Origin: Owenia fusiformis
Taxonomy: Eukaryota > Annelida > Polychaeta > Sabellida > Oweniidae
Length of the DNA: 64,000 nucleotides
Direction: 5' to 3'
Assembly (NCBI GenBank): GCA_903813345.2
Contig: CAIIXF020000002.1
Location: 19,544,455 to 19,608,454 of the forward strand
Below the pieces are notes generated by a model. The model was not told the origin of the DNA. It saw nothing but the letters and a program-made list of their open reading frames with translations, and made no database searches. The translations under genes were made by a program, and so were the position numbers. This document shows, one piece after another, positions 1 to 64,000 of this stretch (position 1 is its first letter; every line of letters starts with the position of its first letter).

Positions 1-569
1 TACCAAATAGAAAGAAATAAAAATGTGTTAAAAGTGCATTATTTTGTTTGCACATTTATTAATGATTCTGTATTTGTATAGTTCACCATTAAGTTTTATT
101 TGAACATTATTATTTGAAGTTGATAAAAATGCTGAGATTGATCAAATTAAGTCTTCGAAAAAGTTTCCCAGTGGAGCAAACATTTGAAACCCCCAATATG
201 TTCCCATTTAGATCCACCTAGATCTATTTATATTTAAAAGGAAGACCAGGAAAGCAGATATTTGGACATTTGGTATGATATTGGTCATTAAATTTTGACA
301 TTTGGTATGGCACTGGTCTTATATTTGGACATTTGTGGCTTTCAAATGTTGTTTTAGTTGGTATGGTAACATATTGAAATTTGACAGATTGGTATGGGAA
401 CATGAATTGATATCTGATGTTTCAGCCTAAGACCATCGCAGAATTTTATACACAGTGAACTCCCCGGGGCCACACATCAGTGGAGGAGAGTCCCGAGGGT
501 TTCACTCCTATATATACCTCTTAATACATTGTACCCATGTACCACACCAAAACAACTTTCTGAGCATTT
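1..569. other. AT-rich stretch without a recognisable gene
   Basis: No open frame of note on either strand. Between about 255 and 410 a short phrase resembling gacatttggtatg recurs three to four times at roughly 32-base spacing, a degenerate minisatellite. Otherwise I see nothing. Confidence 0.5.
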
Positions 570-965
570 TCCATGTCAATTTCTTCTAGTAGGTGGGCAC
601 TGGGTTAACTGCATGTTAGGGGGTCTGGACTTCAATTTATGATGCAAACGTTTCCTTTGACATGAGCCATTTTGAAAATTGCGTACATTTTAAATATAAA
701 GTGAAATTTTCAATTTTCAGTGCTCGATTTTTTTTGTTCTAAATCTACCAATGCAATTGGTCGGCTGGAAGAATGTGTTTTATTACACATTTTCTTTGAT
801 CATTTTCTCCCCCGTCGTCTAAGAGTGCTGAATATTTTTATGAGAATATGAATACATCTACACAATTTAAGACGGTTGAAGGTTTTATAAACATTCATGT
901 ATTTCGTATAATTTAAAAAATCAAAAATGTATATTGTCATCTCCAATGTACGTTGTCCCTGTAAT
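570..965 (+). repeat. Left arm of a large fold-back element
   Basis: This stretch reappears as its reverse complement at about 5330-6060. Shared phrases include cagtgctcgatttttt, taagagtgc, tttttatgagaatatg and atgtacgttgtcc in the inner half, and acttcattttatgatgcaaa-like text in the outer half. The arms are diverged by many substitutions and indels, and the right arm carries about 300 extra bases. The outer edge is uncertain by some tens of bases. Confidence 0.7.
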
Positions 966-1399
966 TAAAATGTAAACAATGCAATGATTTAATTTCAAAA
1001 CACATTAAGGGTTTTAAGAGTAACAAGAGATGTTCAACGAACATGTTCATGTATCGACCTGGTACAGATAAACGGGTAAAAGTGATTTTTTACCTCTTGT
1101 TGAATGCTATTTTATTTTATGAAAGTGTTGACATGGTGATCAATATTTGACCATTGGGTGTTATCTTCCAACTATTTTGACCATTCTGCGTCTGTAGGTT
1201 ACGTTATGTTGCACTTTTATGAATTTTAATAATCTAAGGAGTTTACGGAGAGATCTATACTAGCTAATCGAAGATGACTTTCGAACCCTGTTTATGCTAT
1301 ATCTGGAAAGTGCAGAGGTTAAATAAAGTTCAATCAAGTTGAACTAGTAATACTGGATTGTTCCGTTTCAGCTTTTAATGAATCTAATCCCCCTGCCCC
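966..1399. other. Loop of the fold-back element, no gene seen
   Basis: Sequence between the left fold-back arm and the Harbinger insertion. No coding frame, no internal repeat recognised. Confidence 0.4.
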
Positions 1400-1402
1400 T
1401 TA

Positions 1403-1460
1403 TGCTGTGGTCACACTTGCCGTGTAGGCTCACCGTTCGCCACCGTGTGGCTAATTATGG
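1403..1460 (+). repeat. Left terminal inverted repeat of the Harbinger element
   Basis: Matches the reverse complement of 5237-5294 with only scattered mismatches over 58 bases. Similarity continues weakly inward (caagacggtgacg against ctagacggcgatg). Preceded by the TTA duplication. Confidence 0.85.
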
Positions 1461-2104
1461 CAAGACGGTGACGATTCAGCGACGGTCGCATTTCTTTTTG
1501 AATTTATGACCGGGTTTATACCGTGCTATACCGGGTCTGCACCGGCTTTATACCGACCTAGTACCGGGCTAACGTGTTTAAAGAGTAGTGGCTTACCATT
1601 GTCACCGTGTTTTCAACGGGTTTATACCTTCCTTTCATCGGGTTTTCACCGGTCGGAACGCATTGGTAACGCATTGGTACCGCCAAACCGCATTGAAAAC
1701 GTCATGAAACCGCTCTCTACAAATCACTCATCTTTGGGACTAGTCTGTATGTGAACATAATTAAAGTTTGGACATCTGTCTACTCTTTTCAATTTATTGT
1801 GGGTATAACATTTTGGCAAAGTGACAAGGACTAGAGAATATATCATGACAAAGTTTCATTTGTATTCATATTCAAGATCGTCGTCATGATTAAAACAGCG
1901 ACCGTTTCGTTTAAGGTATTCAGTATAAGTTAAATTTATTATACTGTAACATATTTCATGGATTTACCCCTCATTTAAATCATTTTTAAATGACGGTGTC
2001 TTTAAATAGGCAGAACTTCTGTTCTTGCACATTTTCATTTAGCAGTGCCCCGGGAGACTGAATAGCAGAACGTTACAATACATTTCCAAGGACAGGCTGT
2101 CCTC

Positions 2105-2625
2105 GAAACTAAATGGAGGAACTCGTAAAGCCAGTTACGAGAACGGATCCGTTTTCGTAACAAAATGGCGCAACCTCGAAGGTACGATCTATCTTTTTTA
2201 AGATTTCATGAGTTGTAGGCAAAATCTTCACGACCGTTTTGGTACAAACATGTGTCAGCATCATATGTTTATGAAAATCTAATAATTTGTGAACGAATAG
2301 TTCACGAGGCGCCAACATGATCAAAATTTTTCCTCACTATAATTATGAATACGGAACTGTTAAAAGTGCAGATATTTAACCGTTTTCAACGTTCCGTTTT
2401 CATAACTTAAGTGGAGAAGTATATCGATGATTGTGTCGTCTTATGATTATTCGATCGCAAACGTTACGATTTTCTGAAACATATGTTGCTGCCACACAGT
2501 TTTGCCAAAAATATCGTGGACATTCTACTTACATCTTGAGAATTCATGGAAAAAGTAAAATCGTAGCTGCGACATTTTGTTACGTAAACGGATCCGTTTA
2601 CGTAACATTTTGAAGAGCTCCTCCA
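2105..2625. repeat. Long inverted repeat (two half-copies of one repeat, head to head)
   Basis: 2109-2330 read on the minus strand resembles 2397-2622 read on the plus strand: both run through a tcgcaaac/tcacaaa region, aaacatatg, a ttgcctacaac or tctacttacat region, an aaatcgta stretch, and end in ttttgttacg followed by aacggatccgtt. A third, single half occurs at about 31985-32225. Short open frames on each half (about 60-70 codons) are similar only because the DNA is repeated; I do not think they are genes. Confidence 0.6.
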
Positions 2626-2894
2626 CAGTGTATTCATCATAAGTTTAGTTTACCTACTCATCACTCTCTTCATAAGTGCAATCGAAACTAAATAAGTATA
2701 TAATGTCAGGCATAAATCCTCATCATGTGAAAATCCTTGTTCAAAACACATATCACACAAACTATCATTGCTATAAAAATGACTTTTGGTTTAATTGTAT
2801 TTTCCAATCCAGATCAGATATAGGTTACCTCGCCTGTATATACTCTAGTAATCATAAGTCTCTACTGATTAAAAAAATATTTTGAGTATACATA

Positions 2895-3154
2895 CAAGGA
2901 TCGATCAAAAAGTTTCTTACTGTTGGCTCTAGGTTTTATAATAAGAGGAGTTGGATGCTAAAACTTTAACAAGAGACAGGGTAGTTAGTTTGCTTGAAAC
3001 TCTATGAGTTTCATATAATTATAATTTATATGAAACTCATAGCTATAGAGTTTCAAGCAAACTAACTACTTGTCTTGTGTTAAAGTTTTAGGATCCAACC
3101 CCTCTTATTATAAAATCTAGAGCCAACGGTTAGAAATTTTTTCACCTACTCTTG
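2895..3154. mobile_element. Palindromic Tc1/mariner-type MITE (260 bp)
   Basis: Two arms of about 125 bp are nearly perfect reverse complements, meeting in an AT-rich centre near 3020. Shared blocks include gttggctctaggttttataa, ttagtttgcttgaaactcta and tatgaaactcat. The ends are CAAGG and its counterpart CTTG, each bordered by TA (2893-2894 and 3155-3156), the duplication made by Tc1/mariner transposases. No coding capacity. It would fold into a single long hairpin. Confidence 0.8.
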
Positions 3155-3245
3155 TATAGTAAATAAGAACTAAATAACACAAAAGTCTTTGTAAAAACAA
3201 ATTGCTTGTCACAGAAGATATGTTTAACGTGTAATTATTGATATA

Positions 3246-3943
3246 CAGTGTGATCCAAAAAGGTAACCCCAACAAATCTTTATATTTCAGTCATCCAGGA
3301 TGGGTTAAAGATCGTATTTCGCACAATTAAATCTTATTCAATATAAGTTTCATTGGTCTACTCAAAAACGGTGAACATTTCATGGTCATTTTACCAAACA
3401 TGCCCGAAATGCCGGTGTGAAAGAAATGATGGTCCCCCAGGGATTATGGTCCCCTTTATTAACGGCCCTTACTGGCCCCGATTGCGTATAAGGTAATGAG
3501 GGAAAGAGTTGTATTTAGGTCACCATATAAATCAATGGAGAGTAGGACCATAATTTGATAGGACCTCCTACCCTTTAACACCTGTCTTGTCTTGAAAGCA
3601 AACTTGAACGTATCGGGTGAAGTTTTCTGACAACACACTCACAAATATATTGTGTAATTTCTCTCATTTTCCTTCTACTCTATTGTTTTAGTGAAGCCAC
3701 AAAGGTACAATTTTGAGAATTCAGATTGTGTTATTTTGGTATGTTTTGGCATTTGGAGCATGTTTTTTTAAATGACCATTTTGGAGCATGTTTTTTTAAA
3801 TTACCATTACAAGCTTGATCATTTGAAATAGACCAATGAAAGAACAGTGAACAAAATTCATTTGTGCCAAATATGGCTTAAAACCCATATTAGAAGACTG
3901 AGTTATTAAAACTTGTTTGGGTTACCCTTTTTGTCTGACCCTG
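3246..3943. mobile_element. Mariner-type non-autonomous element (698 bp)
   Basis: Terminal inverted repeats of about 30 bp: the left begins CAGTGTGATCCAAAAAGGTA and the right, reversed, begins CAGGGTCAGACAAAAAGGGT. Each is bordered by TA (3244-3245 and 3944-3945). There is no transposase inside. It contains the first of the two 173 bp MITE copies, which must have inserted later. Confidence 0.7.
3412..3584 (+). mobile_element. 173 bp MITE, copy 1
   Basis: Nearly identical to 4038-4210. It begins ccggtgtgaaagaaatgatg and ends ctaccctttaacacctg; its two ends are imperfect inverted repeats (ggtgtgaaag against aggtgttaaag). The unit is non-coding. It sits inside the mariner-type element at 3246-3943. 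Confidence 0.75.
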
Positions 3944-4037
3944 TATAACCTAACAAGTCTCAATTGCTCTATATCCTCGGAAAATCATGACCAGGAGTGT
4001 ACGTATTCATATTTTCCTGTCTTGCCATGGTACAGAC

Positions 4038-4210
4038 CCGGTGTGAAAGAAATGATGGTCCCCCAGGGATTATGGTCCCCTTTCTTAACGGCCCTTACTG
4101 GCCCTGATTGCGTATAAGATAATGAGGGAAAAAGTTGTATTGAGGTCACCATATAAATCAATGGAGAGTAGGACCATCATTTGATAGGACCTCCTACCCT
4201 TTCACACCTG
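4038..4210 (+). mobile_element. 173 bp MITE, copy 2
   Basis: Same length, orientation and almost the same sequence as 3412-3584, with only a handful of substitutions (for example taaggtaatg/taagataatg and ttaacacctg/ttcacacctg). It lies just outside the mariner-type element and about 150 bp from the transposase fragment. Two close copies 626 bp apart in the same orientation could alternatively reflect a segmental duplication. Confidence 0.75.
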
Positions 4211-4365
4211 CCTCGCAGTTACACCAGTGCCGGAGGAGATTGCGTTGTTTCTTGCCTTCCCGGTTGTCACGATTCGCCCCCCCCCCTGTCTTTGTGTATC
4301 TTCAAGATTTCTAGCTCCCCTCCAATGTCCAGCTGGAGGTGTGTCCAGTGTGCGTAATCTCCATG

Positions 4366-4806
4366 CTAGTTGATGAGTTGGTTTTGCATTTGGGGATACC
4401 TCATGCGCATCAGATTGTGTAGTACCATACAGGTCCGGACAATCAACCGAACAGTTGAAGGAGCATGGCCCATGGTCGTCAGTAACACTTGAAAACGGTT
4501 CGCCATGATCCCGAAAGCGTTTTCTACACAGCGACGTGCCCTTGACAGACGGTAGTTGTATATACGCTCTTCCACGTTCCTTCCTTTGCCACAATACGGC
4601 TTCATCATGTTTGGTGTGAGGGCGAATGCATCATCTCCTATAAAGAAATACGGTACCTCCTGGTTGTCGTTTGGGAGTGGGAGTGGAGAGGGGTCGGGGA
4701 GATTTAGGAAACCATCAGCTATGCCCTGCTTGAGCTCTGAGGCATTATAAATTTGAGCGTCAGACGCTGCCCCCTTCGTCATTAGACGGTACGATTTCGA
4801 ATTCAC
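4366..4806 (-). pseudogene. Harbinger (HARBI1-like) transposase, N-terminally truncated
   Basis: This 146-codon frame encodes the C-terminal half of a DDE nuclease of the Harbinger family (DDE_Tnp_4 type). Visible landmarks are GAASDAQIYN near residue 12, the second catalytic Asp in PYFFIGDDAFAL (about 52-63), the NYRLSRARR segment, and the catalytic Glu in CVENAFGI (about 93-100). The first catalytic Asp (the DGTH region) and any DNA-binding N-terminus are absent; upstream DNA is not open in any matching frame. Intact family members are roughly 350-400 residues. The gene lies inside the TTA-flanked TIR element and in its life would have cut and pasted that element. It is now a relic, so movement would need a source elsewhere in the genome. 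Confidence 0.85.
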
Positions 4807-5236
4807 GGTAATAGGATGTTCGGAGGATGTTATGAAGTCGTTATAAGGCCGTCAACACGTCAATGGACTGTTACCTATGCGTTAAGCGGCTGGTACCGTG
4901 AAAACGCTTTTAATGTGACATTTCAAACACCCGTTGGGAGCCCGTTTATTGGACGGTACCAAATCGGTAAACTGTCGTTCGCAACCCGTCGCTGATTGAG
5001 TCAACGTCCCCCATCGTCCCATCACCGCCTTGTGAACGTGTCCTTAACGGCCGCTCCGTTCTCATACCATTCCCATACCGCTATCGCCGTTCGCAGCCGA
5101 ACGTTAGTCAAACGGAAAAAGTTTTGAGCATGCTCAAAAAATTCGCCGGGTGTGGATGGCCGGCAACGTTCCCTGAACGTTTTCAAACGGCCGGGAAACG
5201 GCCCACCGTGTGACCATGCCGGCCATCGCCGTCTAG

Positions 5237-5294
5237 CCATAATTAGCCACACGGTGGCGAACGGTGGGCCTACACGGCTAGTGTGACCGCTACT
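5237..5294 (-). repeat. Right terminal inverted repeat of the Harbinger element
   Basis: Reverse complement of the left terminal repeat; begins ccataattagccacacggtg and ends gtgtgaccgctact before the TTA duplication at 5295-5297. Confidence 0.85.
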
Positions 5295-5327
5295 TTAGTG
5301 TTATGAAAAATATGTTGTCTACATAAG

Positions 5328-6060
5328 GGTTAACTGTGAATTCAGATATATAAGTTCAATGGGACAACGTACATCGAGATGACAACGTACACTTATGATT
5401 TTTTGATTTTTTTATTTTAGCAAAAACTGGAATATTTATTAAATCTTCAACCGACCTTAATTATGTAACTTTGGGAAACATATTCTCATAAAAATAATCC
5501 GCACTCTTAGGCAAAAGAAGAAAAATGACCAAAGGAAATGTGAAAAAACAACAATTTCCAACCGATCATTGTTGGTGGGTAGATCTACTACGAAAAAATC
5601 GAGCACTGCCCAGAAATCTTTTCACGGAATTAGAAAGGTAAATGTCTTCCAAATCGAATACACACGAAATTAAACATAAAATCCACACCCACGTCATCTT
5701 TTTTGCTTCGTATCAGTTAGAATAGTGACACCGTACATCTAAAGTGTATAACGGTATATTTTGTCACTGTATGTTGTCGTCATGGTTAGGCGTAAACCTT
5801 ATTAAATGGATTCTATAACCCATTTAATTTATTTTTTACACCAATCTTATAATTGTAGCATGCACAGAGGCAAGGATATTGTCTTTGGTGTATTTTTGGC
5901 GGCCATTTAGAAAAATGCACATATTTCCAATATAAAGCATGATCTAGCTTGTGTCTTTGGATGAAATTGTTTTTATTGCGCTAAGACACTTCCATGTCAA
6001 AGGGGACATTTGCATCATAAAGTGAAGTCCAAATTTAATTAACCAACCTACTACTCTCAA
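5328..6060 (-). repeat. Right arm of the large fold-back element
   Basis: Reverse complement of 570-965 in two blocks, about 5330-5615 and 5985-6060. The 370 bases between them have little match in the left arm, so one arm has gained or the other lost sequence. The Harbinger element lies between the two arms, so it inserted into the loop of the fold-back element. Confidence 0.65.
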
Positions 6061-7079
6061 GATTGAAGGCTTCCATGTTTAATTCCTTTCTGGAAAGATT
6101 GCTGGGACTATTGACTAAAATACCAAATTTCCAGTGATTTTTCAAGGCCTACACTGTAGGCAACTGATTTTGACCAGAGACATATTTATGTGTCTCTGCT
6201 TTGACTTTATTTTGACTTAAAAAGGGTATCTTCTTTGACAATCTTTCTATGTTTTTTTTTCTTTGATCGGCCAGTTTTGCTGCATACCTACCTAAATAAA
6301 TTAGAGTGAACCCCCCAGGACGAGAGTTTACAAAATGTAAAATTAGGGGTATGTACATCGAGACATCATAACTCTTTCAAACCACAAGCAAATAAAACAT
6401 TTGTCATTTCCAAGGTATGTATACCAAATCAGCTAAGTATGTGTAGAAATATATAATGCTTTTAGTATAAGGTTTCTCAGAAGTTTTTGTAGTACCTCGT
6501 GCAGGCCCGTAAGACACTTTTCTCCAAGGGGGTGCGGTTTTTAATAAAGAGAAAATTAAATCGTGGAAGTCAGAGGGGGGGGGGTCAGTTACTCTCGCTA
6601 TTAAGGCCACTCGGTCTATTTTGTAGTATTTTATTGTTTTCATTGTCTTTAGACTAAATATTGTATGAGCAATTTGGAGAAACATTTGAATAGGGAGAGT
6701 GGGCTAGAAGGCAATAGAATCAATTTGAAGAAATTCTGAATAAAAAGAGAAGTTTTGTCTATTACTAGTACCTTCATTAAGGAATCTATCAAACTTGTTG
6801 AATAAGATCATGCTATGCTACCTATTCTTTTCACCTACTCCAACCAAACTACCAACCAACCACCAGCAATCCGTTTTTGTATTGTCATAATCTGTTTATT
6901 TTTGTATTAATTTTATTGTAGTATGTTTATATGTATAGTTGCCAATAATGTTGCTTCGGCAACTTCTTGAAAAATCTTTGTAGAAAAATTACTATGATAA
7001 TAAAAACAACAACAAATTCTGATTCTTTAATCATTTTCTTTTTAGAGGAGAGAGTGGGCAGCACAGGAAAATTTTAGTA
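6061..7079. other. Non-coding stretch
   Basis: AT-rich, no gene recognised. An end-like string, aataaaaacaacaacaa, at about 6999-7015 could be the tail of an old retroelement, but no coding part accompanies it. Confidence 0.35.
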
Positions 7080-8545
7080 ATTCAAGATGCTGTCTGGTTA
7101 ATTCTGAGCATTTTTAATGTGTTTGAGTAAATGAATGCTTTAGTTTTTAGGATGCGGTGTCAGAATTTTTTATGATTTCATTATGTCACTTGATTTCTGG
7201 GCACTTTTAAAGTGTTTAAAATTAACAAATGCAACTTCTGAACATTCCCAATTGTTTTGTGGGGGTGTGAGGAGTGCCCCCCCCCCCCAGAAAATATTAG
7301 TTGAGATGCTATTTGGTGCTTTCTGGGCACTTTCCAAGTGTATGAGACAATAAAAAAATGTGTTTCAATTTTTTGGGGGGTGTCAAAGAGGATAAAAGAG
7401 TAAGGTGGGATTGGGATGCCAGAGGGGGAGCAAGGGGTTTTCCCTCAGAAACATTGACCATTTCAAGGTGCTATTTGATGATGTCTGGGCACTTTAAAAG
7501 TGACTCTGAGATAATACATGAAATTCATATTTTTCAATTGTTTTGTGGGGGATGTGATGGGTGACCAACTCTCCAAAAAAAATTTACAATTTTAAGATGA
7601 TATTTGGTGCTTTCTTGGCAATGAACAACAATCACAATTTTTTCAAATTTTGGGGTTGTCAAGGGGGTGTCAAAGGGGGATGTAGGGTTGGGATGTAGGG
7701 TCCCCCATATATGTCCCTAGAAACATTGACTTTTGATGAAGTCTGGGCACCTAAAATGTGTCTGAGACAATACATGAAATAAATTCAGAATTTTTGTCAA
7801 TTGTTAAATGGGGGATGTGAGGGGTGGCCTACTTCCTTAGAAAATTGTACAATTTTAAGATGCTATTTGGTGCTTTCAGGGTACTTTTAAAGTGTATGAA
7901 TCAATAAAAAAGATTAAATCTTCTTTTTTCAATTTTTTTTTTTTTGGGGGGGGGGGGTTCCAAGGGGGGGGGGTGCCCGAGGGGGAGGTGGGGGGAGGAT
8001 GCCAGAGGGGGAGCGAGTGTTAGTCCCCCAGAAACATTGACTATATCAAGGAGCTATTTGATGATGTCTGGGCACTTTAAAAGTGTCTGAGACAATACAT
8101 AAAATAAATTCAGAACTTTTCAATTGTTTTTTGGGGGGTGTGAGGGGTGGCCCACTCCCCCTAGAAAATTTTACAATTTTAAGATGCTATTTGGTGCTTT
8201 CCGGACACTTTCATACAAAGTGTATGAGTCAATAAAAAAAATAATAAGTATGATTTTTTTCAATTTTTTTTGTTGGGGGGGGGGTCCAAGGGGGGGGGGG
8301 GGTGCTCGAGGGGGAGGTGGGTTGAGGATGCCAGAGGGGAACAAGTGTTAGTCCTCCAGAAACATTGACTATATCAAGGAGCTATTTGATGATGTCTGGG
8401 CACGTTAAAAGTGTCTGAGACCATACACAAAATAAATTCAGAACTTTTCAATTGTTTTGTGGGGGGTGAGGGGTGGCCCACTCCCCCTAGAAAATTTTAC
8501 AATTTTAAGATGTTATTGTGGGGCTGTCAAAGGGGTCGCACCCGT
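7080..8545 (+). repeat. G-rich tandem repeat array, unit about 260-330 bp
   Basis: At least four successive copies of a composite unit. The phrase gatgatgtctgggcacttta recurs near 7476, 7735, 8062 and 8390, and a second phrase, acaattttaagatgctattt, recurs near 7587, 7850, 8173 and 8495. Each unit carries long G runs (ggggtccaagggggg, ggggaggtgggg) and the constant phrase ccagaaacattgac. Spacing varies because G and A runs differ in length. Open frames within it change from unit to unit and are not genes. Confidence 0.8.
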
Positions 8546-9392
8546 CGCATTTTTTCTTTATTTGAGTTCGAGAGTATTTTTCCTCCAAATTGTGCGAGTT
8601 TGGTCGAATTTTGAATAAGGATCTTGTAGAAAATCTCCTTTTGATTTCACCTATTTTTCAGGTCGAATTTGGAGGGAATTCTTGGGGAATATATGGTCTG
8701 ACAGTGGGGAAGGGCAAAAAGCGCTGTTAGGCCCAAAAAGGACTGGATACAACTTCCTGTGAATTGAACTTACAGATTTTTGACTTTTTCTCTCCCTGCT
8801 CGATTGCGCCAGGGCACTGAACGAGGAACTCCCGGGATGTAGTTCCTTAAAATAAATTTGATTGCTGCAACGCTAAGTTCAGAAAGTACTTCTTAAATGG
8901 ATTTATTAATTTCTTCAAAACTGCTTTTAAAAATTATTCCAGTGTATTATAACAAATTTATTACTACATTTGATTTTATATTGCTGTAATGATGCCTATC
9001 TAAATACTCAAGTGTAAAAACAACTAAGTTGTAAAAACGGAGAAAATAAATTAAACGCTAAAACATGTAAAACCCTACGGTATTTATTTTGTTCATTTGT
9101 TTGGGTCTGTTGCTGTACCATATTCCGTGTTATAAATCTGTTGTTGCAAAGCTATGCTCATGTTCACGTTAAAGGTACTAAGCTATTTTAGCTGGTTTCT
9201 ATTTTATTTATTCACATAATAAAGACTTAATTATTCAAATGCCAGTCAGTTTTTTTATTATGAAGTAACCCAGTTCCCATAACAATGCAGTATCATACAT
9301 TATCCCATACTTAGTAGTGTTATAGGGAAATAACATGCGGGAATATAATCGATACTGAAGTGAGCGGGAGATATAGAGATTATCTTATATGA
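8546..9392. other. Non-coding stretch
   Basis: No gene or clear repeat recognised. The segment just after the G-rich array (8520-8830) is relatively GC-balanced but has no long open frame. Confidence 0.35.
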
Positions 9393-9506
9393 GGTTCAGG
9401 ATATTGGGATTATCCCGAGGCAAATATAATATATTTGCCCGAGGGCCGCAGGTCCCGAGGGAAAATATATTATATTGGCCAAGGGATAATCCCAATATCC
9501 TGAACC
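9393..9506. repeat. Hairpin with a perfect 24-bp stem
   Basis: The left arm 9393-9416 (ggttcaggatattgggatta then tccc) is an exact reverse complement of 9483-9506. Inside is a second, AT-rich pairing (aatataatatattt with aaatatattatatt), and the centre is gcccgagggccgcaggtccc. A perfect stem in otherwise decayed DNA suggests a recent or selected structure. Similar architecture recurs at 13025-13110. Confidence 0.8.
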
Positions 9507-9779
9507 GACTATAGGATAATATGTTTATCCCATACCAATCTTGGTCATCTGGTTCACATTGTTCAGTCGTGGAAATATTTAATAATATTCATGTCCAGTT
9601 TTGTTTTCTTTGTCGTGGGCGGATTTTCCTGTTCTCACAAATATTCCTGCATTTATTTTCTCGAATTTTTGATTGATTAAGTGAATGCTCCTTCCCTCTT
9701 AAACCATCAAACAGATCCCGATTGTCTGTGTTTTCTCCATTGTCGTTTACAGTCATTACGCGAACGTTATACAATTATT

Positions 9780-9852
9780 GACCTCTCCAGAGGTTTACTG
9801 TCAAAATTATATCCCGAGACTGTAAACCGAGACCGTACCGAATGGAGAGGTC
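9780..9852. repeat. Nested hairpin, 9-bp outer stem
   Basis: gacctctcc at 9780-9788 pairs with ggagaggtc at 9844-9852, and ggtttac near 9793 pairs with gtaaacc near 9820. The interior again contains a cccgag motif. It borders the left piece of the Crypton-like coding remnant. Confidence 0.55.
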
Positions 9853-9968
9853 TATAACTGTTTTGTTAGTCCGAAGAATATCAAGTAGATTTTTCTGACC
9901 CTTGAAGTTGACTTGAAGTTGGATCCAGACCCTCGACGTTCATGTTGTATTTCAGTATATCGGCAGTA
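9853..9968 (-). pseudogene. Distal piece of the Crypton-like exon, beyond the 2.3 kb insertion
   Basis: If the TIR element at 9969-12278 and one AGTA copy are removed, minus-strand sequence here continues the exon at 12279-12472. In one frame it reads ADILKYNMNVEG, which fits the ADLLKKFY-type segment that usually follows in KIAA1958/Crypton-like proteins, but a one-base shift from the upstream frame is needed. The frame then stops within about 20 codons. I regard it as decayed coding sequence. Confidence 0.4.
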
Positions 9969-12278
9969 ACACGGTGACCAAGAGTTAACAGTGCAAATCG
10001 GCCCGGTCGTGTTTTTTTTAACTCTTTAGTCGTGTTTTTTTGAAAATTTGAGAGGTAGGTTGATAAATATGGTCATGAAATTGCTGTCACTTGACTTTAT
10101 GTAAAAGTAAGTAATTTATATTGCTTTCCATACTATATATCTTAACTTCAGGTATTCGTAAACGTGTTATTTGCACGAATCGTATGCTATAGTCTTGTTT
10201 TATCGGGAAATGAGCAATTCTGTCAGTGTTATACATATTTTTGCCTGAAAAGTGAAAACCACTTGCCTGACTTGTATTCAATGAATACATCGATTCATAA
10301 GGAAAGCATTCACAATATGTGCGAAAATCAAAAGTTAGAAGAGCTCAAATAAGTAGCAATTGACCGAATAATATTTTTCAGATTAAACTCTTTAGACGTG
10401 TTGAAAAGATTGCGGTTAATGACGTTGACCTGTTAGTGAAACGTTCTAGACGTGTAGAGACATTGAGTTTTAACGATTTGGAAGTGGGAAACAGCACAAT
10501 TAACATATGTATTTCCCAAAAAATGATCACAATGTGGAAGAAGTTGTTGTCTGAGTGACACTATCTTAATTATAAATGATGAACAATAATCAAATGTACG
10601 ACATAATATGTCAAGATTGATCTATGGGATCACTACCGAATTTGATACTTAAATCAAAATGGTTAGAATCAGACACGCATGGTTAATGCAAGCGAGCTTT
10701 GCCTCGTCGCTCGTCATTTTGAAAATTTTACCAGTCATATTATTTGTTAATTGCCCTGTCGCTCATTAAATGGCTCGTTGCTATTTTGAATTTGCCTCAT
10801 ATACGTTTTAAAACGTCCCTATTGGCCTTAAACTCACTTTTCCCTGTCATGAACGTAAATAAATTTATTTAAAATGAGAGGAAATGTTTAGTTTGTGATG
10901 CACTACATGTAAATGCATATATATGATCACCTAATGTAAGGAATAACTCCACCGTTATTAAAATCGTATGCTCAATATCTATTAGGTTTGCCTCAGGATT
11001 TTTAACAATTTGATTCGATGTTATTCCCTAATTCGCCTCACACAATGCAATACAATTTCAATTTTTATTTTCAAATTGCAATAGGTAAAAAGCGCTACAT
11101 ATGCTCCTATCGTTCTATGAGTGATCTATGAACTGTACTGTAACATAGTTTTCTAGCGAATTAAATTACAACATCTGTTGATCTTGTTAAATCATATATC
11201 TGTCTTTTTTATTTATTCTTATTTATTCATATCTTGACTACAAATTACAATAAACGGGTGACACATAATGTATATTCCCGTGTTTTATACTAACACATGA
11301 ACAGATGGTGGGGATCTGCTTGTGTAATAATGCATACTATTTGTTTCTGGTTAATAGTGCGTGTCGCACTAGGCCCGCAAATTATTATAAAACCAACATA
11401 AACTATAAATTATATTATTGATTAAGAAGATACTTTTTGAGTTTTAACTTCTAGCAGAAATACGAGATAGTAAGAATTTAGTTTTTCAATTTATTTTAGT
11501 ACTAGATCGTGGATAGGGATGTCAATTCTGAACAGATCAGTCGGATGAACCTTCTCATAATGTTCAAAGTGTTCTTATGAGCGCTTTTGAAAGAGCACGC
11601 GTGGCACTTATTCCGAGGAACTGAAATTACAAAATATGTGAATAGTCATGTAGTACAAACACTTATCTTCAAAGTACTGATACGATTATTTTCAGAAGCA
11701 CAGACACATTATTAAGCAACAAAACATGGTCAATGTGAACAATATTACAAGACAATTCAAAGTCGTTAATTTTATCACGTCTAAAACGTTATCTTTACAA
11801 TTCCAAAACGTTAACATGCTGATTATAAGACACGTCCATGACGTTATATTGTCCCTTCTCCATAGTTAACTCCACTTTCTACATTTACGGTCATTTATGG
11901 CAATTTTAAGATAAATACAGTTAAAATATTTACACGATCTTTAGAGTAGTGAATACTATTCCACGTTGTTGAATGGATTGTCTGTTTAAACTTGATTAAA
12001 TAACACTAAATGCAAATTAAGTACATATTTCTGGCACTTTTGGTATGTAATTGCGATTGATATGAAGTATGATGGATTTATCCCCAAAATAGATTCGTGG
12101 GTATGAAGAAGAACATCTTAGGTAGAAGTCAAGATATGTAAGTTTGTAAAATATAGAATATCTTACCATTTTGCTCCATTCTATCGAATGTCGCATCCCA
12201 TGTTCTTACAAAACACGACTAAAGAGTTTAAAAAAACACGACCGGGCCGATTTGCACTGTTAACTCTTGGTCACCGTG
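9969..12278. mobile_element. TIR DNA transposon of about 2.3 kb, no recognisable transposase
   Basis: Terminal inverted repeats of about 70 bp at 9970-10042 and about 12205-12278, sharing cacggtgaccaagagttaac and gcaaatcggcccggtcgtgt. The flanks carry AGTA on both sides (9965-9968, 12279-12282), a 3-4 bp duplication depending on where the end is placed. Subterminal motifs of the type tttagacgtgt recur near 10027, 10391, 10441 and inverted near 11778, 11831 and 12217, as expected for transposase-binding sites. No long open frame survives, so it is non-autonomous or dead. The superfamily is not settled; the CAC ends and short duplication would suit a CACTA-like element. Confidence 0.75.
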
Positions 12279-12472
12279 AGTACTGTAAGTTCACTCAATG
12301 GAGTCAAATTACTCTCCTGGGCGAAGTCCACTAAAAGCTTTGTACAAAGTTTTAGATTTTTCTTCGTATTTTGAGCTTTACTCTCTAAGAGACTTATAAT
12401 ATCCTCATCTTCAACATTTTTGAAACGGCTAGTGCTAGCGGCGGCCATTTTATCGTCTGATAATGACGTCAT
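12279..12472 (-). pseudogene. Crypton-like / KIAA1958-type protein, N-terminal exon
   Basis: The minus-strand frame starts at ATG 12470-12472 and reads SRFKNVEDEDIISLLESKAQ, then NTKKNLKLCTKLLVDFAQE. This matches the start of the large family of KIAA1958/ZMYM-like proteins derived from Crypton tyrosine-recombinase elements, whose N-terminus has a short acidic segment followed by a NTKK...-type helix. The frame is interrupted after about 63 codons by the TIR element at 9969-12278. A recombinase domain (DUF3504) is not visible in the window. It could be a host gene exon rather than a mobile element, but the insertion and frameshift indicate it no longer works. Confidence 0.6.
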
Positions 12473-12493
12473 TTTAGTGGAATGCTGGGAATA

Positions 12494-12666
12494 TTATTCA
12501 CCGGCAATGCATTGCGCGGTGTACAGTTAAAATTATTCACCGCTCGTTGACCAATCAAAATCGAGTATTTCAACTGAGGTACTAACAATACAAATTATGT
12601 GAGCGGCGATTATGACGTAGCGGGCAGATATACTATGAGCGGGACGTAAAGCTATATCTGCCCGCT
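12494..12666. repeat. Cluster of hairpins upstream of the Crypton-like exon
   Basis: A perfect 14-bp stem pairs 12619-12632 (agcgggcagatata) with 12653-12666. Just before it, two attattcaccg phrases flank a tgcattgcgcggtg segment. The region directly precedes the Crypton-like start codon, so it may belong to that element's 5' end. Confidence 0.55.
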
Positions 12667-13024
12667 GATGAAAATATAAGTTTTTACAAACCGGCGTTAT
12701 GTACCTGCAACACGTCCAAGTATGGGATAAATATATATATCACCCGCTCATCAGCAATCCCCGGGAATTTTTTCGATGCTTTTTTGAATTCCCGCGATCT
12801 ATTTGATAAATATTAATTTCATACACGGTTAAATGTTAAAAGCTGTTGAGTTTTAAAAAACAAAAATCATTGAGTACTTTAAATTGAGATAAAATATTCA
12901 TGTTTTGATTGTAATTATCGTTTGTAATTACTAATTAGCTTCATTCCCTAGCTAACATTCAATGCGTATCTAATTCTCATAATCTACTAAGTATAAGATA
13001 AATCAGTTATTAGATGATCGAATT

Positions 13025-13110
13025 TTGATACAGGGTATATCCCTCGGTAAATATCCCTACGGTCCCTCGGGTAGATATATTGTATTTCCCTCAGATATAC
13101 CCTGTATCAA
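13025..13110. repeat. Hairpin with a perfect 17-bp stem
   Basis: ttgatacagggtatatc at 13025-13041 is exactly complementary to 13094-13110. The centre, ccctacggtccctcggg, resembles in reverse complement the cccgagggccgcagg centre of the hairpin at 9393-9506. AT-rich inner arms are also partly self-complementary. Confidence 0.75.
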
Positions 13111-13801
13111 AAACCTCCCGTTAAATAACCTCTATATATGCTTGCTGTAATGACGTTTAATAGTAGATATTAAAAAATGAAAAACTGAAGCAAATGAAAC
13201 ATAAACTTTGAAATACAATGTGACAATTCTTTAAAAAGTGTGTTGTTTTGTTGCAAAAAATGATAAGGTATTAAGGTAACAAGGTTTTTGGACATGTTAT
13301 GAGATACGATATGTTTAAAACCCGTCAAGTAATCGCGATACCAAAGTACAAGTATTAATAACTTACTTCACATAAGTTAAATTGAATAATACAGTATTGT
13401 GTTTAAAATCAATGGACGGTCACCATTCGTAATCTTAAAATGAGCATAGCGCATTAATCAATTGAGAATTGTATGTAATATTTTTCTAGAATGCGTGTCT
13501 TTATTGTATAAGCATATTTTTCAAATAGATTGTATGATAGTTTTGTCGATAATATGATTAGACAACAAAAATTCCCCAAAAAATTAAGCGACGCATACGC
13601 TCGTAACTAGGGGTAAAAGGCGCGTAGACGGGCAAGCACTAATTCATGTCGCGTATTCATTATCGTACTGTGCTCTTGCAAAGGAGATTCTATGTGTGTA
13701 CTTTATTAACAGTGATTTTTTAAATATGTTTCTGAATGTATAATATCATGTTTTGGGACTTTAATCTTAACAATATTATCGTTTTATGAAAAACGCTCGT
13801 A
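13111..13801. other. Non-coding stretch
   Basis: No gene or strong repeat recognised. Confidence 0.35.
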
Positions 13802-14146
13802 ACATGCACTGGCGGATTAGGGGGGGGGGGCCCAGGGGCCCGGGCCCCCCCCCCCTTGGGTGGGCCCAGAAAAAAAAAATTGGGCCCAAAATTTTTTTTG
13901 GGCCAAACAAGGCCTTCAGGCCCCAAAAAGTGGGCCTTTTTGGTCATAACTGGGCCTTTTAAGGCCTTATTTGTTAATTTCAGGCCAAATTTTGAAGAAA
14001 ATGGGCCTCAAAATTTCAAAATTTGGGCCCACTTTTGGATTTTAGGGGCCCAACATTTTTTTCCGCGCAAGCGCGGACGTTTTTTCTCTGACCTGAAATT
14101 TGGGCCCCCCACCCCCTTGTTGGTTCCTGGATCCGCCCCTGACATG
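13802..14146 (+). mobile_element. GGGCCC-rich TIR element, copy 1, with ACATG duplication
   Basis: A 335 bp element (13807-14141) with ends CACTGGCGGATTAGG and, reversed, CAGGGGCGGATCCAGG. It is flanked by a 5-bp repeat, ACATG, at 13802-13806 and 14142-14146. The interior is full of gggccc and aggcctt motifs and poly-C/poly-A runs. Related copies are at 54766-55049 (reversed) and 49155-49446. An open frame of about 98 codons runs through it but is composed of the low-complexity repeat and is not a gene. Confidence 0.8.
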
Positions 14147-14149
14147 GGA

Positions 14150-16370
14150 TAAAAGGAGCGTAAAAATCAATCTCGATCACTTCAGTTTTCTCAAAATGTA
14201 TTTAAAAGTGGAGAAAATCCAGTCAAAGGGATGTTCCCTAGACCCTATTCTCAAATCTGACGAGGTCTGAGCGGAAGAATCGAGCGAGAAAGATATGAAA
14301 AATAATTTCCCTCAGCAAGTTTCTGATCTCATGAGAGATATGTCCGAATGTTGTAACAAGATAGGGTCCATTTTTTCGGTGGACGGAGAAACCCGTATAC
14401 TATACGCCAATGTTTTTATGTGTGATCAGTACCATAAAATAGGGATTCAAAAACGCCTTCCATTGGTGTTTACGGCTATTTCCAGCGATGTCTAGAACAA
14501 TTTTTTTCAGCCACGCGCCAGATACCCCAGTCGAAAATATTTGAAAGGTTATTACTTGGGCTTAAATCATTGTTGCGGCTCAATTTGCCCTTTACAGGTG
14601 CGTGGGGGAGTATTCTATACTGTGTCTGATTGTTAAAACTACATTTTAAAACAAAATAAATGAAAAATAGCAAAAAATGTTTTTTTCGAAAAGTGGACGG
14701 AGGAAGGGTATTGTATGCGTACGTACGTCTGTCCGCCCGGGCAATAACTATATTTTTAGCAATAACTATAATACTTTGAAAACATATACCCTTTGGGGAT
14801 AGAAGTTCTGCTAGAAAGCTGATTTTCAAAGTGCCGATTTTACAGTACATTAGGTACAATATGTAAAACTGTAGCAATATGTTTAAATGTAAGAAAATTA
14901 TATAGGACATTAATAAAGCAAGAAATCTTAAAGATCTAATAGCAAAGGTTTTGCAAAAATAAATCAATGTAGTGTAAAACAAATGTATGTATAATGAAGA
15001 AATAAATATTTAATGAAAAAAATAGATATGTGTTTGTAATATTGGTATTAACTTAAGATTAAAAAGTGTCACTATCTCTTTCATTTTTCAACAAATATAG
15101 GCTCACGTGACATATGACGCGGGGCAGTCAATTTTGATCTATCGTAGACCATATCAGTATCAAACTGCCGATATTTCAACCTCGTCTTGCGAGGCCATTT
15201 TTATTTGAAACATCTTGAATTTGGTGTCAAAATAAAGCTGGTCACGCCCACTTTCAGAGTTATCAATGAATCATTTACTACGACTACTATATTCATTTAG
15301 GAGGCGTGTAAAGTTAACCAATCAGAAAGACAATTGCTCCATATGCAATTCATTAACATATTCAGTGTTTACTATTGTTTTTCGCGTCATGACAACACGA
15401 GTAGTAACCAATCAAAATGCCGTATTTTATCACGTGAGTTCAGAGTGACATGCACGACATGTAAGTTTAGTCTGAGCTGATCGCGATGTTGAACAATTTC
15501 TTCTCGGAATTTGTCCAGAGAAATCAGCGATTCTAAATTAAGGTAGGATCTCCCATTTATTCCTGTACAAGTTTTAACTTATCTCTATCGAATCCTAAAG
15601 TTTTGGATGAAGATATGAAGCATGCGTTTAAAAACGAAGCGATTAATTTGACGATCTGATTTTGCAATTTGCAATGGCCAATTTACTGCAAGTCTGCGTG
15701 TATTTGACAAGAGATAGCGCCAAGTCTTGTATCCGAATGCTTGTTAAGCCACTCAAAAACAAGATCCATATTTTCTAAATTTGATAACTTTGCAGAGAGC
15801 CCGTTTTCATAACCTGTTTTCCGCGTCTAAATTCAAACTGAGTAGGATTATAGGATCGCTGGGATTCTCAGTCAATGGCAACGGGTCTTCATTCCAGAAC
15901 GCACATTTTTTTAGTTGATTCTCCGTCATAGTACTTGTCTAAAGTCCATATCTGCTCTTTTACTGGCATACTTGGACATATTTCCCCTCCTTAAATTGTC
16001 CTCCTTAAATAACACCCTCTCGCCGATTTATATATAGCCATTTCCCAGAACCCGGGAGTCAGAATCGCTGATGTTTGCCATATTGAACATGTTGAAATAT
16101 GTACTGTAATATCTGTAATACTAGGCATTGCCTGCTACGCGTAAGGGTCACGTGACTAGCGCGATACAGGAAAAATGGGGAATTTCGAAACAACAATTTT
16201 TGGGCACTTTTATTGAGAATTTCAGGTAGGCTTATTTATAAGTGTTTGTGGTATAAAATATAATCCACAGACATAAATGAACATCCAAACTACATATTTT
16301 ATTACGTTTTGGAGCCTTTTTTGCTTTTAAAATGACATCTTTAAAGAAGCACATGACAGCCATCTTGTAA
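14150..16370. other. Non-coding stretch
   Basis: Short open frames only; none resembles a known protein. The minus-strand frame at 14476-14982 is Leu/Ile/Phe-rich because of AT-rich DNA. Nothing else seen. Confidence 0.35.
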
Positions 16371-16740
16371 AATGGTGGCCTTTACGCGCTATTTTACGAT
16401 TTTTGCTGTAACTCGAAAAGTAGTGGAGCGATTTTGTTCATATTTTGTATGTGAATACTATAAGCATATGGCACACTGTCTTATAACACGTTTGGTAGAA
16501 GGCGGCCATTTTTCAAAATGGCCACCATTTTATCCTATTTTACTAGAACTTGAAAAGTAGTGGAGCGATTCTGTTCATATTTGGTATGTGAATACTATAA
16601 GCATGGCACACTGTCTTTATGACACTTGTGGTAGAAGGTGGTAATTTTGAAACATAGCTGCCATTTTTGCTATATACTTTGTTTGTAGAAATGCCAGTCA
16701 TGGCTGTTCGATGGGATTTGCTACGCTTTGTTCCGTCTAA
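16371..16740 (+). repeat. Tandem repeat of a widespread family (about 137 bp unit)
   Basis: The phrase aaaagtagtggagcgatt followed by gttcatattt recurs near 16415 and 16552, each followed by tgtgaatactataagcat and ggcacactgtctt. A cggccatttttcaaaatggc palindrome lies between. The segment ends with gttcgatgggatttgctacg, a phrase shared with 53345-53375 and 59803-59835. Confidence 0.65.
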
Positions 16741-16973
16741 ATCAACTAACTAGTCATTTTTAACAACATTGTGGGATTACTGGGCATTTTTCAAAATGTG
16801 GGCCCTTACTGTATTTTCTTCTGCGCAAGCGCGTACATTTTTGGGTACCATCCCTTTTTTCGTGGCCACCCCTGATGTCTTGTTAATAACACCCTGTCGC
16901 AGACCACACAAAACATTGATAACACAAAACTGCAAACCTATTCAGCTCAATATATTACGCATTTGATACAGGT

Positions 16974-17192
16974 CAGTGGTTGGGGGGGGGGGGGTCGATG
17001 GGTTCATGTGAATCCCCCAGCCCCTTGCCAAGATTCTTTCAAAATCATACTGATTTCACCAATCTGAGCACTGTCAAGTGATTTTTGGCTAAAATTATCA
17101 ATTGTGACCCCCTTGTTATGTTTTGAAAATTGACCCCCTTGGTATGCTTTGAAAATTGACCTCCTGAGCTCAAACTTATTACGAGCCTGTAG
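16974..17192. mobile_element. Small TIR repeat of the CAGG-CGTAGCCAG family, diverged
   Basis: Internal phrases agattctttcaaaatcat and tttttggctaaaatt match the repeat at 47780-47958. The right end, acgagcctgtag, is an inverted version of the caggcccgta end. A G13 tract lies near the left end. A further truncated relative is at 17791-17865. Confidence 0.5.
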
Positions 17193-18512
17193 TACTAGTA
17201 TACCAGAAATATTGCTCAACTTTCTTCCGACAAATCACTCATAATGAAGGAAGAAATAACATGCATTATGTAACTGATACAAGCAGTATTAATCCATATT
17301 AAAACAAATTTAAAACTTTCATTCTTTCACATTTCACAATTCGTGTGTTTTCTATTATTCAAATGATATTATCTGAGATAAACATCCGTGATAAGCAACA
17401 GATTAGCCCATGTAATACAATTGTTTCTATTAGAATTGGACCATTTCTGTTTAATACAGCTGGTTTTATTAATCATTCTTTGTTTTCCCTTTCAAAATAT
17501 ACATATACAAAAAGTGCAAGATTCGGTATGTTAAGTTGATAATTTGATAATGCAAATAAAGAAACGGGCGCATTTTACATTTTTTTAATTCTTCATTAAA
17601 AAGTTTTCCTCTCATTTTTACTCTATTGTTTCTCACATCAAGTTTACAACAAACAACATTTTAATCCCCTCTCATATTACACAGGCACAAACATGACAAA
17701 CAACCACCTGTATTCACTTTGCCAGTCATAAAAAACAGTTTTGACACAGAACTGCTCAATATTCAGCTAAATTCATTATGCATTTTAAACAGGCCCGTAC
17801 CTAGCGACCCTCTACCCTTGGCCAACAATTCTTTCAAGATCACGCCGTTTTTCACAATCTCGTACATGCATTGACATGCCAGAGCAATATAATTAAAACT
17901 TTAATCCCCAAGTATTCAATTTCTATGACATGCGTTTTGTTCACTGATAACTAATCCGTTTGTTATGAGTTAAAGGATTAATATCTACAGCCGATGGTTC
18001 TGATTTTTACAGAAAAATAATTTGCAAATTAAGATTTTCTTATTTATTTGATTCTTTAATGTCCCTCTTGCTATGATTAATAGTGTGTTAAAAGAACGAA
18101 TGGCTATAGACATCCCTGGGGTCACTTAACATTTTTTTGAAAAATGCAATGTCGTTAATATCCTTGATATGTAGCATCAAATTGTAGATAAATATGTATA
18201 TTTTCAAGAAATAGCAATAAAAAACATTCAAGATTACTGATATAAGTATATTTTTGTTGATTTGGGAGGTATGTATCACTTCCTGTGAAAATGTGAATTT
18301 TTTATCCGTCTCAGAAAATGTCTCCAGAATGTATAAACTTGGCAGATGTCCCATTGTTTGACTGAGTCACTCTATACACTCGTTGGATTAATATTTTGTA
18401 CACATATAAATAGTCATTTTACCATAGTCATTGAGGGGCGATTAGTTATGTTTGCAATTGTGTTGACCTACTTATTTTTAGAGAGAGGAAGGTCATGATA
18501 AACTCTTGCTTT
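17193..18512. other. Non-coding stretch with a truncated repeat
   Basis: Contains the fragment at about 17791-17865 beginning caggcccgtacctagcgacc, a truncated relative of the repeat at 47780-47958. No gene recognised. Confidence 0.35.
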
Positions 18513-18640
18513 GTTCACATAACGCCTGGTTCTTACCTAGAAAGTTATATGCATTGAGGGAATTGTGTACTTCTAAGGTACTTCTTGAGACATATAAAAA
18601 TCTAGGTAAGGATCAGGCGTTGTGCAAAAATGAAACTTTT
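18513..18640. repeat. Short palindromic repeat
   Basis: aacgcctggttcttacctag near 18520 is answered by ctaggtaaggatcaggcgtt near 18603, with further pairing of ttatatg and catataa. The whole would fold as a stem of about 45 bp with a loop of about 35. Probably a small MITE. Confidence 0.6.
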
Positions 18641-19599
18641 ATGCAATTTTCAGCATGAAATAAAATGATGTCAGCCATTTTGAGAATCCTTAGAATGATT
18701 GTGACAATTGTGTTTTACATATTTAAGTATATTTTCTTATTTAATATTATCATTTCATGAACTAATATCTATGCTTGCACTGAAGCATGACCTCTGGAGA
18801 AGCATCTATTTTACCACGGCTCTAAGCAACATAATAACTTGTAATTCCTTTCTATACATTCATATAAATATACTTGCAAAATTGAGATGATTGTTGTACA
18901 ATCATTTAATCTTCATGTGACAGGCGTCATTTTTGTCAATGAATAATTTTTTTTATATCATCACAGTTCACTTGCTTAACAAACCAATGTTCATATTTAG
19001 AAATACAGCTCAACTTTATTGTGCAGAAGAAAAATACTGTAAGTCACAATTAGTAGGTGGGAATATGACATCGGTCTCCCTATATGGAGACAGAGGGTTA
19101 CATCTAAATCGTAGTGGACTCTTTTGAGGACTTCCCTATTTTGACTGAAGACGATGTATGTCAACTCACATTTGGTGTATATCAAGCCAACCAATCTAAA
19201 CGATAAACAGATGACCATTTTTAAGTAGATGGGAAATATATGGCGTGTATAAAAGCCCAGTAATTGGTTTGTGTCCTCTAAATCTCACTATACAGTATAC
19301 ATGGGTGGAGTACAACAAAGATACAGATGACTTGTATGTAATAGTATTGATGCAATCAATGGATGGTGTTGTTCATGCCCATTTGGGAGTAGGGGCTGTA
19401 GGTACAAGGGGTATAAAAGCAAAAAGAAATGAACAAAGTTTGACATTTTAAAATCAAAAGATATGTCTGAAATGTTGTCATCTGAAGAAGATGATGATAG
19501 CTCTAATAGTCTCGTATTACAATGAACAAACACATGAATGTGCTCATCTACAGAAGTACAACAGTTATGTAAAGTCCAGAGTAACCTTTTAGAAATTGT
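18641..19599. other. Non-coding stretch
   Basis: Only short frames; nothing recognised on either strand. Confidence 0.3.
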
Positions 19600-19960
19600 T
19601 ATATTTAAAGTGTTTTCAAATGTTGCCCTTTGTGCTTCCTCACTGTGATGCAAAATTCAGTATTTTACTGCCACTTTAAAATAAACTGTATATGAGCAAT
19701 TGATCTCAAGGAAGCAGATCAATATTTAATTGATTGATATGCATTTTTGACTTGTTAATTACTTCAAGTGTTTTTTAATGTTGCCCCTTGTTCTTTCTCA
19801 TTGTGATGTAAATTAAAAATCTCAATATTCTTTTCGGACAAATTTTGTAGACAGTTGATCTCAATGAAGTATAAAGAAGATCATTATTCAATATTATTTT
19901 GCATTTTTGACTAGTTATATTTTATATGTTTTCGAATGTTGCCCATTATGCTTTGTCACA
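19600..19960 (+). repeat. 158-bp tandem repeat, about 2.3 copies
   Basis: The phrase tgttttcaaatgttgccc and its variants start near 19611, 19769 and 19927, a constant 158-base step. Between them ttgatctcaa, gaagat/gcagat and tgcatttttgac recur in order. Non-coding. Confidence 0.65.
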
Positions 19961-21029
19961 ATTATGTAAGATAATAGCAAGAGGATAAATGAAAAGGTCT
20001 TGAATGACTGTAAATAATGATTATTTTGATAATAAATAGAAATAGTGAGAATAATGATGTGAATTTTTCCTTCAAAAGGTCATTTTATACATGTTAATAG
20101 AAAGACCTATATTTTGAAATATAAAGGTCAGAATGACCTAATATTGGGATGTGGTTATCAAACAATGTCATTTCTTTGATATCCTGTACAATTTCTTCTA
20201 AAAATCTTGGGGGCTGATATAGGGTCTTAAAGACACTCGTTCTTAGGAATTAATCGATTAACTCATTGAAAAGCGATTTTTTGATTTTTAATTAATGACT
20301 TTTCTTCACCTTTAATCCACAGTTATAACCAAAAAGTTCTGTCCGGGGCACTTTTGAATTTAAAGGTGATCAAGGTGACCCACTATCCATATGTTTTCTC
20401 GAGATCGGAATTGAACACTTGATAACCCAGTCAAATTCAAGTGTTTTTCTCAGATATTTATAAAAGAGCTTGCCTTGCCCAAGTAATACGCGCTAATTTT
20501 ACTCAAAAGGGGAAATAAAGGATGTACCGATTTAACGTTCATTTTTATATGTCTATGATTAAAATCATATACTTCAACATCATGAAAATTCCAATTAGAT
20601 TTACATGTAAGAGATTAAGTTTGATAATAGCTTTCTAAAGTGAAATGTAAGGTTTTATTTGTTTACATTAGCGCTTAATTGAAAAATAAAATAAGATTAA
20701 TTCCAAGCCAAAAAAATACTTGTCAAAAATTGTTTCGTTTTTGGGACAATCGATGCATCATTACACCATATTTCCGAACCGTCTAAAGCGATGGATTTCA
20801 TAAGTTGATCATACAATGTAATTTCAATTTCAGGACGATTTCATGTCAGTGTGCCGCTTTAAACACATCGTCGGTTCCCACGCTCAATCACTACGTTCTA
20901 TTGAGGATAGGTTCGAAGCTTGATGAAGCAAGAGGCTTTAAACATGTAATGGCTTTATTTGCTCGATCCCCAATCACGGACGATTTTTTGCGTTTTTTTG
21001 CTAAATATGTATACTTTTGAACATGTTAT
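19961..21029. other. Non-coding stretch
   Basis: AT-rich; no gene or repeat recognised. Confidence 0.3.
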
Positions 21030-21368
21030 TTATTCATTTTGGGATCGTTCTTGACAAACGTTGCCACAGTTCCAGAATTTCATGATTTTTGTTTTATAAA
21101 TGTTAATTTCAAGTTTCCAGACATTACATAAAGACTCGAGAGTGTTTAGTATAAGTTGCATTCTTTCTTTCCTACTAAGTACTTGAGTAGTATCAAATAT
21201 AACTAAATCGTCTGCAAATAGCAAATTGCTAACATTTTGAGTTTCAAGGGATGGAGATTTCCCAATATTATCAAACTTTTTTATTGATATAATAGAGCAA
21301 TTCGTGACCGGCATCAGATATATGCCAATCAACGTAACTTTGAACAATATTCCTAACCCGGGATTCAC
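21030..21368 (-). pseudogene. Reverse transcriptase fragment of a non-LTR retrotransposon
   Basis: A 112-codon frame with the polymerase motif NLLFADDLVIFDTT (about residues 48-61) followed by LILNTLESLCNVWKLEINIY and KTKIM. This is the palm C motif (F/Y-A-D-D) and the start of the thumb of a LINE-type reverse transcriptase. The endonuclease, fingers, first catalytic Asp motif and thumb end are missing. The fragment ends abruptly on both sides, as after 5' truncation and decay. It is not closely similar to the element at 36.7-43.4 kb, whose motif is FADDTSIYS, so it comes from a different family. Confidence 0.75.
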
Positions 21369-21369
21369 A

Positions 21370-22079
21370 ATGATACGTGAATATCATACTTGGTACCATA
21401 TATCTCATTTTTGGCTGTAGAGGGAACTTATTTGACATTTAGATTACATTTAGACACAGTTAGATCTCTAATTTGAACGTGGTCTCAATATGAGCGTCAG
21501 AGAACCCATACATATAATTGTCATATCCCGGGTGCCATATAGACCTGATGACTTTTATGGGTCTAGCTTCTAACATGAAGTTCAGGTAATATATTCCTTC
21601 CCGGTATTTGGCCTAATGGCCTTGAGGATACGATTTTACGCCGACTGAAGACAATCTCCGAAGACAATCTCCTCACCGAAATGTAATTGGCATAGAAAAA
21701 GCACAAAACGGTGGTAATAGTATAGTACCTGTATAGGTGAATAAAGCTTAAATAATAGACGTCACCCTTGTTTGTATTTAATTTGCTTGGGCCAAACTTC
21801 TATCGACTTTATTGCTAGAAAACTTGCATGGTCACTCGGTTTCATGATTTATCAAAACGCGTTGGTCAAATCTGTCTGAAACTCTAATGGCATACTATTG
21901 TATGACCCTGTCAATGTACATATTGTGATTAAGCATGAAAATGTTGGTAGTCATACAAATAAACCAAGTTTTTTTAAATGCCACAAAAATGATTTAAAAG
22001 ACACAACCAAAATCAAAGCTATTCAAGGAGAAAACGTTCCACCGACATCAAATATGCTATTAAAAAGAAAACTAAGTCA
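21370..22079. other. Non-coding stretch
   Basis: Nothing recognised; a small direct repeat, gaagacaatctcc-like, at 21645-21675. Confidence 0.3.
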
Positions 22080-23620
22080 TTATGCACCATCCAAAGTTTG
22101 CGTGAGACCCCCCCCCCCCCAAACGCGTGGAGGGTAAGGAATTTGATCCACAATATTGCCCCCAGGGGTAGGAATTTGACGAAGATTGTCGTCCCGGGGG
22201 TGGGGAATTTGATTTACATGTGCCCGGGAATGGGGATTTTTGACTGAATTTGTTTCGTCCAGTATACACTTAAGGATTTTTGGAATTTGCAAATGATCGC
22301 TATATTCAGTGAATGATCACTCATATCAGGAACAGAAGAAAATAACTAATCTACACGTTGGGTAAAGTTTCAGGGGTGGAATCGCCGAGAATAACCGCTG
22401 GAGAGAGGAATTCTAGAATACTTAGCACAATGAGCAGTAGGCTTAATTATTGGTTTGTCAAGCTTGTTTTCGCCCTCCCTTCGGAAAAATACACTTCCGC
22501 GTTCTACTTATATCCAGAAGCTCGTCATAATTTAATTGGTTTAATATAGATGATTAATTTAATTTGGAATTAATTTTTGAAAAAAAGTTACGTTCGAACG
22601 AATTTTAATTTAATTAATTTGATATACCGTAGATGAATAAAATGGAGGGAGGTAACCTATTAAACTAAAAAGCCAATATCTTAAAATACGTCATTGCATA
22701 AATTACAAGAAGAATTACAAGAGACCTTTCGAAAATTACTACGATGTGAATTTGTTCCCGATTTGAATTGTACCCATTAAACGCAACAATCCGCCCGCCC
22801 ATTCGACAAAAAATGATCATTCATACAGGTATGTTCTCCACTTTTGTTGAACAGATACAATCCAAGAGTAAAACCATGTCTTTCTCGGCTCATTTTGTCA
22901 AAACTTTCAGGCAATTTGCAAAAACGTTGTCATAAAATGGATTGTATTCTCATTGGCTTTTAATTTCGCGGGTAATTGCGTCATTTAAAAGCTGCTTCTC
23001 TATTGGTTATATGAAAATCGTTAGCAAACATTTCATTCATAAATTAATTGTAGCATTTGTAGTGGACTTTCCGCGAAGAATCGTATGACCATATATGGAG
23101 TCTCGTATTAAAATATTGACATAAACAAAGTACTGCACGTGTATCCCTCAACATTTACGAGCATCAGTCTATTAACAAGAAAATCTGATGTTTAAAAATA
23201 GATTTCAAATAGGGGAAGGACCCGAGAGTCGCGAATATTTGACCAGATTTATTACTCAAAGGGTAGGGAAATTGACACATTTATTTGGCCCCGGGTTGAG
23301 TAATGGGTGTCGACTTTTGGCAAGCAACCGAAGATACCTCAAGAAAAGCCGGAGATTGCCGAAGCTTTTCTTTGCAAACGAAGTTGGCCGAGGGTACCAT
23401 GAATGTGAAGAGGACGTCTCTAATTGGTCAAAAATAGGGGCTCGTTATTCTCCGTCAGATTGAATCGGTTGTATGGCTTACCTTCGGCTGCACGGCCCAA
23501 CCTCGATTGATTGGAAAAGATGCTGTCCCGTTGAGTAATTAGACAGGACAATTTTTTTTGTCAAATTCCCAACCCATGCCCGCATGGGGGGTCTCACGCA
23601 AACTTTTGAATGCTGCATTA
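22080..23620. mobile_element. TTA-flanked TIR element (1.5 kb), Harbinger-type
   Basis: The element spans 22083-23617. Left end TGCACCATCCAAAGTTTGCG and reversed right end TGCAGCATTCAAAAGTTTGC both continue into gtgagacccccc. Each is bordered by TTA (22080-22082, 23618-23620). Just inside, several phrases of the type ggaatttga/aaatttgac recur, a subterminal repeat. No transposase frame remains: open frames are under 95 codons. The TTA duplication suits Harbinger, but the TIR differs from the element at 1400-5297. Confidence 0.7.
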
Positions 23621-24179
23621 GAGGTAATAAGTGTTTAGAAAATCCTCTATTGGATGACGTGTAGGCAAATTCACTATAACCGAATGGCAGTCTTGCCGAA
23701 AATAAAAATTATTGGCGACATCTAGTTATTCATATTCATTCATCTTCAGGCAGAGGGGGGGGGGGCGAGATTTGTATTGGCACGTTCGATTACCAATTTT
23801 GTAAACACGCCTCATTTGTCATTGAAATTTCTCTCGGAGTGTTCACTGTTGTTTTGTGAATATTCGCTGCAAGTTTGAATCGACTAACTTAGAATTCTTT
23901 TGAACGGATGTTAAACGAAAATTAACGTCAATTCCTTGATTTGAAATTTTACTTTGCGCATGTACGGCCCTAGGAGAGATCGTGGTCACGATTGTTCATG
24001 TGATCATAATTTGCACTTTGATTGGACATCATCATGCATTGCGATTTAAATTAAAGAAATTATTTCCATAAATACGAAGGAATATGACAGAATTATGGGA
24101 ACTACTCATTTCTCCAAATTATTTGAAGCTGAATATAGATCTCCTGAAGAAATATACTAATCAGGATTCTCGCAGACAT
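23621..24179. other. Non-coding stretch
   Basis: A G11 tract at about 23755; no gene. Confidence 0.3.
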
Positions 24180-24400
24180 ATTCAATAAGCTTGAAAGTTG
24201 AGAACTGATCTCATAAACACAAACAGGGATCATTGGAACTCAACAACTATGGATCTGAGGCACATTCAGTGGTAATTTGAAGAGGACAACTGGATATCAG
24301 GCATATTCAATTGTAATTTGAAACGGACAACTTTGGATCTCAAACATATTAAGTGGTCATTGGAAGCTGAAAACCATGGATTGCGTGGAAATGTAGATCG
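24180..24400 (+). repeat. Degenerate tandem repeat, unit about 57-60 bp
   Basis: The phrase attcagtggtaatttgaagaggacaac and its variants occur three to four times with atggatctgaggcacatt-like text between. Diverged; non-coding. Confidence 0.45.
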
Positions 24401-27400
24401 CGGTAAATCACAATATACATCAAAAACTTAATTTATTCTTTAGAACATCACAATTTTAATGTGAAATCACAAGCCCTTCTTGTTACATTCCATTAGAGTT
24501 CACAAAAATAAAATTGGGAATTTCTGCTGATTCAAGAAATAAAAGGACCTTTGTCAGGTGTCCAAATTATAAAAGTAACCCAACCTGACCAAAACCTCTA
24601 CCACCAACTATTTACTTATCTAGACAGCATAAATCACTAACATAAATTACTTCTGTTCGTACTTCATCAAATCACTAACATAAATTACTTCTGTTCGAAA
24701 TTGGGTTCAATTACTGCAATATTTTCTCAAAAAACTGAGAAGTTTACAAGAAACCCATATTTTATGCCATCTTTTGAGAGACGAATGCTTTTTGAAAGTG
24801 GTTTTGGTCAGTCATTTGATTATTTCATGAATTTGAATGAACTTACATTAAAGAATAATGACTAATTTTAACATTAAGGAATATGCATATAGCTTTTTTC
24901 ATACAGTTCATAGGTTATTCTGGAACATACAGACATGTGTTCATTGTTTGAATTAACATTAAGACATTGAGAGGCAAGTGGTGCCACAGAGGATTATGAT
25001 AATGATCCCTCCAATGTAAGGATTGTACGTAATTTGTAATCACAGTTCTTTCAAGAGTCCATTGTCAGTCTAGGTAACAATCATGAGTGGTAACAATCAT
25101 GAGTGGTGTCACAAGAGAGTATGATAATGTTGTTCTCTCCGAGATAAAGATGCAGCAGAATATATATTATCGCAGTCCATAACTAAGTTACACCATCATT
25201 GTTGTATATGTTACAGAGTCATTAATAGTGCCAAATACAGAAGACAACAATAATAATGTTCTTCTCTCCAAGGGTTTCAGACAGTATGTTATTGCAGTCC
25301 GTAACTATGTTACACAAAATTGTTGCAAACACCTATCACTAGAACCAGTAACAACATGCTTTGTATATACAGACACTGCAAACAGCCGCCGCAGACTGTG
25401 GATGTCTGTCCATCTTCTCTGTCACTTCATTTACAGGATAGGCATTGTTACAACCTGAAAGTACTTGAAAAAAAGAGGAAAAAGTCAGCAAGGAGGATTT
25501 GACTTTTTCCTTAAAAGGAATAGGTGAATATATCCATATCTCTGGAATGACCATTTTTAGATATGGGTATATTTATATATTGCTTTTAAGACTATGCATT
25601 AACATGCAAATGTCACCACCGGCCATTTGTTTAAGAAGCAATTTGTAACAATAGCTTAACACTAATTGCTGACTGCCATCAATGAAGTAGTTTTGTCCAC
25701 TAAATAGAGAATATCACACTATTTCACAACTCCTGGTGGTGACATAAAAAATCAAATCATTGCTGAGTAAGTACAGTTTAATGAAAACTATGAATAAAAA
25801 TCGTATGATTGCTGAATTAATTGTCAAATTAGTACTTCTATAGCTCAGATAGCTAGCATTATAGTAATCAAACAAATGATCAAGACCAAATTGATTGAAC
25901 TTAAACTATTTTCCCTGTTTAGTTCCCAAAGTCTCAGAATGAAAAATTACCAAACACATGCAAACAGTGTTCCCTGTGTAGCAACCAAGGCCCGATTTGC
26001 TGAAAAAAAGAAAAAATATATGTAATGCATGTTAATCTTATTATTCCAATTCAAATAAATTGCCAAAAAAAGAATTTGGAGGGACGGAGTAAGGTAGTAA
26101 TAGATTTTAACTAGTCAATACAATACTGCTTGCAGCACTGTAACCATTGTGTGGCTGCTACCAAGTTCATTCTTCTGGCTAAATTGTGATTTTGTGCAAG
26201 GAGAAAATTGATTTATTAGTATCTTCTTTGCAACAGTAGTAGTTGTAGTCCAGAGCAGTAGTAGTCATTGTCCTTTTTCACCTTCTTCAAAACACCTACA
26301 TTGAGAAAAATGGTTTTAATGACTATCCTAACTCCGAAGCATGCAAGGGATTATCATTTGACAAAATAACATTTAAACCTTAACAATCAGTGTCTAGGTC
26401 ATAGATACCTAGACAGTTGATTGCTTTTTGGACCAAATAATGGTCGCATTTGCACTGACCTCAACACAAGAAAAAAATGGTTGAAAACTAAAAATTGGCT
26501 ACAAATAGGCTACAACACAGAGAATCATCTTCCAGCTCGCACCAAAAAAAAGAATTGAAAATTGAAACCTAAAAACTGAGACTAACATACTTAGTATGTT
26601 AACTCTCAGGTGAAAGTGAATGTAAAAAACAACAATATGAAGACAACATTTCCAAATATGGCGCACATCTCTTCCATTTTGAAATGAACCATTGGTGGAT
26701 TCCACTATTCTTTCATTTCAGAACATAGAACCTGTTACGAAGCTTTCAAGCCAACCACACCTTAACAAAAGATCAAACATTGGGTGACCGTCCCCTCGCT
26801 CATGCTGTATGCTGTCCAGAGAGATTAAGAAGAATAACAAGAATGCCATCCTTGGCCATGCATTATTAGGATACATCACATTAAAAAGATGAAATACAAG
26901 ACCAGACCACTATCAATTCCCGATAGTATCTTTACTGTAACACTGATAAGCAATGTCTACCTACCTAAAGAGTACAAGGTAACATGTATCAACTCCAATG
27001 CCGTTCCTGTACAGTAACCATGTGAATCCTTGCTGCGTCCTCACAAGATCTTAAGAATCACACTATATCCGTCATAGCCAACTAATCGTCACTGATGCTT
27101 GAAAGCAAAAATGAGTGGACCATCACCAGAATTCACCGAGACCCCTCGGGAACTATCAAATGCACACCGGCACCACAGCAATACATTGACCTACATCCTG
27201 GTGGGTGCAGGTCGACCACGTTTACTGACGAGTAACTGTGGCTTTCATCAGCCATCAGAATATAGGCGAAACAAGAACCAAGTTCAACAATAAGAATCCA
27301 ACAAGGAAACTGTTGGGTTGGGACTTACAAGGAATTGATACCTGAAACCCATGCATCTAGAGATTGATAGACACTGATCATCAGAATCACAGTGGAGATA

Positions 27401-27829
27401 CCACAAGGAACATCAAATGGTATGATCAAGTAAGCCAGAGCTCTCAATGCAATGGATCAGAATGACCCATGCTCAACGATGCCATCCTTATATATTCCTC
27501 GAAATCAATCGGGACAACATAAAACATGAACAAAGGAAGGCCTCCCAACAATTGATCTCGTGTTAAGACATGTTCAGCCATCCAGCTTCATAGCAGACTC
27601 CACGTTCCTCCACTCCAGAATAATGGGCTGGCCAACAAAATCCACCGGTTCATTCAAAATGGAAGGTGCCCCACTAAACGAGAAGAACCTGCCTCCCAAC
27701 CCATAGATGGAAATTATTGTCTAGCTGGAGATGACCCTTTAAATGACTATCATAACATAAAAATGACTAACATAGAAAATCAAGATTACTTAACTTAGGT
27801 GACAGGAACATTGCAACTCTATTTCATCA
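24401..27829. other. Non-coding stretch with small local duplications
   Basis: A 29-base phrase containing atcactaacataaattact is duplicated at 24628-24657 and 24667-24697, and aacaatcatgagtggt is duplicated near 25078 and 25093. The part from about 26700 to 27700 is less AT-rich and has mixed composition but no long open frame or recognisable domain. I see no gene. Confidence 0.35.
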
Positions 27830-28800
27830 AGGGTCGTGTTGAAGTAGCTTCCAGTGTATCCAGTGATCTTGGCTTGGCTTCCTTCCCATGTGTGGGTCAT
27901 CTTCACTTGGATTCCTATGGGTGGCTAGGTTTCCATTTGTGGCTCGATGCTTATCTTCCAGCAGTTGACTCATATTCCAGAGGGCAGCCTGACTTCCTGT
28001 AGGATGACCATCTTGGCTTGACTTCCAATTGGTGGCTAGGTTTCCATTTGTGGGTCATCTTCACTTGGATTCCTATGGTGGCTAGGTTTCCATTTGTGGC
28101 TAGATGCTTATCTTCCAGCAATTGATTCATCTTCCAGAGGGCAGCTGGACTTCCTGTAGGATGACCATCTTGGCTTGACTTCCAATTGATGGCTAGGTTT
28201 CCATTTGTGGGTCATCTTCACTTGGATTCCTATGGTGGCTAGGTTTCCATTTGTGGCTAGATGCTTATCTTCCAGCAGTTGACTCATCTTCCAGAGGGCA
28301 GCCTGACTTCCTGTAGGATGACCATCTTGGCTTGACTTCCAATTGATGGCTAGGTTTCCATTTGTGGTTTGATGCTTATTTGTGGCTCATCTTCCAGCAA
28401 GTGGCTATCTTCCAGCAGGTGGCTATCTTCCAGCAGGCAGCTATCTTCCAACAGGTGACTCATCTCCCAGCAGGTGACTCATCTTCGAGCAGGTGACTCA
28501 TCTTCCAGCAGGTGACTTATCTTCCAGCAGCAGACTTCCTGTAGGATGACCATCTTGGCTTGACTTCCAATTGATGGCTAGGTTTCCATTTGTGGGTCAT
28601 CTTCACTTGGATTCCTATGGTGGCTAGGTTTCCATTTGTGGCTAGATGCTTATCTTCCAGCAGTTGACTCATCTTCCAGAGGGCAGCTTGACTTCCTGTA
28701 GCATGACCATCTTGGCTTGACTTCCAATTGATGGCCTGGCTTCCATTTGTTGCTCATCTTCCAGCAGGTGCCTCGGTCTTCCAGAGGCCAGTTTGGATTC
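27830..28800 (+). repeat. Complex tandem repeat, higher-order unit of about 160-180 bp
   Basis: Phrases such as ggctaggtttccatttgtgg, cttcacttggattcctatgg, gatgaccatcttggcttgac and cttccagagggcagc recur in fixed order near 27890, 28015, 28190, 28370 and 28560. Nested inside at 28390-28540 is a smaller array of about 18 bp with the consensus atcttccagcaggtgact. Two levels of tandem organisation in under 1 kb. The DNA is strand-asymmetric and pyrimidine-rich on this strand. Confidence 0.8.
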
Positions 28801-30061
28801 CTGCTTGTGGTTCAGATTCTAGTGGGCTTCTAATCTCCAGGCTAAAGGTAAATCTGAAAGCAATATTGTATATTAGGAAATGAAATATTGTACTTACTTG
28901 ACTACGATCCTAGAGACCTCTCCTGTCTTGGACAATGCTACTTTAGGCGTATAAGACATCACCAATGGTAGTTATAACAGTATGATATGTGGGTACAAAT
29001 GCTGTAGACGGATGGTGTAGACTTTGGTTCCTCTCTGACACTTCTCGGACAACACAGAATTTTTCATGGCCAGGGTAAGAAGAGGGCACCTGGAAGTACA
29101 TACATAATAGGAAAAAGTCAGAAATGAGATAATGACTTCTTTTTGGTTCAACAGATTGCTTGGAAGCAGTTAAACTCAAACCAAAGTTGACTTGGGGTTG
29201 AGTTTGACTGAGTTGGAGTTGATTTTGGGTTGAGATGACCTGTCACCTGTATGTAAATATGACGTGCAAGAACCAGAGATGATATCACACAACCCTACCA
29301 CGTGACCACGTTTAAAAGGAAAACAGGGTACAATTAAGTTGCAAATGAGGGACGTGGGTTTAATTCCATATTTCTGAACGTAAAATACATTTTACATTCA
29401 TTTCTTGTGATCTACCAGACATAAAATAGATTCATCAAGCAGTTTGTAGAATATTGTTCGCAAAAAACAAAGGCAAAGATAGATAATAGTGGGCGCAGTG
29501 AAGCATAACTCTACAGCAATACAAGAGACATTTCAGTAAGTCTATTATCTATCTATTAAAGTACAGGGAGCGTGTAAGTTTCACTTCGAAAATGTTACTT
29601 ATTTTGACATTGGTATGTAACAAAAAACCCAGTTAACTGTTATTTAAACTGCGTGTCATTGTGTTATATGTAGATATGTTTTCTAGTTGGTTATTCAACT
29701 GTATTTTTTTGAATCAATTGTTTTTCTCAAATCTTAAGATGAATAAAAAGTCGTCCAAGAAATGTATCTTTACTTTGATTTAAGGCACAACATATTGTGA
29801 AACATTTTTCCTCTTGTCACAAAGTGGAAAATGTTTGTTTTAGCGTGTCTGGCGATAAGCATTTCATGATTAAATGCAAAATCATTGGAGCAGATACCAT
29901 CCAAAAACATCTGACATCCAACATGTCATATAAGACTACATCACTCTGATAATAGTTTTCAGAGTTAAAAGCTTGGGTAAGCATAGAAATAGTATTATGA
30001 ATCCACTTCCTACAAATAAATTAATTGTACAGCACTATGTCTAGTCAACATTCGAAATGGC
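28801..30061. other. Non-coding stretch
   Basis: A minus-strand segment at 28895-29100 has a splice-like border on each side (tacttccag and caagtaagta) but no single open frame across it, so I do not call an exon. Nothing else recognised. Confidence 0.3.
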
Positions 30062-30094
30062 AGCCAGACTTGCCAACATAAAATGAAAAACTTT

Positions 30095-30620
30095 CGGTAC
30101 TTTTACGGGAGTTTTTTTCAAAATTTGGTAGTTTTTGCGGGAGTTTTTTGAAAAAAGTGGGAGTTTTTACGGGAGATTTTTGAAAAAAGGAGTTTTTACG
30201 GAAGATTTTAAAAAAACGGGAGTTTTTGCGGTAAATTTTGAAAAAAACGGGAGTTTTTACAGGAGATTTTGAAAAACGGGAGTTTTTACGGGATTTTTTT
30301 TAAAAAGGTATTTTTCGCGGTAAGTTTTAAAAAACGTGACTTTTAACGGAAGATTTCAGAAAAAACGGGTGTTTTTGCGGTAGGTTCTGAAAAAACGGGA
30401 GTTTTTACGGTAGGTTTTGAAAAAACGGGAGTTTTCGTGGTAGATTTTTTAAAAAAACTGGCGTTTTTACGGTAGATTTCTGAAAAAACGGGAGTTTTTA
30501 CGGTAGATTTCTGAAAGAGCGGGAGTTTTTACGGTAGATTTTGAATAAACTGGAGTTTTTACGGTAGATTTTGAAAAAACGGGAGTTTTTACGGTAGATT
30601 TCGGAAAAAGGGAGTTTTTA
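30095..30620 (+). repeat. Minisatellite, unit about 32-34 bp (acgggagtttttacggtaga)
   Basis: About fifteen units of the type aaaacgggagtttttacggt followed by agattttga, with small length variation in the A and T runs. Units towards 30560 are more uniform than those near 30100. It lies just inside the left TIR of the element at 30062-31426. Confidence 0.85.
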
Positions 30621-31109
30621 CTAAGTAAAATGTATATGTGGCGTTCACTATATGCTAAGGGCAATCTGCGTGAGGTTCCATTTTTAGGTTCGGTTTTTCG
30701 CGCATGAGCATTAAATCCAGCGATTTAATTGGTTGAAATTATTATGACGCATACGCAGTTAATAAATTAATTAGAACTTATAATCTATGATAGATGTCAC
30801 TTACGTTCATTATTTCACAGCAGTCCCTACCCATAATGTGCCTTATATTGCGGGAATATTTTGTTTAGCGCCATATAAAAACAAAATGTATTCTCCGGAC
30901 AGAAGTATGCGTAATATGAACTGGCCCCCGTTTGTGGACATTTGGTGTGCAAACTCATACCGAACTGATCGCAGAAAAGCAATTTGAATCATGGAAATAC
31001 TTTAAAGTTATTTATGAAAGTATCGATAGTGAACCATGGGAGCCAATCCTTCTTGAATTAAAGAAAGAAGCAATAATCAAGGTCATGAATCTGTCAAATT
31101 CCTTTTAAA

Positions 31110-31405
31110 TACGGTAGATTTCGACAGCAAAAAAACGGAGATTTTACGGGAGTTATACCAAGAATACGGGAGATTTTACGGGAGTTATACCAGAAAATGG
31201 GAGATTTTACGGGAGTTATACCAAGAATACAGGAGATTTTACGGGAGTTATACCAGAATACGGGAGATTTCAGCAAAAATACGGGAGATTTTACGGCCAT
31301 ATTTTTAAAAAAAATTACGAGAGATTTTAGTAGAAATATGGTACGGGAGTTTGGTATATTTTACGGAAAAACAAAAAATTTAAGGGAGATTCCCATAAAA
31401 AAACG
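31110..31405 (+). repeat. Minisatellite, unit about 32-34 bp (gggagttataccagaatacg)
   Basis: Seven to eight units with the consensus acgggagattttacgggagt then tataccagaat. It shares the acgggag...tttacgg core with the array at 30095-30620 but has its own tatacca insert. It runs up to the right TIR. Confidence 0.8.
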
Positions 31406-31426
31406 GGAGGTTGGCAAGTCTGGCAG

Positions 31427-31984
31427 CGCTAATGGTTACGCGATAACACGATACAAACATATGTAATATTCCGCACATATAGTCATTTTGCAGTTTTAGG
31501 CAAGCATTTCCATATATACAGACACGTCGAAAATAGTTCGCGAACATATTGTTACACATTTTCCCTTTTTAACACAACAGAATGTGACGTTTTTGAGAAA
31601 AATGTACACATTTGGAAATCCTTTCGTCCTCCACATTTGCCTCTTTATCTCAAAATATTTAAGACATATAACTCTGATATCATATACATATTACAATGGG
31701 TAAGGAGCATCATAAAACACAAATCAAATGATGTTTTAGGTGAAATAAATATATGTGTTGCTATATTTGAAAATAGGTGAATGGCCTAAATTCGTCCTAT
31801 TTTAATGAATTTTGAAAACCTTTCGTCCTCCACGTTTCCACATACAGCAGAACACTCATACATTTGCGAACCAAATCAACTACTTATTAGTAAACTAGAG
31901 TTTATAAGCAAAATAAGCATGCATGCTTTATTTTGAAATTGGCTTTATTTTGAAATTATATTTCGAAAAACAGTTAAGATATGC
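31427..31984. other. Non-coding stretch
   Basis: The phrase cctttcgtcctccac occurs twice, near 31621 and 31818. No gene. Confidence 0.3.
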
Positions 31985-32225
31985 ACTTTTAACCCAAATC
32001 ATTTATGTAACTTAAGTGAGGAATTAAATCGACGATTCTGTTGTCTTCTGAGCTATTTTTTCGCAAACATGAACTTTTTCTAAAACATATGATACTGATA
32101 CACGTTTGTGACAAAAAACGTCGTGGGGATTCTGCCTACAACGCGTGAAATAAGGAAAAAAGAAAAATCGTACCTTCGACGTTCCGACATTTTGTTATTA
32201 TTTTTGACCTACATCGCTATTTTCG
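31985..32225 (+). repeat. Single half of the inverted repeat seen at 2105-2625
   Basis: Runs through taacttaagtgaggaa, cgacgattctgttgtcttctga, aaacatatgatactgataca, cgtcgtggggattctgccta and atcgtaccttcgacgttc, all with close counterparts in both halves at 2.1-2.6 kb. It shows that the half can exist alone, so the palindrome there is either the complete form or two insertions. Confidence 0.6.
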
Positions 32226-33038
32226 TAATTCAAATGAAAGTTGAACTCCTCTTTATTTTGATACCAAATAGTGACATACTAGGTACCCTAGAAGCCAACT
32301 ATGGTGTTATTTAGAACAATACTACAGGTTTTTAAATGGACTATATAGGGGTCATACCTTTTGGCGGATGGATATGGAACCTCATACCCTAATAACGCTT
32401 CGAGTAATTTCTGGCGTGTTAACCACTTTCATACCTTCTTATTTCACATCAAGATAAAGATATAATGAATATGCTTAAATCGATAAAACATCACAACGAC
32501 GCCTTATATTCGAAAACTAACTGGTGAGAATTTGCGCAAACGAAGGTGGTACGCAAGAGACGTAATGTGTCAGTCAACGCTTAAGCTCTGGGCCTTTCCC
32601 TCCTCTTATATTAAGTTTGTTTGATCATGTGACAATGGCATAATAAGTCATGTGATCACTGTAAGTTGACAAAAGGGTTATTCGATATTGCAACTTCAAA
32701 CTGACGGATTAATTTATGCAAATCAGTAGGTAAATCTGGTAGCTGGTAGTCGCTATTTGCATTCGCGAATATGAGCTTTGATGATTGAATGTTGATTTTT
32801 GTGTGTGTTTTATAGGGTGTATTTTTGAATTGCGCGCGTGGGCGAGTGCATTGCATAATATTTAATAAGTAATCCGAGGTATCACGAAAGCGAACAATGG
32901 GCCCATGCGTTGCAAATTACTTGCTTATATGTTTTCATAATTCAACAAAAGCAGTTCATTCAAGCGCACTTAAAGGAGCAACAAGGCATGTAGAGAGAAA
33001 ATGGGATTATTTTATTTTTTCTGAGCTATCAAGGATAT
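32226..33038. other. Non-coding stretch
   Basis: No gene or repeat recognised. Confidence 0.3.
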
Positions 33039-34143
33039 ATATCTAAAAGAATGTACGAAGTAATGGACGCTTTTTTACACAGATACTTTTAATTGACCAA
33101 TCCCTTTGATTTTTCTACCAGTGATGCATCATTCAATTATCTATCAATTCTGAAGATTTGAAGACAAAATATACAATACAGTATGGTATGTACATGTTGA
33201 TATATCCTTATTTCCGTGAAGGGGGTAAATGTACCCCGGGACCGACATTAACGTCACATATTCAGTTTTTAGCCAGTTTGACAAATTTCAGATAGATTTG
33301 AACTTTTTTTTATGTACAACAAGTGTTGTGTTGTTTGAAATGTTTTGCTGACTGGTAACACATAAACAGTTAGTATTGTGATGTCAGAGTGTTGTATGGT
33401 CGGGGTTTGCAGGTCAATTTGAGAAAGCATTTTGGAAGAAGGGCTTGGTGAGAGAAGGGAAGACCCTACTCCATATGGCCAATGCACCTGCCCACAGATC
33501 TCAAAATATTCAGAAAACAATATCCCTGGACCTCAAAATTGAGCCCTTGACCAATGCACCATATTGTCCAGATCTGCTCACATGTGACTCTAATTTCTAT
33601 AATAATTATTTCTATAGAGAAAGGACGCAGATTTATTGACATTGATGAAATAAAACAACCCGTGCAACTGCATCTTGCTACCATGTCCGAGAATGGATTC
33701 AGCCTTGTCTCACAATCTTGAGTTCAGAGGATGAGGGATTGTGTACATGTAGCGCTTGATGGAACCTGTGTAGAGGGCCCTGTAGGATGAATGTGGCATT
33801 AATACCACAAAGTGATAATAAAATATTCAAAATCAACTATGGCATAACAAAATGAAGTAATTCATGACTATAATGGTTTGTTTTGTTCAGCATGCATTGA
33901 ACTGTGTTGCATGTTACACAAGCTAAAATAGTTTCAGAATGTTTGACGTCATGTCGGTCCTGGGATACCTATACCTCCTTCACGCAAATAAATATATATC
34001 AAAATATATTACATGTTTTGATTTCAAATCTTCAGAGTTGATAGATAATTGAATGATGTATCACGGGTTAGAAAATCGAAGGGATTGGCTATAAAAAGCA
34101 TCTGTGTAAAAAAGCGTCCATTACTTATTGATCACCCCTCGTA
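33039..34143 (+). mobile_element. Mariner-type element with about 220-bp terminal inverted repeats
   Basis: 33055-33258 and the reverse complement of 33940-34135 match along their length: gtaatggacgcttttttaca, gatgcatcattcaattatct, tctgaagatttgaa and gggaccgacatt. The right end reads ...ttattgatcacccctcg before a TA (34142-34143); the left end is more eroded. A transposase fragment lies between the arms. Unusually long TIRs for a mariner. Confidence 0.75.
33445..33639 (+). pseudogene. Mariner transposase, C-terminal fragment with a lost catalytic Asp
   Basis: The frame reads LLHMANAPAHRS, then about 20 residues later APYCPDLLTCDSNFY. In active mariner transposases the first motif is of the HDNAPAH type and holds the second catalytic Asp; here that position is Ala. 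The third catalytic Asp (in CD) is kept. The N-terminal DNA-binding half and first Asp are absent. It sits inside the long-TIR element and is on the element's plus strand. It is dead. Confidence 0.8.
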
Positions 34144-34448
34144 TTTATAATTATAATATATTAATCAGTGTTAACTATTGTCGCATTAATGAATGTTGTT
34201 TTAATAAATGGCTATCCTTTATGAAACCACCTAATAAAGAAATACCTAATATATGTGTCAAGTATCGTCAATAATAAGCATATCAAACAAGTATAAAATA
34301 CAATATATGAATCAGTCATCCTTAATGGATTGGCTTATAGGAATGATAATCATACGTATTTGAAGCTAAAGTCAATTGACATCCTAAGTGGGAGTACTGT
34401 ATATTACCTGACGAAGTAATTATAATTATTGATATTGTGATGTAAATA
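34144..34448. other. AT-rich stretch without features
   Basis: Nothing recognised. Confidence 0.3.
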
Positions 34449-34675
34449 AACTAAGTAATTGTCACCCTTTATGGATGTTCATAAATGGACTAAGTATTTG
34501 TCATCCTTTATGGATGAGCATTAATGGACTAAGTATTTGTCATCCTTTATGGATGAGCATAAATGGACTAAGTATTTATCATCCCTAATGGATGAGCATA
34601 AATGATCTAAGTATTTGTCATCCCTAACGGATGAGCATACGTGAACTAAGTATTTGTCATCCTTAATGGACTAAG
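34449..34675 (+). repeat. 39-bp minisatellite, about six copies
   Basis: The unit is taagtatttgtcatccttta then tggatgagcataaatggac. Copies begin near 34490, 34530 and 34569 at an exact 39-base step, with later copies slightly diverged (taacggatgagcatacgtga). Confidence 0.85.
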
Positions 34676-34719
34676 TAAAATAAGCAGTTACATCGGAGTT
34701 TTCTAAAAGTATGAAGTTT

Positions 34720-35010
34720 TCTCAATAGGTGGCCAACAAAAAATGTTGGAGTAATTTACCCAATAGATGTCTAAAAAAATGGCGGAAATAGTCCTTTTGC
34801 AAAGTAAATTTGGTAAAATTTCTAATAAAAATGGCGGGGACTTGAAATGATTCCATATTTCACCCAATAGATAGCTAATAAAAATGGCGGGAATAGAAAT
34901 TGTGCCAAATTTATCTTGCAAAATGACTTATAAAAATGGTGGGAACTTGAAATGATCCCACATTTTACCCAATAGATGGCTAATAAAAATAATGGAAATG
35001 GAAATTGTAC
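34720..35010 (+). repeat. Degenerate tandem repeat, unit about 115 bp
   Basis: The phrases taataaaaatggcggg, cttgaaatgattcca and acccaatagatggc recur two to three times in the same order (near 34825, 34875 and 34935). The open frames on the minus strand here are repeats of the same phrase, not genes. Confidence 0.6.
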
Positions 35011-35474
35011 CAAAAACCAAAGAAATATAAAATCCCTTTTATGGAGTAACCTTAAAACGTAGTTTGGGAAAATAATGTATACATCCTGTGGGGTATGACA
35101 AAACATTGCCCCTAATTGTTCAATAACGAGTACACATAATGAATGAAAGGTTTTCTTTCAAGAAAATATGAGCAATTTGACTATCCAAAACTGTGTGAAT
35201 TTCCAATGCTAGAGATTCTCCCCTCAAAACATGAGGGTTTTATCCATCAAACTAACCCATAATTGAGGTACCTCTCCGCCAAAAACACTAAGAATTTTAT
35301 CCACTCACCATTAACTTTTTCCCCATAAAATATTACAATGAGGGTTTCTACCCATTATCCATTGAAAGAATTCTTCCATAAAAACAAGTGGAGTTTGTCC
35401 CATAAGATATGAATGGCTAAGATATGAATGGCTATGTTTATGAAATAAGGTTCACTTTATTCAATTAATGAAAA

Positions 35475-35705
35475 TGATTTTACCAGCCAAAAAGAGGTGA
35501 TTTCTCGCTGAGGTAAAGTTTCCCGCCAGAATGTGATCAATTACCCGCCAAAAAGGTACAGTTTCCCGCCAAAAGGTAGAATTTCTTACCAAAGGGATAG
35601 CATTTCCCGCCAACATGATAGCACTTCCCGCTAAACAGGTAAAGTTTATTGCAGAATATTCTCCATTACCCGCCAAAAGGGTTGAATTTCCTGCCAAAAG
35701 GTTAG
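35475..35705 (+). repeat. Minisatellite of about 20-22 bp (cccgccaaaaggta)
   Basis: Nine to ten units with the consensus tttcccgccaaaaaggtaga. Spacing is irregular, with one interrupted stretch near 35640-35670. It is read in frame on the minus strand as LAGN-type repeats for 78 codons, but no start context or homologue supports a gene. Confidence 0.7.
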
Positions 35706-35946
35706 ATTATAAGTATGAATTGTATAAAAAGTTGAAGTGAAATGACCTCCTATTTATGAGATAGAATTGTAAATTGAAGGGGAAGTATTCCTACAACGTG
35801 GCATTTCAAAGTTAAAGAAATGTGAGTAAAATATTGGCTTCATAAAAATGAATGTAAATTGAAAAGGTAAACTAAAAATATATGACCATGAATCTGGTTT
35901 GCACTGTATGAAGCCAAATAAAGTAAGCTAGTGTGTAATTATTTAC

Positions 35947-35979
35947 CCAAGTTTCAGCTGTAGATGTTGAAGAAGCCAT
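35947..35979 (-). CDS. Possible first coding exon of a host gene (unidentified)
   Basis: On the minus strand, ATG at 35977-35979 in good context (ttctcATGGCT) opens eleven codons, MASSTSTAETW, followed directly by GTAAATAATT, an acceptable splice donor. A promoter-like region lies immediately upstream. The peptide is too short to identify and I could not find the next exon among the repeats downstream. Chance occurrence is possible; the case rests on the promoter, start context and donor coming together. Confidence 0.3.
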
Positions 35980-35984
35980 GAGAA

Positions 35985-36180
35985 CACGTCCTTCCCTTGC
36001 TACGTCGCAAAAATACTACCCAGAAGTATATTGGCGCGCTTATGATCACGTGATTTGGAATCTCGAACCTCGCGAGATCCAAACGTGACCGGAAGTATAG
36101 AGCCAAAAGGTGTCACTCCGGTAAATAGCACCAAAAGGTGTCACTCCGGTAAATAGCACTTCCGGGTAGGACAGTGTTTT
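35985..36180 (-). promoter_or_regulatory. Promoter-like CpG-containing segment
   Basis: In AT-rich surroundings this segment holds a CACGTG E-box (36047-36052), a palindromic CTCGCGAG (36069-36076), an ETS-type ACCGGAAGT (36088-36096) and another in reverse, ACTTCCGGGT (36158-36167). These motifs are typical of TATA-less housekeeping promoters in animals. A 28-bp unit, ccaaaaggtgtcactccggt plus aaatagca, is tandemly duplicated at 36103-36130 and 36131-36158. Direction is inferred from the possible exon at 35947-35979. Confidence 0.4.
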
Positions 36181-36755
36181 TTAATACTTTAAAAACGAAG
36201 CCATGCCAACTTCAATGATGTGAATAGTAGGTTTAAGTGTATGCAATGTGGCCATTCGAGGTATGTATGTAAAGCTGAGGTCAAGAACTTTCTAAATGTG
36301 CCATTTTAAGAAAAAAATCGCAAGAATATAGTCCCGTAAACTGGAACTACTTTATTCGTTAATTTTCATCGGTGAAGCAGGGATTTTACCTGAAAATGAG
36401 TAACTATGTTGGCGTAGTGATATATAAAAATCGAGATGCAAACCCTATGTTAAATATAGTGTCAAGATGAAGGTTATGTATAGGGGAACGCAGAAATATA
36501 GTCATTGTATGGGCTAGTTCGTTCGAAAATGGCGATATGTACCCCAGAACTTGAATTTTTTGATTTTTTTCAATATTTTTCAATGATTTACAGGAGTGAC
36601 CCATTGAAAAATATTGAAAAAAATCACTTCGATTTAGTATGATTCGGAGAAAGGGATTATACAGTTATAAGGGATTAGCAATTTATCTATTATCTTACAA
36701 TTTAGCTCAATTCTTGAATTTGAAGATCTACTGCTATATTGTTTAATATACATTA
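36181..36755. other. Non-coding stretch
   Basis: A near-palindromic phrase around ttttttcaatatttttcaat (36555-36625) is the only structure seen. The end of the retrotransposon follows. Confidence 0.3.
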
Positions 36756-36789
36756 TTTTTTTTTTTTTTTTTTTCATTTCTCATTTATT
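36756..36789 (-). terminator. Polyadenylation signal and poly(A) tail of the retrotransposon
   Basis: On the minus strand AATAAA (36784-36789) is followed after nine bases by a run of 19 A. This marks the 3' end of the element and indicates priming from a polyadenylated RNA. Confidence 0.85.
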
Positions 36790-36947
36790 CCAAATATAAC
36801 ATAAAATACATTACAATATTATTGCCTACGTTTTTCAACATTGTCGGCAATATACAAAACATATAAAAATGGAAACAATGAAAATACAATAGATAAGGTA
36901 CATAATATTAATGGCAGGGAATGTTAGAGGCTTTCAGGGGGGGGGGG

Positions 36948-38957
36948 TTAATCTAAAATATCAAGAGCCTGGCAGATGTAATGGCTAACTATATGAATAA
37001 TTTGTTCATTATCAGTTACAGTGAGATTTCTGTCTCCAAATAATAAAAATTGAATTTTTTCATGAGAGTTTAAATTTTGGAAACGATTGAAAAATCCTAA
37101 GGTTTTTAGTCCTGCTAGGAGAGTGCATCTTTCTTGTTGCAGCAGAGGGCAGTTTAATAAAAAGTGATGCGTTGTTTGTTGTATGTCACCACATACGCAG
37201 AAAGGGTCATTTACTGTCACAAAGTTATGGGAATATAAATGTGCTTTTAGAATCAGTCCAGCTCTAAATCTATTGAACAGAATTTCAATTTTCCTTGGCA
37301 TTGTCATATTCATTTTAGTAGTGGATACTCTGGAGTCAGGGCTCATATTTCCTCTTACTAACCTTTTAAATCTAGATATTGGTTGGCCTTTCCTGTCCTC
37401 ATATGGTATGTCATCCCACAGGGTCATAGGCCTGATAATGGTTGACTTTTTGAACGAATTACTGATTGGAAAGGGTATTCTATAATGCCTTGGTTGTCTT
37501 AGGGGCCGATTTGGAATATTCTCGTATGAACTAACTAAATCACAAATGAAAGGAGGGAAACAATGATATCTAGCCTTGAAAGCAAAAATTTTAAGATGTT
37601 CTTCTCTCCTGGAAGCTAACGTTTTCCAGTTGAGTAATGATAAAACTTTCGATGTGTTTGAACCGTGTATTGCTCCTGACACATGGCAAGCTGCTTGATA
37701 ATGAAGTCTATCCAATGTTAATAGTTTTGAAGTTGATGCCTTATCATATATTGTATCACAGTAGTCGAAATGTGGTAGTATAAATGAATTATATATATTC
37801 TCTAGGTATTTACTGTTTAGCATTTTAGTTGACTTTTTCAATGGTCTCATGAGAGAGATTACTCTCTCTATGAGTTGGTCAACATGTGAATTAAAGTTTA
37901 GATTTCGATCAAGTACTAAGCCCAGGTGTTTGTGTTTGGTGCAACTAGGAATCACATCTCCTCCTAGTTTTAAAGGGACTGGCTCTTGTAATAGTCTTCT
38001 ATTTCCTGATACAAAGGTTAAGTCAGCACTTTTTTGTGCCTTAAAAGTCATCTTCCAAGTCAAGGCCCAATTTGCCAAAATGTCAAGATCTCTTTGAAGT
38101 GGTTGGTGAATGTTTAAAATCTGATCAAAACTGTCATGTGCACTATAAATAGATGTATCATCAGCAAAAATAAATGTTTTGGATAGGAGATCATCTGGTA
38201 AGTCATTAATGTAAATAAGAAATAGGAGGGGCCCGAGGACTGATCCTTGAGGTACACCTGCATTGATTTTATAGTTATTTATATTGTGATCATTGTTATT
38301 ATTATTGTTATTTGTTCCATTATTAAGATTTCCATAATTTTCAGAAGACCAATCAGATAAGCTGTTGTTGACTTTGGCTCGAACCCTTCTGTCTTTTAAA
38401 TATGATGTCATTAGCTGTACAAAATTGAAATTACAACCATAGCCTTTAAGTTTCTGTATAAGTAATCTATGCGGGACTAAATCAAAAGCGGCTGTTAAAT
38501 CTAAAAAAGCTGAGCGGACATATTTATAATTATCTATATTTTCATGGATATTGTGAACAATGTTAATTAACTGGTTAACGGTGCTGTGCTTCGGGAGAAA
38601 ACCACTCTGGAATTTGTATAAAAGGTTGTGTTGAAGCAGATGAGCCAAAAGATGTTTGTGAATGATGGTTTCAAGAACTTTCGAAAGGTTACTTAAGAGT
38701 GTCACCGGTCTATAGTTGCTGACAAGTTCCCTGTCTCCTTTTTTATAAATAGGAACAATAATACCTTCTTTCCATATATCAGGGAAAGTGTTCTCTTCTA
38801 ATATCTTATTAAATAGTTTACTGGTTGGTAAAGCAAGAGATCTGGCACATAGTTTTAACATTTTGTTATTAATTTCATCAGGCCCTTGAGATTTAGTTGT
38901 GTCAAGGTCATGTAAAAGTTCAAAGACTTCTTCAGTCGTGGTTCTAAAATTTTGCAT
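36948..38957 (-). pseudogene. ORF2, second part: reverse transcriptase and C-terminal Cys motif
   Basis: The 669-codon frame covers the whole polymerase: fingers with PIYKKGDRELVSNYRPVTLL (69-88), palm motif A LDLTAAFD (152-159), GVPQGSVLGPLLF (234-246), the catalytic FADDTSIYS (264-272) and KHLGLVLD of the thumb side. The C-terminus has a CVCG...HHFLLNC motif (about 585-610), a putative zinc-binding knuckle seen in many CR1/Jockey-like ORF2 proteins. An Asn-rich insertion (210-230) sits just before GVPQGS. It is separated from the endonuclease half by a frame change near 38950; the first Met here is simply the first in this frame. All polymerase residues are kept, so the copy is young. It copies element RNA into DNA at nicked target sites. 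Confidence 0.9.
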
Positions 38958-40714
38958 AGTATGTTGTGTTCTAAGTTTTGGAAGGGAGGAGTGTAGTCAT
39001 CATTTATGTTAATTATGTTTTTTCCAACAAAGTATTTCATGAGAGCATTGGCTTTTTCATAGCTGGTACAGGCTGAAGTATTTAAAGTGGGATTTCTCAA
39101 TACTGGTATTGTTGACACTTGATTTTTTCCAAGAAGTTCTTTTATCAATGACCAATAATCTACAGAATTTCTACTAACATATTCAATCTTATTAACTAGT
39201 TTTCTTTCATAATCAGATTTAGCTTCTTCTATTAACTGCTTTACTAATTGATTTTGTGTTTTGAACTTGTCTCTATAGAATGGGTCATTATTTGATTTAA
39301 ATTTGTGGTGGATTTTATTTCTTTTGTATATTTCTTTTTTAATGTCATTTGTAAACCATGGCTGATCATCAAATCTAGAAGAAATTATCGTATTTGGAAT
39401 ATTATCTTTCATGATTTGAAACAATGTTTTAATATAATTGTTAGTTGCATTATTTACAGTATCTGTATCAATAAAGTTCCAATTGATTTCTGATATCTTA
39501 TTATTAATTAGTTCCAGATTAATATCATCATAATACCATATTGTCTTTTTAATTGATGGTTCCCTGGGAATTTTTAGTCTAAATTTTGTAACTATTGAAC
39601 AATGATCTGAATTTCCAACAGGTGGATCCACATTGAAAGTTAGGAGGTGCTCAGAATCAGATATAAGTAGATCAATGCAGGATTTAGAATTATTAGTTAT
39701 TCGTGTCGGTTCATTAATAAGTTGTTTAAGACCTAAGTCAATTAAGATATTACTAAGTTCATATCCTGCAAGATTATTATTATCATCCTCATACCAGATA
39801 TCATTACGAGCATTGAAGTCTCCGTTTATAATCATTCCATCACTGGGTTTAGTTAATACCTGTCCAAAGTTATCTTTCAATGAGTTAAAATATTGTCTTG
39901 TTTCATGAGCAGACATAGAGGGGGAACGGTAGAAGAACCCATACATTAATGACTTATGATTAGTCTTTATCTCAATCCAGCAGTTTGACATTTCATCAGA
40001 CATATATTCATCACAGATTTTAGATTCAATTGTGTCATGTGTCCAAAGAATCAGTCCCCGTCCATTGTTTGTTGAAAATTTTGGTTTGCCATAGCCTAAC
40101 ACATTAAAGTTCTTGGAGTTTAAATCATTTGTGGAGATGTTTCCTGTTTCGCAAATTGCCATAATATGAAACTGTTCATTTTTAGCATACTGTTTAAGGA
40201 ATTCTAATCTACCCATTGAATCAGCTTTGATACTATTTATGTTACAAAAAAGTATTTTTAGATCATCAACCGGTCCAGGATTGATTTCCACATCTCCACA
40301 TAACATTAACAGAATTCTACTTATGTGACTTGGGTTATGTATGAGCAGTACCGAACCTGGGAGGCAACCTATTGACAGTACCAGTAGAAACAATTTAAAA
40401 ACGACTAGTGAAAAATTAGAATGCTGATGCATGACATATGATAGTACATAAAAACATGTCATTGATACCAGACAAAAATAAAATACTTGTTGGGCAAATA
40501 TTATAATAAAAGACAAGAATGTAAAAACCAGTGTTCCATGTTTGGCAATGTTAAACAATAACCCTCCACCAATTAGTAAGAGGGTTAAGAGAGTACAAAT
40601 TCTGAAATATAAGCCTGGTATATCACTGGAAGAGTCTGGTGCATTGATCATTTTCAGTTTATGGTAATTAAACAACCCTACTGCTATTCTCCATATTTCA
40701 ATACAAATTGGCAT
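38855..40714 (-). pseudogene. ORF2, first part: hydrophobic leader, 2A motif, APE endonuclease
   Basis: The 619-codon frame begins with about 140 residues holding three to four hydrophobic spans (about 36-57, 61-94, 101-125), then the 2A core DVEINPGP at 141-148, preceded by LMLCG. The endonuclease follows with all the usual landmarks: N158/N160 in CNINSI, E189 in AICETG, YRSPS (262-266), NGDFN (297-301) and the NSDH motif (368-371). Residues 390-580 form the linker to the polymerase. The frame runs out at 38855 and the polymerase continues in the -1 frame from about 38957, consistent with loss of one base near the tgcaaaattttagaa stretch. If the 2A works, ribosomes would skip the Gly-Pro bond and release the leader separately from the enzyme. 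Confidence 0.88.
40271..40294 (-). other. 2A ribosome-skipping motif (DVEINPGP)
   Basis: Codons 141-148 of the ORF2 leader frame encode DVEINPGP, which fits the 2A core D(V/I)ExNPGP. The Gly-Pro junction is codons 147-148. 2A sequences at the N-terminus of LINE ORF2 proteins are known from trypanosomes, sea urchins and other invertebrates. Confidence 0.85.
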
Positions 40715-40959
40715 TAGCCAATTCCAACCCTAGCAGGATTGTAACCTACATATATCATTAGAACACATGTTAACTTACAATACAATAAAATTCGCCCCCA
40801 CGGAAAGCCTGTAACACAAAAAAGCTCAAGTTGACAAGTCATGGTATAGGCCATGAACATGGCAGTCATTGTAAATATGATCATGTTTGAGATCATACTT
40901 TCAATGTGACTGTCTGTGAATAAGGGCTCTCTGGAAAGTGTTATAAAATCATATCTCAT
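40714..40959 (-). CDS. Small hydrophobic frame overlapping the ORF2 start (TAATG)
   Basis: An 81-codon frame ends with TAA at 40714-40716, and the ORF2 leader ATG (40712-40714) overlaps it as TAATG. Residues 21-41 (about MISNMIIFTMTAMFMAYTM) are hydrophobic. TAATG overlaps support termination-reinitiation in some LINEs such as SART1. It may be the true upstream end of the ORF2 leader displaced by a frameshift, a separate small protein, or a chance frame. Confidence 0.3.
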   Translation of the reverse strand: MRYDFITLSREPLFTDSHIESMISNMIIFTMTAMFMAYTMTCQLELFCVTGFPWGRILLYCKLTCVLMIYVGYNPARVGIG

Positions 40960-42325
40960 GTGCCATTATAAGTTTTTTTTATTCAATGTCCAAAACCCTA
41001 AATGGGTTTGACATTGTCTAGTCTTTACCCAATCATTATTTAACCATACTGTTTTAAAGATGTATATGTCAGCCTATAATTTTATTGCACAAATACTTCA
41101 AAAAAAGAACTCAAATTTTTGTTTTGAAATAATTCCTCAGTGATAGCATAATAACATTGCATTTAGGACTGTGTATGTGATTATACTACACTAAGATTGG
41201 ATACCCTGAGATTAGATTATTATTAGGTGTAACACAACTCTGGATGAGAGTTGGGATAGCTTCATTCTTAGCAGAACACCCTGAATTAAAAGACATATTG
41301 GACTATTGCCTAAGGGTCATTAGTTATTAGTAAATACAAACATTGTTCACTTTACATGACCTTTTACAAGTTTCCACAGTTAGAGTGTGAGGTCATTTAG
41401 AAAATTGATAGCAGGGTATTGTGATTTAGAGTACTGCAAAACAAAACTTGTAAACCACTGACCACACTCAATGCAATTCAACTGTGAATGTTTTCCAATT
41501 CCCCAATATATACAGATTTAGCATATACGCATAATTATCCATGTTAGAGTACGCTATGCTATGCATAAAAATACAAGTCGAGATTGACATACGTGTAGCA
41601 TTATGCACAAATCGAAGAAAATATAGGCTAGATTCATGTTGTTGTTATTGGAATGCTCATCATGCCATAACAAACGTTGGCAGCAAAAAATTATATTAAA
41701 AAAAACACAAGGATTTTGCCGATAGTATTTCAACAGTGCATGATACATACATGTAGTTAGTTTTTTACCTTGATAATGCTCCCGAAGTTATTCAGTTCAA
41801 GTGATAATTATCATAATGAAATACAGCTGACATGCCTTTACAATGTACTATAAACATAACTGTACTGCCATAGCCGGGATTAATCATCCTACGCATGCGC
41901 AATAAACAATAACAAGTGTACTTGTGTTTACATGGTACATCTTAGATTACATTTATTTTGCACCGTAATACTAAGTTATGATCAGTGATTTTGGACATTT
42001 CTAATAACAAAAGAAGTTATGTTTTCATTCAAGCATGTAGTTAATAAACCATAGCAATTAAATGTTTCATAAAACTGGAAAAATGGGTCGTTTATTCGTT
42101 TGAATTTGTGAGATGAATTGCCCAGTTTAACCATAAATTTACTGAGATACTGTACAGTCTATTCCTTGCAATGTCTTTAGTTTGATGCACGAGTGACTGA
42201 TTTACTATGTCTTAATAATGTAGAGACAGTATTTTACAGTTTAGCTTATAACATGTGTGAAGATGATTATACTTATCAGTTGACATTCAACAGTCAATGT
42301 TTATGGAGACGGGGTTCAAATGTCT
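40960..42325 (-). other. Linker between ORF1 and ORF2 with no coding frame
   Basis: About 1.4 kb on the retrotransposon strand without a long frame. It is longer than most inter-ORF spacers. No TIRs or poly(A) marks within it point to a separate insertion, apart from a T8 at about 40973. Confidence 0.4.
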
Positions 42326-43318
42326 CTAGGATGTTTCAGCAGAACTCGTTGTAGCCGTAACCCGAGGTCCTTGTCTGGTAGTACGCACTGGTTCTCTGAG
42401 TCTCATATTTATGCTTTGTTCAATGTCATCTGTAACCTCGAAGGATATGATATCACCTCGTCGCAGTCTCCCAAGGATTTTTCCGTTTGAGCTCCAACCT
42501 TGCACAATCTCAGAATGCTGCTTAATTTGGTATAGCAGCTGGCGGTTCCCGGACCCGGGGCTAAGATCCTCGTAAATGATGATAGATGATCCCTTCAATT
42601 CCCTCCTCCGTTTCATCGAGTCGTCTTTGGATCCTCTGTATTTGAATTTAACAATTATAGGACGTGGATATCTGCTTGATGCGTTAAAGACTCCAAGTCG
42701 ATGAGATACCTCAATCTTTTCAGGGTCAAATACCCCGGGGATTTTGTTCTGAATAATATCGTTATTCGAGATCGACACACTACAATCCTCAGTCGCTGGG
42801 TTATTCGATTCAGGAATGCCCAGTATACGTACAGTGTTTTTTCTGCTATATTGGGCGTTGTGGTTACAACTGATTTCTAGTTTCTCAATTCTTTGTTCAA
42901 GAGAGTTCACCTTGATTTTGAGGGATGAGTTTTCTTTTTCTAAGGAGTCTAGCCTGATGTTAGTCGCTTCAATCGCTTTTGTGACAGCTTTACCTACGAT
43001 TTTACTCACAGTTTTATTAATGGTCTTCTCATGGGATTTAATGGTATCACTGAACATTTTCATTATCCATTCTTTCGTTACTCCCGAATCTTCTGTTTCT
43101 TCATGTAACACATCTTCATATTCATCTTCGGTTAAGTTTTCATCATCATCATCGCTATAATTATGAATACTGAAAGTACTGTCACTATTACCAGCTTGCC
43201 TGCGTTTTCTAGGATTGGCAATTTCCGTCCCGGAAGTCTCTTTGGTTGTTCCTCCATTTTTATCCTTGGTGACAAAGAAGCTCGCAATGTTGGCCGTGTT
43301 CTGCTTCACGGTGCTCAT
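42326..43318 (-). CDS. Retrotransposon ORF1 protein: coiled coil and RRM-like domain
   Basis: A complete 330-codon frame. It opens with a Ser/Thr-rich segment, a basic RKRR (37-40) resembling a nuclear signal, an acidic patch SDDDDENLTEDEYEDV (55-70), a long coiled coil (about 80-150, with DSLEKENSSLKIKVNSLEQR), then the RRM-like part starting NTVRILGIPE (161-170) and a C-terminal region with HRLGV, PRPIIVKFKYR and GSSIIIYEDLSPG. This layout matches ORF1 proteins of L1-type and related LINEs (Transposase_22-like): trimeric RNA-binding chaperones that coat the element RNA. It is intact with no stop. It lies 1.6 kb upstream of ORF2 on the same strand. A start at 43318 is the first ATG of the frame. 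Confidence 0.8.
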   Translation of the reverse strand: MSTVKQNTANIASFFVTKDKNGGTTKETSGTEIANPRKRRQAGNSDSTFSIHNYSDDDDENLTEDEYEDVLHEETEDSGVTKEWIMKMFSDTIKSHEKTINKTVSKIVGKAVTKAIEATNIRLDSLEKENSSLKIKVNSLEQRIEKLEISCNHNAQYSRKNTVRILGIPESNNPATEDCSVSISNNDIIQNKIPGVFDPEKIEVSHRLGVFNASSRYPRPIIVKFKYRGSKDDSMKRRRELKGSSIIIYEDLSPGSGNRQLLYQIKQHSEIVQGWSSNGKILGRLRRGDIISFEVTDDIEQSINMRLREPVRTTRQGPRVTATTSSAETS

Positions 43319-43420
43319 TTTGACAGATTTATATATCCAATATTGTGGTTGAGTGTATTATATACTAAAATCCGTCATCTAATGCGAAAAACTGGCACTT
43401 ATATAGCTCTAATCATACAA

Positions 43421-44578
43421 TTTCCAGGAGCTCGAATAATTCAAACCTCCATTATGCACGCCATCTATAACAGATCGATTTGATGGTAAGAACTAGTATG
43501 TGATATGATTGATTTCACCTTTTTGTCATCATTGCTAAGGAATACAATAATACCATTCCAATTAATGATAACTCACTTATTGTATTACTTCCGCTTGATA
43601 CACATGCTGGAAGATATGCTTTTAAAATTAGTAAACCATTACCAAAACTATGGTTACCCTGTAGTAGTGAAAGGCACATTAAAAATGAATATCACCCTCT
43701 TCAATCTATTTTTACAGGTTTTTATGATTATTTCACATTTTTCTATATTTTGCGTAACCAGGACGGTGGATTTTCTTCATTTTTCTTCAAACATTTCGTC
43801 TTACCAATATTTATTATATCTGTCAATTTCAAGAAAATCGCACCGCTACGTTTGAAAATAATCCAAATTATGTCATTTTTCCCATTGAGCTCCATTATAA
43901 AATGGAATTTTCAAACTTAATATTTTAAAATTCTACGTGGTGAAAAGTTGCATATTGAGTAGTTAGTTAATGTTATGGTGTTAAAAATTCAAAACAAAAA
44001 GGAATAAATAAAATGCCACAGAGAAGTCTCAATAGAGTCTCTTTAAATCTGCGCATAAGAAAAGTAGACCCTATATATCCCAAAACCATGATCTAACCAA
44101 TATCACAATCCAGAACCAGAACACCAAGGGACATTTCATTCAAAAATAGAATCAAACATGTATATGCAAGGCCTAACTTTTGTATATTTCAGACAGTTAT
44201 TTATAATGTGATTTTCAGCCATGCCAATCTTAGTCGAAAATAGCATGGCAGAGAAGCATGAAAATTTAGAGGCCACACATATTATAGCCAAACTACAAAA
44301 CAAACCAATTTGCAACTATACAAAAGTTAGGCCAGCTGTACATAATACATATGTTCTTCTTTTTCATATAACATGATTGCAATGTGGTCCAATGATTGCT
44401 TTTTTTATTTCAAAGTTTTTTACGGAATTATGAATCTGACTACAGTAAAATTTTAAATGTTTAGAACCTAAAGTCCATGTCAATGCATTAGGAATGAGTA
44501 TTTTTGCTATAAATAATAATAATAAAAATTGTTTATTCACAAACATACGGGACAATGAATCTCGGATCCTGTACGTCA
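43421..44578. other. Non-coding stretch upstream of the retrotransposon
   Basis: May include the 5' UTR of the retrotransposon next to ORF1, but I see no boundary. The plus-strand frame at 43505-43855 is Phe/Leu/Ile-rich and not recognisable. Confidence 0.3.
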
Positions 44579-45387
44579 TTAAGGCCAGGGTGCATGTTGG
44601 GAAATTTTCTGCATTCCTCAATAACCCAGATGCGAGTAGAAATAATCTTGATTTACGTCATTAAAAATTCAAAATTCAGTCAAAGTAATATCATATTTGA
44701 AATCTACATGTAAAATTACATCTAGAAATGTGGTTTTAAAAAGTGTTTATCAACTTTGAAAATAGATTTTTTTTTAAATGTGACTTCTAGCTCGGGGAGA
44801 TTCCCCATAGACCCCATGCTATAAAATCACAAAAAATGAAATATATTTTCTTTTAGTGGACAGATAATATTTTTCTTTACTGGACATATTTTCATTAGTA
44901 TAAGTATCAGGCACATAAGGGTTATATGAAAATTGAGCCACTTAAATTGATAATATTCAAGTTTGAGGGAACTTTCTTATATACCTGCCATGTTAATTGA
45001 CCCGAATCAGCCACCTGGTGGTGAAACTGGTAACTACCTACTCGCATTTGGGTAATTGAGTCACATGTTATTTTTCAAACAAGAATCAATCCTTCCCCAC
45101 ATTATCTACATCTTCCAGTTTTGCACAAAGAGTATGTACAGTATGTACCTAGAAAAGACTTGTGAGAAGATTTGTTTGGTAAATTGTATAAAAAACGAAA
45201 AAATTCAGTGAAATTTTTTCACTGAAGTTTCTCAAAACATTCTTGTCACAATTCTTTTCTAGGCATATGAGTGCACTCTTTGAGGAAGATGTAGGCCATG
45301 TGGGGAAGGAGTGATTCTTCTTTGAAAAATAACATGTGACTCAATTGAGGAATGCAGAAAATTTCCCATCATGCACCCCGACCTTAA
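44579..45387. mobile_element. Palindromic MITE at a TTAA target, split by an insertion
   Basis: The left arm (44583-44618 plus 45059-45210) and right arm (45240-45383, reversed) match: ggaaattttctgcattcctc, gagtcacatgttatttttca, tccttccccaca and cctagaaaag. Both ends lie next to TTAA (44579-44582, 45384-45387), the duplication left by piggyBac or Kolobok elements. The 440 bp element at 44619-45058 interrupts the left arm. A second copy is at 47223-47490. Confidence 0.8.
44619..45058 (+). mobile_element. 440 bp TIR element, copy A
   Basis: Ends CAATAACCCAGATGCGAGTA and, reversed, CAATTACCCAAATGCGAGTA. Nearly identical over its length to 61119-61560. Non-coding. It is inserted in the palindromic MITE; the opposite arm of that MITE (45345-45365) and the copy at 47262 both lack it. 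Comparing with the empty arm (cctcaattgag) places the insertion within caattg. Confidence 0.85.
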
Positions 45388-47222
45388 AGATTGAAAATCA
45401 AAATATTGACAAATTTATGACCTAAAAAGCCGAAAGAGCAAATATTAAAATAAGGGTTGTCAACATATTGTATTAGCTTTGATCTCTTAGATCCGTTCCT
45501 AAGCGATTGCAGTTGTTTAGATCACTTTACGAATGATGTGAAATGATTCAGGATTTTAGCTTTTTCAAAGTTTATAATGGCGGCCAATGGGGGATTTTAG
45601 CAAAACATCTCGAAAATTAAGTTATTAAAAGGCCGAAAGATCTCTGGATGGATTTGCTGTTTTAGAAATCAAAAATAACACAGCGTTGGTTGTAACAAGG
45701 ATCCGTTGAATCCTAAGAAAATAAATGATTTGATGAAGACTGCTCTCCATTGAAATCTTGGGACCATAAAATGTCGATTTACGCGCTGTCGTGGCGTTAT
45801 TTCCATTATTCTAGGCCATGGCAGCATAAGTTGCAAATGGAATGCCTCTGTCCCAAATGATCTTACTTCAAAAAATTCTGAAATCAACATGTTTTTTTCA
45901 TTTCCTGTTTGGTGTAAATTTCTGATGACTACCCTAGACTAAATGTATATCCTCTAGTCTGAATATTTTTTTTGAAATTTGGAATGAAAATATTCAGACT
46001 ATAGCCCACATATGTTAAAACTTGGGATTGAAAATTATTTGTTTACATAGGAAGTGCCATTCAAAATGGCCGATTGGGTAAGTTAATTTGCATATTTGTT
46101 ACTTCCCCTAGCTTTATTTCCATTTGACAATATGCTGTGTTACTTTTTATAGCATTTAATTGTACCTTACTACTTAATTGAATTGTTATAATGCTTATTT
46201 TGGGGAAGTAAAGTTTCCTAAAATTGATAATTGTGTGCAGGAAATTTCCTGTTTTTCCCCACAGGAGGGACATGATGATCAATAGACTGAATTTTTGGGG
46301 AAATTCAGTCTATTGGATATAGACTAATGACTACCCCAAGAAATAGTTTTCCTTTTTATAGTAAACCTGGTAATAAGTCAATGGTAACTATAATGTAAAT
46401 GGCGATATTTCATGGAAAAACAATCAAAATGGCTGCATTTTTTCTCAAATTTCTCAACAACACTGAATTGCCTACAATGGTTTGATTTAGTCACTCAACA
46501 CAAGATGCAACGAGAATACATTGTAGAAAAACAAGGGACATCTTGAAGTCTAAAAATTTAGATGATGTTCACAAATATGACGTTTGTAAAATGCAACTTC
46601 AACTTGATACTACTATAGAAATATCTAGTAACTTATACGTACATAAAGGTAATACTGTCTACTTTATAAACATGAAGGTAATTAATCGTTAGGGCTATTT
46701 TATCAATGAGAATTATTACCAAATTTTGGATAAATTCTTACTTACGTCTTTGTCCGCCATTGTATCCTTCAATTCTACTTCAATCAAGAATCTGATTGGT
46801 TGAATAAGAAATGGCGGGAAGTGAATGGGAGCATACATTTTTGCATATTTAATGAGAGCAAGTGATCACGGTGGATAATGTTGACGCACCAATCATGTGT
46901 CCATAATTTGTCTGACGCTACTAGTGCGTGAGATGTCAAAAGTAACGCACCTCCCTTACACATCTAGCATTGCAGTACATTGCGATAAGTCAAAATAATC
47001 CTTTCCTAGCAAAATATTTTTGGTTGTAAAACATACATGTTTGCTTTTCAAATTAAAATATGACTGAATGTCTGGATACGATGCTTTGGAGCAAAGTTGC
47101 ACATTGACAATTTATTAAATCTAAAAATTAGGTAAAAACTCACCTCTAGGAGATCATCGTGGAGCCACCCCGTTTTATTTATTCCGTTTTTGTTATAAAG
47201 CCATGTATATCTTATAATGCGC
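45388..47222. other. Non-coding stretch with dispersed repeat pieces
   Basis: Contains gttgcaaatggaatgcctct followed by gtcccaaatg near 45832, a phrase also found at 49802 and reversed at 53600. A small hairpin (actgaattt...aaattcagt) is at 46288-46308. tttgtccgccatt at 46747 recurs at 54040. No gene recognised. Confidence 0.4.
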
Positions 47223-47490
47223 TTAAGGTAAGTCTGCATGTTCGGAAATTTGCTGCATTCCTCAATGGAGTCACATGTTATTTTTCAAATAGGAATTTCT
47301 CCTTCTCCACATTATTATCTACATCTTTCATGTTTGCACAAATAGTGCACCAATGAACCTAGAAAAGATTGGTGAGAATATTTGTTTTGTAAAACGTATA
47401 ATAAACGAGAAAATTCGGTGTCCCAGAATTTTCTCTTTTCTTATGGATTTTACAAAACAAATCTTCTAAGCCGTACATGGTTTTCTAGGC
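47223..47490 (+). mobile_element. Second copy of the TTAA palindromic MITE, right side lost
   Basis: Starts at TTAA (47223-47226) with ggtaagtctgcatgttcgga, then tgctgcattcctcaatggag and tcacatgttatttttcaaat, parallel to the copy at 44.6 kb but without the 440 bp insertion. It becomes palindromic around 47400-47470 (gagaaaattc...gaattttctc). The far end is degraded. Confidence 0.65.
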
Positions 47491-47611
47491 TGCTTGTCAA
47501 AAGTGACATTTTCCACCCTCTATGATAGCAGCTGGCTTCTTCAAAGATGGTGGGAACTTGTATGTCGAGTTTGTGCTTTCTTCCGCGCTTTATCGTGTCT
47601 AGGTTGTATTC

Positions 47612-47681
47612 AGTTTTGAACAGAATACTCAATCCTCAATCGGCCGGACGCCGGCCGATGAATCGGATCAAATGTGACCCA
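47612..47681 (+). repeat. Half-copy of the 125-bp palindrome seen at 49955-50079
   Basis: gttttgaacagaatactcaa, the cggccgg...ccggccg core and atcaaatgtgaccca match the right half of the palindrome at 49.95-50.08 kb. Confidence 0.55.
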
Positions 47682-47779
47682 GGCACTACTCAGCTGCATC
47701 CACTTATGAATAACCTCTGTTCCATTTACACGACGCCTGAAGCAATATGCCTACATATACGCTCAAACATCAAAAGCTT

Positions 47780-47958
47780 CAGGCCCGTAGCCAGAGGGGC
47801 AGCTGGGAGCCCCCCCCCCCCCCTGGCCAGAAATTCTTTCAAAATCATGCAGTTTTTCATCATTCTGAGAATTTTTCGCATGATTTTTAGCCAAAATTGT
47901 GAAAAAGCTCCCCCCTGGAAAAAAGCTCCCCCTCCTGGTAAAAGCTGGCCACGGGCAA
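47780..47958. mobile_element. Small TIR repeat (CAGGCCCGTAGCCAG ends)
   Basis: The left end CAGGCCCGTAGCCAG is answered by ctggccacgggca at the right. A C14 tract and three gctccccc motifs lie inside. Related to 16974-17192 and, by its ends, to 56561-56832. The interior phrase attctttcaaaatcatgcag is shared with the first of these. Confidence 0.65.
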
Positions 47959-48017
47959 GCGCTTAATTGTAAATTATGTGAAGTGAACTGAACATGAACA
48001 TGAACGCATGAACACAT

Positions 48018-49782
48018 ATATATTAGGGTTTACGGAAAAGACCGACCCCACCGACCACCGACCGGTCGGTGTTTTCCATAGGTAGCCTCAAAACAAAATA
48101 TATAAAAGACCGACCACTATGTAAAAGACCGACCAAAAGAAAAAAAGCCTGCCTTGACACTGACCAATTTTACAGGAAAACAATATTCCTGTTTCTGTCC
48201 GTACGTAGGCCTATGTCTGTTCGCCGTTTCCGGGCATTAACTCCAATACCGTTTTTCCAATATTGGCTACAGTAACAAGGCCCCCAGAAGAGAAAAATTC
48301 TAAATTCTTAATCACATTCTCGGTCCGGGCAAGTCCATGAAGTTCGTAAAGTTGTAGCTACGTTCATCCAGTTCGGACACAGTTTAAAACCAGTTCGGCA
48401 ACGTTTTAAAGAACGCAGTGACAACTTGTTTGGTGTGATAGCTATATTTGTTAATTAAGCTGCAAACGGAACAGGTTGGTGTACTCGCGACCTGAATTTA
48501 CGCCTGACTGTACAACGTCGTAATACGTTTCTAGTAGGATTGAAGTTCGCCGTGTGTCCAGATCGTTCTGCGTTCTTTAAAAACGTGGTCACTCGTTCTG
48601 ATTACTAAGTTCTGGATGACCTACTCGTTCCAGGGGCGGATCTGGGAACCAACAAGGGGGGGGGGCTCACACTTCTGGTATACAAATGCATGTAGTTTTC
48701 TCACATAAACAATCGTTCAGTTACAGTGTTTACTTAGTCCGTTACTTAGGCTACACATCCTCGTGTAATACGTTATTGATAGTTATATAGCTGGTTTTGT
48801 ATGATACATACTTTAACAAGCTCGTGTCGTAAGATATTTAAAGCTAAAACATGACATTCATTTTCTTCAGAAAGCATTTAAGCCAAGCTATTTTGGCCTA
48901 AACGCATGTTCGAAGTTATCTTGCGTCAGAAGCAATTAAAAAAGATTAATAAAAAGGTATCAACTTTCAGTTGACTAGTATTCTCTAACACAGTGGCGTG
49001 ACCTTACATGACCTTTTAATGTTAATGCTGAGAGCTTAATGTTCAATTAGATAGATAAGTTTAATAAGGGAGCTATATGATTATGATACTGTGCATCGAA
49101 ATCAAAATTGCCAGCATAGTACCCAATAAACATGAGTATAATGATTCCCGTTGACACCCGCCCCCCCCCCCCCTTGGGTGGGCCCAGAAAAAAAAATTGG
49201 CCAAAAAAGGCCTTCAGGCCCCAATAATTGGGCCTCTTTGGTCATTACTGGGCCTTTTAAGGCCTTATTTTTTAATTTCAGGCCAAATTTTGAAGAAAAT
49301 GGGCCTCAATATTTCAAAATTTGGGCCCACTTTTGGGTTTTAGGGGCCCAAATTTTTTTTCCTCGCAAGCGCGGACGTTTTTTTCTCTGACTTGAAATTT
49401 GGCCCCTCCCCCCCCCCCCCCCTTGTAGATTCCCAGATCCGCCCCTCATTACTGTATTAATTCATTGACTTTGCGTTCACGGTTACGTTGCGTAAAACAT
49501 CGCTAGCTTAACCTCTCCAAAGTTTAAACGGACCCTAAACGGTTCTTAGTACGTCAAATCCGTTCGTGCACAGTTAAAGTCTGTTTTCGAGAACGTAGTG
49601 AGAACTAGTTTGGTGTGATAGTAGGGTAAGAGGAGTCCCACTTATTTGAAAAACGAACGCAACTAGTGATTGTGTAAAAACCGAACGCCGACCAAGCACC
49701 GACCTCTCACCTCATGGACCCAACTGTGGAGAGTGACTGGTCGGTGGTCGGTGGTCGGACTTTTCTGCAAACCCTATATATT
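48018..49782. mobile_element. TIR element with AGGGTTTACGG ends and nested insertion
   Basis: The element spans 48025-49775. The left end AGGGTTTACGGAAAAGACCG and reversed right end AGGGTTTGCAGAAAAGTCCG continue into repeated ccgaccaccgacc motifs on both sides. A 7-bp direct repeat, ATATATT, flanks it (48018-48024, 49776-49782). Subterminal segments at 48330-48440 and 49510-49640 share agttcgg/gttcgtgc, aacgcagtgaca and tttggtgtgatag. The GGGCCC-rich repeat lies inside. No transposase is visible. Confidence 0.7.
48631..49446. repeat. GGGCCC-rich repeat, copy 2, with two outward-facing ends
   Basis: The left boundary caggggcggatctgggaacc (48631-48650) and the right boundary tcccagatccgcccc (49430-49445) are inverted copies of the same terminus. 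The body typical of the family (gggccc, aggcctt, cgcaagcgcgga) is only at 49155-49430. The 480 bases between are unrelated, so this may be two partial copies or one longer relative. No matching 5-bp duplication seen. Confidence 0.55.
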
Positions 49783-49954
49783 ATCCACAAAACAACAATA
49801 TGTTGCAAATGGAATGCCTCTGTCCCAAATGTATTTGTGATTCAATGATTTGTTCTTCAATTGATTTAGTTTTTAAAGCTAGAAAACAAATTTCAATGAG
49901 AATTTACCATGGCGTAAACAGAAATCAAAAATATGCAAATCAGGGAGTAATGCC

Positions 49955-50079
49955 TGGGTCACATTTGCACCGATCCGGCGCCCGGCCGATTGGGCGTTTT
50001 GTTCAATATTGTATTCGATTTTGAACAAAATACTCACTCGGCCGGGCGCAGTAGTGAAAATCGGAGCAAATGTGACCCA
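49955..50079. mobile_element. 125-bp palindromic MITE
   Basis: tgggtcacatttgcaccgat and cgcccggccga on the left are answered by tcggccgggcg and atcggagcaaatgtgaccca on the right, around an attttgaacaaaat centre. Would fold into one hairpin. Confidence 0.7.
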
Positions 50080-50485
50080 AGTATGTTAAGGGACCATTTC
50101 AAAGGTACAACTAAAGCTTTTTTTATAAGTATTCAACTAGAAAGTCTAAATCACTATCATTACTTGAATCTGTTTCGAGTTTGATGATTACAGGATCCAC
50201 GATTGTCTACTTACATACAGAGCTCTATAATATATAATATGTGGAATGAAAAAAGGGTACTAGTAATCACGTAATGAGTTATTCAAACAACACTTCTTTA
50301 CCATTGCCTTTGTTTATAATTATCAGACACATTTAGGACTTCTGCATTTCTTTACGCAGTCCTCTCCACTGCTATCCTTCTTTTCCCACATGAACATTCA
50401 TCAACAAAGAATTTATGGGCATTGAAAATGTCAGATTTTCTATAGTTGGATAGATCTTTTCTCTTACCCCTCTCTCCCCTCGCGA
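50080..50485. other. Non-coding stretch
   Basis: Nothing recognised. Confidence 0.3.
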
Positions 50486-50539
50486 ATACAACTAACGCCC
50501 GTCGGCTGCCGGATTAACCAGAAGTACTCGAAGGCAAAA

Positions 50540-50720
50540 ACCGCTTTTACAAACTGGCTTCTTACGTACTACAGAAGCCGGCTTCTGGAGTCACCAAGAA
50601 GCCGGCTTTTAAAAGCCGGCTTCTGAAGGACAACAGAAGCCGGCTTCTGGAGTCACCAAGAAGCCGGCTTTTACAAACTGGCTTCTTACGTACTGACGTA
50701 CTGCAGAAGATGGCTTTTGA
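50540..50720. repeat. Cluster of AGAAGCCGGCTTCT palindromes
   Basis: The self-complementary agaagccggcttct or its half (aagccggctt) occurs six times at 50571-50690, joined by two repeated linkers (ggagtcacca and acaaactggcttcttacgta). The ~75-base block cagaagccggcttctggagtcaccaagaa... is present twice, near 50573 and 50633. Each unit can form a hairpin or a long alternate stem with its neighbours. Confidence 0.8.
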
Positions 50721-51600
50721 ATATAGTTTATATTGTCATATTTTTGCAAAACTATACGGGTAAATTGAATTCTAAGCATGGATATCGATGAATTTGATCA
50801 CGTTCATCAATTCCAAAAAATATTATGCATTGTATTTCTGTTTAATAAAAACGCACCGCTCATTTTTCAAAACTGGCTCCAATTTAGAGCCAGTTTTCAA
50901 ATTAGCTCGCACCATTAAACACAAGCTATTAACGGACAATCTAGCCACTGGGAATCACGAGATACTGTCTCCCGATCATTTTGATGTGGATTATGCATCT
51001 TATTCTCGTATAATCTGCATGAAAATAATGAAAAACTGAAAAATATGTAAAATTATAACATTATTCAAGATTTTTTGCAAAAAGTCATTTCAAGTCAAAA
51101 CTATAAGAGAAAATTGAAGTCTAAGTAAAAATATCGATGAATTAGATCATGTTTACTAAATCAGAACAGATTATGCATTGCATTTCCGTTTTATAAAAAC
51201 GCACCGCTCATTTTTCAAAACTGGCTCCAACTTGGAGCCAGTTTACAAATCAGCTCGCTCCATCTTACACAAGCTATGTAGGGACAATCTAGCAACTGGG
51301 GAATCACGGAATACTGTCTCACGATCATTTCTATGTGCATTATGCATCTTATTCTCGTATAATTTGCATGAAAATGAGAAAAAAACTGAAAAATACGTAA
51401 AATTGTAACTTATTTCAAGATTTTTTGCAAAAAGTCATTTCAAGCCAAAACTATGAGAGAAAATTTATTTCTAAGTAAAAATATCGATGAATAAGATCAC
51501 GTTCACTAAATCAGAACAGATTATGCATTGCATTTCCGTTAAATAAAAACGCACCGCTCATTTTTCAAAACTGGCTCCAACTTGGACCCAGTTTTTTTTT
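50721..51600 (+). repeat. 349-bp tandem repeat, about 2.4 copies
   Basis: acgcaccgctcatttttcaa recurs at 50851, 51199 and 51549 (steps 348 and 350). Each unit contains the palindrome ctggctccaacttggagcca, then acacaagctat, acaatctagc, atactgtctc, cgatcattt and attatgcatcttattctcgt in order. The third copy breaks off in a T9 run at about 51592. Confidence 0.85.
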
Positions 51601-52546
51601 ATTTTTCAGCAATTTTAGTTAACATTTATTTGTCCATCTGTCTCTCAGTCAGTCCAAGATAGTGGCAAGTTCAAAAACCAATGTCTGTCAACACTTGGCT
51701 CTTTTTAATCCTCTGTAGATAGGATTCCTGTTTTAGAATATTTTTGTTCAGCATCAATAAAGAAAAAAAAACTGTGACTCCTGCTTCAAAAGCTCGCCTA
51801 TTTTCAAAACGGCCGCCATTTTTGTCTTGTGAAATTCACTTTTGGCCCATTTCCTAGCTTTACGAATAATTCCAGGTGTCTTTGTAAAGAGTAGTTGTAT
51901 GAAATAATTTTGTAACAAAAAATTAGCAAAAACATATCCATTTTTTTTTATTTTCTGTCATTTTAGCCATCATTCACTTTTGAGCTACACCATGTGAGCC
52001 CAGTATCCACGGTACTAATTTTTATTTAAAACAATGTGCTTTCTTTTAAGTGAAGTTCCAACAATTCCACTTGTTGAGGTGTTCCATCTAAAGAGGTGTT
52101 CCACTTTACAGGTTTTGAGAAAGTACTCATGGTGAAAGATATAATGACCTTCTAAAATCACTTGCCATACTTACCTGTTCTTTATGTTGGGTTATTAGGT
52201 ATAAGACATGGATATGATATTACATAAAATAAGATTATACAAGTAATATTAATAAAATATTATTAAATAAGAATTATGAAATAAATTGAATTGAATAAAT
52301 GACAGAACTAAATTTGCTTGCCGATCCTGAATTAATGATTTATGCAACACAACATGATATCATGTTTTAAATTTCACACTGTATTAATGCTTTAAATGCT
52401 ATATTCATAGAGTCAAGTAGTTGTGACATATTTCCTATTGTATTGCAATTAAGTTGTATGTTGTAGGCCTATATCAGTATGCCCTACACCAAAAGAAATA
52501 AAGCAATGTAAATACGTATATGTTACTATACTCATTGTATCTTTAT
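51601..52546. other. Non-coding stretch
   Basis: AT-rich, no gene recognised. Confidence 0.3.
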
Positions 52547-53365
52547 TATCCCAACGAACGAAGTTCTGTAGGGATATAGTGAAGCCCTCCGTCCGTCTGT
52601 CTGTCCGTCAGTCACACTGGAGGCCAAGAGAACTTATCCTGGTATTCATGTTGGAACTTGAATTCGTCCGTCTGTCCGGAAGATAACTCGAATACTAGTT
52701 AACAGATTTTCTTCATATTTGGTGGAAAGATGTATATTGGTGAATAGTTTTACGCACATTTTTTTTCAAGATGGCCGCCAGTTTGAAAATGCCGGGAATT
52801 TTTCACAAAAATCTTATGTTTTTCATTTTAAACCAAAATAATAAATATTATTATTTGAAATTTTGGTATTATATTAACAACATCTGTCTATTTCACATAT
52901 ATATCCCGAGTTTTTCACCCTGACCCCCAGGGGCGGTAAATGGGGGATTGGGAAAACAGGAATTTGCGTTAATTTTGAGATGTTTTTGAAGTATAGCTTT
53001 ATTATACTCAAATGAAAGGCAATTTAGAGTAGATTGTAAATATTGTAGCGTTTTTCTGATTCGGGCCTCAAAACATTCAAAATGGCCGCCTAATGCGTGA
53101 TTTCGCAATTATTTTCTGATCTCTTAAAAGTATGGCTATATTATACTCAAATTGAAGGTATTTCAGAGTAGATCACAATTAAGGCATTGTTTTTCTGATT
53201 TGCGTCTTTAAAACTTCAAAATGGCTGACTAGAGCAGAAATTCGCCATTTCTTAGATTTACATGATGCTACAATGATTTAATATATTTATTGAAGGTAAG
53301 AGTAGATGGTAAATATTACTTTGTGACTGTACATATCGATGATTTATAAAGTGTTCGTTGGGATT
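52547..53365. repeat. Dispersed repeat with short inverted ends and an internal 139-bp duplication
   Basis: Begins atcccaacgaac and ends gttcgttgggat, so the ends are a 12-bp inverted repeat. It includes a tccgtctgtctgtccgtc stretch, an aactcgaatactagttaaca then gattttcttcatatttggt phrase shared in weaker form with 16.4 kb, and a 139-bp unit (gtatagctttattatactca...) duplicated at 52991 and 53130. Non-coding. Confidence 0.6.
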
Positions 53366-54332
53366 TGCTACTCCGTGTATGTAATCCACAGTGGTCACTC
53401 CATACATGAAGATGATTTTCATTGGTTTATGATTTGACATTGGATGTTCACTTGAATAGGTATCACCCACTGAAATATTTTTAGATGGAAAATTGAATAG
53501 ATTGTGCCATGTTAAATTCTCATTGGAAATTTGTTTCTAACTTAAAAAAATTAAATGAACTGAAGAAAAAATTATTGAATCACAAAATCATTTGGGACAG
53601 AGGCATTCCGCTTGATACTAATATAGCTATTTTGTGGATAAATTTTTTATTGCAAATAATAGAAAAACGCTCATTCCCAATGCATTGACATAGACTTTAA
53701 TTAGTTCCAAATATCATTTACATAACCAGGATCACAGAATGTTAAAAAGTAAAGCCAAATACTTTAAAAATACTCCAATATCGCGGTTATTTGAGCATTT
53801 TTTATTATTTACCATCGTGAATCTGAATTTGAAATAATTTAAAAAGTCTTCGGCATATGGTACCGTTGTCCCGTATCTCATTTTGATCGGTTGAATTAAA
53901 GACTTCGTTTCGCTGGTAGAATATTATTAACAGTACAATGAGTATAAAGACACTTTGATTGATTGTTGTTCCAGAAGAATTTAGTCTAGGTGCTCTATTA
54001 AACATACAGTTCATGAAAATCTAATTGAAGCGACGTTTTTGTCCGCCATTCCTGACAACGGTATCTGACTTTACCGTTGTCAGGCTATTTCTAGATCCTG
54101 CGTGACATGGATATTTACAGGTTGGGCCATTTTTTAAACACACCAACAATGATATATCATTTTAAAGATAATTCAATTTGCAACAAAATGATATATTGTA
54201 GAACAATTTTCAACAACCCTGGCTCGAGCTATAACCATTTATGTGACATGGGGGTCAAAAAACACCTTTCCAATTTTCATTGATTTTGCAAACAATAGCC
54301 TATTTCTACCAAATTTTACTGTTCAGTTAAAA
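53366..54332. other. Non-coding stretch with dispersed repeat pieces
   Basis: Contains the reversed catttgggacagaggcattcc phrase near 53586, also seen at 45.83 and 49.80 kb, and gtttttgtccgccatt near 54036, also at 46.75 kb. No gene recognised. Confidence 0.4.
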
Positions 54333-55622
54333 ATTGCAACATTGTCATGACTCTTTCATAATTGGATATTATATTGTTATCTTTCAGTTTTTGAGCCATG
54401 CATGCTAAATAAACATGTGTATGCTTATTAAACAAATTCATTTCTTCTTCAGTCTGTCCAAATATGGCTCAATAGACCCACCCCCGGACTCACCTTCTGA
54501 TCGGATTATTCGCTAAAGACGCAAAAACCATTGGTATAATTGATGGATCTCTGCGGAAGTACCATCAAACTCCTAATTATTCATTCTTTCAGTTCGTCTA
54601 CATCCCTGAAAGGCTAGTGATCTCCATAGACCAACTGTTCTAAATGCCATAAGTACTATACATGTAATCAACAGGCTAGACTTTATATATCAGTAAGCAA
54701 GAATAGGGACATTTGCGATAAAAGGCTACTCAAATCGAGATGACATTTTTCTGAAAGGGTAGTGGCAGGGGCGGATCTGAGAACCAACAAGGGGGGGGGG
54801 CCCAAATTTCAGGTGAGAGAAAAAAACATGAGGAAAAAAATTTTGGGCCCCTAAAACGCAAAAGTGGGCCCAAATTTTGAAATTTTGAGGCCCATTTTCT
54901 TCAAAATTTGGCCTGAATTTAAAAAATAAGGCCTTAAAAGGCCCAGTAATGACCAAAAAGGCCGACTTTTGGGCCCAATTTTTTTTTCTGGGCCCACCCA
55001 AGGGGGGGAGGCCGGGCCCCAAGCCCCCCCCCCCCCTAATCCGCTAGTGAGTGGTGTCCACTCGGTGTTTCCCAAAAAGGAAACAATGAGCAAAAATATA
55101 TTCTGAATGTTAATGACATGAGGTGTTAAAAAGGACTCCTCAAGGATATAAAAAACATGTGAAAGAAATTTCATTTTCGATAGGAAAGTGCTTCATCACA
55201 CAGGTCCAATGCTACCCTGGAGTTTTTGGAGTTTCGAAATGACACCATCTCTAGCCCGGACAAATGGCTTACTGGCAGTCAAGATGCCAATAATGTTGAT
55301 TATAATACCTGGGGCATCTAGAACAGTTGGTATTTAAAGATACCCAGCCAATCAGGGATGTAGAGGTACAATAGCAGTTGAATGGTAATTTTGCATACAT
55401 CCATCAATTATACCATCAACCAATGGCTTCCGCGTCTTAAGCGAATAATCCGATCTGAGGATGGGTCGGGGGTGGGTCTATTGAGCCATATTTGGACAGA
55501 CTGAAGAAGAAATGAATTTGTTTTATAAGCATACACATGTTTATTGAGCATGCATGGTTCCAAAACTGAATGGAATCAATATATAATATCCAATTATGAA
55601 AGACTCATGACAATGTTGCGTC
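54333..55622. mobile_element. Long inverted-repeat element with a nested GGGCCC-rich insertion
   Basis: 54333-54650 is repeated in inverse at about 55310-55622: gcaacattgtcatga, catgcatgctaaataaacat, gtccaaatatggctcaatag, gatcggattattcgc and accaactgttct all pair. On the left arm a 40-codon plus frame (about 54500-54640) includes GIIDGSLRK, reminiscent of the first catalytic Asp region of PIF/Harbinger-like DDE transposases. That is weak evidence, but it raises the possibility that the arms are made from coding DNA. Confidence 0.55.
54761..55054 (-). mobile_element. GGGCCC-rich TIR element, copy 3, with AGTGG duplication
   Basis: Reversed relative to copy 1. The element runs 54766-55049 from CAGGGGCGGATCTGAG to CCTAATCCGCTAGTG and is flanked by AGTGG at 54761-54765 and 55050-55054. 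The body shares gggcccaaattttgaaattt and ggccttaaaaggcccagtaa with the other copies. Inserted in the centre of the long inverted-repeat element. Confidence 0.8.
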
Positions 55623-56155
55623 CATTTTTCAGAATGGGGTATTTGGATCTCGTAAGGGGTAACAGGGTACGGATAGCTAATTTTCAGATTTTACCGCGTA
55701 TTCGTTCCATGAGGCAATATGTTAGAAAATTACCGAATTTTACGTATTTTTACGAAAAATAGCACTAGTTTTATTATCACATGCAATGCTCAACTTTTAG
55801 AGGGCTTTTATCGTTTATTATGTAGATATTTCGAAAGCTATCTTATTTTCAATGATACCATAATTAATGAGGCATCGGGGCAGTCCAGTAACTTTTCATA
55901 ACATTCGATACATTATATCACCTATGTAGAGATTGACTGTTTAAACTATTCCCGATGCTGTTAATCGAGACTGCAGATCGACATTAGCAGGAGATGGTGT
56001 ACTTTTGCCAAACAATCGAATTTAGAGATCTTTATTATTTTGATGAATCGAAAATAAAAGATAAGTCTAACTAATTGCTCCAACAACTAAAAGCATTCAT
56101 TAGGTTCATTATTACGGCGTCATAATTACTAAAATATGGCTGGCCATCTGGACCA
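55623..56155. other. Non-coding stretch
   Basis: Nothing recognised. Confidence 0.3.
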
Positions 56156-56159
56156 ATGT

Positions 56160-56385
56160 ATCGTCATACTTTTAACGCCGTAAAATCTACTTTTAACGCC
56201 GTAAAAACGATTTCATACGCCGTAAAGAATTACTTTTAACGCCGTTAAAAACGATTTTGTACGCCGTCAAAACTGATTTTTTACACCGTTAAATATTATC
56301 TTTTACGCCTTTAAAAATTATTTTTACGCCGCTAATAATTGTATACGGCATTAAAACTGATTTTTTACGCCGTTATATATTTATT
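56160..56385 (+). repeat. Minisatellite, unit about 26-28 bp (acgccgtaaaa)
   Basis: Eight to nine units of the type acttttaacgccgtaaaaac-gatttt. The last ones are more diverged and AT-rich. Confidence 0.75.
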
Positions 56386-56555
56386 TGTAACTAGAAATGT
56401 TTATCCTGGAGTGTACATACAGTATAAAAACTTTATACTAGAAAGGTTTCTCTCAATACACACAGTATGGCTAGATACTCCCTTGATCACATTTGCACAT
56501 CACATTATAAGGCATTAGGAGGAAGAGTTTTTTGATTAGAGGTTTAAAATGTATA

Positions 56556-56837
56556 CAGGGCAGGGGCGTAGCCAGCTTTCAGTGGGGTGCGATCGCCGAA
56601 AAATTTTCAGTTTTCGGTCAGGGGGGTGCGATTTTGCCATAAGCAACACAAAAAATTAAGATTTCTTTTGAATTTTACAAAAATTGATGCAACTTCCTTC
56701 AAAATTGAGCTAGAAGCTTCAAATAAAAAGCATTTTAAAGCTCGTTTCTACCTCTATCCAATGGTCATATTTTCAAAGGTTTGGGGGGGTGCGATCGCAC
56801 CCATCGCACCCCCCCCCCTGGCTACGCCCATGCAGGG
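56556..56837. mobile_element. Small TIR element (CAGGGGCGTAGCCAG ends) with CAGGG duplication
   Basis: The left end CAGGGGCGTAGCCAG at 56561 and the right end ctggctacgccca to 56832 are inverted repeats. The subterminal ggggtgcgatcgc and gcgatcgcacccatcgcacc also pair. Flanked by CAGGG (56556-56560, 56833-56837), a 5-bp duplication. A related end is seen at 47780-47958. The open frame across it is accidental. Confidence 0.75.
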
Positions 56838-57719
56838 AATGGCCTTTCAGAGGGAGACAAGTGAAGTGACACTAGATACTGCTCAGGGAGATAAATTGAT
56901 AAGACTAATTACTAGAATAGTAAATTGATTTTTTCTTATAGTCTATAAAGGAGTACTACTGTACTTATAAGTGACTACACCATTCACAAAAAACACAAAC
57001 TAAAATAAATTAAATGATAGGGTAAATGCATATTTTTATTTGTTCAAGTTTCACATTTCATTACAAATAACAATACAATATTTGTACCAATTTCAAAACA
57101 TTTAGTATTTTGATACAGTATAGCTTAAAGATATTCACTGAGATATTACCAAATATTGGCAAGATTAGAAAATCTCAATCCCCAATCTACAGGGTGGGCC
57201 AAAGAAAATTGGAACATTTTTTCCATTCATTGTAAATTTATTGTTAGTCTGATTGTATTATCTTCAATACTTTAGGAACAAACAATTCATTGTCAGCACC
57301 CTGCGGAAATATGAATATACAAGCTTAACATTTAATCACTCAATGCAAGGGTTTCCTAAACATGTACTCCACCCACCTGAACAATCAGTCTGAGCAATAT
57401 TTGACATATTCGTACATGGCTTAAATGATAGGTTTCGGTTTCGGTATTGCTGGTTGTTTTTAATCAAAAGTGCTTCCTAATTTTGTGTGCCCAATCACAT
57501 ATTTTTGTATCACTGGGCTTTATTAATCATTTTGTATTGTATCTCCCTCCATATATGTTTAGCTTAGATCGTTTACTAAATCTTGAACACAAAATATGTA
57601 TGCAATGGTGGCTAGAAATATATTTTTCATTAATTTGCGATATACAATGGATTCTTTATTGTTTTTTAAGTATGTGCCCCCTGTTTTTGCCCCATTTCAT
57701 ATTTTCCATCCCCAGTCTT
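56838..57719. other. Non-coding stretch with one mariner-like end
   Basis: At 57189 acagggtgggccaaagaaaa resembles a mariner terminal repeat, but I find no partner end. No gene. Confidence 0.35.
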
Positions 57720-58460
57720 TATTAAACATTTTGAATTCTCATGATATATTGCACCAGTATGGTTCCTTTATTTCATTGCAGTGCATATACATGTATTCCC
57801 AAGGAAACTTACCCAAGCATGTATTCACATGGTATCTTGCACAAGTATGCTTCCTTTATTCCATTGCAGTGCAATATTACCAGACTTACCCCAGTATGTA
57901 TTCACATGGTATCTTGCACCAGTATGGTTCCTTTATTTCATTACAGTGCATACAATTACCAATGAGACTTACCCCAGTTTGTATTCACATGGTATCTTGC
58001 ACCAGTACGATTCCTTTATTTCATTGCAGTGCTATATTGCAAGACTTTCACATGGTATCTTGCACCAGTATGGTTCCTTTATTATATTGCAGTGCTATAT
58101 TACCAGACTTACCCCAGTATGTATTCACATGGTATCTTGCACAAGTATGCTTCCTTTATTGCATTCCAGTGCTGATATTACCAGACTTACACTAGGATGT
58201 ATTTATATGGTATCTTGCACCAATTTGATTCCTTTATTTCATTGCTGTATGTATATTACCCCAGTATGTATTCAAATGGTATATTGCACCAGTATAGTTC
58301 CTTTATTTCATTGCAGTGCTATATTACCAGACTTACCCCAGTATGTATTCAGATGGTATCTTGCTCCAGTTTGGTTCCTTTATTCGATTCCAGTATGTTA
58401 TTACCGGGGTTATTACCACAGTATGTATTCACAACTAATCTTGCACAAGTTTGTTTCCTT
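57720..58460 (+). repeat. 78-bp tandem repeat, about nine copies
   Basis: The unit is gtattcacatggtatcttgc, accagtatggttcctttatt, tcattgcagtgctatattac, cagacttacccca. Copies start near 57823, 57901, 57983, 58046, 58123, 58203, 58272, 58349 and 58428. Most steps are 77-82, two are shorter. Since 78 is divisible by three, several long frames (up to 262 codons) stay open through it and give a repeated peptide. I see no start context, splice pattern or homologue to make this a protein. Confidence 0.85.
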
Positions 58461-59795
58461 TAATAATCATGAAGCCTATTTTTATGCATTGAAAGGACGA
58501 GTATTAACATGGCAAGAGATTTTGGACAGCTGTATTTTTGGTCACGGGTATTTCCTGACCATACAATGAACATTTTATATTAAAACAATAACCTTGACGA
58601 AGCTCTCTTTTAAGAAGTGAAGTCAAACGAATGCAAAGTGTAGTAATGGGCCGGAATGAGGGAGTTACACTATAGGATGGCTTGTTGGGTTTAGGAATCA
58701 TTTCCTTGGGGTCAATGCAGTACTCTCTGGGGAGCGATGCAATTTTCCAACTCTTCAATAGTACCCTTTCTCCCCGCCTTTCTCCTCCTTTTTGGACTAA
58801 TATGTATGTTTTCTCTTGGGCTTGGGGCGGATAGACTTTTAGCCTCTTTTATAGCTTTTTTTACCTCATGACCTCATGAGGTCTTCTGCCCCTATTAAGT
58901 GGCCCCCTCTTAAACTTGGGAGGCCTCTTTTTATCATGTGTGTCATTTACCGACAATGTTCGCTTGATTACGTTCGTATTTTTTCTGTTCGTAAATTTAC
59001 TGCAACACTTTGTAAACTTCAAGCAAAATATAGAAAAATAATGTTTTCAAGAATCTATTTCCATAACGCCATTAGTTTTGGCAAAAGGGGTTTAACACAT
59101 GGGCTACAGCATGAACCGATAAACAGACATGTTGTCTCGAGGTTCCAGATAAGAAAGGTATTAAGGTAGGCCAAATTTAATTATTATCAATTCAGTTCTA
59201 AAAATAAACAAATTCAAAAAAAAGAATTGTTTTTTACACTATTACAGACTCATATTTTCTGTATGTATGCTAGTCTAACTGTAGGTACGGACCTCTGCCA
59301 GATCCAGTTCCCATTGGTAGTAGGCTCAATGAATATACCCCAGGACAAGACACAAATCTTCGGAAATTTTTATTTCCTTTATTTTGGAGTCAGTTTATCA
59401 ATAAAGACATGTCCTACCTCAAACGATGCGTGTTGTTAGCTTCATCTCCAATCACTAATCTTATACACATATATGAAAGCGTTTAATAAAAGCTCAAAAT
59501 AGCTGAGCGTTATTTTAATGGAACGCTTCGGCTTTTTCCGGTGTTCAAATGTTTATTACCGAAGTCGAATGTATTTTCTGAGAATGTGACGACACTCCTG
59601 ATGTCAGGAGTAACCGAGAAACACCATGACGTTTCTTAAGGTAACGCTAAAGTTAATCATGCAATAGAAATCAGAAAAAGAAGATCCTCCTTTGTGAAAA
59701 TAGGTTCAACATTTTCGTTTCTGCTTTGTTATATATGAACTAGGTCAAACTTTATTTTTGATTATTCATTTTTGCTACTTTATTTGTAAAAATAC
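58461..59795. other. Non-coding stretch
   Basis: A minus-strand frame at 58504-58758 (85 codons) has balanced composition but no domain I recognise. Otherwise nothing. Confidence 0.3.
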
Positions 59796-59835
59796 CAGCC
59801 ATGGCTGTTCAATGGGATTTGCTACGCTTTGGTGT
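59796..59835 (+). repeat. End fragment of a dispersed repeat
   Basis: ccatggctgttcaatgggat followed by ttgctacgcttt is nearly the same as 16695-16728 and resembles 53345-53375. Confidence 0.5.
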
Positions 59836-60047
59836 TGCTGTTGTCCAGTCTGTTTAGCCTGTGTTGTGAGAAATTCTAGTGAAACCCCTGGCTAGGGTTA
59901 TAAGGTCTAGAGATCTAAGTCTTTCTGGGTATGTCTGTTAATTCTCGCAGGAATAGAATAATACTTGTAGCTCTTCTTTGTACTTTGTACTCTCGTAATA
60001 GCAATAAACTAAATAAAAGATATTATGAAAATTAAGGTGATCCTACA

Positions 60048-60287
60048 TACAGTTGGGGACATAAATAAATAACAGGTGGATTTGCTGAAGTGAGGATTTC
60101 CCATGTTAAAATAAGAGAATTTACAAGAGGCCATAAATCAGTGGATGAGATTATACAAAATGTAAAATATACAAATTTTAAGGGATATGTATCTAGACAA
60201 TATTGGAAATTATGGGCTTTCAGACCACCATAATTAGGAAATGGTGATCGAAAATCGACCTGTCATTTATTTTTGTCCCCAACTTTA
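60048..60287. mobile_element. Tc1/mariner-type MITE (236 bp)
   Basis: The element spans 60050-60285 with ends CAGTTGGGGACATAAATAAA and, reversed, AAGTTGGGGACAAAAATAAA, pairing on into acaggtggattt/acaggtcgattt. Each end is bordered by TA. The interior is non-coding and not palindromic. Confidence 0.75.
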
Positions 60288-61118
60288 TGTAACTTATTAC
60301 GTTATTCTATTTGAAAAAAAAACGAACTTTATTACATAGTATACTGATAACCAAATTGTCCTTTATTTGTGCAAAAACCGTATCAATCTAGGTTTCCTAA
60401 ATACGTCTCTGGTTGTCCAAAAAGCAGTTGCAGAAGCGATACACTCCTCAGATCCATGCCCGAATCTCTGTAAAGACGAATAGAACACCTTGATCTTTAG
60501 CACTGTTTTTTGACCTTGATGGCAGGCTCTCAACACGTGTATTTATGGGTCCTCTCTAAGATTGCTTACAATCTTCGATCTCTAGTTTTTTTTATCATTT
60601 CAGTGTTCTCCCGAAAAAATTTTTCAACTGGGTGCAAGATTTCAAGTCTGAATAAATCAGCACTCGCTACGCTCACAATATCTCCGTGTAGGTGCTTACT
60701 TCGCTCATTTTTTAAATCAGAAGTTGAAGTGCAGATGCCAACTGGGTGCCAACTGGGGGGCCTTTGGTTTCAAGTAGGGGGAGCCCCCGGTAAAAGTGAC
60801 ATGGGAAAGAACTGCATTTGGATCTCATTAAAAGAAAGCAATGGCATATATTTTATGATGATAACATAACCTGTAGATATTTATTGCAGGTTATGTAGAC
60901 CCCAACTATTAAAAGAAATTCATACACGACTACACATTTTACTATATCAACAGCCTATTTATTTGTAAACACTCGTCTCATAAAAAATATGCCAAAATAC
61001 TACTTTGTTATTATGATCATTATTTCACTGTCACACGTCATCAAAAATCAGGTGATATTTTTTGTAATATTCAGTGCTTTGGTTATTATTGAGGTTCAAA
61101 TTAACTGACACCATTCGC
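60288..61118. other. Non-coding stretch
   Basis: A plus-strand frame at 60510-60869 has no recognisable domain; its middle (ctcgctacgctcacaatatc) has an unusual Ser/Leu-rich repeat-like character. No gene called. Confidence 0.3.
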
Positions 61119-61560
61119 CAATAACCCAGATGCGAGTAGAAATAATCTTGATTTACGTCATTAAAAATTCAAAATTCAGTCAAAGTAATATCATATTTGA
61201 AATCTACATGTAAAATTACATCTAGAAATGTGGTTTTAAAAAGTGTTTATAAACTTTGAAAAATTAATTTTCTTTGAAAATGTGACTTCTAGCTCGGGGA
61301 GATTCCCCATAGACCCCATGCTATAAAATCACAAAAAATGAAATATCTTTTCTTTTAGTGGACAGATAATATTTTGCTTTACTGGATATATTTTCATTAG
61401 TATAAGTATCAGACACATAAGGGTTATATGAAAATTGAGCCACTTAAATTGATAATATTCAAGTTTAAGGGAACTTTCTTATATACCTGCCATGTTAATT
61501 GACCCGAATCAGCCACCTGGTGGTGAAACTGGTAACTACCTACTCGCATTTGGGTAATTG
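61119..61560 (+). mobile_element. 440 bp TIR element, copy B
   Basis: Nearly identical to 44619-45058, same orientation, with the same CAATAACCC and GGGTAATTG ends. Differences are few single bases plus a 2-base length change near the aaattttttttt stretch. Such closeness indicates recent amplification. Confidence 0.85.
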
Positions 61561-62767
61561 TGAATAAGAGATTAGCCAGGCGAAACTCTTTTGATAAAGG
61601 CAGCCGATATGGCGAATGAATGGGTTGAAAAATTTTGAAAAACTAAGAGGCATATTTTCTCCAATTTTAACCTAATAAATCAAGCTTACAACTAAACATT
61701 AAAAGTATTCAAAATATCTTGCAACCTAAGTGACCTCATTGTGATCACCATTCAGGTTGTAATGCTACATTTTATTAGAGAAATAATTGTCTCACATTTT
61801 AACTCCCGCCATTTTGAAAGGTGTTTTTCGTTCTAAATCATGGACCTCTACACAAGGGCTTATTTAATACCCGGGGCTTAAGCTGTGTACCAAACGAAAC
61901 GACACTACATCCGGGGCTTAATATGATCTGCATTACACAATGGTATAGAGGGGTCAGTTTTCTCAGACCTAGATACCTTTTTCTGTACCGTTCTGCGGTT
62001 ATTTTACTCTATGGCATTGCAATCCGTTCACATCATTAGCTACATAATTGATTAACTCAAATATATGATATGTAAATAAGGGTTAATACCAACAGAAAAA
62101 ACAGGGAAATGTACTTGAAGTACAAGTCAGTCAGTTCTGTCAGTCAGTGTTATCCCCTCTATAGCGCAGTATGAAGGTGACCTGATTATGTAAATGAGAA
62201 GACCCATTGGTTTCTCGTCAGAACAATCAAAATGGATGTGGACAATCTTCGTTTTAACTGTTGTTTCTCAACGTTTTGAGCGATCATATGCCAGCATGAG
62301 CTGGAATATTCAGCTCTGGACTTCATGTCCAAAGGGGGGTAACACACATTGTCAGAATCAAATTCAAGTTATCGCACCCCATTTTAATTGGTTGATAGAA
62401 GCCCTTGGTTTACACCTAGTTTTCACTTTTAATTTGAAGAATTCTTAGTTTATTTACATCCAGTTTCAATATTACACTGAGTTTACACTTAAAGAAACTT
62501 ATAAGTGAAGTTCACATCTAGTCAATCAGTGTTACTGATTTACAAGATGTTTAATAATTTCATATTTAAAGCGTTGACCATGACATAGTAGGTTAATCCA
62601 TCAGCCGGGTGTTAAATTTGTGACGGCTACCTAAGTCAATATTCCTGCCAAATTATTGCAGACCATTGCCAAAGTGAACACAATCTGGGAATTTGATTAG
62701 CCAATCAAGTGATGATTTGGTGTTATTGGCCCTTTAATCTTGATCTACATGTTTTTATGATTTCCAG
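61561..62767. other. Non-coding, presumably intron or 5' region of ACSF2
   Basis: No upstream ACSF2 exon recognised here. The bases directly before 62768 (tttatgatttccag) form a pyrimidine-rich acceptor. Confidence 0.4.
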
Positions 62768-62975
62768 TGTACAATATCTTCACACCACTGGCTACCGGCA
62801 GACTGAAGGAGGAGAGTTAAAGTGGAGCTACACTCAGGGTTCTGGCACAGTCCCGCTACTTGGAGTTACAGTAGGGGAACTTTTGGAACAACGAGTTGAG
62901 AAACATCCTGATAAACTTGCGACAATATTCTCTGCGTCTAGAACCAGGAAAACATTCCAAGACTTACTCACAGAG
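62768..62975 (+). CDS. ACSF2: ACSF2 exon (medium-chain acyl-CoA synthetase family member 2), near the N-terminus
   Basis: This exon encodes about 69 residues including LKWSYTQGSGTVPLLGVTVG, ELLEQRVEKHPDKLATIF and TRKTFQDLLTE. It matches the start of the ANL-superfamily domain in ACSF2, where vertebrate proteins have SYxHGTSSTPL...TVG...LTFAQLKEEV. ACSF2 activates medium-chain fatty acids to acyl-CoA in mitochondria using ATP. The borders are a consensus acceptor (tttccag, AG at 62766-62767) and a donor (cagag|gtatca, GT at 62976-62977). The exon carries one leading base (phase) and ends on a codon boundary. The targeting-peptide exon lies upstream and the AMP-binding core downstream, neither seen in this window. 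Reading frame is intact, so the gene is probably functional. Confidence 0.8.
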
Positions 62976-63357
62976 GTATCAACTAATGTTTGTTATTTGG
63001 CCAGGGTCATTCAGAAACTCAGACAATATTTGCCTTGCTAAGAATAGCCCTGATAGAAGAGTGTGTTCACATGATCGGCAAGGGAAAGAAAAACTAAATG
63101 GTGATGGTATTATCATGCTTTATTACCAGATGAAAGTTCAAGAATGTCTAGAATCTGGATGCTCTTGTATGACCTTTAGCATTTACAAAGTCAAAATATC
63201 ATGGCACCTGAGATGAAATAAGAGGATTTCCTTTATGGGTTTCATCTTCACTTAATTTATATGGCAAGTGATTTTAGACGGTCATATCTTTCACCATGAG
63301 TACTTTCTCAATTTAAATGTGATATTTCTCATTAACACAATATCATGCGGTCTTAAC
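62976..63357 (+). other. Intron sequence after the ACSF2 exon
   Basis: Begins gtatcaactaatg. No further ACSF2 exon found before the window ends. Confidence 0.5.
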
Positions 63358-63358
63358 T

Positions 63359-63652
63359 TCAAGGATTACGAGTCTCATACTGCACCGTTTTCTTCAAACT
63401 TGTTCCATTCAAAGCATAACAAAAATCCCTTTCTGATGGTACATTATTATTCTCTTAAACAGAGTCCCTACTTCCAGCGGCATTTTGGTCCCCAGCTGTA
63501 AGAAGGCCTTCTAACAGCTGGGGACCAAAACGCTGCTAGAACGAGGGACTCTTTACAATAAAGTATTGCACCGACAGAAAGGCAATTTTGTTTTGCTTTT
63601 AATGGTATAAGTTTGAAGAAAAACGGTGCAGTATGAGACTCGTAATCCTTGA
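63359..63652. mobile_element. Palindromic MITE (294 bp) in the presumed ACSF2 intron
   Basis: tcaaggattacgagtctcat at the left is exactly answered by atgagactcgtaatccttga at the right. Inside, actgcaccgttttcttcaaa, gtccc...ttttggtccccagctgt and the ccttct centre also pair. Arms are about 140 bp. Short frames on each strand are reflections of one another and are not genes. No clear target duplication. Confidence 0.8.
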
Positions 63653-64000
63653 TTTTCAAACATCCGGTAGGTCAAAAATTCAAATTAATGGTCGAAGTTA
63701 GGACCGTGTGAATATGTTAGCTTTCAAGTAAATTCTCAAGGATAATAAAAAATATCAATCAAATAATTCGAAAAATTATGAAGAGCGACCCCATGTCAAC
63801 ATTTTTTTCAAAATGTTGAACCTATATTTACTCAAAAGAGGATCTTCTTTTTCTGATTTTTATTGCATGAAAAGATTATTCAACAAGGGTCTAAAACTTA
63901 TTCAAAAGTAGAATGGTATTGAATGTCTAGTTTGAAGTTATCAATTTTCGATGACCAAAAACAATTGATAGCATGAGTTTCCCCTATGAGAAACATGGGA
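63653..64000. other. Non-coding window end, presumed ACSF2 intron
   Basis: Nothing recognised. Confidence 0.35.

Follow-up and report, generated by a model that had tools for sequence, protein, structure and literature searches.

Why would a LINE place a hydrophobic, membrane-like sequence and a StopGo/2A site ahead of its endonuclease, when LINEs are normally described as two-protein elements that assemble their RNP in the cytosol? The question is raised by a locus in the window, that is, the whole 64,000-nucleotide stretch of Owenia fusiformis DNA that was analysed. The first-pass annotation had read the beginning of an ORF2 here as a multi-span hydrophobic leader followed by a 2A motif, and this was confirmed on the minus strand. 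The leader frame (40714→40271) starts with an ATG at 40714-40712 and the first residues MPICIEIWRIAVGLFN, ends in CGDVEINPGP with DVEINPGP at 40294-40271, and continues into the endonuclease without a change of frame. The StopGo/2A site of this leader is LLMLCGDVEINPGP. Of the three to four spans claimed, three were recovered by the Kyte-Doolittle method (19 residues, >1.6) and the fourth was not, the further hydrophobic stretch being short and overlapping the 2A context.

The presence of an endonuclease followed by a reverse transcriptase makes the window element an APE-type non-LTR retrotransposon (LINE); the coordinates of its features are collected in Table 1. The ORF2 of this copy is interrupted, as the reverse transcriptase and endonuclease frames differ, and among the six near-identical copies whose leader is complete, none has an open frame longer than 781 aa. 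The ORF2 open frames of other families reach 1215-1278 aa, and PF14529 followed by the reverse transcriptase was found within single frames of the loci L013, L023, L031 and L028, although PF03372 scored under the curated cut-off for two of them, L013 and L028. No Pfam match to RNase H at E ≤ 0.01 was obtained in four full ORF2s. Past the end of the reverse transcriptase frame, the window contains a perfect inverted repeat (25-base arms, 16-base spacer; 36561-36626, ~0.3 kb away) and two adjoining 28-base repeats that are 93% alike (36097-36152, ~0.8 kb away).

Table 1. Features of the leader-bearing LINE and its surroundings in the window.
Feature	Position	Strand	Basis
ORF1-like frame, 330 aa, coiled coil	42326..43318	minus	open frame
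ORF1-leader gap, 1.6 kb	40717..42325	minus	comparison with other loci
Coding-like conserved tail N-P-A-R-V-G-I-G-stop	40714..40740	minus	TAA overlaps leader ATG as TAATG
Leader of 147 residues up to NPG, with three predicted membrane spans	40274..40714	minus	direct reading
N-terminal motif WRIAVGLFN, residues 8-16	40667..40693	minus	family conservation
Predicted TM1, residues 36-54	40553..40609	minus	mean hydropathy 1.88, 40 families
Predicted TM2, residues 64-91	40442..40525	minus	mean hydropathy 1.98, 40 families
Predicted TM3, residues 105-122, Pro-Gly at end	40349..40402	minus	mean hydropathy 1.68, 40 families
StopGo/2A site LLMLCG-DVEINPG/P, p6-p19	40271..40312	minus	octapeptide and hexapeptide
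APE-type endonuclease, in the leader's frame	39602..40243	minus	PF14529 E=1.8e-12, PF03372 E=8e-7
Reverse transcriptase, frame differs from endonuclease	38019..38744	minus	PF00078 E=2.8e-30; ORF 36948-38957

The leader and the 2A site were found together in 40 LINE families of the 498-Mb assembly (clusters at 70% amino-acid identity), which bears out the expectation that the two are conserved together across copies. The family set was derived from 112 fetched loci and the window, which gave 78 entries with a complete single-frame leader and from these the 40 families. When the assembly was searched with the window leader, at least 57 matches were obtained at E ≤ 0.001; among them were the leader itself, five complete copies at 99% and partial ones at 97% and 73%, and the remaining matches were 25-49% identical, many spanning the leader completely or almost completely. 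The search with the divergent leader L031 returned at least 80 matches. Furthermore, a 25-base pattern for GD[VIM][DEHQ]xNPG+C matched the genome exactly at 155 places, and the reversed pattern at 0. Among 20 endonuclease copies missed by the leader searches, 12 had a complete leader, 7 retained the C-terminal part of it within an open frame and 1 started after the 2A; the 20 were hand-picked from 150 listed, most of the 20 having long open frames, and are a non-random sample. Apart from that single copy, the contrary pattern of copies without the leader or starting at the endonuclease was not found, and the leader that had been called unusual at first pass is the usual arrangement for this LINE group within the genome.

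Every complete leader contains the start motif [WY]-R-x-x-[IV]-[GC], which was the selection rule itself and hence is not independent evidence. Across 32 families the R of the N-terminal motif is invariant and W, G, F and N are each conserved in at least 90%. A Met stands seven residues ahead of the start motif (six between Met and W) in 30 of the 40 families and, counted from this Met-equivalent position, the leader up to NPG is 142-163 residues long. The end of TM3 has P119 in 26/32 and G120 in 23/29 families.

Selection on the leader, like its presence, conservation, span register, charge bias, 2A signature and co-divergence with the endonuclease, was computed directly. The copies of the window's own family were too alike to judge, and a usable divergence (dS 0.13-1.0) was available in four pairs of loci. 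In these pairs the leader dN/dS was 0.20 for L009/L018 (dS 1.0; Fisher P 1e-12), 0.28 for L013/L035 (dS 0.70; P 5e-8), 0.31 for L011/L012 (dS 0.13; P 0.005) and 0.33 for L077/L082 (dS 0.73; P 8e-7), so that the absence of purifying selection, which would count against a functional leader, was not observed in any pair that could be judged (dN/dS 0.20-0.33). The pairs with saturated dS (≥1.4) gave values up to 0.39 and are of lower quality. The changes summed over 16 near-identical pairs were 16 synonymous and 28 nonsynonymous (dN/dS roughly 0.5), and L031/L052, with 1 synonymous against 5 nonsynonymous changes, pointed in the opposite direction; such pairs are weak evidence on selection, as they represent young copies, many of them dead. 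The endonuclease is under tighter constraint than the leader in L009/L018 (dN/dS 0.08 vs 0.20). The leader and endonuclease distances were correlated with r = 0.91 (12 families, first 250 endonuclease residues; reached in 0/2000 permutations), which indicated that leader and enzyme have been passed on together, without exchange of leaders.

The arrangement of the hydrophobic spans departed from chance far more than their mere number. The span count is barely above that of residue-shuffled sequences (mean 2.9 vs 2.4, 32 families), and the hydropathy profiles of the 40 leaders are in register with a mean r of 0.576, the maximum from 500 shuffles being 0.039. All three spans exceed a mean hydropathy of 1.2 in 31/40 families, and TM3 exceeds the Kyte-Doolittle value of 1.6 in only 25/40, its region being badly aligned in L100 and L101. 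The charges flanking the spans are distributed unevenly in the 40 families, with a mean net charge of +3.0 before TM1, -0.05 in the TM1-TM2 loop, +1.95 in the TM2-TM3 loop and -0.17 past TM3; the TM2-TM3 loop is positive in 37/40 families and negative in 0/40. This positive-inside pattern was significant for the N-terminus against the first loop (P = 9e-7) and for the second loop against the first (P = 2e-7), values that are optimistic for related families. The predicted topology has the N-terminus and the second loop in the cytosol and the C-terminus in the lumen, provided that the 2A stretch does not form a fourth span.

AlphaFold2 modelling with 32 sequences predicted five helices, the first at the N-terminus, the next three long and the last short, which in the window leader span residues 5-23, 33-54, 62-97, 101-116 and 128-138 (mean pLDDT 76, pTM 0.48). 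The same order of helices was obtained for L031, which is 19% identical to the window leader, with similarly moderate confidence (pLDDT 71, pTM 0.42). The comparison with known proteins gave no convincing relative: 32 leaders searched against Pfam gave only single weak matches (best E 0.015), PHROGs had a best E of 0.03, none of 16 pattern matches in IMG/VR viral contigs was related to the leader, and Foldseek had zero matches at E ≤ 0.001 against BFVD and PDB folds. The alignment of the leader fold with 15 chains by VIA-align reached Z ≤ 6.4. The PDB sequence search with the leader gave seven matches at E up to 10 (best E = 0.0014), and in five of these the aligned part stops at the chain's own C-terminus; we interpret these five as probable remnants of a 2A left on recombinant proteins.

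The 2A site itself was compared across the 40 families. In the octapeptide, D at p12, P at p17 and G at p18 are present in all 40; p13 is V or I, p14 is E in 21, H in 16, K in 2 and Q in 1, p16 is N in 36 and H in 4, and p19 is P in 37 and Q in 3. The window octapeptide fits the core (D/G/C/N)(V/I)ExNPGP, and its hexapeptide LLMLCG fits the L-rich context ending in (A/S/C)G. For viral StopGo sites, a 2026 study reports p7 Leu as important, an L-rich stretch closed by (A/S/C)G ahead of the D, activity above 95% for natural sites with p14 = H or p16 = H, and more than 70% activity for Gln at p19 of F2A (PMC12846837). In the LINE families, p7 is Leu in 37/40, and the L-rich + [ASC]G hexapeptide is present in 26/40, or 35/40 when p11 is left free. 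The octapeptide is canonical in 18/40 families and differs by p14 = H alone in 12/40 and by p16 = H alone in 3/40. Because 33/40 families are thus canonical or carry one change that is reported active, the variation seems to lie largely within the working range, and the idea that the variants with H, Q or K are inactive was dropped for these 33 families, given the activity described for p14 = H and p16 = H (PMC12846837). N occupies p11, where G is strongly preferred before D, in 7 of the 33. The other seven octapeptides have p14 = K or Q, p14 = H with p19 = Q, or p14 = H with p16 = H, and fall outside the forms that we found reported as tested. Less usual octapeptides, for example DVHPNPGQ, occur in several families, and p19 = Q is always paired with p14 = H, unlike the single change in F2A.

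The region upstream of the leader was also found to be conserved. A G-[IV]-G-stop tail adjoins the leader start in 22/40 families (L009-L100 among them), with variable third codon positions; it is often preceded by P-[AV]-[RK]-x, and sometimes TAATG is present at the junction. The family representatives lack an in-frame AUG before the leader in 7/40 cases, and for one of these, L030, the relative L093 has one. As all six families without any in-frame leader AUG carry the upstream tail, the sequences hint that leader initiation may be coupled in them to termination of the upstream frame. Farther upstream in the window, the coiled-coil frame, which had only sub-threshold and mostly coiled-coil matches in Pfam, is the probable ORF1 of the same element. 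The gap between this frame and the leader shares sequence with L004 and L005 (throughout the 1.5 kb that was read), L003 (two blocks), L002 (to -956) and L006 (to -149), and in L016 a frame similar by eye to the C-terminal part of the window ORF1 ends 1.2 kb before the leader. These distances, ~1.6 kb in the window and 1.2 kb in L016, are long for a LINE inter-ORF gap. Inspection of the sequence near the end of the window ORF1 showed no clear splice donor that could join ORF1 to the GIG-stop tail.

From these features we infer the membrane insertion, the topology, the skipping, the membrane concerned and the role of the leader. We propose, with a probability of about 0.6, that the leader is a LINE-encoded ER protein of ~147 residues and three spans, which would be inserted co-translationally and released by the 2A, leaving a soluble endonuclease-reverse transcriptase (EN-RT) made at the membrane. 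The idea of a membrane-targeted accessory protein, raised in the first-pass annotation, is supported by the anatomy (spans and 2A in 40 families) and by the selection (dN/dS 0.20-0.33). Translation would start with the leader, and TM1 would leave the ribosome well ahead of 2A decoding, allowing SRP to dock the ribosome with the LINE RNA at the ER, where TM1-TM3 would insert into the membrane. The bond would then be skipped at NPG/P and the leader freed as a polytopic membrane protein, and the same ribosome would make a soluble EN-RT starting with Pro, which could meet the RNA and ORF1p on the surface of the membrane and then enter the nucleus. Since the lengths imply that TM1 exits long before NPG/P, the ribosome and LINE RNA would already be on the ER at the time of skipping. 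The near invariance of the 2A core would be explained if unskipped EN-RT were threaded into the lumen. For Ty1, retrotransposon RNA is reported to be brought to the ER co-translationally by its own nascent chain (PMC3945221). On balance we favour a leader that ties translation to the ER or the nuclear envelope, and probably RNP assembly as well. The conserved W, R, G, F and N of the N-terminal motif suggest a function beyond targeting, and the leader itself probably acts in protein-protein contacts or in shaping membranes. More tentatively, and at less than even odds, a large LINE group might encode the leader as a third protein whose insertion recruits the RNA and the polymerase to a site of assembly at the membrane while the 2A sets how much EN-RT is freed, giving a non-LTR retrotransposon a membrane-based stage of replication or transmission.

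The leader might instead be chiefly a removable anchor, with a controlled non-skipping fraction leaving EN-RT tethered to the membrane or secreted. An N-terminal 2A/signal sequence, as in sea-urchin NLRs, is described as splitting products between the cytoplasm and the exocytic pathway (PMC4981915), skipping can be lowered by ER translocation, which is reported to inhibit 2A for some upstream proteins (PMC2978324), and unusual octapeptides such as DVHPNPGQ are present in several families. However, the predicted topology places a fused, unskipped EN-RT in the ER lumen, a plain anchor needs no WRxxIGxFN and PG conserved across families that are ~20% identical, and all 40 families keep the D, P and G of the 2A. 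Thus, dual targeting is unlikely as the main purpose. Slightly less probable still is a membrane-active accessory of viroporin or fusogen type that acts apart from translation and aids RNP transfer between cells or across membranes; lipid-binding esterase ORF1 proteins suggest a role for membranes in LINE cycles (PMC3905857), but the leader has no convincing likeness to known proteins in Pfam, BFVD or PDB folds. That the leader merely occupies or pauses the ribosomal tunnel in the service of the 2A, and is jobless once released, appears very improbable: the leucines at p6-p11 are indeed 2A context, but about 25 residues are reported to hold 2A activity (PMC11512398), whereas the leader is conserved over 140 with a strong motif far towards the N-terminus. 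A chance hydrophobic extension of the ORF joined to a chance NPGP, to which the bare span count near that of shuffled composition might be taken to point, was refuted by the 40 families, the selection, the hydropathy register and the 155 vs 0 pattern matches.

The preferred reading, a three-span protein released by 2A at the ER, can be set beside known systems. The 2A-like sites reportedly occur in APE-type non-LTR retrotransposons, where some are said to have been shown to skip and the 2A is said to be linked to loss of ORF1; in contrast to such loss, the window element probably keeps its ORF1. The likeness to the 2A-bearing LINEs of Odon et al (2013) is the 2A-like site in a LINE, and the difference is that here it closes a conserved 147-residue three-span protein. 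The 2A sites in LINEs are also noted through a citation in PMC4981915. The sea-urchin NLR 2A signal sequences share an N-terminal hydrophobic ER-directing sequence ending in 2A; in that system it is a signal sequence of 26 residues carried by an immune receptor (Roulston et al, 2016; PMC4981915), as against a polytopic protein preceding a LINE enzyme here. The viral StopGo sites with LLLLSG-type motifs follow the same octapeptide rules and L-rich (A/S/C)G hexapeptide; those belong to RNA viruses, whereas the present ones belong to a LINE group and include p14 = K and p11 = N/F, outside the forms that we found reported as tested (PMC12846837). The GDSL/SGNH esterase of CR1/L2-type LINEs is likewise a LINE-encoded membrane-associated protein proposed to aid RNP assembly at membranes, but is described as a lipid-binding enzyme in ORF1 and not as a polytopic, 2A-released ORF2 leader (PMC3905857). 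Similarly, sORF2 of Drosophila MDG1-group LTR elements such as 412 is a small transmembrane retrotransposon accessory protein; it is set apart from the leader as a separate small ORF with a product described as resembling a cell-cell fusogen (PMC11952523). A search by title and start of abstract, with most subscription papers lying outside it, found no description of a conserved polytopic LINE leader. 2A in LINEs and 2A as a signal sequence are known, and the conserved membrane protein added to a 2A-bearing LINE appears new within the scope of this search. If the proposal is true, a polytopic protein made before the enzyme in a fixed order and cut off by 2A would reveal a membrane stage in some LINEs, the 2A that these LINEs conserve would gain a reason to exist, and they would provide a natural test of 2A action on ER-docked ribosomes.

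Similar arrangements were noticed at other loci. In L113 (G000:C6:4953400-4957200, minus), a frame that by eye looks like a coiled-coil ORF1 starts with MGISVEQWRACIG and contains one hydrophobic span and SGDVEMNPGP, so that the leader-type start motif is there combined with a 2A on the ORF1-like frame. The loci L114 (nt 938-2060, plus) and L115 (minus) have a PHD-like cysteine cluster, recognised by eye, and an unrelated start resembling a signal peptide, followed by a hydrophobic run and then GDIHPNPGP or GDIQVNPGP. As seen in L114 and L115, a hydrophobic leader before a 2A-like site is therefore present in a second LINE group.
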